Shown here: positions 1 to 64,000 of the stretch, piece after piece | How the letters are laid out: each line of letters begins with the position of its first letter | Numbering within the stretch: position 1 is the stretch's first letter | Source: Citrobacter sp. FP75 | GTDB taxonomy: Bacteria; Pseudomonadota; Gammaproteobacteria; Enterobacterales; Enterobacteriaceae | DNA: 64,000 nucleotides | NCBI RefSeq assembly: GCF_018342065.1 | Contig: NZ_JAFDOE010000001.1 | Coordinates: 186,001-250,000 of the forward strand | Reading direction: 5' to 3' | Position numbers and translations under genes: made by a program | The notes under the pieces: generated by a model | The model's database searches: none | What the model saw: the letters and a program-made list of their open reading frames with translations, nothing else | Told to the model about the DNA's origin: nothing

Positions 1-721
1 ACAGCATGACCGCCCAGGTCACCAGGGTGACGGGATAGCGCAGTTTCGGTTTATCGCTCTCAAAAGCATGGCGCACTTTGGCGACAACCGCTTCCGGTCC
101 CAGCGTAAAACGTGCGGCAATACCGGGGTTTTCAACCGGGGAATCGCTCTGGGTCTGGTTAACGTTTTCAGTGAAACGCGTACGGATAGGGCCGGGTTCA
201 ATCAGGCTGACTTTGATTCCACTGTGACGTAACTCCATGCGTAGCGCATCAGACCAGGCTTCCAGTGCGTATTTGCTGGCGGCATAGGCGCCGCGTCCCG
301 GCGTGGATATGAGCCCCATCACTGATGAAGTCATCACAATGCGCCCTTCGCCATGGGGTAACATGGCGGGCAACAAACGCATAGTGAGTTGGTGCGCGCC
401 AAAGAAGTTGGCGGAAAATTGCTGTTCCATCTGCTCACGGCTGATGGTTGGCAGCGGGCCATACACGCCGAATCCGGCGTTGTTAAAGATCCCATACAAA
501 CGATTATCGGTCAGGGCGATCACCTCATCGGCGGCGCGATCCACGCTTTCGGGTGAATCCAGATCCAGCAAGATGCCGGTGAATCCCATGCCGTTCATGC
601 GTGCGACATCGTCAGGTTTACGGCAGCCTGCCAGAATTTGAAAACCCTGGCGCTTCAGCTCAAGTGCGCTTTCCAGGCCGATTCCGCTGGAACATCCTGT
701 TATTAAGACCGATTTTTGCAT
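1..721 (-). CDS. ybbO: YbbO, NADP-dependent short-chain dehydrogenase (3' end outside window)
   Basis: The reading frame opens at the ATG read from 721 downward and runs off the left edge without a stop, giving about 240 codons. The family protein is roughly 256-269 residues, so only a short C-terminal tail is missing. The translation starts MQKSVLITGCSSGIGLESAL, which contains the TGxxxGIG nucleotide-binding motif. It continues with the NNAG motif and a YAASKYALE catalytic Tyr-x-x-x-Lys, all hallmarks of classical SDR enzymes. E. coli YbbO reduces aldehydes and retinoids with NADPH. It lies 28 bp downstream of tesA on the same strand, as in E. coli. Identification is by remembered similarity plus gene order. 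Confidence 0.9.
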   Translation of the reverse strand, partial: MQKSVLITGCSSGIGLESALELKRQGFQILAGCRKPDDVARMNGMGFTGILLDLDSPESVDRAADEVIALTDNRLYGIFNNAGFGVYGPLPTISREQMEQQFSANFFGAHQLTMRLLPAMLPHGEGRIVMTSSVMGLISTPGRGAYAASKYALEAWSDALRMELRHSGIKVSLIEPGPIRTRFTENVNQTQSDSPVENPGIAARFTLGPEAVVAKVRHAFESDKPKLRYPVTLVTWAVML

Positions 722-749
722 AACTTTACCTGTCAGGATCTCCGTTGTT

Positions 750-1376
750 TTACGAGTCGTGGTTAACTAAAGGCGTGAGTTGTTTCGCCATCCAGTCGGC
801 AATAAACGGCTGGGCGTCACGATTAGGGTGGATACCATCATCCTGCATCCACTGGGGTTTTAGATAGACCTCTTCCATAAAAAAGGGCAGCAGAGGAATA
901 TTAAACTCGCTGGCGAGCTTTGGATAAATTGCGCTAAAGGTTTCATTATAACGGCGACCGTAGTTTGCTGGCAGACGAATTTGCATCAGCAGCGGTTCGG
1001 CATTCGCCGCTTTGACGTCGTGTAAAATTTTACGCAGAGTCTGTTCAGTTTGCGCGGGCGCAAATCCGCGCAGGCCGTCGTTACCGCCCAGTTCGACCAG
1101 CACCCAGCGCGGCTGATGCTGTTGCAGTAACGCGGGCAGGCGCGCCAGGCCCTGCTGTGAGGTGTCGCCGCTAATGCTGGCATTCACCACCGACGTTTTG
1201 CTTTGCCATTTATCATTAAGCAGCGCTGGCCACGCCGCGCTGGCAGACATACGGTATCCGGCACTCAGGCTGTCACCCAGAATTAATAACGTGTCCGCTG
1301 CGGCGACGCGGAAAGTTAACAGAACCAGGAACAGGAAGGGCAAATGCCAGCGGAAAACATTGTTGAAGTTCATCAT
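750..1376 (-). CDS. tesA: TesA, periplasmic acyl-CoA thioesterase I / protease I / lysophospholipase L1
   Basis: The protein is 208 residues, the same as E. coli TesA. An N-terminal signal peptide of about 26 residues ends in VAAA. The SGNH-hydrolase motifs are visible: GDSLS at 34-38 (nucleophile Ser36), Gly72-region, GGND at 97-100 (Asn99) and DGIHPN with Asp180 and His183. The mature enzyme hydrolyses acyl-CoA thioesters and lysophospholipids in the periplasm. The first 33 bp of this gene overlap, on the opposite strand, the start of ybbA, so both promoters must lie inside the other gene's 5' coding sequence. The same divergent overlap exists in E. coli. Confidence 0.96.
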   Translation of the reverse strand: MMNFNNVFRWHLPFLFLVLLTFRVAAADTLLILGDSLSAGYRMSASAAWPALLNDKWQSKTSVVNASISGDTSQQGLARLPALLQQHQPRWVLVELGGNDGLRGFAPAQTEQTLRKILHDVKAANAEPLLMQIRLPANYGRRYNETFSAIYPKLASEFNIPLLPFFMEEVYLKPQWMQDDGIHPNRDAQPFIADWMAKQLTPLVNHDS

Positions 1377-2030
1377 CTTAAGAAATCCGTCGGTCAGGGT
1401 GATCAGGAGTTATCCATCCTTACCGGAGTTGAACTGGTTGTCAAACGCGCCGAGACCATTGCGCTGATTGGCGAGTCGGGATCGGGGAAATCCACGCTGC
1501 TGGCGATCCTCGCCGGGCTGGACGATGGCTCGAGCGGCGAAGTCAGCCTGGTCGGGAAGCCGTTGCATACCATGGATGAAGAGGCCCGGGCGCAGCTGCG
1601 CGCACAACATGTTGGCTTTGTTTTTCAGTCCTTTATGCTTATTCCGACTCTCAATGCGTTGGAGAACGTTGAGCTGCCCGCGTTACTGCGCGGCGAAAAT
1701 AGCGGTTCCAGCCAGGCCGGAGCTAAAGCCTTACTGGAGCAGTTGGGATTAGGCAAACGCCTCGACCACCTTCCGGCTCAGCTTTCCGGCGGGGAGCAGC
1801 AGCGCGTGGCGCTGGCGCGGGCGTTTAACGGCCGACCGGACGTGCTGTTTGCCGATGAACCGACGGGCAACCTTGACCGACAAACCGGGGACAAAATTGC
1901 CGATCTGCTGTTTTCCCTCAACCGTGAACACGGCACCACCCTGATTCTGGTGACCCATGACCCGCAGCTGGCGGCGCGTTGCGACCGGCGCTTGCGTCTG
2001 GTGAACGGGCAGTTACAGGAGGAGGCATGA
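1344..2030 (+). CDS. ybbA: YbbA, ABC transporter ATPase (LolD/MacB type)
   Basis: The product has 228 residues. The Walker A motif GESGSGKST is at 43-51, the signature LSGGEQQR at 147-154 and Walker B VLFADEP at 167-173. This places it in the LolD/MacB/FtsE-like group of ABC ATPases that partner with FtsX-type permeases. It is the ATPase of the YbbA-YbbP complex, whose ybbP gene overlaps it by ATGA. The start at 1344 gives MPAENIVEVHHLKK, which matches the E. coli protein as I remember it. The gene is divergent from and overlaps tesA. The transported substrate is not established; a role with TesA in lipid or hydrophobic-compound handling is inference from conserved pairing. Confidence 0.95.
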   Translation: MPAENIVEVHHLKKSVGQGDQELSILTGVELVVKRAETIALIGESGSGKSTLLAILAGLDDGSSGEVSLVGKPLHTMDEEARAQLRAQHVGFVFQSFMLIPTLNALENVELPALLRGENSGSSQAGAKALLEQLGLGKRLDHLPAQLSGGEQQRVALARAFNGRPDVLFADEPTGNLDRQTGDKIADLLFSLNREHGTTLILVTHDPQLAARCDRRLRLVNGQLQEEA

Positions 2031-4441
2031 TTGCACGCTGGTTCTGGCGCGAATGGCGCTCACCCTCATTACTCATTGTCTGGCTGGCGCTGAGCCTGGC
2101 GGTGGCCTGCGTGCTGGCGCTGGGGAATATCAGTGACCGCATGGAAAAAGGGCTGAGCCAGCAAAGCCGCGAATTTATGGCGGGCGACAGGGCGCTGCAA
2201 AGCTCGCGGGATGTACCGAAAGCGTGGATTGACGAGGCGCGACAGCGCGGCCTGAAAGTGGGCGAGCAGCTGACCTTCGCCACCATGACTTTTGCTGCCG
2301 ATACCCCACAGCTGGCAAACGTCAAAGCGGTGGATGACGTGTACCCAATGTATGGCAACCTGCAAACCGATCCTCCGGGGCTGAAACCGCAGCCCGGTTC
2401 GGTGCTGCTGGCCCCGCGTCTGATGGCGCTGCTCAATTTGAAAACCGGCGATTCCATTGATGTGGGCGACGCCACGCTGCGTATAGCAGGCGAAGTGGTA
2501 CAGGAGCCGGATTCCGGCTTTAACCCGTTCCAGATCGCGCCACGCCTGATGATGAACATCGCGGATGTCGAAAAAACGGGGGCGGTCCAGCCGGGAAGCC
2601 GTGTGACCTGGCGCTATAAATTTGGCGGGACGGCGCAGCAGCTTGAAGCTTATGAAAAGTGGCTGCTGCCGCAGTTAAAGCCGGAACAGCGCTGGTACGG
2701 TCTGGAGCAGGATGAGGGTGCGTTGGGGAAATCTCTCGAGCGTTCGCAACAGTTCCTCCTGCTGTCGGCACTGTTAACGCTGCTGCTGGCGGTGGCTGCC
2801 GTTGCCGTGGCGATGAATCATTACTGCCGCAGCCGCTACGATCTGGTGGCAATATTAAAAACGCTCGGCGCGGGCAGGGCGCAACTGCGCAAGCTGATTA
2901 TCGGCCAGTGGCTGATGGTGCTGGCTCTGTCCGGCGTCACCGGCGGGGCGTGTGGGCTGCTGTTTGAACGTGTGCTGGTGCTACTGCTCAGGCCCGTTTT
3001 GCCGGGTGAATTGCCGCCTGCCAGCCTGTGGCCGTGGCTGTGGGCATTCGGTACGATGACCGTCATTTCTCTGCTGGTCGGGCTACGCCCTTACCGCCTG
3101 CTGCTGGCCACGCAACCGCTGCGGGTATTGCGTCGCGACGTGGTGGCAAACGTCTGGCCGCTGAAGATCTATCTGCCCGTGGCGATGATAGTTGTGGTTG
3201 CGCTGCTGGCCGGACTGATGGGCGGAAGCATGTTGTTGTGGGCGGTACTGGCTGGTGCTGTGGTGCTGGCGCTGCTGTGCGGCGTGCTGGGTTGGATGCT
3301 GCTTAACCTGCTGCGCGGCCTGACGCTCACCTCGTTGCCGCTGCGTTTAGCGGTCAGTCGCCTGCTGCGCCAGCCGTGGTCAACGCTTAGTCAGCTGTCG
3401 GCCTTTTCGCTCTCCTTTATGCTGCTGGCGCTGTTGCTGGTGCTACGAGGCGATCTGCTCGATCGCTGGCAGCAGCAAATGCCGCCGGAAAGCCCGAACT
3501 ACTTCCTCATCAACATTGCCACTGAACAGGTGGTGCCGCTGAAAGCGTTCCTGTCTGAGCATCAGGTGATCCCGGAGTCGTTCTATCCGATTGTGCGGGC
3601 GCGTCTGACCGCCATCAATGAGAAGCCGACCGAAGGCAATCAGGATGAGTCGCTCAACCGCGAACTAAACCTGACCTGGCAGGATACCCGCCCGGATCAT
3701 AACCCGATTGTTGCCGGAAGCTGGCCGCCAAAAGCGGGCGAAGTGTCGATGGAAGAGGGGCTGGCGAAACGGCTGAACGTCAGGCTCGGCGATCGGGTCA
3801 CCTTTATGGGGGACACCCAGGATTTCAGCGCCACGGTCAGCAGTCTGCGCAAAGTGGACTGGGAAAGCCTGCGGCCTAACTTCTTCTTCATCTTCCCATC
3901 CGGCGCGCTGGACGGGCAGCCGCAAAGCTGGCTGACCAGCTTCCGTTGGGAAAATGGCAACGGTATGCTAACGCAGCTTAATCGCGAGTTTCCGACCATC
4001 AGCCTGCTGGATATCGGCGCCATCCTCAAACAGGTGAGCCAGGTACTGGAGCAGGTGAGCCGCGCGCTGGAGGTGATGGTGGTGCTGGTCACCGCCTGTG
4101 GCATGTTGCTGCTGCTGGCGCAGGTGCAGGTCGGGATGCGTCAGCGTCATCAGGAGCTGGTGGTCTGGCGTACGCTGGGGGCAGGCAAGAAGCTGCTGCG
4201 TACCACGCTATGGTGCGAATTCGCTATGTTGGGGATGGTCTCCGGGCTGGTGGCCGCTATCGGCGCAGAGACGGCGCTGGCGGTGCTGCAAACCCGCGTG
4301 TTTGATTTTCCGTGGGAGCCTGACTGGCGGCTGTGGGTTGTATTACCGGTTTGCGGGGCGCTGCTACTCTCATTATGCGGTGGGTGGCTCGGCGCACGCC
4401 TGCTAAAAGGCAAAGCCCTGTTCCGCCAGTTTAATAGTTAA
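2027..4441 (+). CDS. ybbP: YbbP, FtsX-family ABC permease
   Basis: The chosen ATG at 2027 overlaps the ybbA stop (ATGA) and sits just after AGGAGG. It yields 804 residues, the E. coli length; an upstream in-frame start at 1979 would extend into ybbA and is rejected. The protein has an N-terminal transmembrane helix, a large periplasmic domain, a bundle near residues 245-430, and a second periplasmic domain. A C-terminal FtsX-type bundle is near 690-800, consistent with the ten-helix MacB/LolC-like YbbP architecture. It works with YbbA in the inner membrane. A GC-rich hairpin with a T-rich tail follows the stop. Confidence 0.95.
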   Translation: MIARWFWREWRSPSLLIVWLALSLAVACVLALGNISDRMEKGLSQQSREFMAGDRALQSSRDVPKAWIDEARQRGLKVGEQLTFATMTFAADTPQLANVKAVDDVYPMYGNLQTDPPGLKPQPGSVLLAPRLMALLNLKTGDSIDVGDATLRIAGEVVQEPDSGFNPFQIAPRLMMNIADVEKTGAVQPGSRVTWRYKFGGTAQQLEAYEKWLLPQLKPEQRWYGLEQDEGALGKSLERSQQFLLLSALLTLLLAVAAVAVAMNHYCRSRYDLVAILKTLGAGRAQLRKLIIGQWLMVLALSGVTGGACGLLFERVLVLLLRPVLPGELPPASLWPWLWAFGTMTVISLLVGLRPYRLLLATQPLRVLRRDVVANVWPLKIYLPVAMIVVVALLAGLMGGSMLLWAVLAGAVVLALLCGVLGWMLLNLLRGLTLTSLPLRLAVSRLLRQPWSTLSQLSAFSLSFMLLALLLVLRGDLLDRWQQQMPPESPNYFLINIATEQVVPLKAFLSEHQVIPESFYPIVRARLTAINEKPTEGNQDESLNRELNLTWQDTRPDHNPIVAGSWPPKAGEVSMEEGLAKRLNVRLGDRVTFMGDTQDFSATVSSLRKVDWESLRPNFFFIFPSGALDGQPQSWLTSFRWENGNGMLTQLNREFPTISLLDIGAILKQVSQVLEQVSRALEVMVVLVTACGMLLLLAQVQVGMRQRHQELVVWRTLGAGKKLLRTTLWCEFAMLGMVSGLVAAIGAETALAVLQTRVFDFPWEPDWRLWVVLPVCGALLLSLCGGWLGARLLKGKALFRQFNS

Positions 4442-4459
4442 TTCATTTCAGTGATGATT

Positions 4460-4495
4460 ACGCACCGGTTTTTATCCCGGTGCGTATTTTTCGTC
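4460..4495 (+). terminator. Intrinsic terminator after ybbP
   Basis: A perfect 9-bp stem, ACGCACCGG (4460-4468) with CCGGTGCGT (4477-4485), encloses an 8-nt loop and is followed by ATTTTTC. It ends the ybbAP transcript before the porin gene. Confidence 0.85.
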
Positions 4496-4549
4496 TATAC
4501 CGCACATTTTGATAACTCCTTGATATTTAACCGCACAGAACATTAAAAA

Positions 4550-4607
4550 CCTGCCAACACGAGAGTATTAATAAACGTTAATATTTGTGCGCTGAATAAT
4601 TGGCAGG
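4550..4607 (+). other. Nested inverted repeats in the porin leader
   Basis: Outer arms CCTGCCAA (4550-4557) and TTGGCAGG (4600-4607) are perfectly complementary. Inside them lies a second inverted repeat, TATTAA (4566-4571) and TTAATA (4578-4583). The structure ends 10 bp before the AAGG ribosome-binding site of the porin (4617-4620). It could be a folded 5' leader or an operator; the sequence alone does not decide. Confidence 0.5.
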
Positions 4608-4631
4608 CTATCTATCAAGGTAAAACAAACC

Positions 4632-5765
4632 ATGACTATAAAAAAAACAGCGCTGGCGGTATCGATCGGCGCAGCAGTGGCATTAACGACGTTCGCCTCC
4701 CAGGCGGAAATCACCGTTCTGAAACAAGACCCACAGGCGGGTAATCCGCTGAGCCGTCTTAACTTCACCGTCGGCGGCAGTATCCGTCCCCAGTTCCAGA
4801 ACATGGCGGGCGACGATGGTAAGAATGGTTACAAACGAAATGGTTTTGACGGCGGTACCCGTTTCCGCTTCGCCGCAGACTACTATCTGTTTGATGACAT
4901 CAGTTGGGTGAGCTACTACGAGCTGGGCGTTAACTTCCCGGCGATGTTCAACTGGGATAACCACTATGCTAACGGCGCCAACGATACCACGCGTCGTATG
5001 CTGTACACCGGGCTGAAGAGCGCAACCTGGGGGACGCTGACCTTCGGTCAACAGAACAGCATTTACTATGATGTGGTCGGTGCGAAAACGGATATTTGGG
5101 ACTACGACATGATCGGTCAGGCGCCAGGTAACGGTATCAATGGTGACTACGATGGTTCATATCGTACGCGTAAATCGCTGAAGTATAAAAATACGGTAGG
5201 CGATGTTGATCTCTACGCGTCTTACCTGTTCAGCGATGATTACAACCCGAACAACGGGTTGCGCTACAAACGTAAAGGCGGCGGCTCGCTGGGGGTGGAT
5301 TACCACATTACCGATGACTTAACCTGGGGTACGGCGTGGAACTACACCCGTGCGGAAATGCGTGGCAACACCAGCAAAACCTACGATCAAAACATCGTCG
5401 GTACCGCGCTGAGCTGGAAACCGGACAACTGGACCCTCTCCCTGGGCGGCGGCTGGTACCAGAACTTCATGACCACCAAAAAAGTGTCGGTTAACGACTA
5501 TTTTGCCGGCGATGCATGGGGCCTGGAATACTTCGCGGGTTACACCTTCCCGGTGGGTCAGTATGCGCTGAAATCCGTTCAGCCATACTTCATGGGCGAT
5601 CGTATTGAATACGTGAATGGCCGTAACTACCTGCGTACCGACAACGGCGTGGGGATCAGCTTCCAGCTGGATTACGGTTTCCGTGTGGATTACGAACACG
5701 TCTTCACTTCCAGCACCGACAACCTGGGCGACATGAACCTGGTGCGTCTGCGTTACGACTTCTAA
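4632..5765 (+). CDS. Outer-membrane porin, Gram-negative porin superfamily, substrate unknown
   Basis: This is a 377-residue protein with a cleavable signal peptide, predicted cut near FASQA at residue 25. The mature chain alternates aromatic and polar residues as expected of beta strands. It ends RLRYDF, with the C-terminal phenylalanine used by the BAM machinery. The ribosome-binding site AAGG lies 12 bp before the ATG. I do not recognise a named family member; a porin-like gene occurs next to sfbABC in Salmonella. Its position directly upstream of sfbA, in the same direction with no strong terminator between, suggests it may supply the outer-membrane step for the SfbABC substrate. That link is inference. 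Confidence 0.8.
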   Translation: MTIKKTALAVSIGAAVALTTFASQAEITVLKQDPQAGNPLSRLNFTVGGSIRPQFQNMAGDDGKNGYKRNGFDGGTRFRFAADYYLFDDISWVSYYELGVNFPAMFNWDNHYANGANDTTRRMLYTGLKSATWGTLTFGQQNSIYYDVVGAKTDIWDYDMIGQAPGNGINGDYDGSYRTRKSLKYKNTVGDVDLYASYLFSDDYNPNNGLRYKRKGGGSLGVDYHITDDLTWGTAWNYTRAEMRGNTSKTYDQNIVGTALSWKPDNWTLSLGGGWYQNFMTTKKVSVNDYFAGDAWGLEYFAGYTFPVGQYALKSVQPYFMGDRIEYVNGRNYLRTDNGVGISFQLDYGFRVDYEHVFTSSTDNLGDMNLVRLRYDF

Positions 5766-5892
5766 GTCGTATTTGTCCTGCCAGTGAGATCTGACAGGAC
5801 ATCTCTCCCATCTCCGTTTAACGACACACTCTGCAACATCATGAAATAATTTCAAGGACAGCAGCGTGTGATCTGTGTCATGTTAAGAATCA

Positions 5893-5935
5893 GCCTGTTA
5901 ACAGGCCAACAACAACAACGCCGCATGAACGGCGT
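5893..5935 (+). promoter_or_regulatory. Perfect palindrome and hairpin upstream of sfbA
   Basis: GCCTGTTAACAGGC (5893-5906) is a perfect 14-bp palindrome. After a CAACAACAACAACG spacer comes a hairpin, ACGCCG (5918-5923) with CGGCGT (5930-5935). Both lie 35-78 bp upstream of the sfbA ATG. The palindrome is a candidate operator of an unidentified regulator. It does not match a MetJ box or a Fur box by eye. Confidence 0.4.
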
Positions 5936-5970
5936 GAGACACCACATCACAACGTTAAAATGGAGAGATT

Positions 5971-6801
5971 ATGGGATTGCGCCAAAGTTTACGCGTCGCG
6001 ACCGGAGCATTGTTACTGGCCTGCGGCTTACAGCTTGCCCACGCGAATAGCGATCCGCACACCATCGTATTCGGCGTCGCACCGGGTCCGTATGGCGATA
6101 TGGTGAAGCAGGCTATTGCACCAACGCTGAAAGAAAAGGGCTACAAGGTCGTGGTGCGCGAATTCAGCGACTACGTCCAGCCAAATATGGCGCTCTCCAA
6201 CGGTAGCATTGACGCTAACCTGTTCCAGCACTCGCTGTACTTTGACAAATTCACCGCCGATAAGGGCCTGAAGCTGAGTAGGCTAATTGTGGTCCCGACG
6301 GCCGGAATGGGTTTTTATTCTCATAAAATCAAAAGCCTGGATGAGTTGAAAAAAGGTGATGTGATCACGCTTTCCAACGATCCAACCAACCTGGCTCGCG
6401 GTTTGCGCTTCCTGCAGTCCATCGATTTGGTAACCATTAAAGATAACATCGATCCGACCAAAGCCTCCGAGCGTGATATCGCCAGCAACCCGAAAGGGCT
6501 GGTGTTTAAACCGCTGGAAGCCGCGCAGCTGCCGCGCACGCTGGACGGCGTGACCGGGGCGCTGGTCAACGGTAACTTCGCCGTGGCGGCAAAGCTGGAT
6601 CTTACCAGCGCCATCAAGCAAGAACATCTGGACGAAAATCTGAAAAATATCATTGCGGTACGCAGTGAAGATGCGGATAAACCGTTCGCCAAAGACATTG
6701 TTGAAGCGGTGAAATCTCCGGCGTATCGCGCCGTGATCGATGACCCGAAAAATATCTACAGCGCCTTCCAGAAACCGGAATGGATGTCGGCAGCCCAATA
6801 A
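5971..6801 (+). CDS. sfbA: SfbA, NlpA/MetQ-family substrate-binding protein
   Basis: The 276-residue product belongs to the NlpA/MetQ lipoprotein family. The body contains family segments such as NPSDYVQPN-like FSDYVQPNMALSNGSIDAN, FQHSLYFDKF and NDPTNLARGL. The N-terminal signal ends LLAC with Cys18, a slightly imperfect lipobox; signal peptidase I cleavage after LAHA (residue 25) is the alternative. GGAGA before the ATG supports the start. It should capture a small ligand, probably a methionine-like amino acid, in the periplasm for SfbB/SfbC. The sfb name comes from Salmonella, where iron was first proposed. The sequence family points instead to methionine-type ligands. Confidence 0.88.
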   Translation: MGLRQSLRVATGALLLACGLQLAHANSDPHTIVFGVAPGPYGDMVKQAIAPTLKEKGYKVVVREFSDYVQPNMALSNGSIDANLFQHSLYFDKFTADKGLKLSRLIVVPTAGMGFYSHKIKSLDELKKGDVITLSNDPTNLARGLRFLQSIDLVTIKDNIDPTKASERDIASNPKGLVFKPLEAAQLPRTLDGVTGALVNGNFAVAAKLDLTSAIKQEHLDENLKNIIAVRSEDADKPFAKDIVEAVKSPAYRAVIDDPKNIYSAFQKPEWMSAAQ

Positions 6802-6845
6802 TCGCTGCGCCAACGGTTTAACAGGGCAGCGATGACTGCCCTTTT
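6801..6845 (+). terminator. Attenuator-like overlapping hairpins between sfbA and sfbB
   Basis: AGGGCAG (6823-6829) pairs with CTGCCCT (6836-6842) around a 6-nt loop and runs into a TTTT tract, the layout of an intrinsic terminator. An upstream segment, ATCGCTGC (6801-6808), is perfectly complementary to GCAGCGAT (6826-6833), which occupies the 5' arm and loop of that terminator. The two folds cannot coexist. The minimal reading is partial termination that keeps binding-protein mRNA in excess over sfbBC; conditional antitermination is possible. Confidence 0.55.
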
Positions 6846-6863
6846 CGCATTTCTGAGGTGGCT

Positions 6864-7880
6864 ATGATTGAGATTGAGAAGGTTTGCGTGGATTTCACTG
6901 CAGGCCGCGGGCCGTCAACCCGCGCGGTGGATGACGTTAGCTTGCGTATCGGCGCAGGCGAGATATTCGGTATTGTCGGGACCAGCGGCGCAGGAAAAAG
7001 TACCTTGCTGCGTACGCTGAACGCCTTAACGCGTCCGAGTCAGGGAAGCGTAAAAGTGAATGGTGTGGAAATCTCTGCGCTCGAGGGGAGCAATTTACGC
7101 AAAGCGCGTCAGCGTATTGGCATGATCTTCCAGCATTTTAACCTGATGCATACCCGCACCGTGGCGCAAAACGTTGCCTTTAGCCTGAAGGCCGCGGGCT
7201 GGGAGCGTAGTAAAATTGCCCCGCGCGTGACGGAGATCCTGGCCCTGGTGGGCTTGTCTGATAAAGCCAACCGTTTTCCGGTTCAGCTCAGCGGTGGGCA
7301 AAAGCAGCGCGTGGGTATCGCCCGTGCGATTGCCAACCACCCGGATGTACTGCTTTGTGATGAACCTACTTCCGCATTAGATCTGGAAACCTCGGCGACC
7401 ATTCTGACGTTACTCAAGCAGATCAACACCCAGTTGGGGATCACGATCGTGCTGATCACCCACGAGATGAACGTGATCAAATCCATTTGCGATCGCGTGG
7501 CGGTGATGTCTGGCGGCAAGGTGGTGGAATCCGGCGAGGTGTTTGATGTCTTTGCCCATCCGCAGCACGCGTTCACCCAGCAGCTGGTGTCGCATACGCT
7601 CAACCTGACGTTACCCGAGCGCCTGCGGCAACATCTGCCGGGTCAGCTGTTAAAGATTCTGTTTATTGGCGATTCGGCTGAACAGCCGGTGCTGTCTGAA
7701 GTGGCGGTTAAATTTGGCGTGGCGGTGAACATTCTGCACGGCAAAATTGAATACATTGGCGAACGCGCTCTGGGGATCTTAGTGGTGCAACTGACCGCGC
7801 CGCATAATCCTGCGGCGGTGGATGTCGCCGTGGAGCACATTCGTCAACGTACTGCACAGGTGGAGGTGATTCGTGGATGA
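6864..7880 (+). CDS. sfbB: SfbB, MetN-like ABC ATPase with C-terminal NIL domain
   Basis: The ATG at 6864 follows GAGG with good spacing; a GTG two codons upstream is less likely. The product is 338 residues, close to MetN. Walker A GTSGAGKST is at 39-47, the signature LSGGQKQR at 142-149, and Walker B VLLCDEP follows. From about residue 258 the protein continues into a NIL/ACT-like regulatory domain. In MetN this domain binds methionine and shuts transport down when the cytoplasmic pool is high. Its retention suggests SfbABC transport is also product-inhibited. It overlaps sfbC by 8 bp. Confidence 0.92.
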   Translation: MIEIEKVCVDFTAGRGPSTRAVDDVSLRIGAGEIFGIVGTSGAGKSTLLRTLNALTRPSQGSVKVNGVEISALEGSNLRKARQRIGMIFQHFNLMHTRTVAQNVAFSLKAAGWERSKIAPRVTEILALVGLSDKANRFPVQLSGGQKQRVGIARAIANHPDVLLCDEPTSALDLETSATILTLLKQINTQLGITIVLITHEMNVIKSICDRVAVMSGGKVVESGEVFDVFAHPQHAFTQQLVSHTLNLTLPERLRQHLPGQLLKILFIGDSAEQPVLSEVAVKFGVAVNILHGKIEYIGERALGILVVQLTAPHNPAAVDVAVEHIRQRTAQVEVIRG

Positions 7881-8532
7881 TTTATTGCCGGATTTGACGC
7901 TGGCGTTCAATGAAACCTTTCAGATGCTAAGCATCTCAACGGTGCTGGCGGTTGTTGGCGGCCTGCCGCTGGGTTTTTTAATCTTCGTGACCGACCGCCA
8001 TTTATTCTGGCAGAACCGTTTTGTGTATCTGCTCAGTTCTGTGCTGGTGAATATCATCCGCTCGGTGCCGTTTGTGATCCTGCTGGTGCTGCTGCTGCCG
8101 CTAACCCAGTTTTTGCTCGGCAATACCATCGGGCCGATTGCCGCGTCGGTACCGCTGTCGGTGGCGGCGATTGCGTTCTATGCCCGTCTGGTGGACAGCG
8201 CCCTGCGCGAGGTCGATAAAGGTATTATTGAAGCGGCGGAAGCCTTTGGCGCCAGCCCGATGCGCATCATTTGTACCGTGCTGTTACCGGAAGCCAGCGC
8301 GGGTCTGCTGCGCGGGTTGACGATAACGCTGGTGAGCTTGATCGGGTATTCCGCGATGGCCGGGATCGTTGGCGGCGGTGGGGTAGGTGACCTGGCGATT
8401 CGCTTTGGTTATTACCGCTACGAAACCCAGGTCATGATCGTCACCGTGGTGGCGCTGATTATTCTGGTACAGGTTGTTCAGGTTCTGGGCGACTGGTTGG
8501 CGAAACGCGCGGATAAGCGCGACCGGCATTAA
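7873..8532 (+). CDS. sfbC: SfbC, MetI-like ABC permease
   Basis: The start is GTG at 7873, preceded by GGAGG with 6-bp spacing; the nearby ATG is out of frame. The 219-residue product has about five transmembrane helices. It carries the permease coupling region [18 protein letters not shown] (EAA loop) that docks on the SfbB ATPase, as in MetI. The last 4 bp overlap the 3' end of selU on the other strand, so the two transcripts converge and overlap. No hairpin terminator was seen at this junction. Confidence 0.92.
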
Positions 8533-9623
8533 TGCGCCTGGACCCAGTTATTCACGTCCTGCCATGAGCCGCGAAAGACAATTTTCGCGGCTTTCTTCTC
8601 TAGCTGGTAACGATACATCGGATCGTAATATTCGTTGAGTAACGGTACCAGCCAGCCCATATGCGCGTCGGTACTGCCGTTAGCCTGTTGCGCTTGCAGG
8701 GCAACGTCCAGCAGCGCGGTCAGCTCCGCGAAGCGTTGTAACCCCAGACGACGGCGGATGGCGAACAGGCCGTGATGCAAATATTCACTGTATTCCTGCC
8801 AGCCCTGACTCTCGCCGTAAGCCTGGGTGAAATCGTGGTGCATGCGCACAAAATATTCTTCACGTAGCCGCTCCAGGCGTAGCTCAAAGGGATCTTCCAC
8901 CACCGCAATAGCGGCCTGGCTCATGCGCTCACGCAGGCATTCGGGCAAATGATTGGCGCCAATCATGCGGCCTTCATCCTCCAGCACCCAGCAATGCAGC
9001 TCCTGACGGCTATCGGTTTTCAGCATCTCGACCGCAAGCAGGTTTTCAAAGCTCGCCTGGCTCAGTTGGGGTTCTACCGTGCGGCCAAAAGAAGAGCCGC
9101 GATGGTGCGCCAGACCTTCGAGGTCTACGCCGTTCGGCTGCTGTTGCACCAACTGCGTTTTACCGCTGCCGGTGCAGCCGCCAATTAAGACGATGGGCTT
9201 TTGTACTAAATCTTCGGTTATCTGTATCGCCGCCTGACGCAGGGCTTTATAACCGCCGCGTACCAGCGGGTAGTCAATGCCGGACTCACGTAGCCATTGC
9301 TGCACAATGTGCGAACGCTGACCGCCGCGTGCACAGCATAAAAAACCCTCAGGATGCTGGCGGCAGGCAGTTTGCCAGGCATCCATTCGCTGCTGGCGAA
9401 CGTCACCGCTAACAAGCTGATGCCCAAGTGCCAGCGCAGCTTCCGGCCCCTGACGTTTATAGCAGGTACCGACAGCGGCACGTTCGTCATCGTTCATCAG
9501 GGGAAGGTTGATTGCGCCCGGCATTGCGCCCTGCTGAAATTCGACGGGCGCGCGTACATCGATTAAGGGCGTACCGGCGAGCAGAATCGCGCGGTAGTCC
9601 TGTGCTGTTTGTGTGTCTTGCAT
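8529..9623 (-). CDS. selU: SelU, tRNA 2-selenouridine synthase (MnmH)
   Basis: The protein has 364 residues, the E. coli YbbB/SelU length. An N-terminal rhodanese domain carries FLCCARGG with the catalytic Cys at position 97. A P-loop, GCTGSGKT, at 149-156 belongs to the C-terminal nucleotide-binding domain. The enzyme geranylates and then selenates 2-thiouridine at the wobble position of tRNA-Lys, -Glu and -Gln, using selenophosphate. It lies downstream of allS on the same strand with a 69-bp gap, the same neighbourhood as in E. coli. Confidence 0.95.
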
Positions 9624-9692
9624 AGTAAAAAACGAAACCTCAAATCATCCTGCGTACCATTTTACGCGCCAAATGAGAGGATGACTTGATTT

Positions 9693-10619
9693 TCAATCGC
9701 GTGAGTTGTTGAAAATTGCTAAAAACCCGGCGATTTCAGATTTTCGTTGGGTGAACAGCGTGACAATATCTTCAACGGCCTTACCCGCGCCAAACTTATG
9801 CCACGCGAGACTTAAGGGAGAAGGGGGACGCATGGTGGGAATGATGTTGCTGACCAGCTGGCCGCTATCGAGCAACGGTTGGCAGAGCGGCTGCGGAACG
9901 AATCCAATACCGACTCCCGCAAGATGAGCAGCAAGCTTGGTTTCCATGTCCGGGACGATGATCTCTTTTTGACCGGGAAGACGCCATGCGACCCGTTTAC
10001 TCAGGGTCCGCGCGCTATCCTCAATGTTAATAGCCGGAAAACGGCGCAGCTGCGCTTCTGTTAATGGACCGCTGGCGTCTGCCAGTGGATGATCCGCTGA
10101 CATAACAAATCGCCACTGAACAGAACCCAAAGGATCGAGGGTAAAGGTGTTGGTCATCGGTTCCGTGCCGGTAACGCCGATAGCCAGCGAGAATCCTTCA
10201 TACAAGAGTGAATCCCACACGCCCATATAAATTTGCCGGGAAAAGTGAAACTGAGTAAAGGGATAGCGGGCGTTAAGCCAGGATAACAGGTGAGCGACGG
10301 CTTCAGGGCTGTACAGCAGGTTGTTAACCACAATATTCACCTGGCGCTCTACACCGTCGTTCACTTGCTGCAATTCGCTGGGCATGCTGTCCAGCCAGGC
10401 GAGCCAGTCTTTTGCCTGAGAAAGAAGGTGAGATCCTGCTGCGGTTAACGTCACGCTTCGGGTAGTGCGAAAAAATAACGCGACGCCGGTGTTTTCCTCC
10501 AGAAGCTTTATACGGTAACTGATGGTGGCTGTGGTTTTGCACAAGCGCTCCGCCGCCCTGGAGAAACTCCCCGTTTCGGCGACGCCGATAAAGGTACGCA
10601 GTGTTTCCGGGTCAAACAT
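9693..10619 (-). CDS. allS: AllS, LysR-type activator of allantoin genes
   Basis: The 308-residue product matches the E. coli AllS length. The N-terminal winged helix-turn-helix ([20 protein letters not shown]) is typical of LysR regulators, followed by the effector-binding domain. In E. coli AllS activates allDCE under anaerobic conditions with allantoin as nitrogen source. It is divergent from allA. The AllR operator at 10726-10742 lies between them and probably controls both directions. Confidence 0.95.
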
Positions 10620-10725
10620 CGTCAGCTACTCCTTTAATGATCTTCTACAAGCCTGATTTCTTGTTCTCTGATTTATAAGTATTTTTGCATAATGGCCTTG
10701 TTCAAATTGTGGTCTAAATCTAGTT

Positions 10726-10742
10726 TTGGAAAATTTTTCCAA
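10726..10742. promoter_or_regulatory. AllR operator in the allS-allA intergenic region
   Basis: TTGGAAAATTTTTCCAA is a perfect 17-bp palindrome with a single central base. The identical 17 bases recur just upstream of gcl (12274-12290). This is the known core of E. coli AllR sites. It sits 105 bp upstream of the allA start and 107 bp upstream of the allS start. Glyoxylate binding to AllR relieves repression. Confidence 0.9.
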
Positions 10743-10846
10743 TTTTTGTGTTGATGTTAAATCACGAAGGTTTTAGATTGCATGGTATTGAAGCCGCTAA
10801 GTGTTCTGGTTGCGGTTTAGAGGAATTCAGTTACAAGGAAATAATG

Positions 10847-11329
10847 ATGAAACTTGAGGTCTTACCGTTAAATCAGCACACGTTCAGCGCCTATGGCGAT
10901 GTCATCGAGACGCACAAACGTGATTTTTTTCATATCAATGATGGGCTCGTTGAACGTTATCACGATCTGGCCAATGTGGAGATCCTTAAGCAGGATCGCA
11001 CCCTCATCAGTATCAATCGCGCGCAACCGGCAGCAACGCCGATTGTTGTGCATGAGTTGGAGCGCCACCCGTTAGGTACCCAGGCATTTATGCCGATGAA
11101 TGGCGAAGCGTTTGTGGTGATTGTCGCACTCGGTGAGGACAAACCGGACCTTTCCACCTTAAAAGCCTTTATCACCAATGGACAACAGGGCGTGAATTAC
11201 CACCGAAATGTCTGGCATCACCCGTTGTTTGCCTGGCAAACCGTAACCGATTTTCTGACCGTCGATCGCGGCGGCAGCGATAATTGCGATGTTGAAAGTA
11301 TCCCGACGCATGAGCTCTGTTTTGCGTGA
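10847..11329 (+). CDS. allA: AllA, ureidoglycolate lyase
   Basis: AAGGA at 10835-10839 precedes two adjacent ATGs at 10844 and 10847. Starting at 10847 gives MKLEVLPL and exactly 160 residues, as in E. coli AllA; longer in-frame extensions upstream have no support. The enzyme splits (S)-ureidoglycolate into glyoxylate and urea, the aerobic branch of allantoin breakdown. The glyoxylate feeds the Gcl pathway encoded downstream and also acts as AllR inducer. The cupin-like fold segment [12 protein letters not shown] is well conserved. Confidence 0.96.
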
Positions 11330-11404
11330 CGCTATCGGCCTTCTTGCTTAATATGCGCATATTGTTCATTGTTTATGCTCATATTTTGGGCCGGAGTAAG
11401 CGTA

Positions 11405-12226
11405 GTGGAGACGGAAGTAAGACGGCGTGGCAGGCCTGGACAGGCGGAGCCAGTTGCGCAGAAAGGCGCTCAGGCGCTTGAGAGAGGCATTGCGATTTTG
11501 CAGTATCTCGAAAGAAGTGGAGGCAGTTCGTCAGTGAGCGATATTTCCGCCAGTCTGGATTTACCGCTCTCTACGACTTTTCGCCTGTTGAAGGTTTTAC
11601 AGGGTGCTGATTTTGTCTATCAGGACAGCCAGTTAGGCTGGTGGCACATTGGTTTAGGCGTATTTAACGTGGGCTCCGCGTATATTCATAATCGCGACGT
11701 CCTGTCGGTAGCCGGACCGTTTATGCACCGATTAATGCTGCTGTCAGGCGAAACGGTTAATGTCGCGATTCGCAATGGCACCGAAGCGGTGTTGATTGGT
11801 CAGAAGGAGTGCAAATCGATGGTCAGAATGTGCGCACCTTTAGGCAGTCGTATGCCGTTACATGCTTCCGGCGCGGGAAAAGCGCTGCTTTATCCGTTGA
11901 TGGAAGAAGAGTTAATGGACATCGTCGTGAAAACGGGTTTGCAGCAGTTTACGCCGACCACGTTGGTGGATTTTCCTACTCTGCTGCGTAATCTGGAACT
12001 GGCGCGTGAGAATGGTTATATCATCGATCACGAAGAACATGTTATTGGTTTGAATTGCATCGCATCAGCTATCTATGACGATGCAGGCAGTGTCGTTGCT
12101 GCCATCTCTATTTCGGGGCCCGCATCCAGACTGACGGAAGATCGTTTTATCAGTCAGGGAGAGCTGGTACGGGATACTGCACGAGATATCAGTACGGCGC
12201 TGGGTTTAAAAGCCCCCGTAGCTTAA
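11405..12226 (+). CDS. allR: AllR, IclR-family repressor of the allantoin/glyoxylate regulon
   Basis: The likely start is GTG at 11405, preceded by GGAG at 11393-11396 with 8-bp spacing. It gives 273 residues beginning (M)[11 protein letters not shown], against 271 in E. coli. A longer reading from 11369 adds a hydrophobic stretch not found in the family. The N-terminal winged helix ([20 protein letters not shown]) is followed by the IclR effector domain that binds glyoxylate and allantoin. An intrinsic terminator follows. It represses gcl and allS/allA through the two 17-bp palindromes in this window. Confidence 0.94.
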
Positions 12227-12233
12227 GTCGCAA

Positions 12234-12258
12234 CCCGCTCAGAGGAGCGGGACTTTTT
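12234..12258 (+). terminator. Intrinsic terminator after allR
   Basis: CCCGCTC (12234-12240) pairs with GAGCGGG (12245-12251) across an AGAG loop, followed by ACTTTTTT. It insulates allR from the gcl promoter 20 bp further on. Confidence 0.9.
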
Positions 12259-12273
12259 TGGATTTTTTCAAAG

Positions 12274-12290
12274 TTGGAAAATTTTTCCAA
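12274..12290. promoter_or_regulatory. AllR operator at the gcl promoter
   Basis: TTGGAAAATTTTTCCAA, identical in all 17 bases to the site at 10726-10742. It ends 19 bp before the gcl start codon, so bound AllR would sit on or near the transcription start. In E. coli the gcl promoter carries the same type of AllR site. Confidence 0.92.
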
Positions 12291-12309
12291 TAAATAGAGG
12301 TAGAAAGAA

Positions 12310-14091
12310 ATGGCAAAAATGAGAGCCGTTGACGCGGCAATGTATGTGCTGGAAAAAGAAGGCATCACCACCGCATTTGGGGTTCCGGGGGCGGCAATTA
12401 ACCCGTTCTATTCCGCAATGCGTAAGCACGGAGGCATCCGTCACATTCTGGCTCGTCACGTTGAAGGCGCTTCCCATATGGCGGAAGGCTATACGCGTGC
12501 GACGGCAGGAAACATTGGCGTCTGCCTTGGCACTTCTGGCCCGGCAGGCACTGACATGATTACTGCGCTGTATTCCGCTTCTGCCGATTCTATTCCTATT
12601 TTATGCATCACCGGCCAGGCGCCTCGCGCTCGCCTGCATAAGGAAGATTTTCAGGCTGTTGATATTGAATCTATTGCCAAACCGGTCAGTAAAATGGCGG
12701 TAACGGTGCGTGAAGCCGCGCTGCTTCCTCGGGTTTTGCAGCAGGCATTTCATGTAATGCGCTCTGGTCGTCCTGGTCCGGTATTGATCGATTTGCCTTT
12801 TGATATTCAGGTTGAAGAAATTGAATTCGATCCAGACATGTATGAACCGCTGCCAATCTACAAGCCTGCGGCCAGCCGCAAACAGATTGAGAAAGCGCTG
12901 GAAATGCTGGTTCAGGCTGAGCGCCCGGTCATCGTGGCTGGGGGCGGGGTGATTAATGCTGATGCCAGCGAACTGTTGCAACGCTTTGCTGAATTAACCA
13001 ACGTACCGGTAATTCCTACGCTGATGGGCTGGGGATGCATCCCGGACGATCATGAGTTAATGGCCGGAATGGTGGGGTTACAAACGGCGCATCGTTACGG
13101 CAACGCCACGCTGCTAGCCTCCGATATGGTGTTCGGTATTGGTAACCGTTTTGCGAACCGACACACCGGTTCCGTTGCGAAATATACCGAAGGACGCAAA
13201 ATCATTCATATCGATATTGAGCCGACGCAAATTGGCCGCGTTCTTTGCCCGGATTTAGGCATCGTTTCTGACGCTAAAGCCGCGCTGACTTTGCTGATTG
13301 ACGTTGCTCAAGAGATGCAGAAAGCCGGGCGTTTACCTTGTCGGAATACCTGGGTTGATGAATGCCAACAGCGTAAGCGGACGTTACTGCGTAAAACCCA
13401 CTTCGACAATGTCCCGGTTAAACCGCAGCGTGTGTATGAAGAGATGAATAAAGCCTTCGGTCGCGATGTCTGCTACGTCACTACCATTGGGTTATCGCAA
13501 ATTGCCGCCGCGCAAATGCTGCACGTATTTAAAGAGCGCCACTGGATCAACTGCGGTCAGGCTGGCCCTCTTGGCTGGACGCTGCCGGCGGCATTAGGGG
13601 TTTGTGTTGCCGATCCTGCGCGCAATGTTGTTGGGATTTCCGGCGATTTTGACTTCCAGTTCCTGATCGAAGAGCTGGCGGTGGGCGCGCAATTCAACAT
13701 TCCTTATATCCATGTTCTGGTCAACAACGCCTATCTCGGCCTGATTCGCCAGTCGCAGCGCGCTTTTGATATGGATTACTGCGTCCAACTAGCGTTCGAA
13801 AATATCAACTCCAGCGAAGTAAACGGTTATGGCGTCGATCACGTCAAAGTGGCAGAGGGATTAGGCTGTAAAGCCATTCGCGTGCTCAAGCCGGAGGATC
13901 TTGCTCCGGCATTTGAACAAGCCAAAGCCCTGATGGCGCAGTATCGCGTTCCGGTTGTCGTCGAAGTGATACTCGAGCGTGTGACGAACATCTCTATGGG
14001 TAGCGAACTGGATAATGTGACCGAGTTTGAAGAGATTGCAGACGGTGCGACCGATGCGCCAACCGAAACCTGTTTTATGAAATACGAATAG
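12310..14091 (+). CDS. gcl: Gcl, glyoxylate carboligase (tartronate-semialdehyde synthase)
   Basis: The 593-residue ThDP enzyme condenses two glyoxylates into tartronate semialdehyde plus CO2. The ThDP-binding motif runs from GDFDF (445) to the NN pair near 471-472. At position 51 (ARHVEGASH) there is a valine where other ThDP enzymes have the activating glutamate, the signature peculiarity of glyoxylate carboligase. Length equals E. coli Gcl. First gene of the glyoxylate operon; a 12-bp gap separates it from hyi. Confidence 0.97.
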
Positions 14092-14103
14092 ATGAGGTGA
14101 CAG

Positions 14104-14880
14104 ATGTTACGTTTCTCAGCCAATCTTTCCATGCTGTTTCTGGAATACAGTTTTCTTGAACGCTTCGATAAAGCGGCACAATCGGGATTTCGTGGCGTAG
14201 AGTTTATGTTTCCCTACGATTACGACATTGACGTATTAAAGGAAAAACTGCAGACCAACCAACTGGAACATACGCTGCATAATCTGCCTGCCGGAGACTG
14301 GGCAGCGGGTGAACGCGGTATCGCCTGTATTCCGGGCCGCGAAGAGGAATTTCGCGATGGCGTCGCGGCGGCTGTTCGTTATGCGAAGGGGCTCGGCAAT
14401 AAGAAGATCAATTGCCTGGTAGGTAAAACACCTGTGGAGTTTTCTGCCGAACAGATCAAGCAGACGTTGGTGGAAAACCTGCGCTATGCGGCAAATGCGT
14501 TAGCGAAAGAAGATATTTTATTGCTGATTGAGCCGATCAACCATTTTGATATTCCTGGATTCCATCTCACCGGGACCCAGCAGGCGCTGGCTTTAATAGA
14601 TAGCGTCGGTAGCAATAATATCAAGATTCAGTATGACATTTACCATATGCAGCGAATGGAAGGGGAATTAACCCAGACCATGACCACATGGGCAAATAAA
14701 ATAGGTCATTTGCAAATTGCTGATAACCCTCGTCGCGGAGAACCAGGTACCGGTGAAATTAATTATGACTTTATTTTTAAGTTTATCGATAAATCAGGTT
14801 ATGACGGATGGGTTGGTTGTGAATATAAACCACTGACCACCACCGAAGCGGGATTATCGTGGATTAATCAATATCGATAA
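14104..14880 (+). CDS. hyi: Hyi, hydroxypyruvate isomerase
   Basis: The product has 258 residues, identical in length to E. coli Hyi. It is a xylose-isomerase-like TIM barrel with conserved metal-site segments IEPINHFD, QYDIYHMQRMEG and EINYDF. The enzyme interconverts hydroxypyruvate and tartronate semialdehyde, next to Gcl and GlxR in the glyoxylate-to-glycerate route. Start ATG at 14104 with GAGGTGA just upstream. It is followed by a structured 99-bp gap before glxR. Confidence 0.95.
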   Translation: MLRFSANLSMLFLEYSFLERFDKAAQSGFRGVEFMFPYDYDIDVLKEKLQTNQLEHTLHNLPAGDWAAGERGIACIPGREEEFRDGVAAAVRYAKGLGNKKINCLVGKTPVEFSAEQIKQTLVENLRYAANALAKEDILLLIEPINHFDIPGFHLTGTQQALALIDSVGSNNIKIQYDIYHMQRMEGELTQTMTTWANKIGHLQIADNPRRGEPGTGEINYDFIFKFIDKSGYDGWVGCEYKPLTTTEAGLSWINQYR

Positions 14881-14892
14881 TTTGTAAGGGTT

Positions 14893-14944
14893 TTCAGGCA
14901 ACGTCATTTTTCCACTTTGCTGGAAGGGGATCGTGTTGCCTGAA
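14893..14944 (+). other. Long hairpin between hyi and glxR
   Basis: TTCAGGCAAC (14893-14902) and GTTGCCTGAA (14935-14944) form a perfect 10-bp base stem. Inside it TTCCA (14910-14914) and TGGAA (14921-14925) give an apical stem. No T-tract follows, so it is not a standard terminator. It could stabilise the upstream gcl-hyi mRNA or mark a processing site. Confidence 0.5.
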
Positions 14945-14979
14945 TTCGGGAAAACCGACAGAGATATAAGAGGTTAAAA

Positions 14980-15858
14980 ATGAAACTGGGATTTATTGGC
15001 CTGGGTATTATGGGTTCGCCAATGGCTGTCAATCTGGCTCGCGCCGGACATCAATTACATGTCACGACCATTGGTCCGGTTGCGGACGAATTGCTGTCAT
15101 TGGGGGCCGTTAATGTTGAAACTGCGCGTCAGGTAACTGATTTCGCAGACATCATCTTCATAATGGTTCCGGACACGCCGCAGGTGGAAGAAGTGCTTTT
15201 TGGCGAACACGGTTGTGCCAAAACCGCGTTGCAGGGAAAAACCATTGTCGATATGAGTTCTATCTCTCCTATCGAAACCAAACGTTTTGCGAAACAGGTT
15301 AATGAGTTGGGTGGGGATTACCTCGATGCGCCCGTCTCTGGCGGGGAAATTGGCGCTCGCGAAGGTACCTTGTCCATTATGGTTGGCGGTGAGCCAGATG
15401 TATTTGCACGGGTCAAACCGCTGTTTGATATTTTGGGTAAAAACATCACGCTGGTCGGCGGTAATGGTGATGGTCAAACCTGTAAGGTGGCTAACCAAAT
15501 TATCGTTGCCTTAAATATTGAAGCGGTTTCAGAGGCGTTAGTCTTTGCTTCGAAAGCTGGCGCGGATCCTGTTCGCGTACGTCAGGCATTAATGGGCGGA
15601 TTTGCCTCTTCCCGTATTCTGGAGGTTCATGGCGAGCGGATGATCAAGCGCACCTTTGAGCCCGGTTTTAAAATTGCATTGCATCAAAAAGATCTCAATC
15701 TTGCATTACAAAGCGCCAAGGCACTGTCATTGAATTTGCCTAATACGGCAACCTGTCAGGAATTATTTAATACCTGTGCCGCGAATGGGGGGAGCCAGTT
15801 GGATCACTCGGCTATGGTTCAGGCGTTGGAATTAATGGCAAATCATAAATTGTCATGA
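14980..15858 (+). CDS. glxR: GlxR, tartronate semialdehyde reductase
   Basis: The 292-residue protein has the Rossmann motif GLGIMG at 7-12 and the beta-hydroxyacid dehydrogenase segments DAPVSGGEIGAREGTL and GDGQTCKVANQ with the catalytic lysine. It reduces tartronate semialdehyde to D-glycerate with NAD(P)H. Length equals E. coli GlxR. AGAGG upstream of the ATG supports the start. A strong hairpin follows the stop before the MFS gene. Confidence 0.95.
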   Translation: MKLGFIGLGIMGSPMAVNLARAGHQLHVTTIGPVADELLSLGAVNVETARQVTDFADIIFIMVPDTPQVEEVLFGEHGCAKTALQGKTIVDMSSISPIETKRFAKQVNELGGDYLDAPVSGGEIGAREGTLSIMVGGEPDVFARVKPLFDILGKNITLVGGNGDGQTCKVANQIIVALNIEAVSEALVFASKAGADPVRVRQALMGGFASSRILEVHGERMIKRTFEPGFKIALHQKDLNLALQSAKALSLNLPNTATCQELFNTCAANGGSQLDHSAMVQALELMANHKLS

Positions 15859-15864
15859 CCATTC

Positions 15865-15891
15865 GTATCGCTGCACTTACTGCAGCGATAC
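15865..15891 (+). terminator. Strong hairpin after glxR (attenuator or stabiliser)
   Basis: GTATCGCTGCA (15865-15875) and TGCAGCGATAC (15881-15891) form a perfect 11-bp stem with a 5-nt CTTAC loop, followed by ATTTTAATC. The T-tract is short, so partial termination is more likely than complete termination. The hairpin lies between glxR and the transporter's ribosome-binding site. Confidence 0.55.
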
Positions 15892-15926
15892 ATTTTAATC
15901 AGACACACTTTGGAAAGGTGCATGTC

Positions 15927-17177
15927 ATGAGTGAAAAGAAAACATCCGGTATTGAATACTGGAAGAAGATTGTCGTCGTAATGAGTCTGGGCTGGGTGGC
16001 AATATGGATATATCGCACCGTGCTCACGCCTATTTATCCTGAGATTCAGGCATCGCTGGGCAATGTCAGTAATGCTGAAATTGGCGCTATCGCCAGTTTT
16101 TATTTCTTTGCCTATTGCAGTATGCAAATTCCCTGCGGAATTCTGGTCGATAAACTTGGCCAGAAAATTATGCTGATGTGTGGGTTTACGCTGTTTATTA
16201 TTGGTACGCTGAGCATTGCAAAAGCCGCTGGACTGGTGATGATCTATGCGGGTTCGCTAATGGCGGGAGCGGGCTGCGCCTCTTTCTTTAGTTCAGCGTA
16301 TTCACTCTCTTCGGCAAATGTCCCACAGGCTCGTCGGGCACTGGCCAACGCCATTATTAATAGCGGCTCAGCAATTGGGATGGGGATCGGGTTAATCGGT
16401 TCCAGCGTGCTGGTAAAAAGCATGAGCATGGCCTGGCAAAATGTGTTGTTCCTGGTTGCGGCCATTCTGGTGGTGATGCTGTGCGTATTCACTCTGGTTA
16501 TCCGTGGCAAGGCTAAAAGTAAAACACCTGCGTCAGGCGAGAAAACACAGACGGTAGCGACGAAGGAAGAGAAGAACCCGCCGCTGTTTTCGGGTCTGTT
16601 ATGTAGCGTGTACTTCCTCTACTTCTGTACCTGCTATGGCTATTACCTGATAGTGACCTGGCTTCCGTCTTATCTGCAGACTGAAAGAGGATTTGATGGC
16701 GGCGCGATTGGGGTGGCCTCGGCGTTAGTCGCCGTGGTGGGTGTCCCTGGCGCATTGTTCTTTAGCCATCTGTCCGATAAGTTTCGCAACAGCAAAGTTA
16801 AAGTCATTCTTGGTCTGGAAATTATGGCTGCCGCAATGCTGATATTTACGGTGCTATCGCCGAATACCACTATGCTGATGGTCAGCCTGACTCTGTACGG
16901 TTTACTGGGCAAAATGGCGGTGGATCCGATTCTGATCTCCTTTGTTTCTGAGCAAGCGTCGCCAAAAACGTTAGGTAGAGCATTTAGCCTGTTTAATTTC
17001 TTTGGCATGAGCTCAGCGGTTATTGCGCCAACATTAACCGGATTTATTTCTGATTTGACAGGCTCTAAAGAAATAAGCTTTGTTATCTCCGCTTGTCTGG
17101 TTGTTACCGGAACGCTTATTTTTGCGGCCGTTACGTTATATAAAAAGAAAGCAACGACAGTCATTGCTTCAGCATAA
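15927..17177 (+). CDS. MFS transporter within the glyoxylate/allantoin cluster, substrate unknown
   Basis: The start at 15927 (MSEKKTSG) has GGAAAGG upstream and gives 416 residues. An earlier ATG at 15855 overlapping the glxR stop would add 24 unrelated residues spanning the hairpin, so it is not chosen. The protein has about 12 predicted transmembrane segments and the MFS loop 2-3 motif near GILVDKLGQKIML. As I remember it, K-12 carries only the small ybbV between glxR and allP. Its place suggests uptake or export of a pathway compound such as glyoxylate, glycerate, allantoate or ureidoglycolate. This is context inference only. Confidence 0.8.
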   Translation: MSEKKTSGIEYWKKIVVVMSLGWVAIWIYRTVLTPIYPEIQASLGNVSNAEIGAIASFYFFAYCSMQIPCGILVDKLGQKIMLMCGFTLFIIGTLSIAKAAGLVMIYAGSLMAGAGCASFFSSAYSLSSANVPQARRALANAIINSGSAIGMGIGLIGSSVLVKSMSMAWQNVLFLVAAILVVMLCVFTLVIRGKAKSKTPASGEKTQTVATKEEKNPPLFSGLLCSVYFLYFCTCYGYYLIVTWLPSYLQTERGFDGGAIGVASALVAVVGVPGALFFSHLSDKFRNSKVKVILGLEIMAAAMLIFTVLSPNTTMLMVSLTLYGLLGKMAVDPILISFVSEQASPKTLGRAFSLFNFFGMSSAVIAPTLTGFISDLTGSKEISFVISACLVVTGTLIFAAVTLYKKKATTVIASA

Positions 17178-17274
17178 AAACATAATTAAAACTATTTAAC
17201 TTATTTCTTTATTGTTTTTGTTCCGCATAGCTAAACCCATTACAACGTTATCCGATACGTGACAAGAGGGATTT

Positions 17275-18735
17275 ATGGAACATCAAAGAGATCTATACCA
17301 ACAACGTGGTTATAGTGACGATTTATTACCAAAAACGGCCGAGCAACGAAACTGGAAAACATTCAACTATTTTACATTATGGATGGGTTCTGTGCATAAC
17401 GTACCTAATTACGTTATGGTTGGCGGATTCTTTATTCTTGGACTTTCTACATTCAGCATCATGCTGGCTATTATTATTAGTGCATTGTTTATTGCGTTAG
17501 TTATGGTAATGAACGGTGCAGCAGGAAGTAAATACGGTGTGCCTTTTGCCATGATTTTGCGTGGCTCGTATGGTGTCCGTGGAGCGCTGTTCCCTGGGTT
17601 ATTAAGAGGGGGAATTGCTGCAATCATGTGGTTCGGTCTGCAATGTTACGCCGGATCGCTGGCTTTTCTTATTCTGATTGGAAAAATATGGCCTGGGTTT
17701 TTAACGTTGGGCGGTGACTTTACCTTATTGGGACTTTCTCTGCCGGGGCTGATTACATTTCTTATTTTTTGGCTCATTAACGTTGGTATTGGTTTTGGTG
17801 GTGGTAAGGTATTAAATAAATTTACCGCAATCCTCAACCCCTGCATTTATATTGTATTCGGCGGGATGGCTATCTGGGCGATATCCCTGGTAGGAATTGG
17901 ACCGATTCTGGACTACATTCCGGGCGGTGTGCAAAAGGCGGGCAACAGCGGATTCCTGTTTCTGGTTGTTATCAACGCGGTTGTCGCGGTATGGGCTGCT
18001 CCGGCGGTGAGCGCATCCGATTTCACGCAAAATGCCCACTCATTTCGTGAACAAGCGTTGGGGCAGACGCTGGGGCTCATTGTCGCCTACGTGCTATTTG
18101 CCATTGCCAGCGTGTGTATTATCGCCGGAGCCAGTATTCATTACGGCATGGATACGTGGAATGTGCTGGATATCGTTCAACGTTGGGATAGTCTGTTTGC
18201 CTCGTTTTTTGCGGTACTGGTTATTTTGATGACGACAATCTCTACAAACGCTACCGGTAATATTATTCCGGCTGGTTATCAGATTGCCGCTATTGCACCC
18301 ACTAAACTAACGTATAAAAATGGTGTGTTGATCGCCAGTATTATTAGTTTGCTGATTTGTCCATGGAAGTTAATGGAGAATCAGAACAGTATTTATCTGT
18401 TTCTGGATATCATTGGCGGGATGCTCGGCCCCGTTATCGGAGTTATGTTAGCGCATTATTTTGTCGTGATGCGCGGTGAAATTAATCTTGATGAATTATA
18501 TACCGCCAGCGGTGATTACCAATATTATGAAAACGGATTTAATCTGACAGCCTTCTCCGTAACGTTAGTAGCCGTCATTCTTTCACTGGGGGGTAAATTT
18601 ATTCCTCTCCTTGAACCGTTATCGCGAGTGTCGTGGTTTGTTGGCGTTATTGTCGCATTTGTCGCCTATGCCTTGCTGAAGAAAAGATCGGTTGCTGAAT
18701 CAGATGGAGCGCAAAAAGCCACAGGGCAGATGTGA
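17275..18735 (+). CDS. allP: AllP, allantoin permease (NCS1 family)
   Basis: The 486-residue membrane protein has about 12 helices and is near-identical in layout to E. coli YbbW/AllP (484 residues). Characteristic segments are WMGSVHNVPNYVMVGGFF, AAPAVSASDF and the conserved TTISTNATGNIIPAGYQ. It imports allantoin for the AllB pathway encoded next. AAGAGGG precedes the ATG. It is separated by 97 bp from the MFS gene and 72 bp from allB, so it probably belongs to the same long transcript. Confidence 0.94.
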   Translation: MEHQRDLYQQRGYSDDLLPKTAEQRNWKTFNYFTLWMGSVHNVPNYVMVGGFFILGLSTFSIMLAIIISALFIALVMVMNGAAGSKYGVPFAMILRGSYGVRGALFPGLLRGGIAAIMWFGLQCYAGSLAFLILIGKIWPGFLTLGGDFTLLGLSLPGLITFLIFWLINVGIGFGGGKVLNKFTAILNPCIYIVFGGMAIWAISLVGIGPILDYIPGGVQKAGNSGFLFLVVINAVVAVWAAPAVSASDFTQNAHSFREQALGQTLGLIVAYVLFAIASVCIIAGASIHYGMDTWNVLDIVQRWDSLFASFFAVLVILMTTISTNATGNIIPAGYQIAAIAPTKLTYKNGVLIASIISLLICPWKLMENQNSIYLFLDIIGGMLGPVIGVMLAHYFVVMRGEINLDELYTASGDYQYYENGFNLTAFSVTLVAVILSLGGKFIPLLEPLSRVSWFVGVIVAFVAYALLKKRSVAESDGAQKATGQM

Positions 18736-18807
18736 TGAAATCAGTAAGCGCTTATTTAAGCGTGAGTTATTTATAAAAATTATCTGTATCCATACAAGGA
18801 GTTCGTT

Positions 18808-20169
18808 ATGTCTTTTGATTTAATTATTAAGAACGGTACTGTTATTTTAGAAAATGAAGCTCGTATTGTTGATATTGCCGTCAAGGCAGGAAAAATCGCC
18901 GCCATTGGCGAGAATCTGGGTGAGGCGAAGCAGGTTATGGATGCGACGGGTCTGGTGGTTTCACCAGGCATGGTTGATGCGCATACCCATATCTCTGAGC
19001 CAGGTCGTACCCATTGGGAAGGGTATGAGACGGGGACGCGTGCTGCGGCAAAAGGCGGTATCACCACGATGATCGAAATGCCCCTTAACCAGCTGCCAGC
19101 AACGGTGGATCGTGAAACCATCGAACTGAAATTTGATGCGGCCAAAGGCAAATTGACTATTGATGCCGCGCAGCTTGGCGGTCTGGTCTCTTACAACCTC
19201 GATCGTCTGCACGAGCTGGATGACGTCGGTGTCGTCGGTTTCAAATGCTTTGTTGCCACCTGCGGCGACCGCGGTATCGATAATGATTTCCGCGACGTGA
19301 ACGACTGGCAGTTCTACAAAGGCGCGCAGAAGCTGGCGGAAATGAACCAGACGGTATTAGTGCATTGCGAAAACGCGCTCATCTGTGACGAGCTTGGCGA
19401 GGAAGCTAAACGTGAGGGTCGCGTGACGGCGCATGATTATGTGGCCTCACGCCCGGTGTTTACCGAAGTGGAAGCGATTCGTCGCGTACTGTATCTGGCG
19501 AAAGTTGCCGGTTGCCGTCTGCACGTCTGCCATATCAGCAGCCCGGAAGGTGTCGCAGAAGTCACCCGTGCGCGCCAGGAAGGCCAGGACGTCACCTGCG
19601 AATCCTGTCCACACTACTTCGTGCTGGATACCGATCAGTTTGAAGAGATTGGCACCCTGGCGAAATGTTCTCCGCCGATCCGCGATCTGCAGAACCAACA
19701 GGGTATGTGGGAAAAGCTGTTTAACGGCGAGATTGACTGCCTGGTTTCCGACCACTCACCATGCCCACCGGAAATGAAGGCCGGCAATATCATGCAGGCG
19801 TGGGGCGGCATTGCCGGACTGCAAAGCTGCATGGACGTTATGTTTGATGAAGCCGTGCAAAAACGCGGTATGTCGCTGCCGAAGTTCGCTAAATTGATGG
19901 CAACCAACGCCGCAGATATTTTTGGTCTGAAGCAGAAAGGACGTATCGCCCCGGGTAAAGATGCTGATTTCGTCTTTATTCAACCGGACAGCAAATACGT
20001 TCTGAAGAACGAAGATCTGGAATATCGCCATAAAGTCAGCCCGTATGTAGGCCGTACAATTGGCGCGCGCATTACGAAAACTATTCTGCGTGGTGATGTT
20101 ATTTATGACATTGAGCAAGGTTTTCCTGTATCGCCAAAAGGTCAATTTATCCTTAAACATCAACAATAA
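18808..20169 (+). CDS. allB: AllB, allantoinase
   Basis: The 453-residue cyclic amidohydrolase opens the hydantoin ring of allantoin to give allantoate. All dinuclear metal ligands are present at the E. coli positions: His59 and His61 (DAHTHI), Lys146 for carbamylation (GFKCF), His186, His242 and Asp315 (VSDHSP). AAGGAG lies before the ATG. Flanked by allP upstream and ybbY downstream, as in E. coli. Confidence 0.97.
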
Positions 20170-20182
20170 TGTGATGTGAATT

Positions 20183-20217
20183 AATGCCCGTCGTGTCGGC
20201 GGGCATTCTCTATTTTA
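20183..20217 (+). terminator. Hairpin between allB and ybbY
   Basis: AATGCCCG (20183-20190) pairs perfectly with CGGGCATT (20200-20207), followed by CTCTATTTT. The weak T-tract suggests partial termination or mRNA 3'-end protection rather than a full stop. Confidence 0.5.
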
Positions 20218-20227
20218 AGGTATGAAT

Positions 20228-21526
20228 ATGCTTCCTGTTATTAACCGTGAAAGTATGCTGTCCGGCTTTCAGTGGTTTTTCTTTATTTTTTGTAATACGG
20301 TCGTGGTCCCGCCAACGCTGGTTTCTGCTTTTCATCTCCCTGCGAGCAATTTGCTAATGCTCACGCAGTACGCTTTTTTAACGACGTCGCTGGCCTGTCT
20401 TGCCCAGGTCATTTGTGGTCATCGCCGAGCCATTATGGAAGGGCCAACCGGTTTATGGTGGGGAACCATTTTGACGATTACTCTGGCTGAGGCGTCGCGC
20501 GGAACCCCGCTCAATGATATCGCCACCAGCCTGTCCGTCGGGATTGTGATTTCCGCTGTTCTGACGATGATTATCGGCTTTAGTGGCTTAGGGCATCGAT
20601 TAGCTCGGCTTTTTACCCCGACGGTAATGGTCTTTTTTATGCTGCTGCTCGGCGCGCAGCTAACCACCATCTTTTTTAAGGGCATGTTGGGGTTGCCCTT
20701 TGGCATTGCGGATGCCAGCGTCAAAATTCAACTGGCGCCCTTTAGCCTGGCATTAGCCGTGATGTGCTTCATCCTTGCGATGATCATCTTTTTACCGCAG
20801 TGGATTTCACGCTATGCCCTTTTGGTGGGGGCGGTAGTGGGATGGGGGCTTTGGCGATTGTGTTTTCCATTAACATCCTTGCCGTCCGGCGAATTAAGCT
20901 GGCAGTGGTTTCCGTTAGGCAGTCACGGCAGACTGTTACCGGGCATTATTCTGACGGCCGTTATCACCGGCCTAGTGAATATCAGTAATACCTATGGCGC
21001 GGTACGCGGCACGGACATCTTTTATGCGCAGCAAGGCTCCAGCAGCTCACGTTATCGTCGCAGCTTTATTATTTCCGGCTTGATGACGCTGGTGACAGTC
21101 CCTTTTGCCGTGATTCCATTTTCACCTTTTGTCTCTTCTATCGGCCTGTTAACGCAGACCGGCGACAGCTCGCGAAAATCATTTATTTGCGGCAGCGTAT
21201 TATGTTTGTTCGTGGCGATAGTGACGCCGCTAACCCGCTTATTTTGCGCCATTCCGCTGGCGATCAGCAGTGCCGTGATGCTGGTTTCTTATCTTCCGTT
21301 GCTCTATTCCGGTCTGGTTTTTAGCCAACAAATCACATTTACCGCACGCAATATTTATCGACTGGCGCTCCCGCTGTTTTTCGGCATTTTTTTGATGGGG
21401 CTACCTCCGATTTATTTACAAGATCTTCCGCTGACTATTCGGCCATTACTGAGCAATGGCCTGCTGGTGGGGATTTTACTGGCGGTACTTATGGAAAATC
21501 TCATTCCATGGGAACGCATTAAATAA
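20228..21526 (+). CDS. ybbY: YbbY, putative purine permease (NCS2/UraA-like family)
   Basis: Two in-frame ATGs lie at 20222 and 20228. The ribosome-binding site AAGG (20217-20220) is only 1 bp from the first but 7 bp from the second, so 20228 is chosen (432 residues; E. coli YbbY has 433, so the first cannot be excluded). The protein has about 12 hydrophobic helices with the family segments CGHRRAIMEGPTGLWWGT and TGLVNISNTYGAVRGTD. It belongs to the nucleobase-cation symporter 2 family; its actual substrate is not established. Confidence 0.88.
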   Translation: MLPVINRESMLSGFQWFFFIFCNTVVVPPTLVSAFHLPASNLLMLTQYAFLTTSLACLAQVICGHRRAIMEGPTGLWWGTILTITLAEASRGTPLNDIATSLSVGIVISAVLTMIIGFSGLGHRLARLFTPTVMVFFMLLLGAQLTTIFFKGMLGLPFGIADASVKIQLAPFSLALAVMCFILAMIIFLPQWISRYALLVGAVVGWGLWRLCFPLTSLPSGELSWQWFPLGSHGRLLPGIILTAVITGLVNISNTYGAVRGTDIFYAQQGSSSSRYRRSFIISGLMTLVTVPFAVIPFSPFVSSIGLLTQTGDSSRKSFICGSVLCLFVAIVTPLTRLFCAIPLAISSAVMLVSYLPLLYSGLVFSQQITFTARNIYRLALPLFFGIFLMGLPPIYLQDLPLTIRPLLSNGLLVGILLAVLMENLIPWERIK

Positions 21527-21547
21527 CATGATTAAAAAGGATTAATG

Positions 21548-22696
21548 ATGAAAATTGTAATTGCGCCAGATTCATTTAAAGAGAGCTTAAGCGCTGACCA
21601 ATGCTGCCAGGCAATTAAAGCCGGGTTTTCAGCCATATTCCCGGATGCGGAATATATTTGTTTGCCGGTAGCTGATGGTGGAGAAGGAACCGTGGATGCG
21701 ATGGTGGCGGCAACAGGGGGAAAATTTATCTCTGTGGAAGTTTGCGGGCCGATGGGCGAAAAAGTCATGGGATTTTATGGCCTGACCGGTGACGGAAAGA
21801 CCGCAATTATTGAAATGGCGGCGGCGAGTGGGCTGATGCTGGTCGAACCGCAGGCGCGCAATCCGCTACTGGCCACAAGCTACGGCACCGGCGAGCTGAT
21901 TCGCCATGCGCTGGATGCCGGTATTCGTCATATTATTCTTGGTATTGGCGGGAGTGCCACGGTTGATGGCGGTATAGGGATGGCTCAGGCGCTTGGCGTT
22001 CGTTTTCTGGATGCGCAAGGTGCGTCATTAAATGCAGGTGGCGTTAGCTTGTCTCGCCTTGCGAGCATCGACCTGCAACAGTGCGATCCACGGCTGAAAA
22101 CGTGTCGCATTGACGTTGCCTGTGACGTTGATAATCCGCTGGTTGGTCCGCGCGGTGCTGCAAGGGTGTTCGCTCCGCAGAAAGGGGCGACACCTGAGAT
22201 GGTTGAGATGCTGGAAGAAGGGTTACTTAACTATGCCCGTGTGCTGCAAACGCTGACTGGTGAGGATGTTGCTCAGGTGCCGGGGGGCGGAGCGGCTGGA
22301 GGAATGGGGATTGCTGCGGTTATCTTCCTGCGGGCTAACATGAAACCAGGCATTGAGATTGTGTTGCAGGCCGTACAGCTGGAGCAATCCATCAAAGACG
22401 CGGCGCTGGTTATCACCGGCGAAGGGCGTATTGATTCGCAAACGGTCGGTGGCAAAGCGCCAATCGGCGTGGCGTCGGTGGCCATGCAGCATCATGTTCC
22501 CGTTATTGGTATCGCAGGGGTGTTGGGGGAAGGCGTAGAGGTGGTTCACGACCATGGTATTGATGCGGTATTCAGCATTTTGCCGCGACTCGCGCCATTA
22601 GCGGAAGTGTTGGCGAGCGGCGAAACCAATCTCTATCACTGCGCGCGTAACATCGCCTGTGCGATGAAACTGGGCCAGGCTATGAATCATCGCTGA
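21548..22696 (+). CDS. glxK: GlxK, glycerate 2-kinase
   Basis: AAGG at 21537-21540 is 7 bp from the ATG at 21548 and 4 bp from the adjacent ATG at 21545, favouring 21548 (382 residues). Start [16 protein letters not shown] is the family signature. ADGGEGT and the glycine-rich [11 protein letters not shown] follow, with GEGRIDSQT near the C-terminus. The enzyme phosphorylates D-glycerate from GlxR, delivering phosphoglycerate to glycolysis. It is the last gene of the gcl-to-glxK set and converges on allE. Confidence 0.95.
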
Positions 22697-22700
22697 GCAT

Positions 22701-22727
22701 AAAAAAAGCCACGGTATACACCGTGGC
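22701..22727 (-). terminator. Terminator between glxK and allE
   Basis: GCCACGGT (22708-22715) and ACCGTGGC (22720-22727) form a perfect 8-bp stem with an ATAC loop. Seven A's at 22701-22707 give a T7 tract for minus-strand transcripts from allD-allC-allE. In the plus direction only AAAAC follows, so it works best for the minus strand. Confidence 0.88.
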
Positions 22728-22774
22728 AAAACCCAACATAGCTAAATAAAAAAGTATCAGGCGGGCCGTACGCC

Positions 22775-23560
22775 TTAGATCTCAACATCGCGGTTGCAAT
22801 CTTTGGAATAGATGTAGCTGAATGCTTCACCACGACCCACGCCGTATCCGGCCTGCAGGGAATAAGCGCCCATAAAAATGTAGTCGCCTTTTTTCACCGG
22901 TATCCACTGATTGTCGAGGTTATAAACCCCCTGTCCTGAAAGAATATAAGCACCGTGTTCCTGGACGTGCGTTTCGATATAACCGTGGCTGGCGCCCGGC
23001 TCGAACGACAGAATGTGCATATTCATATCGAAGCCCAATTCTTTCGGCAGGAAATCCAGCAGGATCACGTCATCCATACCTTCATAATGAATACGTTCTA
23101 ACTGATTGGCGTTACCGGAAACCAGCCACGGCGAATGACCTGCTGCTGGTGTATAACGACGTTTGTATAAAAATAACTGGCTGTCCTCAGCCTGGGCGTT
23201 GCTAAAGGTGAGCAGCTCGCCCGGCGGGCAATAAAGATATCCGCCCTGAGTTAAAGAGAACGTTTTACCTTCCGCTTTTGTCTCAATTTTGCCGGAAATA
23301 ACATAAACGAACGTTTCAATGCCTTCGCCGCCGAAACCGCTCTGGTTGCCACCTTTCTGGTGCACCGTCACCAGATAATCAACAAACGATGCGCCCAGTT
23401 TTGGCGTTGAGAGGATGGTGACGTCACAGTTTTCAAAACCCGGAATGATATTTTTAACCAGTCCATCGGGGGTTAAGAGGGCGAAGTTACCGTGTTTTAC
23501 AATTGCACGGTTAGCCAGTAAATCATCGCGGTAACCCGTGACGTTATTCAGATATCCCAT
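22775..23560 (-). CDS. allE: AllE, (S)-ureidoglycine aminohydrolase
   Basis: Starting at the ATG read from 23560 (MGYLNNVTGYRDD) gives 261 residues, as in E. coli AllE (YlbA); the nine-residue extension upstream is not used by homologues. It is a bicupin with the metal-binding cupin segment SHGYIETHVQEHGAYIL near the C-terminal half. The enzyme releases ammonia from (S)-ureidoglycine, made by AllC, forming (S)-ureidoglycolate. It is the last gene of the allDCE operon and ends before a strong terminator. Confidence 0.95.
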   Translation of the reverse strand: MGYLNNVTGYRDDLLANRAIVKHGNFALLTPDGLVKNIIPGFENCDVTILSTPKLGASFVDYLVTVHQKGGNQSGFGGEGIETFVYVISGKIETKAEGKTFSLTQGGYLYCPPGELLTFSNAQAEDSQLFLYKRRYTPAAGHSPWLVSGNANQLERIHYEGMDDVILLDFLPKELGFDMNMHILSFEPGASHGYIETHVQEHGAYILSGQGVYNLDNQWIPVKKGDYIFMGAYSLQAGYGVGRGEAFSYIYSKDCNRDVEI

Positions 23561-23570
23561 TGTTGACTCC

Positions 23571-24806
23571 TTATTTCTGCCAGGCAAGTTGATGAAGCAT
23601 TAATGCCAGAGTTTTGACCCCTTCGGCAAGGTCGTTAATATTTGTGCGTTCAGCGGGGTTATGGCTGATGCCGTTAATGCTGGGCATGAAAATCATGCAG
23701 GTCGGCACACGGGGAGCGAAAATCTGCGCATCGTGACCCGCGCCGCTGTGCATCACCCGGTAGTTCAGTTGCTCCTTTTCACACAGTTCGGTGAGGGTGG
23801 CGACCAGTTTGCTGTCCATCGGGACCGGCGTTTCATCCATCCACAAATCGATATCAATGCCGATATCCATTTCGTCGCAGATGGCGCGCATGTCATTTTC
23901 CAGCTGCTGAGTAAAATCACGCAGCACTTCGGCGTCGGTATGACGGCAATCGATGGTGAAGGTCGTTTTTCCTGGCACCACGTTGACGGTGTTTGGCTGC
24001 GGCTCAACTTTGCCAAAGGTCAGTACCAGAGGATCGCCATGTTTTTTGGCTTTCTCAATCGACTGACTACAGATACGGCTGAAGGCGTAAACAGTGTCAC
24101 GACGATAGCTCAGCGGCGTTGTCCCCGCATGGTTGGACTCGCCGTTTAGCGTGACCGTATAGCGACGCTGACCGACAATCGCGCTGACGACCCCGATGGA
24201 CTGACCATTGCTTTCAAGCACGCACCCTTGCTCGATGTGCAATTCAACAAAGGCTTTGATGTCATTGCGTGCGTGGAGCGGTTCTGCGGGGAGGGTAAAG
24301 CCGCAGGCGTTCATTGCATCACCAAATCGTGTACCTTTAGCGTCCTGAATGTTGCGGACGTCATCGGGATTTGCCAGCCCGAAAATGTTCTTGCTGCCCC
24401 AGAAGACATACGGGAAACGGCTGCCTTCTTCTTCTGCCATCGAGACCACTTCGACCGTTTTCAGCGGTGCGCCGTAGGTGGTCTTAAGCCAGTCAATCGC
24501 TAACCACGCCGCCAGCGCGCCAAACTGGCCGTCAAGATTGCCGCCGTTGACGACGGTATCAATATGCGAGCCGCTTAAAATGACCTGTTCCGGGGATTCG
24601 CTCCCGCGCAGGCGACCGTATAAATTGCCCACTTCATCAAAGCGCGTTTCCAGGCCGCTGGCACCCATACGCTTTTTAAATTGCTGCTGTGTTTCAAGCC
24701 ATTCTGGCGAATACAGCAGTCGCGTCATCCCACCTGTAGGATCTGCGCCAAAGGAAGAGAGCCAGGGAAGAGATTCTTCTATTGCATGACGAAAATGATT
24801 AATCAT
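23571..24806 (-). CDS. allC: AllC, allantoate amidohydrolase
   Basis: The start at 24806 (MINHFRHAIEE) has AGGA upstream on the minus strand and gives 411 residues, as in E. coli. It is an M20-family metalloenzyme with GSHIDTV (first metal ligand region), DGQFG, AEEEGSRF and HSGAGHDAQ motifs. It hydrolyses allantoate to ureidoglycine, ammonia and CO2 using Mn2+. It is 10 bp upstream of allE and 21 bp downstream of allD. Confidence 0.96.
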   Translation of the reverse strand: MINHFRHAIEESLPWLSSFGADPTGGMTRLLYSPEWLETQQQFKKRMGASGLETRFDEVGNLYGRLRGSESPEQVILSGSHIDTVVNGGNLDGQFGALAAWLAIDWLKTTYGAPLKTVEVVSMAEEEGSRFPYVFWGSKNIFGLANPDDVRNIQDAKGTRFGDAMNACGFTLPAEPLHARNDIKAFVELHIEQGCVLESNGQSIGVVSAIVGQRRYTVTLNGESNHAGTTPLSYRRDTVYAFSRICSQSIEKAKKHGDPLVLTFGKVEPQPNTVNVVPGKTTFTIDCRHTDAEVLRDFTQQLENDMRAICDEMDIGIDIDLWMDETPVPMDSKLVATLTELCEKEQLNYRVMHSGAGHDAQIFAPRVPTCMIFMPSINGISHNPAERTNINDLAEGVKTLALMLHQLAWQK

Positions 24807-24827
24807 ATGAAATTCCTGTTTCAATAA

Positions 24828-25877
24828 TTATTGCGCAAAGGGATTCTTTGTTTCGTATGACTTGATATAGAGATCATCGGAAATCAGGTATTGATAAATA
24901 TCATCAACAATGTCGATGCCATGAACGGCAGCATTGCGTTGATTAATATCTTGATCCTGTCCGGGGTAATAAACCTGTTTAAAACCAGGCGCAGGGGTAA
25001 CGGCATTTAACTCTTGCATGGTTTGACTGAGATGCTGACGAAATAATTGGCTGGAGGAGAAAAACTCGGGGTTAATCACTAAATGCAGTTGGCCTAAATT
25101 ACGTCCAGCATGGAGGTCTTCATACATAGAACTGACCTGACGACCAAACGGTAATCCCAGCAGAATCCCGGATAACACATCGATCATCATCATCAGACCA
25201 TAGCCTTTTGGTCCGGCTGCGGGAAGCAACGCATTAACCGTAAAAGGATCGGTTGTAGGTGCGCCATTTTTATCGACAGCCCAGGTATCCGGGATCGGTT
25301 CGTTGCGTGAGCGGGCATCCAGAACTTTGCCCCAGGCCTGCACCGTCGTCGCCATATCAAAGGTCATGATATCGTCGCCTTCCCCTGGCGCTGCGAAGGC
25401 TAGCGGATTGGTACCGTAGTAAATATCCGCGCCACCGAACGGGACGACCATCGGATCGGACTGGCAAATGGAGAGGCCAATCAGGCCTGCGCGGGCGGCT
25501 TGTTGCACAAAGTAAGAAATGGCTCCGCTGTGCCCCATTCGGCTAATTCCGACAACGGCGACACCATTTTTTTTAGCAATTTCAATTGCATGCTCCATAC
25601 CCATCATTGCTGCGACTTGCCCGGCGGCATTATCGGCATGCAAAATCGCTGTGCAGGGACCGGTATTTTCAAAACGAAATGTGGGTTCGCGGTTGGTGCC
25701 GCCTTTTGAAATGCGCTCGGCATAGTATTCAACGCGTACGGCGCCATGAGAATGAATGCCTCTGGCATCGGCATAGACCAATACTTCGGCAACCGTTGCG
25801 GCGTGCTCACGTTTTAGTCCGGCCTTGCAAAGCTTATTCTCGATAAGCTGGTGGAGTGTTTCCCGACTGATTTTCAT
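24828..25877 (-). CDS. allD: AllD, ureidoglycolate dehydrogenase
   Basis: The 349-residue protein is a member of the LDH2/MDH2 oxidoreductase family, with HSGAISYF and DMATTVQAWGK segments and the same length as E. coli AllD. It oxidises (S)-ureidoglycolate to oxalurate with NAD+, the anaerobic branch that feeds the oxamate carbamoyltransferase encoded divergently (allFGH). It is the first gene of allDCE and the target of AllS activation in E. coli. Confidence 0.95.
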   Translation of the reverse strand: MKISRETLHQLIENKLCKAGLKREHAATVAEVLVYADARGIHSHGAVRVEYYAERISKGGTNREPTFRFENTGPCTAILHADNAAGQVAAMMGMEHAIEIAKKNGVAVVGISRMGHSGAISYFVQQAARAGLIGLSICQSDPMVVPFGGADIYYGTNPLAFAAPGEGDDIMTFDMATTVQAWGKVLDARSRNEPIPDTWAVDKNGAPTTDPFTVNALLPAAGPKGYGLMMMIDVLSGILLGLPFGRQVSSMYEDLHAGRNLGQLHLVINPEFFSSSQLFRQHLSQTMQELNAVTPAPGFKQVYYPGQDQDINQRNAAVHGIDIVDDIYQYLISDDLYIKSYETKNPFAQ

Positions 25878-26193
25878 CTGTCTTCCTTTTTAACGACGGT
25901 GTGAAGCATGACTGCTGTTAACATACCGGGAAAATAAATCTAATATGTGATCCAGACAGACAAAAAAATATAGTTAGAATTTATTTGATAATCAGTGCTG
26001 ATTTGCCTTTTATTTTTAAATAAATAATGCCGTTAGAAAATAACATGTAATACTCGGGTGGTTATTAAAATTCTTTTGCTAATAGTCTGTGTGTGATGCC
26101 AGTCACTCTATTTGTGATGTTGGATATATACCTTGAGTTCCACATTAACACTACTCGTGCAATTGCCATGGGTGCAATTATTAAGGGGTTGTT
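25878..26193. promoter_or_regulatory. Divergent promoter region between allD and allF
   Basis: This 316-bp AT-rich gap holds the promoters of two divergent operons, allDCE and allFGHK. It contains a good CRP-like site (26092-26107) and a direct repeat GTGCAATT at 26157-26164 and 26172-26179, ending 14 bp before the allF start. AllS of E. coli acts in this region. I did not identify its site with confidence. No AllR palindrome of the 17-bp type is present here. Confidence 0.65.
26092..26107. promoter_or_regulatory. Candidate CRP site upstream of allF
   Basis: TGTGATGCCAGTCACT matches TGTGA-N6-TCACA with a single mismatch in the last base. It lies 87-102 bp upstream of the allF start codon. 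A second partial TTTGTGAT follows at 26111-26118. Confidence 0.5.
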
Positions 26194-27861
26194 ATGATTC
26201 ACGCCTTTATTAAAAAAGGGTGTTTTCAGGACTCTGTCAGTTTAATGATTATTTCACGCAAGCTGAGTGAGTCCGAAAATGTAGACGATGTATCGGTCAT
26301 GATGGGAACGCCAGCGAATAAATCATTGCTGGAAACGACCGGATTCTGGCATGACGATTTTAATCAGGCGACGCCGAATGATATTTGCGTGGCTATTCGT
26401 ACTGAAGCGGCAGATGAAAGTATTACCCAGGCCATTTTGCAGCAACTGGATGAGTCGTTGCAGCAGCTGGCGCAGGCAACCGGGGGGAGCCAAGCGCTAT
26501 TGCAGGTCAGACGCTGGGAAAGCGCGTGTCAGAAATTGCCTGAAGCGAATATGACGTTAATTTCTGTGGCGGGCGAATATGCGGCTGAACTGGCGAACCA
26601 GGCGCTGGATCGCAACCTGAACGTCATGATGTTCTCCGACAACGTCACGCTGGAAGATGAAATTAATCTGAAACGGCGTGCACAAGATAAAGGCCTGCTG
26701 GTGATGGGGCCCGATTGTGGAACCGCCATGATCGCTGGTACGCCGCTGGCTTTTGCCAACGTGATGCCGGAAGGCAGCATCGGCGTCATAGGCGCCTCCG
26801 GCACAGGGATCCAGGAGCTCTGTTCACAGATAGCACTGACCGGGGAAGGCATCACTCACGCCATCGGTCTGGGTGGACGCGACCTGAGCGCTGAGGTGGG
26901 GGGAATTAGCGCACTTACCGCGCTGGATATGCTCGGTGCGGATGATAAAAGTCAGGTGCTGGCTTTTGTGTCTAAACCGCCGGCGGAAGCCGTTCGCCAG
27001 CGTATTGTCACGGCGATGAAAGCCACGGGTAAACCCGTTGTGGCCCTGTTTTTAGGTTACACCAGCGCAGCGGCCCGCGATGAGAACGTCTGGTTTGCAT
27101 CAACGCTGGATGATGCGGCCCGTCTCGCCTGTTTGCTGGCACGCGTCACGGCGCGACGTGGCGCGCTTTCTGCCACGGGGGATGGCCTTATTCGGGGGCT
27201 CTATACCGGAGGAACGCTGGCTGCCGAAGCGGCGGGTTTGCTGGCCGCAAACCTTAACGTTGCTGCGGATGCACAACACCATCACGGCATGATGTTGGAT
27301 GCCGCCGGGCATCAAGTCATCGACCTCGGGGATGATTTTTACACCGTCGGGCGGCCGCATCCGATGATCGACCCTGCGTTACGTAATCAGCTTATTACGG
27401 ATTTGGGTTCGCAGCCGCAGGTGCGGGTGCTGCTGGTGGATGTCGTGGTTGGTTACGGGGCGACAGCAGATCCTGCGGCATCACTGGTTCAGGCCTGGCA
27501 AAAGGCATGTACTGCCCGAGACATCGACCAACCGCTGTTTGCGATTGCAACGGTGACAGGTACAGAACGTGATCCGCAGTGTCGTTCACTGCAAATCGCC
27601 ACGCTGGAAGATGCTGGTATCGCCGTGGTGAGTTCACTGCCGGAGGCTACTTTGCTTGCCGCCGAACTGATTCGACCGTCTCAACCGTTATCTCATCAAT
27701 CCGCACCTTCGCTACTGGAAAAAGTCGCGGTTATTAATGCCGGGTTACGCAGTTTTGCACTGGATTTGCAGGCAGCAGAAAAGCCTGTGGTGCATTACCA
27801 GTGGGCGCCTGTCGCTGGCGGTAACAAAAAACTGGCTCGTTTATTAGAACGTTTGCAATAA
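26194..27861 (+). CDS. fdrA: AllF (FdrA), subunit of oxamate carbamoyltransferase
   Basis: The 555-residue product has the same length as E. coli FdrA. It contains Rossmann-like and succinyl-CoA-ligase-like segments, for example VMGPDCGTAMIAGTPLAF and GVIGASGTGIQELC. In E. coli fdrA-ylbE-ylbF (renamed allFGH) were reported to encode the oxamic transcarbamylase. It converts oxalurate and phosphate into oxamate and carbamoyl phosphate. AAGGGG precedes the ATG. It is the first gene of allFGHK and divergent from allDCE, whose AllD makes oxalurate. Confidence 0.94.
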   Translation: MIHAFIKKGCFQDSVSLMIISRKLSESENVDDVSVMMGTPANKSLLETTGFWHDDFNQATPNDICVAIRTEAADESITQAILQQLDESLQQLAQATGGSQALLQVRRWESACQKLPEANMTLISVAGEYAAELANQALDRNLNVMMFSDNVTLEDEINLKRRAQDKGLLVMGPDCGTAMIAGTPLAFANVMPEGSIGVIGASGTGIQELCSQIALTGEGITHAIGLGGRDLSAEVGGISALTALDMLGADDKSQVLAFVSKPPAEAVRQRIVTAMKATGKPVVALFLGYTSAAARDENVWFASTLDDAARLACLLARVTARRGALSATGDGLIRGLYTGGTLAAEAAGLLAANLNVAADAQHHHGMMLDAAGHQVIDLGDDFYTVGRPHPMIDPALRNQLITDLGSQPQVRVLLVDVVVGYGATADPAASLVQAWQKACTARDIDQPLFAIATVTGTERDPQCRSLQIATLEDAGIAVVSSLPEATLLAAELIRPSQPLSHQSAPSLLEKVAVINAGLRSFALDLQAAEKPVVHYQWAPVAGGNKKLARLLERLQ

Positions 27862-27870
27862 GGGGTTCCA

Positions 27871-29130
27871 ATGTTTACATCAGTGGCACAAGCCAATACT
27901 GCAGTAATCGAACAAATTCGTCGTGCGCGCCCGCACTGGCTGGATGTGCAACCCGCGTCCTCGTTAATCAGTGAACTTAATGAAGGAAAAACGCTGCTTC
28001 ATGCGGGACCGCCAATGCGCTGGCAAGAGATGACCGGCCCGATGAAAGGGGCCTGCATTGGTGCATGCCTGTTTGAAGGGTGGGCCCATGACGAAATGAG
28101 CGCACTGGCATTACTGGAGCAGGGGAAAGTCAATTTTATACCTTGCCATCACGTTAACGCCGTGGGGCCAATGGGTGGGATCACTTCTGCCAGCATGCCG
28201 ATGTTGGTGGTGGAAAACATCACAGAAGGGAACCGCGCTTACTGCAATCTCAATGAAGGCATTGGCAAGGTGATGCGCTTCGGTGCGTACGGCGAGGATG
28301 TTCAGCAGCGCTTACGCTGGATGCGCGATGTTCTGATGCCGGTCTTAAGCGCTGCATTGGGGACGTTGGAACAGGGTATTGATCTGACTGCCATGATGGC
28401 GCAGGGCATCACGATGGGCGACGAGTTCCATCAGCGCAACATTGCCTCTTCAGCCCTGCTGATGCGTACGCTGGCACCGCAAATTGCTCGTCTGCAACAT
28501 GATAAGCAGCAGATTGCTGAAGTGATGGATTTCCTCAGCGTAACCGACCAGTTCTTCCTCAACCTGGCGATGGCTTACTGTAAAGCGGCGATGGACGCCG
28601 GAGCGATGGTGCGTTCTGGCAGTATTGTGACGGCGATGACCCGTAATGGCAACATGTTCGGGATTCGCGTGAGTGGACTTGGCGATCGCTGGTTTGCCGC
28701 ACCTGTTAACACCCCGCAGGGACTGTTCTTTACTGGTTTTTCGCAGGAACAGGCCAACCCGGATATGGGCGATAGCGCCATCACCGAAACGTTTGGCATT
28801 GGTGGTGCAGCGATGATCGCCGCACCAGGCGTCACGCGTTTTGTCGGTGCGGGAGGGATGGAAGCGGCGAAATCTGTCTCCGAGGAGATGGCGGAAATCT
28901 ATCTGGAGCGCAATATGCAGTTGCAGATCCCCGGCTGGGATTTCCAGGGGGCTTGCCTGGGACTCGATATCCGTCGCGTGGTCGAAACGGGGATTACGCC
29001 GCTGATCAATACCGGTATTGCGCATAAAGAGGCTGGTATTGGCCAGATTGGCGCGGGAACCGTCCGTGCGCCGTTGGCCTGTTTTGAGCTGGCTCTGGAA
29101 GCGCTGGCTGAAAGCATGGGCATTAGCTAA
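27871..29130 (+). CDS. ylbE: AllG (YlbE), DUF1116 subunit of oxamate carbamoyltransferase
   Basis: The 419-residue protein belongs to the DUF1116 family. AAGGGG precedes the ATG and only 9 bp separate it from allF. Conserved stretches include [19 protein letters not shown] and [14 protein letters not shown], probably part of a ligand site. It is needed with AllF and AllH for oxamate carbamoyltransferase activity in E. coli. In K-12 the equivalent gene carries a frameshift in some annotations; here the frame is intact. Confidence 0.9.
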
Positions 29131-29141
29131 AAGGAGCGCGC

Positions 29142-29951
29142 ATGATGATCATCCATCCTCTGCTGGCCAGCCAGCAGTCCCCGGATTTCCGCCAGTCCTG
29201 GCAATTGTCTGGCGTATGGCGACGCGCGATTAATCTCGTGGCCAAAGGCGGCGCACTGTTGACGTTGCACCGCCAGGGGAGCGGCTTTAGCCCGGCAGGA
29301 TGGGTGATCCGTACGCATGATTTTGATGCGCTGCGTGCGGCGTTACGTGGAAACGAAACTCCTCTGGCTGTGCCTGGTGGGATCCAGTTGGGGTCATTTT
29401 TGCTGTGCCAGCCGCAGCGCTGCTGTTCGTTGAGAATCACTTCCCGGCCACATTCCCCGCGCCTTGCACCCGCCTGGATGGCTCGCGGCGAGGAAACGGG
29501 ATTGTTCGGGCCGTTAATGTTGGCGGCAAACCAGCCTTTGTGCCCCGAACTACGCCAGTTCCGCCACTGCTTTTTCTCGGCGCTTGCCGGGTTGTCGACA
29601 GACTGGCGACAGTGGTTAGGCAAGGGGCCCGGGTTAACGCCCAGCCATGATGACACGTTGACTGGCATGCTGCTGGCGGCCTGGCATTTCGGCGCGCTGA
29701 ATAAGGTTTCCGGGCACCGTTTCTTTAATTACTCCGGCAACCTTGAGCAGGCGACGACTGTGGTTAGCGTGAGCTACTTGCGCTACGCGGCAGCAGGTTA
29801 CTTCGCTTCACCTTTACTCCACTTCACCCATGCTCTGCGTCGCCAGGAAAGGCTGGATGCGGCGATAAATTCGCTGCTGGCGCTTGGGCATACCTCCGGC
29901 GCAGACACTCTGTTGGGGTTCTGGATTGGACAACAAATCATAGAAGGATAG
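29142..29951 (+). CDS. ylbF: AllH (YlbF), DUF2877 subunit of oxamate carbamoyltransferase
   Basis: The 269-residue protein belongs to the DUF2877 family. It starts [16 protein letters not shown] at 29131-29136 serves either of two adjacent ATGs (29142, 29145), and alignment with the remembered [10 protein letters not shown] of E. coli favours the first. The best conserved segment is [16 protein letters not shown] near residue 165, likely at the active site of the complex. It follows allG by 11 bp and precedes allK by 3 bp. Confidence 0.9.
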
Positions 29952-29954
29952 GGA

Positions 29955-30848
29955 ATGAAAACGCTGGTTGTTGCTCTCGGTGGCAACGCATTATTGCAGC
30001 GCGGCGAGGCGCTGACGGCACAAAATCAGTATCGCAATATTGCCACTGCCGTACCTGCGCTGGCACGTCTGGCGCGCACATATCGCCTGGCTATCGTCCA
30101 TGGCAACGGGCCGCAGGTTGGCCTGCTGTCGTTACAGAATCTTGCCTGGAAGGAGGTTGAGCCTTATCCATTAGATGTGCTGGTGGCCGAGACGCAGGGC
30201 ATGATTGGTTATATGTTGGCCCAGAGCCTGACCGCAGAACCGGAGATGCCGCCAGTCACCACGGTGTTAACGCGGATTGTGGTGTCAGAGGACGATCCTG
30301 CGTTTATGGCACCGGAAAAATTTATCGGCCCGGTATATTTGCCCGAAGAACAAACGCAACTGGAAGCGACCTACGGCTGGCATATGAAGCGTGACGGAAA
30401 ATACCTGCGGCGCGTTGTTGCCTCGCCAGAACCTCGGCAGATTGTAGAAAGCGATGCCATTAAGCTCTTACTCAAAGAAGGGCATGTGGTGATTTGCAGC
30501 GGGGGCGGTGGCGTGCCCGTCACTGGCGAAGGATTAGGGTCTGAAGCGGTCATTGATAAGGATCTGGCGGCGGCGTTGCTGGCCGAGCAAATCGATGCCG
30601 ATGGTCTGGTCATTCTGACCGATGCCGATGCGGTCTATGAAAACTGGGGGACGCCGGAACAGCGCGCGATTCGTCAGGCTTCTCCTGATGAACTGGCGCC
30701 GTTTGCTAAAGCCGATGGTTCAATGGGGCCAAAGGTCACCGCCGTCAGTGGATATGTGAAACGCCGCGGGAAACCGGCATGGATTGGCGCGCTGTCACGC
30801 ATTGAAGATACGCTGGCGGGCAAAGCCGGAACCTGTATCCGTCTGTAA
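29955..30848 (+). CDS. ybcF: AllK (YbcF), carbamate kinase
   Basis: The 297-residue amino-acid-kinase-fold protein begins MKTLVVALGGNALLQRGE and carries HGNGPQVGLL, CSGGGGVPV and DKDLAAALLA, the carbamate kinase motifs. It turns carbamoyl phosphate from AllFGH plus ADP into ATP, CO2 and NH3, making anaerobic allantoin use energy-yielding. AGGATAGGGA precedes the ATG. It ends at a bidirectional terminator facing purK. Confidence 0.94.
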   Translation: MKTLVVALGGNALLQRGEALTAQNQYRNIATAVPALARLARTYRLAIVHGNGPQVGLLSLQNLAWKEVEPYPLDVLVAETQGMIGYMLAQSLTAEPEMPPVTTVLTRIVVSEDDPAFMAPEKFIGPVYLPEEQTQLEATYGWHMKRDGKYLRRVVASPEPRQIVESDAIKLLLKEGHVVICSGGGGVPVTGEGLGSEAVIDKDLAAALLAEQIDADGLVILTDADAVYENWGTPEQRAIRQASPDELAPFAKADGSMGPKVTAVSGYVKRRGKPAWIGALSRIEDTLAGKAGTCIRL

Positions 30849-30878
30849 AAAAACGGGGCGTGTGTATACCCGCCCCGT
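30847..30878. terminator. Bidirectional terminator between allK and purK
   Basis: ACGGGGCG (30853-30860) pairs with CGCCCCGT (30871-30878). On the minus strand it is followed by a T6-T7 tract (the A-run at 30847-30853), a strong terminator for purEK. On the plus strand the tail GTCTTCTTATTTC is weaker. Confidence 0.85.
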
Positions 30879-30884
30879 GTCTTC

Positions 30885-31952
30885 TTATTTCAGTTTTGAT
30901 TGCGCCCAGATAATACTGCTGGCGTATTCCGGCGGTAGCAGGGGAATCAGCGCTTCCAGCGTCGCGCTCAGGCGAGCGGTATCGCTGTCGGTCAGGTTCA
31001 GGTGACCGACCTTGCGACCTTCGCGCACGTCTTTGTCGTACCAGTGCAGATGCACCAGCGGCAGCTTCAGCCAGTCATAGTTCAGGTCGCTACCAATCAG
31101 GTTTACCATCACCGAAGGATTATTCACCACCGGCGTCGGTAACGGCAGGTTGGTAATGGCGCGCAGATGCAGCTCAAACTGGCTGATGCTGGCGCCGTTC
31201 TGTGTCCAGTGCCCGCTGTTGTGCACGCGCGGGGCCAGTTCGTTGATCAGCAAGCCTTCCGGGGTGATAAAGCACTCCATCGCCATCACGCCGACATACC
31301 CCAGTTCCTGCATAATGGCGGACAGCATCGCCTCGGCCTGTGCCTGCTGTCTGGCGTTAGCCTGCGGGAAGACCACGCTGGTGCGCAGAATGCCGTCCTG
31401 ATGCAAGTTATGGGTCAGCGGATAGAAGACGGTGCTGCCGTCGCGCGCGCGGGCACCCACCAGCGACACTTCGCCAGAGAAGTTGATCCCTCGCTCGACG
31501 ATGCACTCGCCGTAGCAGTCATCCGGCAGTTGTTCGGTTTCATGGGCGCGCAAACGCCACTGCCCGCGGCCATCGTAGCCACCGACGCGGCGTTTGACGA
31601 TCGCCAGCTCGCCGAGTTTATCGAATACCGCAGACCATTCGTCTTTGTTTGCCAGCAGTTGCCACGGCGCGGTCGCGAGGCCGAGCTTGTCGAAAAGCTG
31701 CTTTTGCGTCAGACGGTCGGCAATAATCGGGAAAACGTCGCGGTTCACAAACGCCGGATGACGCGCCAGTTCGCGGGTTAGCGCCGTTTCCGGCCAGCGT
31801 TCAATCTCGGCGGTAATCACGCTTTGCTGAAAGGGAACGGCAGCGGGCTCAGCATCCAGCCCAACGGGCCAGACCGCAATCCCCAGCGGCTCACCGGCCT
31901 GGCGCAGCATGCGTCCTAGCTGACCGTTACCGAGTACGCAAACCTGCTTCAT
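30885..31952 (-). CDS. purK: PurK, N5-carboxyaminoimidazole ribonucleotide synthase
   Basis: The 355-residue ATP-grasp enzyme begins [20 protein letters not shown] and has the E. coli PurK length. It uses ATP and bicarbonate to carboxylate AIR to N5-CAIR in purine biosynthesis. Its start overlaps the purE stop by four bases (ATGA), implying translational coupling. Purine synthesis genes here converge tail-to-tail with purine breakdown genes. Confidence 0.97.
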
Positions 31953-32458
31953 GCCGCACCTCGTGGGTCCGGGTTTTCCAGCACCTCATCGGTTTGCGCT
32001 TTACGCCAGTCATGTAGACGCTGATGCAGTTCTTTATCGTGTGTCGCCAGAATTTGTGCTGCCAGCAGGGCCGCATTCGCCGCACCCGCTTTGCCGATAG
32101 CCAGCGTCCCGACCGGAATGCCGCGCGGCATTTGCACGATGGAATAGAGGCTGTCGACACCGCTCAGCGCTGCGCTTTGCACCGGAACGCCTAATACCGG
32201 CACCAGCGTTTTTGCCGCAATCATTCCCGGCAGATGTGCTGCACCGCCTGCGCCCGCAATAATCACCTGATAGCCGTTCTCTTCAGCGTTTTCGGCGAAG
32301 CTGAACAGCTTGTCTGGGGTGCGGTGAGCGGAGACGACTTCAACATGATGCGGAACGTTCAGGATTTCGAAGATTTCGGCGGCGAACTGCATGGTAGCCC
32401 AGTCGCTTTTGGACCCCATCACGATGGCGACACGCGCCGGATTATTGCGGGAAGACAT
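31949..32458 (-). CDS. purE: PurE, N5-carboxyaminoimidazole ribonucleotide mutase
   Basis: Starting at 32458 ([20 protein letters not shown]) gives 169 residues, exactly the E. coli PurE. A 24-residue upstream extension is open but unsupported. The MGSKSDW loop, SAHRTPD with the catalytic His and [10 protein letters not shown] are all present. The octameric enzyme isomerises N5-CAIR to CAIR. A PurR box lies 72-87 bp upstream of the start. Confidence 0.97.
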
Positions 32459-32529
32459 GCGTCTGAAAACTCCTGTGGTGCACAACACTCGACTTTTGAG
32501 GACACAGAGAATAGCATGTTTCAATCTCA

Positions 32530-32545
32530 AGGAAAACGATTGCGC
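32530..32545 (-). promoter_or_regulatory. PurR operator of purEK
   Basis: On the minus strand the 16 bases read GCGCAATCGTTTTCCT, a good match to the PurR consensus ACGCAAACGTTTTCGT with the central CG intact. The E. coli purE operator sits at the same place. PurR with hypoxanthine or guanine would repress purEK here. Confidence 0.85.
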
Positions 32546-32549
32546 ACTT

Positions 32550-32672
32550 TACACTTCACTCTTCAAACTGCCTCTTTGTTGGCTGCATCTGCTCACCCCA
32601 GTCACTTACTTATGTAAGCTCCAGGGGACTCACAGATTTGCCGCCTCGATGCATCTCGAATAGTTTTGTGTA
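32550..32672. repeat. Possible dispersed enterobacterial intergenic element
   Basis: The gap between the purE promoter and lpxH holds a segment with CCCC (32596-32599) and GGGG (32624-32627) framing an inner perfect stem, CTTAC (32605-32609) with GTAAG (32614-32618). The surrounding text (TTGGCTGCATCTGCTCACCC and GATTTGCCGCCTCGATGC) resembles an intergenic sequence I remember from many E. coli and Salmonella loci. Only one copy is in this window, so repeat status is from memory. Confidence 0.45.
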
Positions 32673-32685
32673 AATATCTGCAGAA

Positions 32686-33408
32686 TTAAAACGGAAACGC
32701 GATCAGCTCAACGTCGTCTGGCGTGACCTTAACCATTGAACCTTCGGTGTGCCATGCGCCTAATACCACGCGGAAAGCGGGTTGGTGGTTGGCCGTCAGT
32801 TCATGCACTGCCGGACGATGGGTATGACCGTGAACCAGCCACTGCGTCTGATGTTTTTCCATCTCTGCAACCACGGCCTGCGGATTAACGTCCATGATCT
32901 CCAGCGATTTGTTGCTGTTGGCGGCAAGGCTTCCGGCGCGCATCTTTGCGGCAATGCGTTGGCGAACGAATAGCGGCAGGGCGAGAAACAGCGTTTGTAG
33001 CCAGGGTTGATGTACTTTGGCGCGAAACGCCTGATAGCCTGCGTCGTCGGTGCACAAGGTGTCGCCATGCATGATCAGTACTTTACGGCCATACAGGTCG
33101 AGCACTTTTTCCTGTGGCAACAGGGTCATGCCACTCTTACGGGCAAACCGTTTACCAAGCAGAAAATCACGGTTGCCGTGAATGAAGAAGCAGGGGACGC
33201 CGGAGTCAGCCAGCGCTTTTATCGCGGTGGCTATTTCATGATGCAGCGGGTTGGGGTCGTCGTCGCCTATCCAGGCTTCGAACAGATCGCCAAGAATGTA
33301 TAGCGCATCGGCTGTTCGTGCCTCACCGGCTAAAAAACGCAGAAAACCGGCGGTGATCGCCGGTTCTTCCGTGCAGAGGTGAAGATCTGCAATAAACAGT
33401 GTCGCCAC
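32686..33408 (-). CDS. lpxH: LpxH, UDP-2,3-diacylglucosamine pyrophosphatase
   Basis: The 240-residue calcineurin-like phosphoesterase begins at a GTG (33408), as E. coli LpxH does, reading [11 protein letters not shown]. Metal-site motifs are [29 protein letters not shown] and HGHTHRP. It hydrolyses UDP-2,3-diacylglucosamine to lipid X on the inner face of the membrane, an essential step of lipid A synthesis. It follows ppiB by 2 bp and is probably cotranscribed with it. Confidence 0.96.
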
Positions 33409-33410
33409 GA

Positions 33411-33905
33411 TTACTCGCTGACGGTCACGTTTTCGATAATAACGTCTTCTTTCGGTACGTCCTGGTGCATGCCGCTGCGGCCGGTGGAAACGTTTTTGAT
33501 TTTATCAACCACGTCCATGCCTTCAACCACTTCAGCAAACACACAGTAACCCCAGCCCTGCATACTTTCGCTGGAGAAGTTCAGGAAGTCGTTGTCGGCA
33601 ACGTTGATGAAGAACTGCGCCGTTGCGGAGTGCGGAGCCTGAGTACGGGCCATCGCCAGCGTACCACGGGTATTTTTCAGACCGTTGTTCGCTTCGTTTT
33701 TGATAGCTTCTTTGGTTTCTTTTTGCTTCATGCCGGGTTCAAAACCGCCGCCCTGGATCATGAAACCGTTAATAACACGGTGGAAAATAGTGTTGTTATA
33801 GAAACCTTCGCGGCAGTAGTCCAGGAAGTTTTTAACTGTTTCAGGCGCTTTATCATCAAACGTTTTGATTACGATATCGCCGTGATTAGTGTGGAAAGTA
33901 ACCAT
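33411..33905 (-). CDS. ppiB: PpiB, cytoplasmic cyclophilin peptidyl-prolyl isomerase
   Basis: The 164-residue product has the cyclophilin segments [15 protein letters not shown], the catalytic Arg region, [17 protein letters not shown] and [15 protein letters not shown]. It lacks a signal sequence, consistent with the cytoplasmic PpiB rather than the periplasmic PpiA. It catalyses cis-trans isomerisation of prolyl bonds. It is divergent from cysS. Confidence 0.96.
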
Positions 33906-34078
33906 TTTTGCATCCTGTTCCGATAGAGTGGTGCTTCGACCCCGTTAAGGGTCAGAGTTAGGGGGGTGTTATAGCATAACCGCAAGCTGCGATCACCTCG
34001 CAAAGTGTGCTGCTTCCAGTCCCAATTATGGGTATTATACAGACTTTGTTATCCACACACGTCTACACGGAATCTTCG

Positions 34079-35464
34079 ATGTTAAAAATCTTTAATACAC
34101 TGACGCGCCAAAAAGAGGAATTCAAACCCATTCATGCCGGGGAAGTCGGCATGTACGTGTGTGGTATTACCGTTTACGATCTCTGTCATATTGGTCACGG
34201 ACGTACCTTCGTTTCTTTCGACGTGGTTGCGCGCTACCTGCGCTTCCTCGGCTATAAACTGAAGTACGTGCGCAACATTACCGATATCGACGACAAAATC
34301 ATTAAGCGCGCTAATGAAAATGGCGAGAGTTTTGTGGCGCTGGTCGACAGGATGATCGCGGAAATGCACAACGATTTTGATGCGTTGAATATTCTGCGCC
34401 CGGATCTTGAACCGCGTGCTACGCATCATATTGCGGAAATTATTGAAATTACCGAACAGCTGATCGCCAAAGGTCATGCCTATGTAGCCGATAACGGCGA
34501 CGTGATGTTCGACGTACCGACTGACCCGCACTACGGTCAGCTGTCGCGCCAGGATCTGGATCAACTGCAGGCGGGTGCCCGCGTGGATGTTGTTGATGTG
34601 AAGCGTAACCCGATGGACTTCGTGCTGTGGAAGATGTCCAAAGAGGGCGAGCCGAGCTGGCCGTCACCGTGGGGGGCGGGCCGTCCTGGCTGGCACATTG
34701 AGTGCTCGGCGATGAACTGCAAACAGCTGGGCAACCATTTCGATATTCACGGCGGCGGCTCTGACCTGATGTTCCCGCATCATGAGAACGAAATCGCACA
34801 GTCCACCTGTGCGCACGACGGCGAATACGTTAACTACTGGATGCACTCCGGGATGGTGATGGTTGACCGTGAGAAAATGTCCAAATCACTGGGCAACTTC
34901 TTTACCGTGCGCGACGTGCTGAAATACTACGACGCCGAAACCATTCGCTACTTCCTGATGTCCGGCCACTATCGTAGCCAACTGAACTACAGCGAAGAGA
35001 ACCTGAAGCAGGCGCGATCTGCGCTGGAGCGTCTGTACACCGCGCTACGCGGCACCGACAAGTCCGTTGCCCCTGCCGGTGGTGAAGCCTTTGAAGCGCG
35101 TTTCATTGAAGCGATGGACGACGACTTCAATACGCCGGAAGCCTACTCCGTGCTGTTTGATATGGCGCGTGAGGTTAACCGTCTGAAGGGCGAAGATATG
35201 GCCGCGGCCAACGCTATGGCTGCGCATCTGCGTAAGCTGTCCGGCGTACTGGGCCTGCTGGAGCAGGATCCGGAAGCGTTCCTGCAAAGCGGCGCGCAGG
35301 CGGATGACGGTGAAGTCGCCGAAATTGAAGCGTTAATCCAACAGCGCTTAGATGCCCGTAAAGCGAAAGACTGGGCGGCGGCAGATGCGGCGCGTGACCG
35401 TCTCAACGAGATGGGCATTGTGCTGGAAGACGGCCCGCAAGGCACCACCTGGCGTCGTAAGTAA
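34079..35464 (+). CDS. cysS: CysS, cysteinyl-tRNA synthetase
   Basis: The start at 34079 gives [15 protein letters not shown] and 461 residues, as in E. coli; a 24-residue upstream extension is open but not used in the family. The zinc site begins at VCGITVYD. The class I HIGH motif reads HIGHGRT, and KMSKS is present in [10 protein letters not shown]. It charges tRNA-Cys. A strong terminator follows. Confidence 0.97.
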
Positions 35465-35474
35465 TTATTTTTAC

Positions 35475-35501
35475 AGGCCGTTCTGTTTGAACGGCCTTTT
35501 T
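35475..35501 (+). terminator. Intrinsic terminator after cysS
   Basis: AGGCCGTTC (35475-35483) and GAACGGCCT (35489-35497) form a perfect 9-bp stem with a TGTTT loop, followed by TTTT. The tail runs into the 3' end of the convergent DUF2145 gene. Confidence 0.92.
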
Positions 35502-36324
35502 ACTTTTTGGCTTCAGGCGAAAGATACACGCACACCGATGCTCCTAAATTCTGATGCTCACATTCAGGTATTGCTCGGCTGTAATGAGCGATAAAGCGAA
35601 TCACACTATCCCCACTGTTTAGTCCTACCTTTCCCGCTTGCAACAATTCCTCAGGTTGATCGTCGGTGAAAACGTTGGCGGCGAAGAGCTTCGCGCCTAA
35701 TCGTTCAAAACTGCTGGCCCTAACGACAGAAGGTTGGTAATCATGGCGCTGCAGCCAGCGGCGAGCGTCATCACGTGACCAGATATTGCTATCATTTGCG
35801 CGAGCAAAAACCTCAAGCAACCAGCCGTTCGAGTTCTGATAGGGGCCGGAAAAGGGCCAGGCAATTAGGTTGTAGCGGGGACTGTGGAAGAGATTAAGCT
35901 TAATTGAGCTTTGCAGGAGCGTTTGCAGCGCCGTGGCAAGTTCTGTACGAGGGCGCAAAACCGCAATTTGCTGATTTACCAAATTATCTGCCAGAAACTC
36001 ATACAGACCTTGTATATAGAGTGCTGACTCGGCGGTTTCGCAGGTATTCAGATTATGGTAAACCCGCCAATTACCGTCTGGCTGGCGCATGGCATAGCCG
36101 GCATGTGACCAGGTCAAATGTCGACTCGACATATCTTGTCCCTGACGCACAAGAATGGCGAGCGTCTCGGGTTGGCTATTAAGCTGTTGTTTGAGCTTTA
36201 GCGCCTGATCCATCGTTGCAGCGATGCTTTCCGGTGTGTGGGTTTTCTGGCCGCAGTTTGTGCTGTCTGCATAAGCGTTGAGTGAGCAAACGATGAGCCA
36301 GAAGGCAAAAATGAATGGCTTCAT
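35500..36324 (-). CDS. Secreted DUF2145-family protein, function unknown
   Basis: The 274-residue product has an N-terminal signal peptide (MKPFIFAFWLIVCSLNAYA), so it is probably periplasmic. The pattern TPESIAATMDQAL, VRQGQDMSSRHLTWSHAGYA and CETAESALYIQGLYEF is that of DUF2145, recognised from memory. Two Cys near residues 24 and 94 and another pair near the C-terminus could form disulfides. Its start overlaps the stop of the next gene upstream (36321-36758) by four bases, so the two form an operon. I do not recall either gene between cysS and ybcI in E. coli K-12. Confidence 0.7.
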   Translation of the reverse strand: MKPFIFAFWLIVCSLNAYADSTNCGQKTHTPESIAATMDQALKLKQQLNSQPETLAILVRQGQDMSSRHLTWSHAGYAMRQPDGNWRVYHNLNTCETAESALYIQGLYEFLADNLVNQQIAVLRPRTELATALQTLLQSSIKLNLFHSPRYNLIAWPFSGPYQNSNGWLLEVFARANDSNIWSRDDARRWLQRHDYQPSVVRASSFERLGAKLFAANVFTDDQPEELLQAGKVGLNSGDSVIRFIAHYSRAIPECEHQNLGASVCVYLSPEAKK

Positions 36325-36758
36325 TTTACGGGGACCGTCTGGTTGCTGGAGAGGCCCGCATCATCATTATTCACCATATGGGCAAGGACTTTCCCCTCTT
36401 TTTTCAAATAAGCGCCAGTCCCTTCCTGCGTTTTTTCCAGCGTGATTTTATCCCCCGCCTTAAGGTTGCCCTCTTGAACGACATTCAGCGGCACCTCCAT
36501 TTTTACCTCTTTGTTATCTGGGGCTTTCGCTGTTATGTGTGCAGTTTTTTGTTTTTTATTTTCAGTAACAGAGCCGATTATTAAGTTTAGCGGGAGCAGT
36601 ACCGGAGAAAGAATAATTCCGCTAACCAACGCAGAACTGCCCACGCTGACAACGGCAGACGATGCTGCGTACCAGCCTGATGCCGACATTTCTTCACTGT
36701 GGCTGACATGAGAAAATGCGAAATACATCAGTGCGACAGTGAGTGTCTTTTTGTGCAT
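36321..36758 (-). CDS. Unknown secreted or membrane-anchored protein paired with the DUF2145 gene
   Basis: This 145-residue protein has a signal peptide (cleavage near SHS-EE, residue 20), a hydrophobic stretch at about 42-65, and a soluble C-terminal part. The latter contains VPLNVVQEGNLKAGDKITL, reminiscent of a small beta-barrel. The stop overlaps the DUF2145 start (ATGA), which argues for translational coupling and a joint role. I do not recognise a family. Confidence 0.65.
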   Translation of the reverse strand: MHKKTLTVALMYFAFSHVSHSEEMSASGWYAASSAVVSVGSSALVSGIILSPVLLPLNLIIGSVTENKKQKTAHITAKAPDNKEVKMEVPLNVVQEGNLKAGDKITLEKTQEGTGAYLKKEGKVLAHMVNNDDAGLSSNQTVPVK

Positions 36759-36769
36759 ATTGATTCCTT

Positions 36770-37297
36770 TTAATATGATTTTTTAAGTAGCCATACACAT
36801 AATACAAAAATACTTCCCGGTAGCCACACCCATAATAATTCCGAAATAATCACCTGATGCCCGTAAGGGGTCGCGTAGCGTGATAGCGCAAACGGCGCGA
36901 CCTTAATCACCTGCCATGGTGCAAAGAAGCGTTCATCTGACCAGGGCCACAGCCAGCCAACGCCTTTTCCTCCGGTCGTTACCGAATCCAGCAGGCTGTG
37001 AGACAGCAGTGAAACTGTCAGGAATAACCAGCAGCGAACCAGCCCGGCTTTAAACCATCGTCGGCCAATCATTACGCACAGCAGCGGCACCACAAAGGCG
37101 AACAGCAGCGAGTGGGTAAATCCACGGTGACCAAACACGTTGCCGTAGGCGATGCCGAACTTAAACGACAGGACGTCGGCGTCAGGCAGCATTGCCAGCA
37201 CAACCCCGGCAAACAATAAGCGTGGTGGAATGGCTTTGAGCCCCAGACCCAATCCTAAGCAAAGAGGTACGGCTGCGTGGGTAACGATGGTTGGCAT
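36770..37297 (-). CDS. ybcI: YbcI, inner-membrane DUF457 metal-dependent hydrolase family protein
   Basis: The 175-residue protein has four or five predicted helices. It carries the YdjM/YbcI (DUF457) motif set: an N-terminal HAA, LPDADVLSF, HRGFTHSLLF and SHSLLDSVTTGG, His/Asp residues that resemble a metal site. E. coli YbcI has 173 residues and the same neighbours (ybcJ, folD). Its biochemical role is not established. Confidence 0.9.
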   Translation of the reverse strand: MPTIVTHAAVPLCLGLGLGLKAIPPRLLFAGVVLAMLPDADVLSFKFGIAYGNVFGHRGFTHSLLFAFVVPLLCVMIGRRWFKAGLVRCWLFLTVSLLSHSLLDSVTTGGKGVGWLWPWSDERFFAPWQVIKVAPFALSRYATPYGHQVIISELLWVWLPGSIFVLCVWLLKKSY

Positions 37298-37385
37298 GAT
37301 GGTCGCTTCGAATGAGAAAACAACATGCTAACAGCCTGCTGTGAAGTGAAGGTGAAGTTAATTATCTGAAAATTCGGGGGGACGG

Positions 37386-37414
37386 GCCGGATGCGGTGTT
37401 AACCGCTATCCGGC
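37386..37414. repeat. REP element between ybcI and ybcJ
   Basis: GCCGGATGCGGTGTTAACCG followed by CTATCCGGC forms the typical REP stem, with a mismatched bulge and GCCGGAT/ATCCGGC ends. It lies in the gap between the two minus-strand genes and may protect or separate their mRNAs. Confidence 0.85.
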
Positions 37415-37422
37415 ACCTGGGA

Positions 37423-37635
37423 TCATGCCACGACGTTAATGCTCTGACCTTCAAAGCTCACGGTTTGTCCGGCAACGATTTTGCAGCGCTTGCGCGTTTC
37501 TACAACACCATCGACCTTCACCAACCCTTCGCCAATGGCGATTTTTGCCTGGGCGCCGCTTTCGCTCCAGCCTTCCAGCTTCAGCAGATCGCAGAGTTCA
37601 ACGTGTGGGTGTTTACCCAGTGAAAATGTGGCCAT
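37423..37635 (-). CDS. ybcJ: YbcJ, S4-domain RNA-binding protein
   Basis: The 70-residue protein has the E. coli YbcJ length and consists almost wholly of an S4 domain (LCDLLKLEGWSESGAQAKIA to KVDGVVETRKRCKI). Such domains bind structured RNA, often in ribosome-related proteins. It starts 1 bp after folD ends, so the pair is cotranscribed. The exact target is unknown. Confidence 0.93.
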   Translation of the reverse strand: MATFSLGKHPHVELCDLLKLEGWSESGAQAKIAIGEGLVKVDGVVETRKRCKIVAGQTVSFEGQSINVVA

Positions 37636-37636
37636 C

Positions 37637-38503
37637 TTAAACGTCCTTTACATCATGATATTCAACACACGCCTGCAGCGTGTTTTCGATAAGTGTAGCG
37701 ACGGTCATCGGGCCAACGCCACCCGGCACCGGTGTAATATACGAGGCACGCGCAGCGGCATCTTCAAAGACCACATCGCCAACAACCTTGCCATTCTCCA
37801 GACGGTTGATGCCGACATCAATCACAATCGCACCTTCTTTGATCCATTCACCGGGAATAAAGCCCGGTTTGCCGACGGCGACAATCAGCAGGTCAGCATG
37901 CTCAACGTGGTGACGCAGATCTTTGGTGAAGCGATGGGTTACCGTGGTGGTACAACCCGCCAGCAGCAGTTCCATGCTCATCGGGCGACCGACAATATTT
38001 GAAGCGCCAATCACCACGGCATTCAGGCCGTAGGTATCAATGTTGTAACGCTCAAGCAGGGTCACAATGCCGCGTGGCGTACACGGACGCAGGCGCGGTG
38101 CACGTTGACACAGGCGACCGACGTTATACGGGTGGAAGCCGTCGACGTCTTTATCCGGCGCAATGCGTTCGAGCACCTTGACGTTGTCGATACCCGCCGG
38201 TAACGGTAGCTGGACCAGGATACCGTCGATGGCTGCATCCGCATTGAGCGTATCGATGAGCTCAAGAAGTTCCGCCTCACTGGTGGTTTCAGGCAGGTCA
38301 TAGGAGCGGGAGACGAACCCCACTTCGTCGCAGGCTTTGCGTTTACTCGCGACGTAAATCTGCGAAGCCGGGTTGCTACCTACCAGCACAACAGCCAGGC
38401 CTGGGGCGCGTAATCCAGCCGCTAAACGCGCCTGAACTTTTTGAGCAACCTCAGAGCGTACCTGCTGCGCAATCGTTTTACCGTCAATAATCTTTGCTGC
38501 CAT
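37637..38503 (-). CDS. folD: FolD, methylenetetrahydrofolate dehydrogenase/cyclohydrolase
   Basis: The 288-residue enzyme has the two FolD signatures, [18 protein letters not shown] with the catalytic Lys region and [14 protein letters not shown] near the C-terminus. The Rossmann NADP site is near [10 protein letters not shown]. It interconverts 5,10-methylene-THF and 10-formyl-THF in the cytoplasm. Same length and neighbours as in E. coli. Confidence 0.97.
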
Positions 38504-39000
38504 CAGAGAGAGGATTCCGTCTGTTACGTTAAATCGAAGGGGATGCCACTATTTTGTCAGAAGCGCAGCGTGCTGTCAGTTTTCGTTTGCATTTTTAGGT
38601 GAGATTTGACGCGGCATGTTGTGGCAATGCAGGAGAGACAGAAGGTGAAAGCATTGCAATGATTAATGAGCATGCTAATTAAAATTAACCATAATGAAAC
38701 AACTCATCACCCTTCTGTTTTCATGGGTAATGCTTCATAAACCAGACTGTTACGTACTATTGTGACGGTGTTTAAGTAATATTTACCCAGACTTTTCTTA
38801 GATCTCAATAAGAATTAGCCGGGGCCATTGCAAGTATTTGCAGGTATTTTTCATTAATTGAAATGTTTAATTTATCCCGGTGACGAATTGTCATATTCGT
38901 AAAGATTAATTAGTGAATCTCGTGCTCAGGAGAGTTGGAGTCAAGAATCGCTAATTCTCTTTCGATATATATCTTTACAGGACGCAGAGATAATTTGCCT

Positions 39001-39013
39001 GACATTTAATGTC
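39001..39013. promoter_or_regulatory. Palindrome upstream of fimA
   Basis: GACATTTAATGTC is a perfect 13-bp palindrome (6+1+6) located 65-77 bp before the fimA ATG. It could be an operator, for example for FimZ, or lie within the transcribed leader. No consensus I know confirms this. Confidence 0.35.
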
Positions 39014-39030
39014 GATAATGATTCAAACGG

Positions 39031-39055
39031 ATCCGGCAGGATACCGGAACCGGAT
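39031..39055 (+). other. Alternative hairpins in the fimA leader
   Basis: ATCCGG (39031-39036) can pair with CCGGAT (39050-39055), or TCCGG (39032-39036) with CCGGA (39044-39048). The two folds share the left arm and exclude each other. The structure ends 22 bp before the fimA ATG. Confidence 0.4.
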
Positions 39056-39077
39056 GTGTGTAATTCAAGGGAAAACC

Positions 39078-39632
39078 ATGAAACGTAAATTAATTAACTC
39101 TTCTGTTATTGCCAGCCTGATGTTAGTGGCAGGTGCCGCAGTCGCAGCAGATCCGGTTAGTGTGAGCGGCGGTACCGTTCATTTTGAAGGTGAACTGGTC
39201 AATGCAGCCTGTGCGGTGAGTACTCAGTCAGCCGATCAGGTGGTGACATTAGGGCAGTATCGTACCGCCAGCTTTGCCGCAGTGGGTGATACCACGGCAC
39301 AGATTCCATTCTCCATCGTGCTGAATGACTGCGATCCTGCCGTTGCCGCGACGGCAGCCGTGGCTTTCTCTGGCCAGGCGGATGCCACCAACTCGGCTCT
39401 GCTGGCTGTTTCTTCAGGGAATAACACCACCACCGCTGGCGGTGTAGGTATCGAGATTCTGGACAACGCGTCTACTGCGCTGAAACCTGATGGCGCGACC
39501 TTCTCTACTGCCCAGGCGCTGGTAGAAGGCACCAACACCCTGCGTTTCTCCGCACGTTATAAAGCGACTGCTGCAAGCGCCACGCCAGGCCAGGCAAACG
39601 CTGATGCTACCTTCATCATGAAATACGAATAA
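39078..39632 (+). CDS. fimA: FimA, major type 1 fimbrial subunit
   Basis: The ATG at 39078 follows AAGGGAAAACC and gives 184 residues; an earlier frame-open start at 39009 is not used by homologues. Signal peptide ends AVAA. The mature pilin has the disulfide pair Cys near 47 and 86, [20 protein letters not shown], and the C-terminal [16 protein letters not shown] donor/acceptor strand with penultimate tyrosine. It is very similar to Salmonella FimA. It polymerises into the rod by donor-strand exchange. Confidence 0.95.
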
Positions 39633-39700
39633 GCCGTTCTGATTTGCGCAAGGAAGACGACAGCCTCAATGGATGAGGCAATATCCGGGGATGATAAGGG

Positions 39701-40243
39701 ATGAGGCAAATAACTTACAAAGGCATGGCGCTGGCGGGAATGCTGTGCGTAATGCCTGCGCTTGCACAGACGGTAATACTGGAAAGCGGTCGCCTCCACC
39801 TGCGTGGGCAGTTCGTCAATGGGGCCTGTACGGTTGCGGCCGATAGCCAGAGCTTGCGGGTGCAGATGGGGCAATATCGCACCAATGCATTCGGCGAACC
39901 GGGGAGTTTTGCCTCGACCAGCGTGCCGTTTTCGCTGCGCTTAACATCCTGTAACGCCGACGTTTATGACCATGTTGGGATTGCGTTTGCTGGCGTCACA
40001 CCCGCAGAAGATCCGCAGGTTTTTCTGGCCAGCGGCGATGCGTCTGCGGCCTCGGGTATTGGTCTGGCATTATTTGATGAAGGGCAAAGACAAATTATTC
40101 CGAACGCGCTGCCGCTTCATTATGCCCCTATTTTAACGCAGGAAATGACGTTCCATTTCACCGCTCGCTATCGGGCCGTCTCGGAAAATATCACTCCGGG
40201 AACGCTTCGTTCAGACGTGTGGTTTACGTTGGTCTATCCCTGA
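39701..40243 (+). CDS. fimI: FimI, minor fimbrial subunit
   Basis: The 180-residue product has a signal peptide ending ALAQ and the same pilin layout as Fim[21 protein letters not shown] and a C-terminal strand ending [12 protein letters not shown] at 39687-39690 is 10 bp from the ATG; a second in-frame ATG at 39725 is possible. In Salmonella, fimI follows fimA. Its proposed role is to cap or anchor the fibre at the base. Confidence 0.9.
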
Positions 40244-40284
40244 TTTATTTGCCAACGATAATCACACTAAAGGTATTTGTAGCC

Positions 40285-40977
40285 ATGTTTAATTATCTTA
40301 AATCAGGTTTTATTATTATTTTCGCCTTATTTGCTTCCGGTAGCGTACAGGCTGCCGGAGGAATTGCATTAGGCGCCACCCGCGTTATTTATCCAGCTGA
40401 GGCTAAGCAAACTTCTCTGGCTATTAGCAACAGCGATACCCAAGAACGTTTCCTGGTTAATTCATGGATTGAGAATAGCGCAGGTGTTAAAGAAAAAGCA
40501 TTTGTGGTAACGCCGCCGCTGTTTGTCAGCGAGCCCAAAAGCGAAAATACGCTGCGTATCATCTATGCCGGACAGCCGCTGCCCACCGACCGTGAATCAC
40601 TGTTCTGGATGAACGTGAAGGCGATTCCGTCAGTCAATAAAAACAGTCTTGAAGGTAAAAACGTTCTGCAACTGGCGATCCTGTCACGCATTAAACTCTT
40701 TGTCCGACCGAATAACCTGCCGCAAATACCGGAAGACGCACCCGGCATGCTGCAATTTTCTCGTTCCGGCAACCAGTTGAAAATTACGAATCCGTCAGCC
40801 TATTACGTCACGCTGGTCAACCTCAATGTGGGAAAAACGAAGGTTGATAACGTCATGGTGGCACCGAAAAACGCGACGCAGATCCTGTTGCCTGCAGGCG
40901 TTCAGGGCAGTGTGACGTTCCAGACGGTCAATGATTACGGCGCAGTGACCCCCGCCAAAACGGTCAGCGTGCGTTGA
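40285..40977 (+). CDS. fimC: FimC, periplasmic fimbrial chaperone
   Basis: Starting at 40285 (MFNYLKSGF) gives 230 residues, as in Salmonella FimC; the in-frame start at 40219 overlaps fimI and is rejected. The signal peptide ends VQA. The PapD-like fold shows [20 protein letters not shown] with the subunit-anchoring Arg, [10 protein letters not shown] and the G1-strand alternation ENTLRI. It stabilises subunits in the periplasm and hands them to FimD. Confidence 0.95.
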
Positions 40978-40984
40978 GAAAACG

Positions 40985-43597
40985 ATGAATAAGACAACGT
41001 ATTTACCTGGCCTGTTACCGGGGTTTACGCCACCGCTAGCGGGCGTGGCGTTGTCCACGCTGGCAGCGGTATTTCCGCTATCAGGCCACGGGGAAAGCTA
41101 TTTTAACCCTGCATTTTTATCTGCGGATACGGCGTCCGTGGCGGATTTGTCGCGTTTTGAAAAAGGTAATCACCAACCTGAAGGCGTCTACCGTGTGGAT
41201 ATCTGGCGCAATGATGAGTTTATTGCCACCCAGGATGTCCATTTTGCCACCAGTACAGCTAAAACCGGCGAGAAATCCGGTGGGCTAATGCCGTGCTTTG
41301 GTCTCGACTGGGTTAAGCGTCTGGGCGTTAACACCGCGGCGTTTCCGGCGCTCAATCAGGACCCGAACAGCACCTGTATTAATTTGCCTGAGGCGATCCC
41401 GGGTAGCGAAATCGCCTTCGATTTCTCTGCACTGCGCCTGAATATCAGTTTGCCGCAGGCCAGTATGCTGAACAGCGCGCGAGGCTACATCCCACCAGAG
41501 GAGTGGGATGAAGGCATTCCGGCGGCGCTGGTGAACTACAGCTTTACTGGCAGTCGCGGGAGCGACTCTGACAGCTATTTCTTAAGCATGCTGAGTGGTC
41601 TGAACTATGGCCCCTGGCGGCTTAGAAACAACGGTGCCTGGAGTTATTCCAAAGGCGACGGATACCACTCGCAGAGCTGGAAAAACATCGGGACCTGGCT
41701 TCAGCGCGCCATTATCCCGCTGAAGGGCGAGCTGGTGATGGGCGACAGCAACACTGGCAACGACGTCTTTGACAGCGTCGGGTTTCGCGGGGCGCGGCTT
41801 TACTCCTCAGACAGCATGTATCCGGATAGCTTGCAGGGGTATGCGCCCACGGTTCGCGGCATTGCCCGTACTGCGGCGAAGCTGACCATCCGCCAGAACG
41901 GCTATGTTATCTACCAAAGCTATGTGTCGCCAGGGGCGTTCTCGATTACCGACCTCAACCCTACGTCGTCCAGTGGTGACCTTGAAGTGACGGTGGATGA
42001 AAAAGATGGTAGCCAGCAGCGCTATACGGTGCCGTACTCCACGGTTCCACTGTTACAGCGCGAAGGGCGCATGAAGTATGACCTGGTGGCCGGGGATTTC
42101 CGCAGCGGCAACAGCCAGCAGTCATCTCCGTTTTTCGTTCAGGGCACGTTGATCGCCGGGCTGCCCGATGGGTACACCGCCTATGGCGGCACACAGCTGG
42201 CCTCTCGTTACAGCGCGTTGGTGTTTGGTACCGGGCGTAATTTGGGCGACTGGGGCGCGGTCTCCGTCGATTTAACCCATGCGCGCAGCCAGCTGGCGGA
42301 TGACAGCACTCACCAGGGGCAATCGCTGCGTTTCCTGTACGCAAAATCACTGAATAATGTGGGCACCAACTTCCAGCTGTTGGGATATCGCTACTCAACG
42401 CGCGGGTTTTATACCCTCGATGACGTAGCGTATCGCAATATGGAAGGTTACGAGTACGAATATGACAGTGAAGGCAATCGTCATAAGGTGCCGGTGGTAC
42501 AGAGCTATCACAATCTGAGCTACAGCAAAAAAGGCCGTTTTCAGATCAATATCTCGCAGAATCTCGGGGACTACGGATCGCTGTATGTCTCGGGGAGTCA
42601 GCAAACCTACTGGAATACGTCTGATACCAACACCTGGTATCAGCTCGGCTATGCCAGCGGCTGGCAGGGGATTAGCTATTCGCTCTCCTGGTCGTGGAAT
42701 GAATCGGTAGGGATTGCCGACACCGACAGGATTCTGGCCTTCAATATGTCGGTGCCGTTCAGCCTGCTGACCGGGCGGCGCTATACGCGTGATAACGCGC
42801 TTGATCGCACCTATGCCACCTTCAATGCTAACCGTAATAGCAACGGACAAAACAGCTGGCAGAGCGGGATTGGCGGTACGTTGCTTGACGGGCGCAACCT
42901 GAGCTACAGCGTGAATCAGGGTCACAGTAGCACCAATGGTTACAGCGGTAGCGCCAGCGCAAACTGGCAGGCGGCCTATGGCACGCTAGGCATGGGATAC
43001 AACTACGATCGCGACCAGCATGACTATAACTGGCAACTCTCCGGTGGCGTGATAGGACATGCGGACGGCATCACCCTCAGCCAGCCTCTGGGTGATACCA
43101 ACGTGCTGATTAAAGCCCCTGGCGCCCAGGGCGTAAGGATAGAGAACCAGACCGGCGTGCAGACTGACTGGCGCGGTTACGCGGTCATGCCGTACGCCAC
43201 CGTCTATCGCTACAACCGCGTGGCGCTGGATACCAATTCAATGAACAACCATACCGATGTGGAAAATAACGTCAGCAGCGTGGTGCCGACGCAGGGGGCG
43301 CTGGTGAGGGCGGCGTTTGATACGCGTATTGGCGTGCGAGCGTTGATCACGGTTCAACTGGCTGGAAAACCCGTGCCGTTCGGTTCAATTGTACGTGAAA
43401 CCGTCAGCGGTGTGACCAGCATGGTGGGGGAAGACGGACAAATCTACCTGAGCGGACTGCCGCTGAAAGGCGAGCTGCTGATCCAGTGGGGCGAAGGCGC
43501 GAACGCGCGCTGCATGGCGCACTATGCCTTGCCTGAAGAGAGTCTGAAACAAGCGGTGACGCTCACCAATGTGACCTGCGAACGCCCGTCGGCATGA
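40985..43597 (+). CDS. fimD: FimD, outer-membrane fimbrial usher
   Basis: The 870-residue usher has an N-terminal signal of unusual length, then ESYFNPAFL of the N-terminal periplasmic domain. The 24-stranded barrel follows, with the plug domain in the middle, and C-terminal Ig-like domains end in [10 protein letters not shown] and a closing Cys. The length equals Salmonella FimD. It starts 7 bp after fimC and secretes and assembles FimC-bound subunits. Confidence 0.96.
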
Positions 43598-43610
43598 AAG
43601 GAATAATACG

Positions 43611-44618
43611 ATGAAACGACAAACTGGTTTGTTACTCGGGAGCGCTTTACTGCTCCTGGCGAATTCGTCATGGGCAACGGTCTGCCAGAATTCGAACGGA
43701 ACGCCGACGGATGTTTTTTACGACCTGTCGAATGTCTTTAACAGCAGTAACAACCATCCCGGACAGGTGGTGACATTGCCGGAAAAGTCCGGCTGGATTG
43801 GCGTCAATGCCACCTGTCCGGCCGGGACGACGGTGGATTACACCTATCGCAGCTATGTGACGGATCTTCCGGTGCAAAGCACCGAAGGGGGCTTTCAGTA
43901 TCTGAAGCTCAATGACTACCTGCTGGGGGCCATGAGCATTACCGACAGCTACGCCGGGCTGTTTTATCCTCCACGAAATGATATTCGTATGGGGACTCAC
44001 CCGAACGTACCCAAGCAGAAGCCCTTTGGCGTAATGGATTCAAAGTTGGTATTCAAATTAAAAGTGATTCGCTCATTTATTAACATGGTGCCGATCCCCC
44101 GGCAAACGATGTTCAGGGTCTATGTCACGACCAGCACCGGCGATGCCCTGAGTATGCCAGTGTACACCATCAGCTATAGCGGTAAGGTCGAAGTACCACA
44201 AAACTGCGAAGTGAATGCCGGGCAGGTTGTTGAATTTGATTTCGGTGATATCGGTGCCTCGCTATTTAGCAAGGCCGGGGCGGGTAATCGGCCAGAAGGC
44301 GTCAACCCACAAACCAAAACCATAGCGATAAAATGCACCAATGTCGCCGCGCAAGCCTACCTGACCATGCGCGTAGAGGCCGAAAAATCCTCCGGGCAAA
44401 TGATGGTATCGGACAACGCCGATTTAGGTTTCATCGTTGCCGACAGCAGCGGCGTGCCGCTGACGCCTAACAACCTGTCCAGCACGATTCCGTTTCGCCT
44501 GGATGATAACGCCGCAGCAAGTGTCAGCATCCGGGCATGGCCGGTTAGCGTGACGGGTAATAAACCGGCGGAAGGGCCATTTACCGCCCGTGGATATCTG
44601 CGAGTGGATTATGAATAA
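43611..44618 (+). CDS. fimH: FimH, mannose-specific tip adhesin
   Basis: The 335-residue two-domain adhesin has a signal peptide ending SWA. It has an N-terminal lectin domain with Cys at about 25 and 64 (TVCQNSNGTPTDVFYDL, WIGVNATCP) and a C-terminal pilin domain beginning VPQNCEVNAGQVVEFDFGDI and ending RGYLRVDYE. It resembles the Salmonella rather than the E. coli FimH. AAAGGA lies before the ATG. It overlaps fimF by 8 bp. Confidence 0.93.
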   Translation: MKRQTGLLLGSALLLLANSSWATVCQNSNGTPTDVFYDLSNVFNSSNNHPGQVVTLPEKSGWIGVNATCPAGTTVDYTYRSYVTDLPVQSTEGGFQYLKLNDYLLGAMSITDSYAGLFYPPRNDIRMGTHPNVPKQKPFGVMDSKLVFKLKVIRSFINMVPIPRQTMFRVYVTTSTGDALSMPVYTISYSGKVEVPQNCEVNAGQVVEFDFGDIGASLFSKAGAGNRPEGVNPQTKTIAIKCTNVAAQAYLTMRVEAEKSSGQMMVSDNADLGFIVADSSGVPLTPNNLSSTIPFRLDDNAAASVSIRAWPVSVTGNKPAEGPFTARGYLRVDYE

Positions 44619-45147
44619 GAGGAGAACACGGGGCATTCGCACACTGTTGGTGGCCGCAGTCGCGCTGTCATTCAGCTCGTTAAGCCGGGCGGATACCTCG
44701 TTGGGTGAGATCAATATTGAGCTGCGCGGGAACGTGGTGGACTTCACCTGTGTCGTGATTGCCGGCGACAGCAATAAATACGTGGATCTGGGCACCTGGC
44801 CGACAAAGCAGCTGAAAACCAGCGGCGATAGTACTCAACCGATCTCTTTTTCGCTAAAGCTGGAAGGCTGCCCGCCAGGGTCGGCATCAATCACCTTTTC
44901 CGGCACGCCAGCAGCAGGCACCACGCTACTGGCGCTGGATGATACGGTGATGGCACAAAAGGTGGCGATTGAACTGCGTGACAGCGATCGCACGCGATTG
45001 CCGCTCGAACAGGCCAGCCAGAAGGTGGCAATTGATGATAATGGCAATGCCACGCTGACCTTTTTCGCGAACTATATTGCTATAGCGGATGGAGTTCAGC
45101 CTGGACTTGCCAGGGCCGATGCGACGTTTATGATCAACTATAACTAA
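44611..45147 (+). CDS. fimF: FimF, minor fimbrial subunit/adaptor
   Basis: The ATG at 44611 lies inside the end of fimH (8-bp overlap) and gives 178 residues with a signal peptide ending SRA. The mature part is a pilin: GEINIELRGNVVDFTCVVIA and C-terminal GLARADATFMINYN. It links FimH to the fibre. It ends the fimAICDHF operon and converges on fimZ. Confidence 0.9.
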   Translation: MNKRRTRGIRTLLVAAVALSFSSLSRADTSLGEINIELRGNVVDFTCVVIAGDSNKYVDLGTWPTKQLKTSGDSTQPISFSLKLEGCPPGSASITFSGTPAAGTTLLALDDTVMAQKVAIELRDSDRTRLPLEQASQKVAIDDNGNATLTFFANYIAIADGVQPGLARADATFMINYN

Positions 45148-45153
45148 CAACCT

Positions 45154-45180
45154 ACTCCCGAACGACATCTCGCCGGGAGT
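45154..45180. terminator. Hairpin between convergent fimF and fimZ
   Basis: ACTCCCG (45154-45160) pairs with CGGGAGT (45174-45180), and AACC/GGGTT flanks can extend the stem with a mismatch. There is no strong T-tract, so it is a tentative shared terminator. Confidence 0.45.
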
Positions 45181-45184
45181 GGGG

Positions 45185-45817
45185 TTACATTAATTCATGC
45201 ATTTTCGCATAATCGATGAGCTCGACAATAGTATGCAAACCAAGCTTGGAGTAGATATTGGCTTTGTGCGCACTGATCGTTTTATTGCTGAGTAATAGCT
45301 GCTCAGCGATTTCTTTATTGGATAACCCATTTGCCAGATAACGCAAAACCGTGACTTCGCGATTGGAAAGCGGCATGTCATTCAGCTCTCCTTTACGTAT
45401 ATTAATGTTATTAATAAAGTTAAGCGTATCGGACGGGAAAAAAGAATACCCGGATAAGATCATTTTAACCGCATTATAGATATCGTTCAGATCCTTCCGT
45501 TTACTGACGAAACCATTTGCGCCTGCCCGGATAGCACGTCCGGCGTAAAACGATTCAGATTTTGAGGACAAAAACAGGACCCGCGTTTTTTCCTGCAGTG
45601 ATTTAATTCTCTTGAGTAAGGTAAATCCGTCGGCGCCAGGCAGTTCAATATCCAGAATGACGAGGTCGACAGGATAGGTACGCAGATGATCTATTGCCGT
45701 GCGGCTGTCATCGGTTTTCAGTACTACCTCGATATTACTATTTTTTTCGAGCAGCACTTCTATCGACATTCTGACAATAGGGTGTTCGTCCATAATGATA
45801 ACGGATGCTGGTTTCAT
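45185..45817 (-). CDS. fimZ: FimZ, LuxR-type response regulator activating fimA
   Basis: Starting at 45817 (MKPASVIIMDEHPIVRMSIE) gives 210 residues, as in Salmonella FimZ. The receiver domain has Asp56 (LVILDIELPG) as phosphoacceptor. The C-terminal NarL/LuxR helix-turn-helix covers LSNREVTVLRYLANGLSNKE to LHTIVELIDYA. In Salmonella, FimZ binds the fimA promoter and also affects motility. Two of its arginines, codons 16 and 70, are AGA. Confidence 0.95.
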   Translation of the reverse strand: MKPASVIIMDEHPIVRMSIEVLLEKNSNIEVVLKTDDSRTAIDHLRTYPVDLVILDIELPGADGFTLLKRIKSLQEKTRVLFLSSKSESFYAGRAIRAGANGFVSKRKDLNDIYNAVKMILSGYSFFPSDTLNFINNINIRKGELNDMPLSNREVTVLRYLANGLSNKEIAEQLLLSNKTISAHKANIYSKLGLHTIVELIDYAKMHELM

Positions 45818-46406
45818 TGTTTTATGCCTCAAACTGTTTGTGTATCTTGCGATTTTGATAAAACATCAGGCGTTATTAATATTGTCAAATAGCCAAAGAT
45901 TGTTCTGCGAGAAGAACCGAAAGAATAATATTTCATCCTTGTTCATTCGGTCGTTCTTCGTCAGAACAATAAGTGTGTGGAATATCCATTTCACACCAGG
46001 AAAATTTACAATTAATCATAAAACAGTAGGGATTATACCCGCTCTGCTCCTTCGGAAAAGTCTTGTGGTAAGTAACTTCTTAATGGTTGTTACGATATCC
46101 TGAAAGATCCCGGTATGTTTACGATTGTTAGTATTATTTTCCTTATGTTTTAATTATGGCAGATTGAAAGTTTTTTTAAAATACTAAAAACAATACAACA
46201 GGCTAATTGTTTAGGTTTTGTTAAGAAGTCCCAGGTCGTCTATTAAGAGGTAATACGCAGTATTCGTAAGGTTAAACGCGGTGAGAGGCGTGGTCATAAT
46301 ACCAGGACTAGTTGTAAATATTAAATTTATGTAAAAAATACACGGCATGTCTCAGTGTGAAATAAGTAATTTCTTAAAAAATCTTATTTCACAGCGAGTT
46401 ATGGTG
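45818..46406. promoter_or_regulatory. Intergenic region between fimY and fimZ
   Basis: This 589-bp very AT-rich stretch separates two minus-strand regulators and should contain the fimZ promoter. Apart from an 11-bp perfect inverted repeat next to the fimY stop (46356-46393), I see no gene, repeat or recognisable operator. Confidence 0.65.
46356..46393 (-). other. Inverted repeat immediately downstream of fimY
   Basis: TGTGAAATAAG (46356-46366) and CTTATTTCACA (46383-46393) are perfectly complementary over 11 bp with a 16-nt loop, starting 13 bp after the fimY stop. No T-tract follows on the minus strand. A 3'-end stabilising hairpin or an operator is possible. Confidence 0.45.
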
Positions 46407-47129
46407 TTAAATTAAATGAGTAGAGGTAACATTAAGACGGTGTATCAGATGCAAAAAGCGTTGGCGGTGCGGCAATCCCAGGCGTGTAATCAGCTGATTC
46501 AGGCGATAGATGATGCGGTGATAAGGCCGGTTCTGCGAATGGGCAATCTTTTTTAGGGATTCACCGCGTAATAGCAATGAAACCATCTCCCAGTCAGCCT
46601 GACTTAAGCGCTCAGAATGAATATTATTTAGATTTGGTGATAATAACGCTTCGCGTATGTCTGCAAGCTGCTGCTGACGAGGAAGAACGTAAAAGGGGCC
46701 CGTCATGGCAATAAATTTACTTAGACTCTCGTCATTAGCGGTGAGCAATAAAAAAATCTGAATATCACTGCGCTGTTTAACCAGTTGGCGCAACCATTCG
46801 AGCGTCTCGAAATAAGATAATTGTAACCCGTCCATGTCAATCACTAACTGACGGCATTCAGGGTCCTGCAGGCTGGTGAGTGCGGACTCAAAATTCTGGA
46901 ATACGGCCGTGCGGGTACCCGAAAATAAAAAGCGGTTCAGCGTGTAGGCGAGGTAGTAATCGGTGGTGATAATCGCCTGCGATATAGTATCTCCGGGTAG
47001 CGTATAATTGAGTTTTTGTGTCAGATACTCAAGTCGGTCAAATACCTGTGGCGCACAGTGATGATATTGATGGGTACAGTGAGTATTGCGTAAACGGCGA
47101 TGTCGTTCCCGGCGTAGTGCGCTGCGCAT
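46407..47129 (-). CDS. fimY: FimY, fimbrial regulator with LuxR-like C-terminal helix-turn-helix
   Basis: The start at 47129 (MRSALRRERHRRLRNTHC) gives 240 residues, the Salmonella FimY length; the longer open frame to 47249 runs into the EAL gene and is rejected. GGAAG lies next to the ATG. The C-terminal part (LSQADWEMVSLLLRGESLKK) resembles a LuxR-type DNA-binding helix-turn-helix. FimY activates fimZ in Salmonella. All 24 arginine codons here are CGN, including seven in the first 14 codons, unlike the AGA/AGG-rich start described for Salmonella. Confidence 0.92.
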   Translation of the reverse strand: MRSALRRERHRRLRNTHCTHQYHHCAPQVFDRLEYLTQKLNYTLPGDTISQAIITTDYYLAYTLNRFLFSGTRTAVFQNFESALTSLQDPECRQLVIDMDGLQLSYFETLEWLRQLVKQRSDIQIFLLLTANDESLSKFIAMTGPFYVLPRQQQLADIREALLSPNLNNIHSERLSQADWEMVSLLLRGESLKKIAHSQNRPYHRIIYRLNQLITRLGLPHRQRFLHLIHRLNVTSTHLI

Positions 47130-47157
47130 CCTTCCTTTTTTCCTTACCGTTTTATTT

Positions 47158-48009
47158 TCACTGAACCGGATGAATGGCAGGCCATAAATATCCCTGCCCC
47201 AATTCCGCGCCAGCCTGCAGGGCAATTTCCTTGTGCTTTTGGGTTTCAATCCCTTCTACAATCATTCGATTCGCGATTGCCTGTCCCCACTGAATGGTTT
47301 GTTGGAGCCTGCCTGGTTTTTTACTCAGTGTCCAAAAGGTATTTTTATCCAGCTTAATGCCTGACAATTGCCAATTAGCCTCAATGAATGCAATAAGCAA
47401 TTCTTCATTAGCATCATCCATCCAGATGGGGGTACCCAAAGCTTCAATATGTTGAATTGTCTTATACACCACAGTGCGTTGAGCGGTGCTGAGCGAAAGG
47501 AAAGTAACAGCATCCTGTATTTCGATGACGAGGTTAGGTGGAAAAACAGTGCTGGCCCAATGAAACGATGCCCAGTCCAGGAAGGCCTTCATCGGCAAAT
47601 TCAGGGAATAAGCGTATTCTGGCCGAAAACGCATGATGTTGGCTATCTGCTGATAAAACAGACTCTGTTGGCGTGGTAAAGAAAGCTGGCGAAAATAGTT
47701 TTCGCTATTAATTTTGCGGGGAAAATGGGTCAGGACTTCAAAACCATATCGGTGCGAAGTCGACAAATCAACAATGGGTTCCAGTTTAAACGTAAGGGGG
47801 AAAACACGGGCATCATTTTCTATTGAGGACGGTGCATGCTCATATTTATCATTCCATAATAACAGGCTCGGTGTCACGATATCCCCCCGAAGCAGAGCAA
47901 ATATTACCGAGTGTGTATTTTTATTACCCCGGAAATAATATATAGGTATTATTGTGGCAGCGTAGAAACCGGCACAGTAGGTACTGATACTTAATTGGCT
48001 ATGAGACAT
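47158..48009 (-). CDS. EAL-domain protein of the fim cluster (Salmonella STM0551-like)
   Basis: The 283-residue protein has an EAL domain from about residue 74. The signature reads E91-V-L instead of EAL. Other catalytic positions appear kept: Asn137, Glu163, Asp198-Asp199, Lys219, Glu252 (EGIE) and Gln272. The second glutamate of the ExTE loop is replaced by Asp166, and DDFG is DDAN. The Salmonella homologue was reported as a c-di-GMP phosphodiesterase that lowers fimbrial expression. No GGDEF or membrane segment is evident. It lies 28 bp upstream of fimY. Confidence 0.85.
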   Translation of the reverse strand: MSHSQLSISTYCAGFYAATIIPIYYFRGNKNTHSVIFALLRGDIVTPSLLLWNDKYEHAPSSIENDARVFPLTFKLEPIVDLSTSHRYGFEVLTHFPRKINSENYFRQLSLPRQQSLFYQQIANIMRFRPEYAYSLNLPMKAFLDWASFHWASTVFPPNLVIEIQDAVTFLSLSTAQRTVVYKTIQHIEALGTPIWMDDANEELLIAFIEANWQLSGIKLDKNTFWTLSKKPGRLQQTIQWGQAIANRMIVEGIETQKHKEIALQAGAELGQGYLWPAIHPVQ

Positions 48010-48042
48010 TTCTCATAAAAACACCGGTGCATAAGAAACGGT

Positions 48043-48636
48043 TCAACTTTGTAGAAAACTCAGGTTAACCCTGATGTATCTTAAGAATTGCTGCTCGTTT
48101 TTCACATGCAGCTTTTTCATGATGCTGCGGCGAGTCGCCTTCGCCTGGAGCTCACTGAGCGCAAGCAGATGCGCCGTTTCGGCGATGGTATATCCGCTGG
48201 CGAGAAACATTAAAAACTGGCGCTCTGCAATGGAAAAGTTGCGGGTGGTGCAATAGTGGCAGACGGTGGCGGGGACGCTGGAGCGGAGTGCGCGTTTTTG
48301 CAAAATGAGCACCATTTTTTTGCTGATCTCTTCGACGTCATCTTCGCGATAAATAAGCGGCAACATGTACAGGCAGGGTCTGAACATCAGCTTATCTTTA
48401 TCGCATTTGTTGCAAATAATGACCCGATGCTGGTGTCTGGTATGGACAGGAATTTCGTAACAGCCTGCGCTGAACCAATCTTCATCTAACGATAAAAAGG
48501 CGATGTCTGCACAATCAATATCGTCGACAGGCAAGAAGCAAATCTTCTGGTGCCACTGATTTGCCAGGCGAGTAATAATGATTTTCAGTCCATGTTCGAA
48601 GTGACTGTTTTCTTCTTTGATGGCGATACTTAACAT
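48043..48636 (-). CDS. fimW: FimW, negative regulator of type 1 fimbriae
   Basis: The start at 48636 (MLSIAIKEENSHFEHGL) gives 197 residues, near the Salmonella FimW size; the longer open frame to 48819 is not needed. AGGA lies about 9 bp upstream. The C-terminal segment FSIAERQFLMFLASGYTIAE to MKKLHVKNEQQFLRY is a LuxR-type helix-turn-helix. In Salmonella, FimW represses fimbriae by interacting with FimZ. A 33-bp gap separates it from the EAL gene. Confidence 0.88.
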   Translation of the reverse strand: MLSIAIKEENSHFEHGLKIIITRLANQWHQKICFLPVDDIDCADIAFLSLDEDWFSAGCYEIPVHTRHQHRVIICNKCDKDKLMFRPCLYMLPLIYREDDVEEISKKMVLILQKRALRSSVPATVCHYCTTRNFSIAERQFLMFLASGYTIAETAHLLALSELQAKATRRSIMKKLHVKNEQQFLRYIRVNLSFLQS

Positions 48637-48825
48637 TGAAGAGGTCCTAAACCGCAGGGAAGGGAGTAGGAGAATGTTAAGCAAAATCATTAATTTTCTA
48701 AATACATTTAACCTTAATCCGGGCTTTACGGTGCCTGAGTTGTTACCAGGTGATTTCCTGGATACCCGTGGACGAGCAGAAAAAACAACATTCGTACACT
48801 TCGCAAGCAACCAGAACAAAAGGCA

Positions 48826-48853
48826 TTGACTCAGCAGGCGCTGACCGTATAAT
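48826..48853 (+). promoter_or_regulatory. Promoter of argU
   Basis: TTGACT (48826-48831) and a perfect TATAAT (48848-48853) are separated by 16 bp, with the tRNA starting 38 bp after the -10 box. This is a strong sigma-70 promoter. Confidence 0.88.
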
Positions 48854-48891
48854 TCACGCGTTTCATCCGCATGAAGTAACCACTTCGCAAT

Positions 48892-48968
48892 GCGCCCTTA
48901 GCTCAGTTGGATAGAGCAACGGCCTTCTAAGCCGTAGGTCGTAGGTTCGAATCCTACAGGGCGTACCA
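48892..48968 (+). tRNA. argU: tRNA-Arg(UCU), argU (fimU in Salmonella)
   Basis: The 77-nt gene begins GCGCCCTTAGCTCAGTTGG and ends with an encoded CCA. The anticodon TCT is at 48926-48928 in loop CTTCTAA. The T arm is GTAGG TTCGAAT CCTAC. The acceptor stem GCGCCCT/AGGGCGT closes with a G-U pair at 1-72. It reads the rare AGA and AGG codons. In E. coli K-12 this gene is the DLP12 prophage attachment site. No duplicated 3' fragment or integrase is seen here. Confidence 0.97.
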
Positions 48969-49078
48969 TTTCGACAGCATTTATCTCTCATCATCCCTGT
49001 TGCATTCGCCATTACGCCTAACCTGTAACCTCGTAGTAGACATTTTCCGCAAGATTCAGGAAATGCGTAACGGACAGC

Positions 49079-49106
49079 AACGGGAGCGTATTCGCTCCCG
49101 TTTTCG
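49079..49106 (+). terminator. Hairpin downstream of argU
   Basis: AACGGGAGCG (49079-49088) pairs perfectly with CGCTCCCGTT (49093-49102) across TATT, then TTCGTCATTTTT. It is placed to end argU transcripts about 110 nt beyond the tRNA and may also serve the convergent usp gene. Confidence 0.75.
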
Positions 49107-49123
49107 TCATTTTTCCGATGACA

Positions 49124-49552
49124 TCACCGTACAACAAGAACCGGACATTTTGCGTGGCGCACCACGGCTGAGGCCGTTGAACCCAGCAGATAAGTGCTAA
49201 AACCTGGCTTATGTGAACCGATGACGATGAGTTCCGCGTCTACTGCTTCCGCGAGCTTCAGGATCTGATCTTTAGGCGGGCCGTAAACCACGTGGAGCTC
49301 CGTCCTGCCGGCAGGAATGTTGAATTGCTTAACGATCTCTTCCAGCTTTTCGGTGGCCTTAACCTGAATGCCACTTCTGTCCGGAAATTCACTGGAGTAG
49401 GCCAGTCCTAATGATGCGTAGAATGGGACGGTGGGGATAACGGCTAAAAAATGGACCTTTGCCGTTTTTGCATGCGCCTCGACCTGAGGAATCACCTGGC
49501 GAGTTAAATCGGTTTCGGAGATATCAATCGGCACCAGAATAGAACGATACAT
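49124..49552 (-). CDS. UspF/UspG-like universal stress protein
   Basis: Starting at the ATG read from 49552, after AGGTGG, gives 142 residues (MYRSILVPIDISETDLTRQ). Upstream GTGs are less likely. The single Usp domain ends with the ATP-binding pattern IGSHKPGFSTYLLGSTASAV followed by RHAKCPVLVVR. This places it with UspF/UspG-type ATP-binding proteins. Compared with E. coli UspF as remembered it is clearly related but distinct, so it may be a paralogue rather than the orthologue. It is convergent with argU. Confidence 0.88.
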   Translation of the reverse strand: MYRSILVPIDISETDLTRQVIPQVEAHAKTAKVHFLAVIPTVPFYASLGLAYSSEFPDRSGIQVKATEKLEEIVKQFNIPAGRTELHVVYGPPKDQILKLAEAVDAELIVIGSHKPGFSTYLLGSTASAVVRHAKCPVLVVR

Positions 49553-49917
49553 ATTCACCACCTCTTGTTTGTTTTACCGTCCTCTTGAGTGTAGCGAATT
49601 GGCACCTTGTGTAATAAGTGACCAGATCAAGGATGTGTGACTATCCCCCTGTCTATCGCGTGGCGAAAGAGATTTATCTTTGCCTTTTTTCATTGTATAT
49701 TTATTTATATAGCGAGTGGGTATTTAAGGTAATATTCATCCCTGTGCTGCATTCTCCACTTTTTACGCTGATATTTTATTTAATAATGGATTTTTAAACT
49801 AATATTCGAGTTTTATATTCTGTTTTTAAGCTAAATTATATAGATACATTCTTATTATATTAAATATGCGATCGCCTTCAAACTTGCCTACATGCTAATT
49901 ATCATTCCCTTCCAGTT

Positions 49918-49931
49918 TTGATGAAGGTCAA
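49918..49931. promoter_or_regulatory. Candidate FNR site upstream of torY
   Basis: TTGATGAAGGTCAA matches the FNR consensus TTGAT-N4-ATCAA with one mismatch. It is centred 73 bp before the torY ATG. If it acts at -41.5, transcription would begin near 49966, just after a TAATTAT that could be the -10. Confidence 0.6.
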
Positions 49932-49960
49932 GAAGTAACCAGGTCGGTGTAATTATTGTC

Positions 49961-49976
49961 TACCTATTAAAGGGTA
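49961..49976. promoter_or_regulatory. Candidate NarL/NarP 7-2-7 site at the torY promoter
   Basis: TACCTATTAAAGGGTA is two heptamers facing each other with a 2-bp gap, TACCTAT and (reverse) TACCCTT, against consensus TACYYMT; one position deviates. It would overlap the transcription start predicted from the FNR site, fitting nitrate repression of a TMAO reductase. Confidence 0.5.
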
Positions 49977-49997
49977 CGTGGCCTGTGGGAATGAAAG

Positions 49998-51092
49998 ATG
50001 AGAAAAATAAATAAAACCATCCTCTGGACAATGCTGCTGTGTATTGTTCTGGGAGCCGTTATTGTTTTGGCTGGGCAATGGACATTGCATAAAACGTCGA
50101 GTACTGAGTTTTGTCTGTCATGCCATACCATGCAGGCACCTTACGAGGAATATACCGGCTCGGTCCATTTTCAGAATAAGAAAGGTATTCGCGCTGAATG
50201 TGCAGATTGTCATATTCCGCAAGGTGGACTGGATTACCTGATGGCGAAGGTGCGAGCGACAAAAGATGTTTACCATCAGTTAGTCACTAAAAAGATCGAT
50301 ACCCCAGAAAAATTTGAAGAACATCGCCTGGAAATGGCACAAACCGTGTGGGCGCAATTGAAAGCCAGTGATTCGGCCACCTGCCGTAGCTGCCACAGTA
50401 TGGACGCGATGGATCTTGCCGCACAAAGCGCCGATGCGCAGAAAATGCATAAAATGGGCATTGCGGAAAAACAAACCTGTATTGATTGCCACAAAGGCGT
50501 CGCTCATTTCCCTCCTGAAATAAAAATGGATGACAGCGCCCTTAAAGGGCTTGAAGCGCAGTCCGCATCAACTCCCGTAACGGCGAAAGAACTTTATGTT
50601 GTCAGTAATACCGCGCTTGGCGACCTGGGTACGGTCTATCCGGCGACCAAAATGCAGGTACTGAAATCGACGGATAATTCGCGACTGGTTGAGATTCGCG
50701 GCAGCCAGATGCAGGGAACGGAACAAATCATTTATTACGCGGCGGGTCAGCGCCTGATCCTCGCCAGCCTGAGTGAAAAAGGACAGCAGTCGCTCAAGAT
50801 TCTCTCTGACTGGAAAGCAGATGACTACGGCAATACGTGGCGGGACGTGGCTCTGCAAGGAGAATGGAGCGGTTCTGCTCTTGCCAGCCGTGAACCGATG
50901 TGGGATTACGCACGCAAGCTCGACAATGTGTATTGCGCTGGCTGCCACGCGCCGATCCCTGCTAATCACTTTACGCTCAACGCCTGGCCTTCGGTGGCAA
51001 AAGGGATGGGCGCTCGCACCAATATCAGTGAAAACGAACTGGATATCCTGAGCCGTTACTTCCAGTACAACGCGAAAGACATGAATAAATAA
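49998..51092 (+). CDS. torY: TorY, pentaheme c-type cytochrome of the TorYZ TMAO reductase
   Basis: The 364-residue product has an N-terminal membrane anchor (about 8-28) and five CXXCH heme sites at 39-43, 68-72, 129-133, 161-165 and 313-317. The first four form the NapC/NirT domain and the fifth lies in the TorC-type C-terminal domain. It passes electrons from menaquinol to TorZ in the periplasm. GTGGGA precedes the ATG. It is close to E. coli TorY (YecK, 366 residues), which in E. coli lies elsewhere on the chromosome. Confidence 0.94.
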
Positions 51093-51113
51093 GCGATAAC
51101 ACCAGGAGAAATC

Positions 51114-53558
51114 ATGAAACTCACAAGACGTGACTTTATCAAGACGGCTGGCGCGGCAACCGGGACTATGGCGATTTCTTCGGTGATCCCGATGCCAGCC
51201 TGGGCTGAAGGCGAAAATGGCGGGGCAATCCTGACGGCCGCACGTTGGGGTGCGGTGTATGTGGAAGTGAAAGACGGTAAAGTGGTTTCCTCAAAAGGCG
51301 CATTACCAAAAACCGTGCCGAACTCCTTACAACAAACCGCACCGGACCAGGTGCATACCAATATCCGCGTAAAATATCCGATGGTGCGCAAAAGCTATCT
51401 GGAAAACCCAGGTAAAGCAGACGGCAAACGCGGCAGCGATCCTTTTGTGCGGGTGAGTTGGGATCAAGCCCTGAAACTCATCCATGAACAACATAGCCGG
51501 ATCCGCAGCAGCTATGGTCCAGCTTCGATATTTGCCGGTTCTTATGGCTGGCGCTCCAGCGGCGTTTTGCATAAAGCGCAAACGTTGCTGCAACGTTACA
51601 TGAGCATGGCGGGCGGATATGCCGGACACTCAGGGGATTATTCAACCGGGGCCGCACAGGTCATCATGCCCTACGTTGTGGGATCGGTTGAAGTCTACGA
51701 GCAGCAAACTACCTGGCCAATGGTGCTTGAGCACAGTCAGGTCGTGGTGCTGTGGGGGATGAACCCGCTCAATACGTTAAAAATTGCCTGGAGCAGCACA
51801 GATGAACAAGGGATTGAATACTTTAATCTGCTGAAGAAATCAGGGAAAAGCGTCATCGCCATCGATCCTATGCGTTCTGAAACGATTGAATTCTTCGGTG
51901 ATAACGCCACCTGGATTGCGCCACATATGGGCACCGACGTGGCGATGATGCTTGGGATTGCCCACACGCTGGTGAAGAAAAACCTCCACGACAAAGCGTT
52001 CCTGGAAAAATACACCACCGGATACCCGCAGTTTGAAGAGTATCTGCTCGGTAAGAGCGACAACATTGAGAAAACCGCTGAGTGGGCTTCCGGCGTGTGC
52101 GGTGTACCTGCAGAACAGTTGGAAAAACTGGCAGACATTTTCTCCAGTAACAAAACCATGTTAATGGCTGGGTGGGGGATCCAACGCCAGCAATACGGCG
52201 AGCAAAAACACTGGATGCTGGTGACGCTGGCGGCCATGCTGGGGCAAATTGGTACCGAAGGCGGTGGTTTTGGTTTCTCTTACCACTACTCTAACGGCGG
52301 CAACCCGACGCGCACCGGTGGGGTATTACCGGCGATATCCGCCAAAATTGAGGGCGGTTCGTCAGCGGGAAACGACTGGGCGGTTTCTGATGCGGTAACC
52401 AGCCTGCCGGTGGCGCGAATCGTCGAAGCGCTGGAAAACCCTGGCGGCAAATATCAGCATAATGGTAAAGAGCAGATCTTCCCGGAGATCAAAATGATCT
52501 GGTGGGCAGGTGGCGCTAACTTTACCCATCATCAGGATACTAACCGTTTAATTAAAGCCTGGCAGAAGCCCGAACTGGTTGTTATCTCCGAGTGCTACTG
52601 GACCGCAGCGGCCAAACACGCCGATATTGTCCTGCCAATTACCACCTCGTTTGAGCGTAACGATCTGACCATGACCGGCGACTACAGTAACCAGCATCTG
52701 GTGCCGATGAAGCAGGTCATCGCGCCGCAGTTTGAAGCGCGCAGTGATTTTGACGTATTTGCCGATCTGGCCGAAATGCTCAAACCAGGCGGAAAAGCGG
52801 TCTATAACGAAGGCAAAGATGAAATGGCGTGGTTGAAGCAATTCTACGACGTTGCGCAGAAGGCCGCCCGCGCCCAGCGTGTCGCGATGCCACAGTTCAA
52901 TGCATTCTGGCAGCAGAATAAATTGATCGAAATGCGTGAAAATGAGAAGAACAACAAATATATTCGCTATGCCGATTTCCGCAGCGATCCGGTGATGAAC
53001 GCACTCGGTACGCCGAGCGGTAAGATAGAAATCTACTCGAAAACGATTGAGGGCTATAAATATAAAGACTGTCCGCCACATGCCTCCTGGATTGAACCGG
53101 ATGAGTGGAAAGGCTCTGCGGATAAGGATCAGCTGCAACTACTGACGGCACACCCGGCACATCGTCTACATAGCCAGTTGAACTACGCGTTGCTGCGCAA
53201 AGAGTACGCCATTGCCAATCGCGAACCGGTGACGATTCATCCGGATGACGCAAAAGCCAGAGGTATTGCCGAGGGTGATCTGGTGCGTGTCTGGAATGCG
53301 CGTGGACAGGTGCTGGTGGGGGCGCACGTCAGCGACGGGATCAAACCTGGGATCATCTGTATTCACGAAGGGGCCTGGCCAGATATTGAAAACGGTATAT
53401 GTAAAAACGGCGGGGCCAACGTATTGACGGCGGATATTCCAACCTCAAGACTGGCGAATGGCTGCGCAGGTAATACTAGTCTGGTGTACGCGGAGAAATA
53501 TACTGGCGAAGCGCCAAAACTCACCGTCTTTGATGAGCCTGAAATCGTCACTATGTAA
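51114..53558 (+). CDS. torZ: TorZ, periplasmic molybdopterin TMAO/N-oxide reductase
   Basis: The 814-residue enzyme starts with a twin-arginine signal, TRRDFIK at 4-10, cleaved near PAWA at 31. The body has the DMSO-reductase-family bis-MGD fold with [11 protein letters not shown] at about 172-182; Ser177 is the expected molybdenum ligand. No N-terminal iron-sulfur Cys cluster is present, as in TorA/TorZ/BisC. It reduces TMAO and biotin sulfoxide anaerobically. A 21-bp gap follows torY and AGGAG precedes the ATG. Confidence 0.94.
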
Positions 53559-53570
53559 TAATGACTGATA

Positions 53571-53598
53571 AACGGGAACCGCAAGGTTCCCGTTTTTT
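53571..53598 (+). terminator. Intrinsic terminator after torZ
   Basis: AACGGGAACC (53571-53580) and GGTTCCCGTT (53585-53594) form a perfect 10-bp stem with a GCAA tetraloop, followed by TTTT. Confidence 0.92.
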
Positions 53599-53627
53599 AT
53601 TGCTGTTTTGGCAACGTTTTACGGTCG

Positions 53628-54431
53628 TTAGTCTGCCAGCACGATCACATCCCCCGTTGCAGGAGCATTTGTTCCAGGTAGCCACAATCGCCCCCATGAA
53701 CCGGTGCAGTGACAGCCGAGAACCGTGTCTGGTTTTTGTTGCTTAATAAATTGCCGTGTCTGCCATAGCTTAAAGGGCGACGCCGTGCGTAAATGAAATC
53801 CGCCGATCAGGGCGTGGATCTTTGTCATGCCGGTAATATTTTGACAATGGCGGACGATGTTTTCTATTCCCCGATGCCCGCAGCCGGTAATGATGACTAA
53901 CCCGCGCTCAGATTTATAGATCAATACACCTTCGTCGCTAATGTAATCCGGTTGGGGGGACTGTCCGTGAATAACGCCATAGGCTTGCGGAGCGGGCACG
54001 CTAATTTCGCCGGACCACAAAAAACGCTCACTAATGGCCAACGGTTCGCGGGTGTATTCCATAATGAGTCGAGAGTAGTCGTTATCGCGGGAGAGTTTTT
54101 TTATTTTTCGCGACGTTCCCGCGAAGTTTAGTGAGGCGTAACGCTCGCAGGCGATTTGAGGATGGCAAATGATACGACTGTTATCCGCAAGCCACGGCAC
54201 GCCGCCACAGTGATCATAATGGCCGTGCGAAAGTACCACGGCGGTAAGCTGCGATAAATCAACGCCCATTCGCGCGGCGTTCAGCATAAAGCTGTCATCC
54301 GGCCCGGTATCGAACAGGATAGTGGTTGTTTCATCCTGGACTAACAGACTTAATCCAGGCTTTGCCCGTAATGATGTATCTGCGCCAGCAGCGCGTCTGT
54401 TTTCAAGCAATACCGTCAGGGTTAACGCCAC
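53628..54431 (-). CDS. Metallo-beta-lactamase-fold hydrolase, COG1237 type
   Basis: The 267-residue protein starts at a GTG (54431) with GGAG upstream. The metal motif HGHYDH is at about 70-75, a second His region at TGCGHRGIEN and a third at GGFHL, with a late GCHCTGSW. This is the pattern of the 7,8-dihydropterin-6-methyl-aminobenzene-phosphate-synthase-like family. Substrate unknown. No signal peptide, so cytoplasmic. It lies between torYZ and the cus region with no clear link to either. Confidence 0.78.
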   Translation of the reverse strand: MALTLTVLLENRRAAGADTSLRAKPGLSLLVQDETTTILFDTGPDDSFMLNAARMGVDLSQLTAVVLSHGHYDHCGGVPWLADNSRIICHPQIACERYASLNFAGTSRKIKKLSRDNDYSRLIMEYTREPLAISERFLWSGEISVPAPQAYGVIHGQSPQPDYISDEGVLIYKSERGLVIITGCGHRGIENIVRHCQNITGMTKIHALIGGFHLRTASPFKLWQTRQFIKQQKPDTVLGCHCTGSWGRLWLPGTNAPATGDVIVLAD

Positions 54432-54477
54432 GTCTGACTCCAGTATTAAAACGGCATACTGTAGCGCAGGGTATTTG

Positions 54478-54503
54478 AGAGCGTTGTGATCGCAACGCTC
54501 TTT
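54478..54503. terminator. Hairpin downstream of the SilE-like gene
   Basis: AGAGCGTTG (54478-54486) pairs with CAACGCTCT (54493-54501), followed on the plus strand by TT. It separates the SilE-like gene from the metallo-beta-lactamase gene; its T-tract is weak in both directions. Confidence 0.5.
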
Positions 54504-54514
54504 AGCGTTATCCG

Positions 54515-54727
54515 TTATCGCGCACGATTTGCCTGGGCGCGGTGTTTTTCCGCTTGCTGTTCATGGGCATAGGAATGACCATTATTCATCGACTGATGTA
54601 CGACCATCGCTTTCTCATGTTCATTCATTTGTGCAAATGATTGTGCGTGAGGTGACGTTTCTGCCGCATTAACGCCAGCTGAAATAAAAAATGCGATAGC
54701 TAAAAAAGAGGACATCTTATTCATCAT
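54515..54727 (-). CDS. Short SilE/PcoE-like periplasmic silver/copper-binding protein
   Basis: The 70-residue product (69 if the second of two adjacent ATGs is used; AGGAG suits the second slightly better) has a signal peptide cut near VNAA (22). The mature part is about 48 residues. MNEHEKAMVVHQSMNNG (34-50) closely resembles the SilE repeat MNEHERAAVAHEFMNNG as I remember it. It carries the metal motifs MX2H (34-37) and HX2M (44-47), plus His51, 55 and 62. SilE has more than one such unit; this protein has one. It follows cusS on the same strand, as silE follows silRS. Confidence 0.8.
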   Translation of the reverse strand: MMNKMSSFLAIAFFISAGVNAAETSPHAQSFAQMNEHEKAMVVHQSMNNGHSYAHEQQAEKHRAQANRAR

Positions 54728-54755
54728 ATTTCTCCTGTGTGAGTTTACGGAAGAA

Positions 54756-54809
54756 ATTATAATTAGCGAGGACTGTCAGCGGCGTGACAAGATTATGACG
54801 GTTATGTCA
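54756..54809 (-). promoter_or_regulatory. Promoter of the SilE-like gene with CusR-like half-sites
   Basis: On the minus strand a perfect TATAAT occupies 54761-54756. Upstream, TGACGGTTATGTCA (54796-54809) fits the CusR core TGACA-N4-TGTCA with one mismatch, and further TGTCA and TGACA half-sites lie at 54774-54778 and 54785-54789. No good -35 hexamer is present, which suits activator-dependent transcription. Confidence 0.55.
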
Positions 54810-54836
54810 GAGAATAAATAAAAATACCCGGTCGTC

Positions 54837-54864
54837 ACCGGATGGCGTATTTGCGCCATCCGGT
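54837..54864. repeat. REP-like hairpin downstream of cusS
   Basis: ACCGGATGGCG (54837-54847) and CGCCATCCGGT (54854-54864) form a perfect 11-bp stem of REP character, 4 bp past the cusS stop. On the minus strand a T-rich stretch (54816-54825) follows some 15 bp later, so it may also help termination. Confidence 0.7.
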
Positions 54865-54868
54865 AGGG

Positions 54869-56320
54869 TTAAATCGCATGTTTTGGCAGCGTCAGAATAA
54901 AACGGGTGGCGCGGGCGTCGGAGGTGACAGCCACTTTCCCCTGGTGGGCCGTAACAATCGATTTCACAATCGCCAGGCCAATGCCGCTACCTTCGCCTTT
55001 ACGCTGTCGTGACGGGTCCACGCGATAGAAACGATCGAAGAGTCGCGGAAGATGTTCTGCGGCGATGGGGTTTCCGGGGTTCTCGACGATAATCTGTACT
55101 TGGCCATCTGCCTCTTTAACTCGCACGGTCACCGACTGGCCTTTGGGCGTGTAGCGCATAGCGTTAGACAGCAGATTGCTCAGGGCTCTGCGCAGCATTA
55201 ACGGATCGCCAGACACCCAGCATGCGCGGCCCTCAAAGCGTAAACTGACCTCGCGCTCTTCTGCCCAGGCCTCGAAAAAGTCAAACACCTTACCGACTTC
55301 ATCCGCTAGGTTGAGCGCTGTCTTTTCCGGGATTAGCTGATTGTTGTCTGCCTGTGCCAGGAACAGCATATCGCTCACCATCTTCGACATCCGGCCAAAC
55401 TCTTCGAGATTGGAATAGAGCACATCTTCCAGTTCTTTCTGGCTACGGGGCTGGCTGAGCGCAATTTCCGTTTGTGTGACCAGGTTGGTGATGGGCGTGC
55501 GGATCTCATGGGCAATATCCGCTGAGAAATTGGACTGGCGTTTAAATACGTCCTCGATACGTTCGATCATGTGATTAAACGAACTCACCAGTTGTTCCAG
55601 TTCAATAGGAACGGCTTGGGGATCCAGGCGCACATCAAGATCTTTCGAGGTGATATTTTGGATGCGGCGACTGACATTACGGATCGGTTCATGACCTTTA
55701 TAAACGGCGAACAGCACGATAAAAACAATCATCATGCTAATTATCGATGCCGTCATAATCAGTTTGTTTTTCAGATCGTTAATATAATGCAGATGGAAAT
55801 CTATCGATAACGCTATATACAGCGTCAAGGCCGGTTTACCGTCCGCTAACTGGCCCACAGGCAAACGAATCATTCGCCAGTTGGAGGGGCTGTTTTGCCC
55901 GTGATCGTGATTCTGCGTGCGTAGCGTGGGGCCGGAGATTAAAAAGACGTTATTGTTACGGGCATTTTTATCCGGTGTCGCACTGGCGATAAATTGGCGC
56001 AGATCCGGCGCGCCAGGTGAATGGAAAATGGCCTTATGGTTGGTATCTTCCAGCGAAATAATGACGTTAGAGTAGCCGGAAACCACATTTTTTAGGGTTT
56101 CCAGCCGGCGGGATTCGGGTTCGTTGGGTTGATTGAGGATCCGTTCCAGCGTGGTGCTTATTTCTCTTAAATCGTTGATATCCTGCTCGGCAAAATGGAC
56201 CTTCACGGAGTGGATCATTATCCAGGCGAAGGCGAAAAATGAGGCGATGGTCGCCAGACTGATAAAAAAGGTCAGGCGCGTTGCCAGCGAAAAGGGGCGT
56301 TGCAGGCGCTTAATTGCCAT
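54869..56320 (-). CDS. cusS: CusS, copper/silver-sensing histidine kinase
   Basis: Starting at 56320 ([16 protein letters not shown]) gives 483 residues (E. coli 480) and an 11-bp overlap with cusR. It has two membrane helices flanking a periplasmic sensor, a HAMP domain, the H-box [12 protein letters not shown] with His271, and N, G1 (GSGIGLAIV) and ATP-lid boxes. The His-Phe after the first helix (VKVHF) and the His before the second (SIDFHLH) are retained. The Met/His-rich loop of E. coli is replaced by [17 protein letters not shown], with fewer Met and His. Confidence 0.94.
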
Positions 56321-56993
56321 CTGGCACCTCAAGCATATATCCCACACCGCGCACGGTCTGAATCAGCTTCGGTTCAAAATCATTATCAATTTTAGCGCGC
56401 AGGCGCTTCACGGCGACGTCAATCGCATTGGTGTCGCTGTCAAAATTCATGTCCCAGACCTGCGAGGCAATCAGCGAGCGGGGCAACACTTCCCCCTGAT
56501 GGCGCAGGAAAAACTCGAGCAGCGTAAATTCTTTGCTGGTGAGGGTAATGCGGGTGCCGCTGCGGGTGACTTTTCGGCTGACCAGATCGACCATTAAATC
56601 CGCAACCTGAAACTGACTCTCGACAATCACCGCCGCTCCGCGACGCAGCAACGTTCTGACTCGCGCCAGCAGTTCGGCAAAGGCAAACGGTTTAACCAGG
56701 TAATCATCCGCCCCCAATTCCAGACCTTTGACCCGGTGTTCAATCGTACCCAGCGCGGTGAGGAGTAGAATCGGCATGCCTTTGCTGGCACTGCGCAGCA
56801 TACGCACGATATCCCAACCGTTCACGTCAGGCAGCATGATGTCGAGAATGATCAGGTCATAATCAGCGGTCATAGCCAGGTGATACCCGTTCAGGCCGTT
56901 ATCTGCCAAATCGACAACAAAACCGGCTTCCGTCAGGCCCTTAGTCAGGTACTCGCCGGTTTTTTTCTCATCTTCGACGACCAAAATTTTCAT
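56310..56993 (-). CDS. cusR: CusR, response regulator of the cus system
   Basis: Starting at 56993 ([20 protein letters not shown]) gives 227 residues, as in E. coli; five extra upstream codons are open. The OmpR-type receiver has its phosphoacceptor in [13 protein letters not shown] (Asp51). The winged helix includes [13 protein letters not shown] and [15 protein letters not shown]. It binds the palindrome at 57070-57091 to activate cusCFBA and its own operon in response to Cu(I) and Ag(I). Confidence 0.96.
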
Positions 56994-57069
56994 CACTTTC
57001 TCCTTCACCCACTGGCTGTGCGGGTTTCAATTCTAGAGAAGCGGGATCGGATAGCAATGAGTTATTGGG

Positions 57070-57091
57070 AAAATGACAGCTTTGTCATTTT
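57070..57091. promoter_or_regulatory. CusR box between cusR and cusC
   Basis: AAAATGACA (57070-57078) and TGTCATTTT (57083-57091) are perfect inverted repeats around GCTT. This matches the E. coli CusR box with TGACA-N4-TGTCA core. It lies 77 bp before the cusR start and 84 bp before the cusC start, serving both operons. Confidence 0.92.
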
Positions 57092-57174
57092 ACTGTCACC
57101 GCTTAAACAGAGTCGATTCGATAAGATGCACGGTAATAAATTCACATTCCAGTCCGGTTTGGACGAAAAGAACT

Positions 57175-58557
57175 ATGTGCAAATTTAAGCTTCTTACCCT
57201 CAGTGTTGTTTTTATTCTGGCCGGTTGTTCGCTGGCGCCGGAGTATCAGCGTCCGGCAATGCCGGTGCCGCAGCAATTCTCCTTAAGCCAGAATGCGCTG
57301 GTTCCGACACCTCAGGGATATCAGGACACGGGCTGGCGCACCTTTTTCGTTGACGATCAGGTGAAAGCGCTGATTGGCGAGGCGCTGCTGAATAACCGTG
57401 ATTTACGCATGGCAACCCTGAAGGTTCAGGAAGCAAGAGCACAATATGGGGTGACGGATGCAGACCGCTATCCACAGCTTAATGCTGGCTCCAGCGGCAC
57501 TTATAGCGGAAAATTTAAAGGTGATACCAGCACGCAGAAAGAATTTGAGGCTGGACTGAATCTCAGTTTCGATTTGGATTTCTTCGGACGGCTGAAAAAT
57601 ATGAGTGAAGCCGAACGACAGAATTTCTTTGCCAGCGAAGAAGCGCGCCGGGCGGTGCATATCTTATTAATTTCCAACGTGTCGCAAAGTTATTTCAACC
57701 AGCGCCTGGCTTACGCACAGTTGCAAATCGCCGAAGAAACGCTGCAAAACTATCAGCGCTCTTATGCCTTTGTCGAAAAACAACTGCTAACGGGAAGTAC
57801 CAATGTCCTGGCGCTGGAACAGGCGCGGGGTGTGATTGAAAGTACGCGCGCCGATATCGCAAAACGTAAAGGCGAACTGGCGCAGGCGAATAATGCGCTG
57901 CAGCTGCTGCTGGGCACCTACGGGAAATTACCGGATGACCGGGCGCTCAGCCGCGGTGATATTAACGCGGTGACGCTGCCGCCGTCGCTCCCGTCACAAA
58001 TACTGCTCCAGCGTCCGGATATTTTAGAAGCCGAGCATGCGTTAATGGCGGCAAATGCCAATATCGGTGCCGCGCGGGCGGCTTTTTTCCCATCTATTAC
58101 GCTTACCAGTTCGGTATCTGGCAGCAGTAGCGAGCTCTCCAGCTTATTTAATGCCGCCAGCGGCATGTGGAATTTCGTGCCCAAAATTGATATTCCGATT
58201 TTTAACGCTGGACGTAACCAGTCAAATCTCGATTTGGCCGAAATACGCCAGCAGCAGTCGGTAGTGAATTACGAACAAAAAATCCAGAACGCGTTTAAAG
58301 AAGTGGCGGATGCACTGGTGCTGCGCCAAAGTCTGGCAGATCAAATTACCGCTCAGCAGCGCTATCTGGACTCTTTGCAAATCACGCTGCAACGCGCCAG
58401 AGCGCTCTATCAAAATGGTGCAGTCAGCTATATCGAAGTACTGGACGCAGAGCGTTCTTTATTCGCTACCCGGCAATCGTTGCTCGATCTTAATTATGCC
58501 CAGCAGGTTAATGAAATTAAGCTGTTTACTGCCCTGGGCGGCGGTTGGGTGGAATAA
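57175..58557 (+). CDS. cusC: CusC, outer-membrane channel of the CusCBA efflux pump
   Basis: The ATG at 57175 gives 460 residues beginning MCKFKLLTLSVVFILAGC. The lipobox LAGC places the lipidated Cys at 18, as CusC is a lipoprotein. The TolC-like two-fold repeat is visible, for example NNRDLRMATLKVQEARAQY and LLQRPDILEAEHALMAAN. An earlier in-frame start at 57073 would lie within the CusR box and is rejected. It forms the outer-membrane exit duct for Cu(I)/Ag(I). Confidence 0.95.
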   Translation: MCKFKLLTLSVVFILAGCSLAPEYQRPAMPVPQQFSLSQNALVPTPQGYQDTGWRTFFVDDQVKALIGEALLNNRDLRMATLKVQEARAQYGVTDADRYPQLNAGSSGTYSGKFKGDTSTQKEFEAGLNLSFDLDFFGRLKNMSEAERQNFFASEEARRAVHILLISNVSQSYFNQRLAYAQLQIAEETLQNYQRSYAFVEKQLLTGSTNVLALEQARGVIESTRADIAKRKGELAQANNALQLLLGTYGKLPDDRALSRGDINAVTLPPSLPSQILLQRPDILEAEHALMAANANIGAARAAFFPSITLTSSVSGSSSELSSLFNAASGMWNFVPKIDIPIFNAGRNQSNLDLAEIRQQQSVVNYEQKIQNAFKEVADALVLRQSLADQITAQQRYLDSLQITLQRARALYQNGAVSYIEVLDAERSLFATRQSLLDLNYAQQVNEIKLFTALGGGWVE

Positions 58558-58589
58558 CCTTAAATATTAATTTTTCAGGAGCATAAAGT

Positions 58590-58937
58590 ATGAATACTAC
58601 CGTCAAAGCCGCATTATTGAGTCTTTTCTCTGTGGTTATATTTAATGCTCAGGCCAGTGAGCATCAGCATGGCGAAATGATGAATATGCAAACTGCTGCC
58701 CAGCAGGGACAAATTATCAGCGCTACTGGCGTGATTGAATCTATTGATACGGCAAGCAAAAAAATCACCATCAAGCATGAACCTATTCCGGCGGTGAACT
58801 GGCCTGCCATGACCATGCGTTTTACGCTGGTCCCGGAAACAAAGGCTGATGATATTAAGCCCGGCGATAAGGTTGCCTTTACCTTTGTTCAACAGGGAAA
58901 CCTCTCTGTATTACGTGATATTCACGTCAGTCAATAA
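58590..58937 (+). CDS. cusF: CusF, periplasmic copper/silver chaperone
   Basis: The 115-residue protein has a signal peptide ending AQAS. The OB-fold metal site is intact: His in IKHEPIP, Trp in VNWPAM and the two Met of AMTM, the residues that bind Cu(I)/Ag(I) in E. coli CusF. The N-terminal mature part adds HQHGEMMNM, rich in His and Met. It delivers metal to CusB. AGGAG precedes the ATG. Confidence 0.96.
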   Translation: MNTTVKAALLSLFSVVIFNAQASEHQHGEMMNMQTAAQQGQIISATGVIESIDTASKKITIKHEPIPAVNWPAMTMRFTLVPETKADDIKPGDKVAFTFVQQGNLSVLRDIHVSQ

Positions 58938-59013
58938 CGTCGTTCGCAGGTCTCTTTTATTCTCACCCGCCTTCCCTGAACGCGGGTGAGACACTCGCGC
59001 AATGGAAATCACT

Positions 59014-60306
59014 ATGGCGTCTTTAAACATTAAAAATACCGCGCTTATTCTTGCCAGCATGATTATCGGTGGAGTTATTTCTGTCGGTATATATCCTTAT
59101 TTGTCATCAGCAAACGTCTCGACCGACAGCGGCTCCGCTACGCAAAAAGAGGCGCGTAAAGTGCTGTTCTGGTATGACCCAATGTACCCGAATACGCGTT
59201 TTGATAAGCCGGGTAAATCGCCGTTTATGGATATGGATCTGATCCCGAAATATGCCGATGAAGAGACCGCGAGCGACTCAGCTGCAAGCGTGCGAATCGA
59301 TCCAACGCAAACCCAAAATCTGGGGCTAAAAACAGAGGCCGTGCGCCGCGGGCCGTTGCAGTATGCACAAACTTTCCCGGCCAACGTCAGCTATAACGAA
59401 TATCAGTTTGTCATTGTGCAGGCGCGTTCTGCGGGTTTTATCGAAAAAGTGTATCCATTGACCGTCGGAGACAAAATTAAAAAAGGCGCGCCGCTGATTG
59501 ATCTGACCATCCCCGACTGGGTTGAAGCGCAGAGCGAATATCTGCTGCTGCGTGAAACCGGCGGTACCGCCACCCAGGTCGACGGTATTCTCGAAAGATT
59601 ACGTCTGGCCGGGATGCCCGAGCAGGACATCCAGCGCTTAAAATCGACCCGTCAAATTCAGACCCGCTTCACCCTGCGCGCCCCCATCGATGGGGTAATC
59701 ACTGCCTTTGATTTGCGCACCGGCATGAACATTTCGAAAGATAACGTGGTGGCAAAAATTCAGGGAATGGATCCGGTGTGGGTCAGCGCGTCTGTCCCGG
59801 AATCTATCGCCTGGCTGATTAAAGACGCCTCGCAGTTTACGATTACCGTACCCGCCTGGCCGGATAAAACGTTCACCATCAGCAAGTGGAGTATTTTGCC
59901 GAGCGTGGATGCCACAACGCGCACCCTCCAGTTGCGTTTGCAGGTCGAAAACCCTGACGAGGCGCTCAAGCCGGGTATGAATGCTTACCTCAAGCTAAAA
60001 ACACAAAGCGAGCCGATGCTGCTGATCCCGTCCAAAGCGCTGATTGATACCGGCAGCGAGCAGCGGGTGATAACCGTCGATAACGATGGGCGCTTTGTGC
60101 CGAAGCAGGTTGCCGTATTCCATGAATCTCAGGGGCTAACGGCTATCCGTTCCGGCCTGACGGAAGGTGAGAAAGTCGTCTCCAGCGGTCTGTTCCTGAT
60201 TGATTCCGAGGCGAATATTTCCGGTGCGCTGGATCGGATGCGCGCCTGGAAGAGTGGTGCGCAAGATGCCCCCGCAATGCCAGCCCCGGCGACCCATTCA
60301 CACTGA
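59014..60306 (+). CDS. cusB: CusB, periplasmic adaptor of the CusCBA pump
   Basis: The ATG at 59014 has GGAA 6 bp upstream and gives 430 residues; the ATG at 59002 lacks such a site. A signal/anchor helix (residues ~8-28) is followed by the metal-binding N-terminal segment FWYDPMYPNTRFDKPGKSPF and MDMDL with the conserved methionines. Barrel-sandwich, beta-barrel and membrane-proximal domains follow. It receives metal from CusF and bridges CusA and CusC. E. coli CusB has 407 residues; the extra length is mostly at the N-terminus and a C-terminal Ala/Pro-rich tail. Confidence 0.95.
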   Translation: MASLNIKNTALILASMIIGGVISVGIYPYLSSANVSTDSGSATQKEARKVLFWYDPMYPNTRFDKPGKSPFMDMDLIPKYADEETASDSAASVRIDPTQTQNLGLKTEAVRRGPLQYAQTFPANVSYNEYQFVIVQARSAGFIEKVYPLTVGDKIKKGAPLIDLTIPDWVEAQSEYLLLRETGGTATQVDGILERLRLAGMPEQDIQRLKSTRQIQTRFTLRAPIDGVITAFDLRTGMNISKDNVVAKIQGMDPVWVSASVPESIAWLIKDASQFTITVPAWPDKTFTISKWSILPSVDATTRTLQLRLQVENPDEALKPGMNAYLKLKTQSEPMLLIPSKALIDTGSEQRVITVDNDGRFVPKQVAVFHESQGLTAIRSGLTEGEKVVSSGLFLIDSEANISGALDRMRAWKSGAQDAPAMPAPATHSH

Positions 60307-60317
60307 GGATATAACAA

Positions 60318-63300
60318 ATGATTGAATGGATTATTCGTCGCTCGGTGGCTAACCGTTTTCTGGTGATGATGGGGGCGCTGTTCCTTAGCATCTGGGGAAC
60401 ATGGACCATCATCAACACCCCCGTGGATGCGCTGCCGGATCTCTCTGATGTGCAGGTGATTATCAAAACCAGCTATCCGGGACAGGCTCCGCAAATCGTT
60501 GAGAACCAGGTCACTTATCCTCTGACCACTACCATGCTGTCGGTGCCCGGTGCGAAAACGGTGCGCGGCTTCTCGCAGTTTGGCGACTCTTATGTGTATG
60601 TGATTTTTGAAGATGGCACCGACCCATACTGGGCACGCTCCCGCGTACTGGAATATCTCAACCAGGTGCAGGGGAAATTACCAGCAGGCGTCAGTGCGGA
60701 AATGGGGCCGGATGCCACCGGCGTCGGCTGGATCTTTGAATATGCGCTGGTGGACCGCAGTGGTAAACACGATCTGGCCGAATTACGGTCTCTGCAGGAC
60801 TGGTTTTTAAAGTATGAGTTAAAAACGATCCCCAACGTAGCGGAAGTGGCTTCGGTAGGCGGCGTGGTCAAAGAGTACCAGGTTGTTATCGATCCGATGA
60901 AGTTGACGCAATACGGTATCAGCCTGTCTGAGGTGAAATCGGCGCTGGATGCGTCTAACCAGGAGGCGGGCGGTTCCTCCGTGGAGATGGCGGAAGCGGA
61001 ATACATGGTGCGTGCCAGCGGGTATCTGCAAACCCTCGATGACTTCAACACTATTGTGCTGAAATCCGGGGCTGACGGTGTACCTGTGTATCTGCGCGAT
61101 GTCGCGCGCGTGCAGATTGGGCCGGAAATGCGCCGTGGGATCGCCGAACTGAATGGCGAAGGTGAAGTGGCTGGCGGCGTTGTGATTCTGCGCTCGGGTA
61201 AAAATGCGCGTGAGGTCATCTCCGCCGTTAAAGACAAACTCGAGACGCTGAAAAGCAGCCTGCCGGAAGGCGTTGAGGTAGTTACAACATACGATCGCAG
61301 CCAGCTTATTGACCGCGCGATTGATAACCTGAGCTACAAGCTGCTGGAAGAGTTCATCGTTGTGGCGCTGGTGTGCGCGCTGTTCCTGTGGCATATCCGC
61401 TCGGCGCTGGTGGCGATAATCTCCCTGCCGTTGGGGTTGTGTATTGCGTTTATCGTGATGCATTTCCAGGGGCTAAACGCCAACATTATGTCGCTTGGGG
61501 GAATCGCTATTGCGGTGGGGGCGATGGTCGATGCCGCGATTGTAATGATTGAAAACGCGCATAAGCGGCTGGAAGAGTGGGAGCATCAGCATCCGGGTGA
61601 AAAGCTGGATAACGCCACGCGCTGGCAGGTGATCACCAACGCCTCGGTGGAAGTGGGACCGGCGCTATTCATCAGTTTACTGATTATTACCCTGTCGTTT
61701 ATCCCTATTTTTACCCTTGAGGGACAGGAAGGGCGACTGTTTGGCCCGCTGGCGTTCACCAAAACCTATGCCATGGCCGGCGCGGCGTTTCTGGCGATTG
61801 TGGTGATCCCAATCCTGATGGGATTTTGGATCCGCGGCAAAATCCCGGCGGAAAGCAGCAACCCGCTTAACCGTTTCTTAATTCGTATTTACCATCCGCT
61901 GCTGCTGAAGGTACTGCACTGGCCGAAGGCCACCCTGCTGGTGGCGGTGCTGTCGATCCTGACGGTTATTTGGCCACTGAATAAAGTTGGCGGCGAATTC
62001 TTACCGCAGATCAACGAAGGCGATCTGCTGTATATGCCGTCGACCCTGCCGGGGATTTCGGCGGCGCAGGCGGCGGATATGCTGCAAAAAACCGACAAGC
62101 TGATCATGACCGTCCCGGAAGTGGCGCGTGTGTTTGGTAAAACCGGCAAGGCTGAAACCGCCACCGATTCCGCGCCGCTGGAAATGGTTGAAACCACCAT
62201 TCAGTTGAAACCGCAGGATCAGTGGCGTCCGGGAATGACGATGGACAAAATCATTGAGGAGCTGGATAAAACGGTTCGGCTGCCGGGGCTGGCAAACTTG
62301 TGGGTGCCGCCGATTCGTAACCGCATCGACATGCTCTCTACCGGGATCAAAAGCCCAATCGGGATTAAGGTGTCGGGCACTGTGCTGGCGGATATTGACG
62401 CCACGGCCGAGCAAATCGAAGAAGTGGCCAGAACCGTGCCCGGCGTCGCCTCCGCATTGGCGGAACGTCTGGAAGGCGGGCGCTATCTTAGCGTCGATAT
62501 TCAGCGTGAAAAGGCTGCGCGTTATGGCATGACGGTAGGTGATGTACAGCTATTCATTACCTCGGCGGTAGGTGGCGCGATGGTAGGCGAAACGGTTGAA
62601 GGAATTGCCCGCTACCCGATCAACCTTCGCTATCCGCAAAGCTATCGCGACAGCCCGGAAGCGTTACGACAGCTGCCGATCCTGACGCCAATGAAGCAGC
62701 AGATAACGCTGGCCGATGTGGCGGATGTGAAGGTTGTTTCAGGCCCGTCGATGCTGAAGACCGAGAACGCGCGACCGACCAGCTGGATTTACATCGATGC
62801 CCGCGATCGCGACATGGTTTCGGTGGTGAACGATCTGAAAAAAGCGATTGCTGAGAACGTCCAGCTAAAACCGGGGACCAGCGTGGCGTTTTCGGGGCAG
62901 TTTGAGCTGCTCGAACGCGCCAGCCATAAGCTCAAACTGATGGTGCCGATGACGCTGATGATCATCTTTGTGCTGTTGTATCTGGCGTTCCGTCGTTTTG
63001 GTGAAGCGCTGCTGATTATCACCAGCGTGCCGTTCGCACTGGTGGGCGGGATTTGGTTCCTCTACTGGATGGGATTCCATATGTCGGTAGCGACCGGGAC
63101 CGGATTTATTGCGCTGGCAGGCGTTGCCGCTGAGTTCGGTGTGGTTATGCTGATGTATCTGCGCCACGCCATCGAGGCGGAGCCTGCGCTGGAAAATCCG
63201 CAGACCTTTACGGTCGCTAAGCTGGATGAGGCGTTATACCACGGGGCGGTGCTTCGCGTGCGTCCCAAAGCGATGACCGTGGCGGTGATTATTGCTGGCC

Positions 63301-63461
63301 TGTTGCCGATTTTATGGGGAACCGGGGCCGGGTCTGAAGTGATGAGCCGGATAGCCGCCCCGATGATTGGCGGTATGATCACTGCGCCGCTGCTGTCGCT
63401 GTTTATCATCCCTGCGGCCTATAAGCTGATGTGGCTGCACCGACATCGTCCGCAGAAATAA
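60318..63461 (+). CDS. cusA: CusA, inner-membrane RND pump for Cu(I)/Ag(I)
   Basis: The 1047-residue protein equals E. coli CusA in length. It has 12 transmembrane helices and two large periplasmic loops. The three-methionine metal site is present at exactly the E. coli positions: Met573 ([10 protein letters not shown]), Met623 (LEMVETT) and Met672 (RIDMLSTG). The proton-relay region [20 protein letters not shown] is intact. It exports Cu(I)/Ag(I) through CusB and CusC. It is the last gene of cusCFBA. Confidence 0.97.
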
Positions 63462-63470
63462 AGCCCTGAT

Positions 63471-63512
63471 AGCGTTGCGCCTGAAAACCCCGTCAGGCGT
63501 GGCGCTACTTTT
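63471..63512 (+). terminator. Terminator after cusA
   Basis: A 14-bp stem between 63471-63484 and 63493-63506, with three G-U pairs and loop AAACCCCG, is followed by ACTTTTCC. The right arm overlaps the stop of the convergent AraC-family gene. Confidence 0.75.
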
Positions 63513-64000
63513 CCAATGCCTTAACCCGTTTTCTGTACTCGCCCGGCGTGCAACCATATTCGCGCAGAAAAATTTTGTGAAACGACGATTCGCTGGCGTA
63601 GCCTACCGATTCGGCAATCACGATCAAAGGCCGTGAATCGCGAGACAGCATCTGGGCGGCGAATTGCAAACGTAGCGTGGTTAAGACGGCGAGCGGCGTG
63701 GAGTTTGAGACTTCACGGAACAGCTGCGCGAAGCTGGCCCGCGACATATGCGCCCGCTGCGCCAGTTCTTCGACGGTCCACGGATGAGCGGGCGACTCCA
63801 GCATCAGGTTGACGATGGCTCCCAGTCTGGGATGCAGCAGCAGATTCAGCATATTTTTGCCCGGTGAGGCCTGTGCCAGCCACTCGCGAACGGCGAGTGT
63901 AAACAGCGTGGCGCATTGCTGGCTGCATACCACCTCAGAACCCGGCTGCATATTTATCGATTCCTGTTGCAGCAGCTCAATCATGGCTTTCAGCCACTGA
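63505..64000 (-). CDS. AraC-family transcriptional regulator (5' end outside window)
   Basis: The frame is open to the right edge of the window, so the N-terminus is missing; at least 164 codons are present. The C-terminal 100 residues carry the two helix-turn-helices of the AraC/XylS domain (WTVEELAQRAHMSRASFAQL and IAESVGYASESSFHKIF) and the RKRV tail. The part before it (MNLLLHPRLGAIVNLML-like) resembles the cupin-type AraC regulators. I do not recognise a named orthologue. It converges on cusA with overlapping 3' signals. Confidence 0.85.
   Translation of the reverse strand, partial: QWLKAMIELLQQESINMQPGSEVVCSQQCATLFTLAVREWLAQASPGKNMLNLLLHPRLGAIVNLMLESPAHPWTVEELAQRAHMSRASFAQLFREVSNSTPLAVLTTLRLQFAAQMLSRDSRPLIVIAESVGYASESSFHKIFLREYGCTPGEYRKRVKALEK

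What the first reader, a model, noticed from the sequence alone, without database searches (positions are those of the whole stretch)
54515..54809. A one-repeat SilE-like protein appended to a chromosomal cus locus
The 70-residue gene downstream of cusS matches the repeat unit of the silver/copper-binding protein SilE (MNEHEKAMVVHQSMNNG against MNEHERAAVAHEFMNNG, the latter from memory). It has one MX2H and one HX2M motif and a signal peptide. Gene order cusR-cusS-silE-like mirrors silRS-silE on resistance plasmids, while cusCFBA is divergent just as silCFBA is. CusR-like half-sites lie upstream of a perfect TATAAT. The locus could represent an ancestral or intermediate form between cus and sil, with a minimal metal sponge of under 50 residues.
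Basis: partly seen in the sequence, partly recalled or inferred. Interest (0 to 1): 0.75.

Follow-up and report, generated by a model that had tools for sequence, protein, structure and literature searches.

The report
Small silver-binding-like protein beside cus
A Citrobacter's built-in copper and silver pump comes with a tiny relative of the silver-binding protein SilE that is probably switched on together with the pump; the short version seen here looks like a trimmed form of a longer gene and seems to be swapped between Citrobacter species.

Summary
ORF 54515-54727(-), 70 aa, is a real SilE/PcoE-family protein (SilE profile E=4.6e-11, but 43 bits against a cut-off of 200, so not a SilE equivalog). 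Its promoter has the 54-bp layout of cusC, pcoE and silE, found only twice in 64 kb and never in 100 shuffles.

"Ancestral or intermediate between cus and sil" is not supported. All 17 genomes of the window's genus carry the gene: 11 two-repeat, 6 one-repeat including this one. Salmonella relics keep repeat 1 in 2 of 3 genomes, so the short form is probably a deletion product. CusS and CusA trees place the locus inside Citrobacter, away from sil.

Two points go further. The six short alleles form one clade (100/99), but cus and housekeeping genes reject it: a roughly 300-bp promoter-plus-gene cassette appears to move between species. And 35 of 35 cus/sil loci with SilE-like genes after cusS have the CusR-type promoter there; 3 of 42 without also have it, beside DUF305 or CusF genes.

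Likely role (inferred): CusR-induced periplasmic Cu(I)/Ag(I) buffer. Binding and regulation are untested.

The parts
54515..54727 (-). SilE/PcoE-like gene, 70 aa, one repeat
54662..54727 (-). Putative signal peptide (about 21-22 residues; by eye, no predictor run)
54533..54637 (-). His/Met repeat, residues 31-65; His at five positions invariant in 17 of 17 Citrobacter alleles
54732..54736 (-). Ribosome-binding site AGGAG
   Evidence: sequence
54756..54809 (-). CusR-type promoter of the SilE-like gene: TGAC-N6-GTCAT-N6-GTCAC-N22-TATAAT
54826..54843 (-). Terminator-like hairpin between cusS and the SilE-like gene (2 such sites in the 700-bp scan, shuffles mean 0.7: weak)
54518..54804 (.). Segment that follows the short-allele lineage instead of nearest relative G376: 43 informative sites against 5; flanks 4 against 15. 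Ends approximate and chosen after seeing the data
54869..56347 (-). cusS (family model starts at residue 10 of this ORF)
56310..57008 (-). cusR
57074..57127 (+). CusR-type promoter of cusCFBA, same layout
57073..58557 (+). cusC ORF as listed; family model starts at residue 35, so the true start is probably near 57175
58590..58937 (+). cusF
59002..60306 (+). cusB
60318..63461 (+). cusA

Best explanation
The gene is a CusR-controlled cassette in the slot just downstream of cusS. It encodes a small secreted, probably unstructured protein of the SilE/PcoE family. Cu(I) or Ag(I) in the periplasm activates CusS; CusR then activates both cusCFBA and this gene through the same promoter layout; the mature peptide of about 48 residues binds one or two ions through its His/Met repeat and buffers metal until CusF and CusCBA export it. 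The one-repeat form arose by in-frame loss of repeat 1 (39 residues in most comparisons) from a two-repeat Citrobacter gene, and a segment of about 300 bp with promoter and gene has passed between Citrobacter species by homologous recombination. Shown by sequence: homology, promoter layout, purifying selection, two alleles, tree conflict. Inferred: secretion, regulation, binding, buffering, hand-over to the pump.
For: Homology. Promoter: same half-sites and spacing as cusC, pcoE and silE; 2 in 64 kb, 0 in 100 shuffles. PMC11195947 (passages) states that E. coli CusR binds AAAATGACAAnnTTGTCATTTT and directly controls pcoE, whose promoter has TGACAAnnTTGTCAT. Association: of 79 loci, 35 of 35 with a SilE-like gene after cusS have the promoter within 350 bp (30 exact, 5 with one mismatch); of 42 without, 39 have at least 4 mismatches and 3 are exact, beside DUF305 or CusF genes; 2 were cut too short. 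Selection: dN/dS 0.11 over 15 short-allele pairs. Binding precedent: SilE peptide AMNEHERAAVAHEFMNNGQ, with M, H, H and M in the same register, binds Ag+ at two sites, KD1 <1 uM and KD2 24.5 uM (PMC10080550, passages). Function precedent: silE in a derepressed cusS strain raised the silver MIC from 4 to >256 mg/L (PMC4356207, passages). Exchange: six short alleles one clade at 100/99 on 301 columns; held together they are rejected by cusSR (p-AU 3.3e-10), cusC-A (8e-7) and gyrB+mutS+leuS (1.5e-43). The window is 93.8% identical to G376 and 85.2% to G399 over cus, but 82.7% and 93.8% over the module.
Against: No binding, expression or phenotype data for this protein. SilE equivalog cut-off not met (43.2 of 200 bits). 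The Met of the HX2M motif is replaced in 6 of 17 alleles. C. freundii ATCC 8090 gained no silver tolerance in 42 days of passage (PMC4356207 section 16); whether that strain has this gene was not tested, but if it does, cus plus the gene is not enough. AlphaFold2 model weak: mean pLDDT 62.2, pTM 0.27. Repeat 1 was not found in the stretch of the third Salmonella-type relic (L088). For short-allele genomes G401 and G396, 15 and 13 of 39 bins favour another short-allele genome, because these two are also neighbours in the cus tree; the clean contrast is in the window (1 of 40), G394 (3 of 39) and G399 (4 of 39). The short/long grouping and the tract ends were chosen after seeing the data, so the p-values are descriptive.
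Confidence: 0.75

Rival explanations
1. Ancestral or intermediate form: a cus locus on the way to sil, with the one-repeat protein as the primitive SilE.
For: Same gene order and promoter layout as silRS-silE; single repeat.
Against: The window's CusS and CusA nest in Citrobacter, sil elsewhere; two-repeat alleles in 11 of 17 genomes of the genus and repeat 1 in 2 of 3 Salmonella-type relics.
Confidence: 0.05
2. Feedback partner of CusS: the peptide mainly removes metal from, or contacts, the CusS sensor domain and so resets the kinase, as ZraP does for ZraSR (ZraP recalled, from no call), rather than feeding the pump.
For: Position after cusS with its own CusR-type promoter; PMC5008109 proposes that SilE signals to or binds SilS (passages).
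Against: silE added to a cus strain raised silver tolerance strongly (PMC4356207), which fits buffering or hand-over; most cus loci sampled do without such a gene (42 of 79).
Confidence: 0.15
3. Decaying remnant: a deletion left a non-functional piece of a two-repeat protein.
For: A whole repeat is missing; Salmonella-type genomes have broken copies.
Against: Six of six short alleles open and 70 aa, dN/dS 0.11, five His invariant, promoter exact in 17 of 17.
Confidence: 0.05
4. The short/long pattern is old shared polymorphism, or repeated identical deletions, not recent exchange.
For: Trees alone cannot exclude retained polymorphism; only 17 genomes.
Against: Short alleles are less diverged than their genomes (module 93.8% against cus 85.2% for the window and G399), share the junction and the 83-bp gap to the next gene (6 of 6), and form one clade.
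Confidence: 0.15

Closest known systems
PcoE (plasmid copper-binding protein, pcoABCDRSE)
   Same: His/Met repeat protein downstream of a sensor-kinase gene; its last repeat is the closest named match (62.8% over 43 columns; score 136); same promoter layout and offset to TATAAT; reported to be controlled by chromosomal CusRS (PMC5008109 and PMC11195947, passages).
   Different: 144 aa with two full repeats and a degenerate one, against 70 aa and one repeat; on a sil/pco island rather than at cus.
SilE (NCBIfam NF047789)
   Same: Same repeat and ligand register, same place after the sensor gene, same promoter layout.
   Different: 143 aa, two full repeats; the window protein scores 43 bits against a cut-off of 200; sil CusS/CusA lie elsewhere in the trees.
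E. coli CusRS/CusCFBA
   Same: Same operon layout and cusC promoter; CusR 97% and CusA 93% identical.
   Different: No SilE-like gene after cusS; nfrB follows (one genome).
Other one-repeat SilE-family ORFs of 74-76 aa
   Same: One repeat each (L074, L080, L082, L083, L090).
   Different: Only L074 (same place as L157) lies directly after a cus-type cusS on the same strand; its CusS is 68% identical. L082 lies on the other strand near a cus locus; L080, L083 and L090 do not follow one.

Membership tests
SilE/PcoE family (broad) | His/Met repeat homologous to SilE/PcoE beyond chance | tested here: met
SilE/PcoE family (broad) | Exported to the periplasm | not tested
   signal peptide by eye only
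SilE/PcoE family (broad) | Binds Ag(I)/Cu(I) and folds to helix on binding | not testable with these tools
   precedent from SilE peptide SP3; low-confidence helix 36-69 in the model
SilE equivalog (NCBIfam NF047789) | Profile score of at least 200 bits | tested here: not met
   43.2 bits; the own genome's PcoE scores 148.6 and the two-repeat allele 64.1
SilE equivalog (NCBIfam NF047789) | Part of a sil locus | tested here: not met
   cus locus inside the Citrobacter clade
CusR regulon | CusR box core TGAC-N6-GTCA with the cusC/pcoE spacing to the -10 | tested here: met
CusR regulon | CusR-dependent metal induction | not testable with these tools
   needs a reporter or RNA measurement
cus-to-sil intermediate | Sensor and pump branch between cus and sil | tested here: not met
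   (quick trees, midpoint root)

The most novel reading that the evidence does not exclude
The site behind cusS is a general, exchangeable cargo slot of the cus system: a complete CusR promoter plus a gene for a periplasmic Cu/Ag binder (SilE family with one to three repeats, DUF305, or CusF). Citrobacter species trade alleles of this cassette with different repeat numbers by homologous recombination, so that metal-buffer capacity is tuned without touching the pump; the sil and pco islands would be mobile versions of the same arrangement.
Probability: 0.35. Interest if true: 0.65.

Novelty: new variant of a known kind. Interest (0 to 1): 0.5.

Why it matters
PMC4356207 (passages) treats SilE as the one essential Sil component without a direct counterpart in the Cus system, and uses that to explain why sil but not cus gives silver resistance without porin loss. 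Here 17 of 17 genomes of the window's genus carry such a counterpart at cus, so that explanation can be tested by deleting it. It also bears on that paper's puzzle that C. freundii did not gain silver tolerance on passage. If the slot idea is right, the promoter pattern is a handle for finding unknown Cu/Ag-binding proteins; it already pointed to DUF305 and CusF genes.

Tried and rejected
The intermediate cus-to-sil reading: rejected on the CusS and CusA trees. Decay: rejected on dN/dS and conservation. Chance low-complexity similarity: rejected by shuffles. No solved structure matches at E up to 10. The sigma-70 scanner found no promoter with a -35 in 54300-55000, which fits an activator-dependent promoter but proves nothing. 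(housekeeping tree) was wrong because loci on the minus strand were not turned; it was discarded and redone. Rows left out: of 82 CusS match rows, I fetched 60 as L109-L168, already held 6 Citrobacter rows and the own sil row, and left out 12 near-identical sil rows and 3 fragment rows (G108 twice, G238). CusA trees lack 7 of 79 loci whose stretch did not hold enough of the gene. L161 and L162 count as 'without' because their SilE-like gene lies upstream of cusR, not after cusS. The control drew random windows from the same loci, so its 29 exact and 2 one-mismatch hits of 1580 may be the real sites; none had 2 or 3 mismatches. Prior description: nine literature searches gave no paper that I saw describing a SilE-like gene at a Citrobacter cus locus; most results were seen as listings only, the library holds open-licence papers only, and Genome Biol Evol evw031, which I wanted, is not held.

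Full report
WHAT IS THERE. ORF 54515-54727(-) encodes MMNKMSSFLAIAFFISAGVNAAETSPHAQSFAQMNEHEKAMVVHQSMNNGHSYAHEQQAEKHRAQANRAR. It has a plausible signal peptide (by eye) and one His/Met repeat. It matches NCBIfam SilE at E=4.6e-11 over residues 18-66 against profile 92-140 of 143, i.e. the last repeat only, at 43.2 bits against a cut-off of 200; Pfam has no family for it. Against the own genome's PcoE and SilE the mature peptide scores 136 and 115, and 0 of 2000 shuffles reach either. The gene follows cusS on the same strand, with cusR beyond and cusCFBA divergent. The same genome also holds a sil/pco island on contig C23.

PROMOTER. Upstream lies TGACATAACCGTCATAATCTTGTCAC, then 22 bp, then TATAAT. 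Written as TGAC-N6-GTCAT-N6-GTCAY-N22-TANNNT, this layout is shared by cusC of the window and of E. coli (with TAAGAT and TAAAGT as -10), by pcoE and by silE. In 64 kb it occurs twice, here and at cusC, and in none of 100 shuffles. PMC11195947 (passages) gives the E. coli CusR site as AAAATGACAAnnTTGTCATTTT and says that CusR directly controls pcoE through TGACAAnnTTGTCAT. In the 17 Citrobacter alleles TGAC and GTCA do not vary while the six bases between them do.

DISTRIBUTION. 49 of 392 genomes of the family have a match at E up to 0.001, many from sil/pco islands. In the window's genus it is 17 of 17: 11 with a two-repeat protein of 107-115 aa, 6 with a one-repeat protein of 70 aa. I collected 79 cus or sil loci (17 Citrobacter, one E. 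coli, the own sil, 60 others; rows left out are listed under Tried and rejected). 35 have a SilE-like gene after cusS on the same strand, 42 do not, 2 are cut too short to tell. Outside Citrobacter and sil these are seven loci of five genus groups (L154, L155 and L163; L157; L158; L159; L160). On the CusS tree, presence or absence needs at least 8 changes.

THE SLOT. Within 350 bp after cusS the promoter layout is exact in 30 and one mismatch off in 5 of the 35 SilE+ loci. Of the 42 others, 39 have at least 4 mismatches, which is what random stretches give, and 3 are exact. In those three, the genes just behind are a DUF305 protein (L144), DUF305 plus a CusF-like protein (L135) and a CusF-like protein (L131). 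L145 has a SilE-like gene followed by open frames that resemble the DUF305 protein by eye. So the place after cusS looks like a slot for a CusR-driven periplasmic metal-binder gene. Many of the 35 loci are close relatives, so they are not 35 independent cases.

NOT AN INTERMEDIATE. In the CusS tree (79 rows, quick method) the 17 Citrobacter rows are one clade (99) and the 11 sil rows one clade (96) on the other side of the tree, among cus loci of other genera. In the CusA tree (72 rows) Citrobacter is again one clade (98); the sil rows are not one clade (3 changes) but stay on the far side. Roots are midpoint only.

SHORT AND LONG ALLELES. The short alleles lack repeat 1 and its linker, 39 residues in most comparisons. 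Salmonella-type genomes keep a broken relic of the gene beside cusA fragments (3 of 3), a cusS fragment (1 of 3) and the same AraC-type gene (3 of 3); 2 of 3 hold a clear repeat 1 (17/23 and 18/23 identical to the Citrobacter one), and in the third I found none in the stretch examined. By parsimony the long form is older. The short form is not decaying: dN/dS is 0.11 over 15 pairs; in all 17 alleles five His and two Met of the repeat are invariant, while the Met of the HX2M is not (11 of 17).

EXCHANGE. On 301 columns of promoter and gene the six short alleles are one clade (100/99). Held together on other data they are rejected: cusSR p-AU 3.3e-10, cusC-A 8e-7, gyrB+mutS+leuS 1.5e-43. By housekeeping genes the window pairs with long-allele genome G376 (100/100). 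Over cus the window is 93.8% identical to G376 and 85.2% to G399; over the module it is 82.7% and 93.8%. Along the locus, a short-allele genome beats the nearest long-allele relative by more than 2 points in 1 of 40 bins for the window, 4 of 39 for G399, 5 of 39 for G319, 3 of 39 for G394, but 15 and 13 of 39 for G401 and G396, which are also neighbours in the cus tree. At sites that separate at least four of five other short alleles from G376, the window sides with the short alleles 43 to 5 inside 54518-54804 and 4 to 15 outside (the ends were chosen after looking, so Fisher p=1.2e-7 is descriptive). All six short alleles are followed by the same 83-bp gap to the MBL-fold gene; in long-allele genomes the gap is 149-1222 bp where the MBL gene was found (7 of 11), often with other genes between.

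HOW IT MOST LIKELY WORKS. CusS senses periplasmic Cu(I)/Ag(I), CusR turns on cusCFBA and this gene, and the peptide binds metal in the periplasm until the pump exports it. Precedents: SilE motifs MxxHxxxxxHxxMxx and HxxMxxxHxxMxx, unstructured until Ag+ binds (PMC5008109, passages); the 19-residue SilE peptide SP3, equivalent in register to window residues 33-51, binds Ag+ at two sites (PMC10080550, passages); silE added to a cus strain raised the silver MIC from 4 to >256 mg/L (PMC4356207, passages). The AlphaFold2 model shows one low-confidence helix, 36-69 (mean pLDDT 62.2). None of this has been tested for the window's protein.

AGAINST. PMC4356207 reports no gain of silver tolerance in C. 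freundii ATCC 8090 (section 16); I could not check its locus. The equivalog cut-off is not met. The number of genomes is small.

NOVELTY. The protein family, the promoter type and the cus locus are known. A SilE counterpart as a fixed part of Citrobacter cus, a one-repeat allele spreading as a small cassette, and the post-cusS slot with alternative metal binders were not seen in the papers I searched (open-licence library, mostly listings). Hence a new variant of a known kind, interest 0.5.

Noticed in passing
   Followed up: partly
L144, L135, L131, downstream of cusS: Exact CusR-type promoter followed by DUF305 and/or CusF-like genes instead of a SilE-like gene.
   Followed up: partly
L073 about 10412-13660 (own genome, contig C23): silE of the own sil locus lies about 2.7 kb from silS, with a partial silE start and a run of N near silS; perhaps an insertion or an assembly gap.
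   Followed up: no
L072 14931-15380 (+): Third SilE-family ORF, 149 aa, on the sil/pco island of the own genome.
   Followed up: no
L080, L082, L083, L090: 76-aa one-repeat SilE-family ORFs; in L082, L083 and L090 with a distant CusR/CusS-like pair in the same stretch.
   Followed up: no
L161, L162: SilE-like gene (122 aa) with an exact CusR-type promoter upstream of cusR rather than after cusS; no CusA found in the stretch.
   Followed up: no
between the SilE-like and MBL-fold genes in long-allele genomes, e.g. L097 10716-11219: Extra genes (167-175 aa without an NCBIfam family and with only a sub-threshold Pfam match; 77-88 aa lipoprotein-like) that are absent in the six short-allele genomes.
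   Followed up: partly
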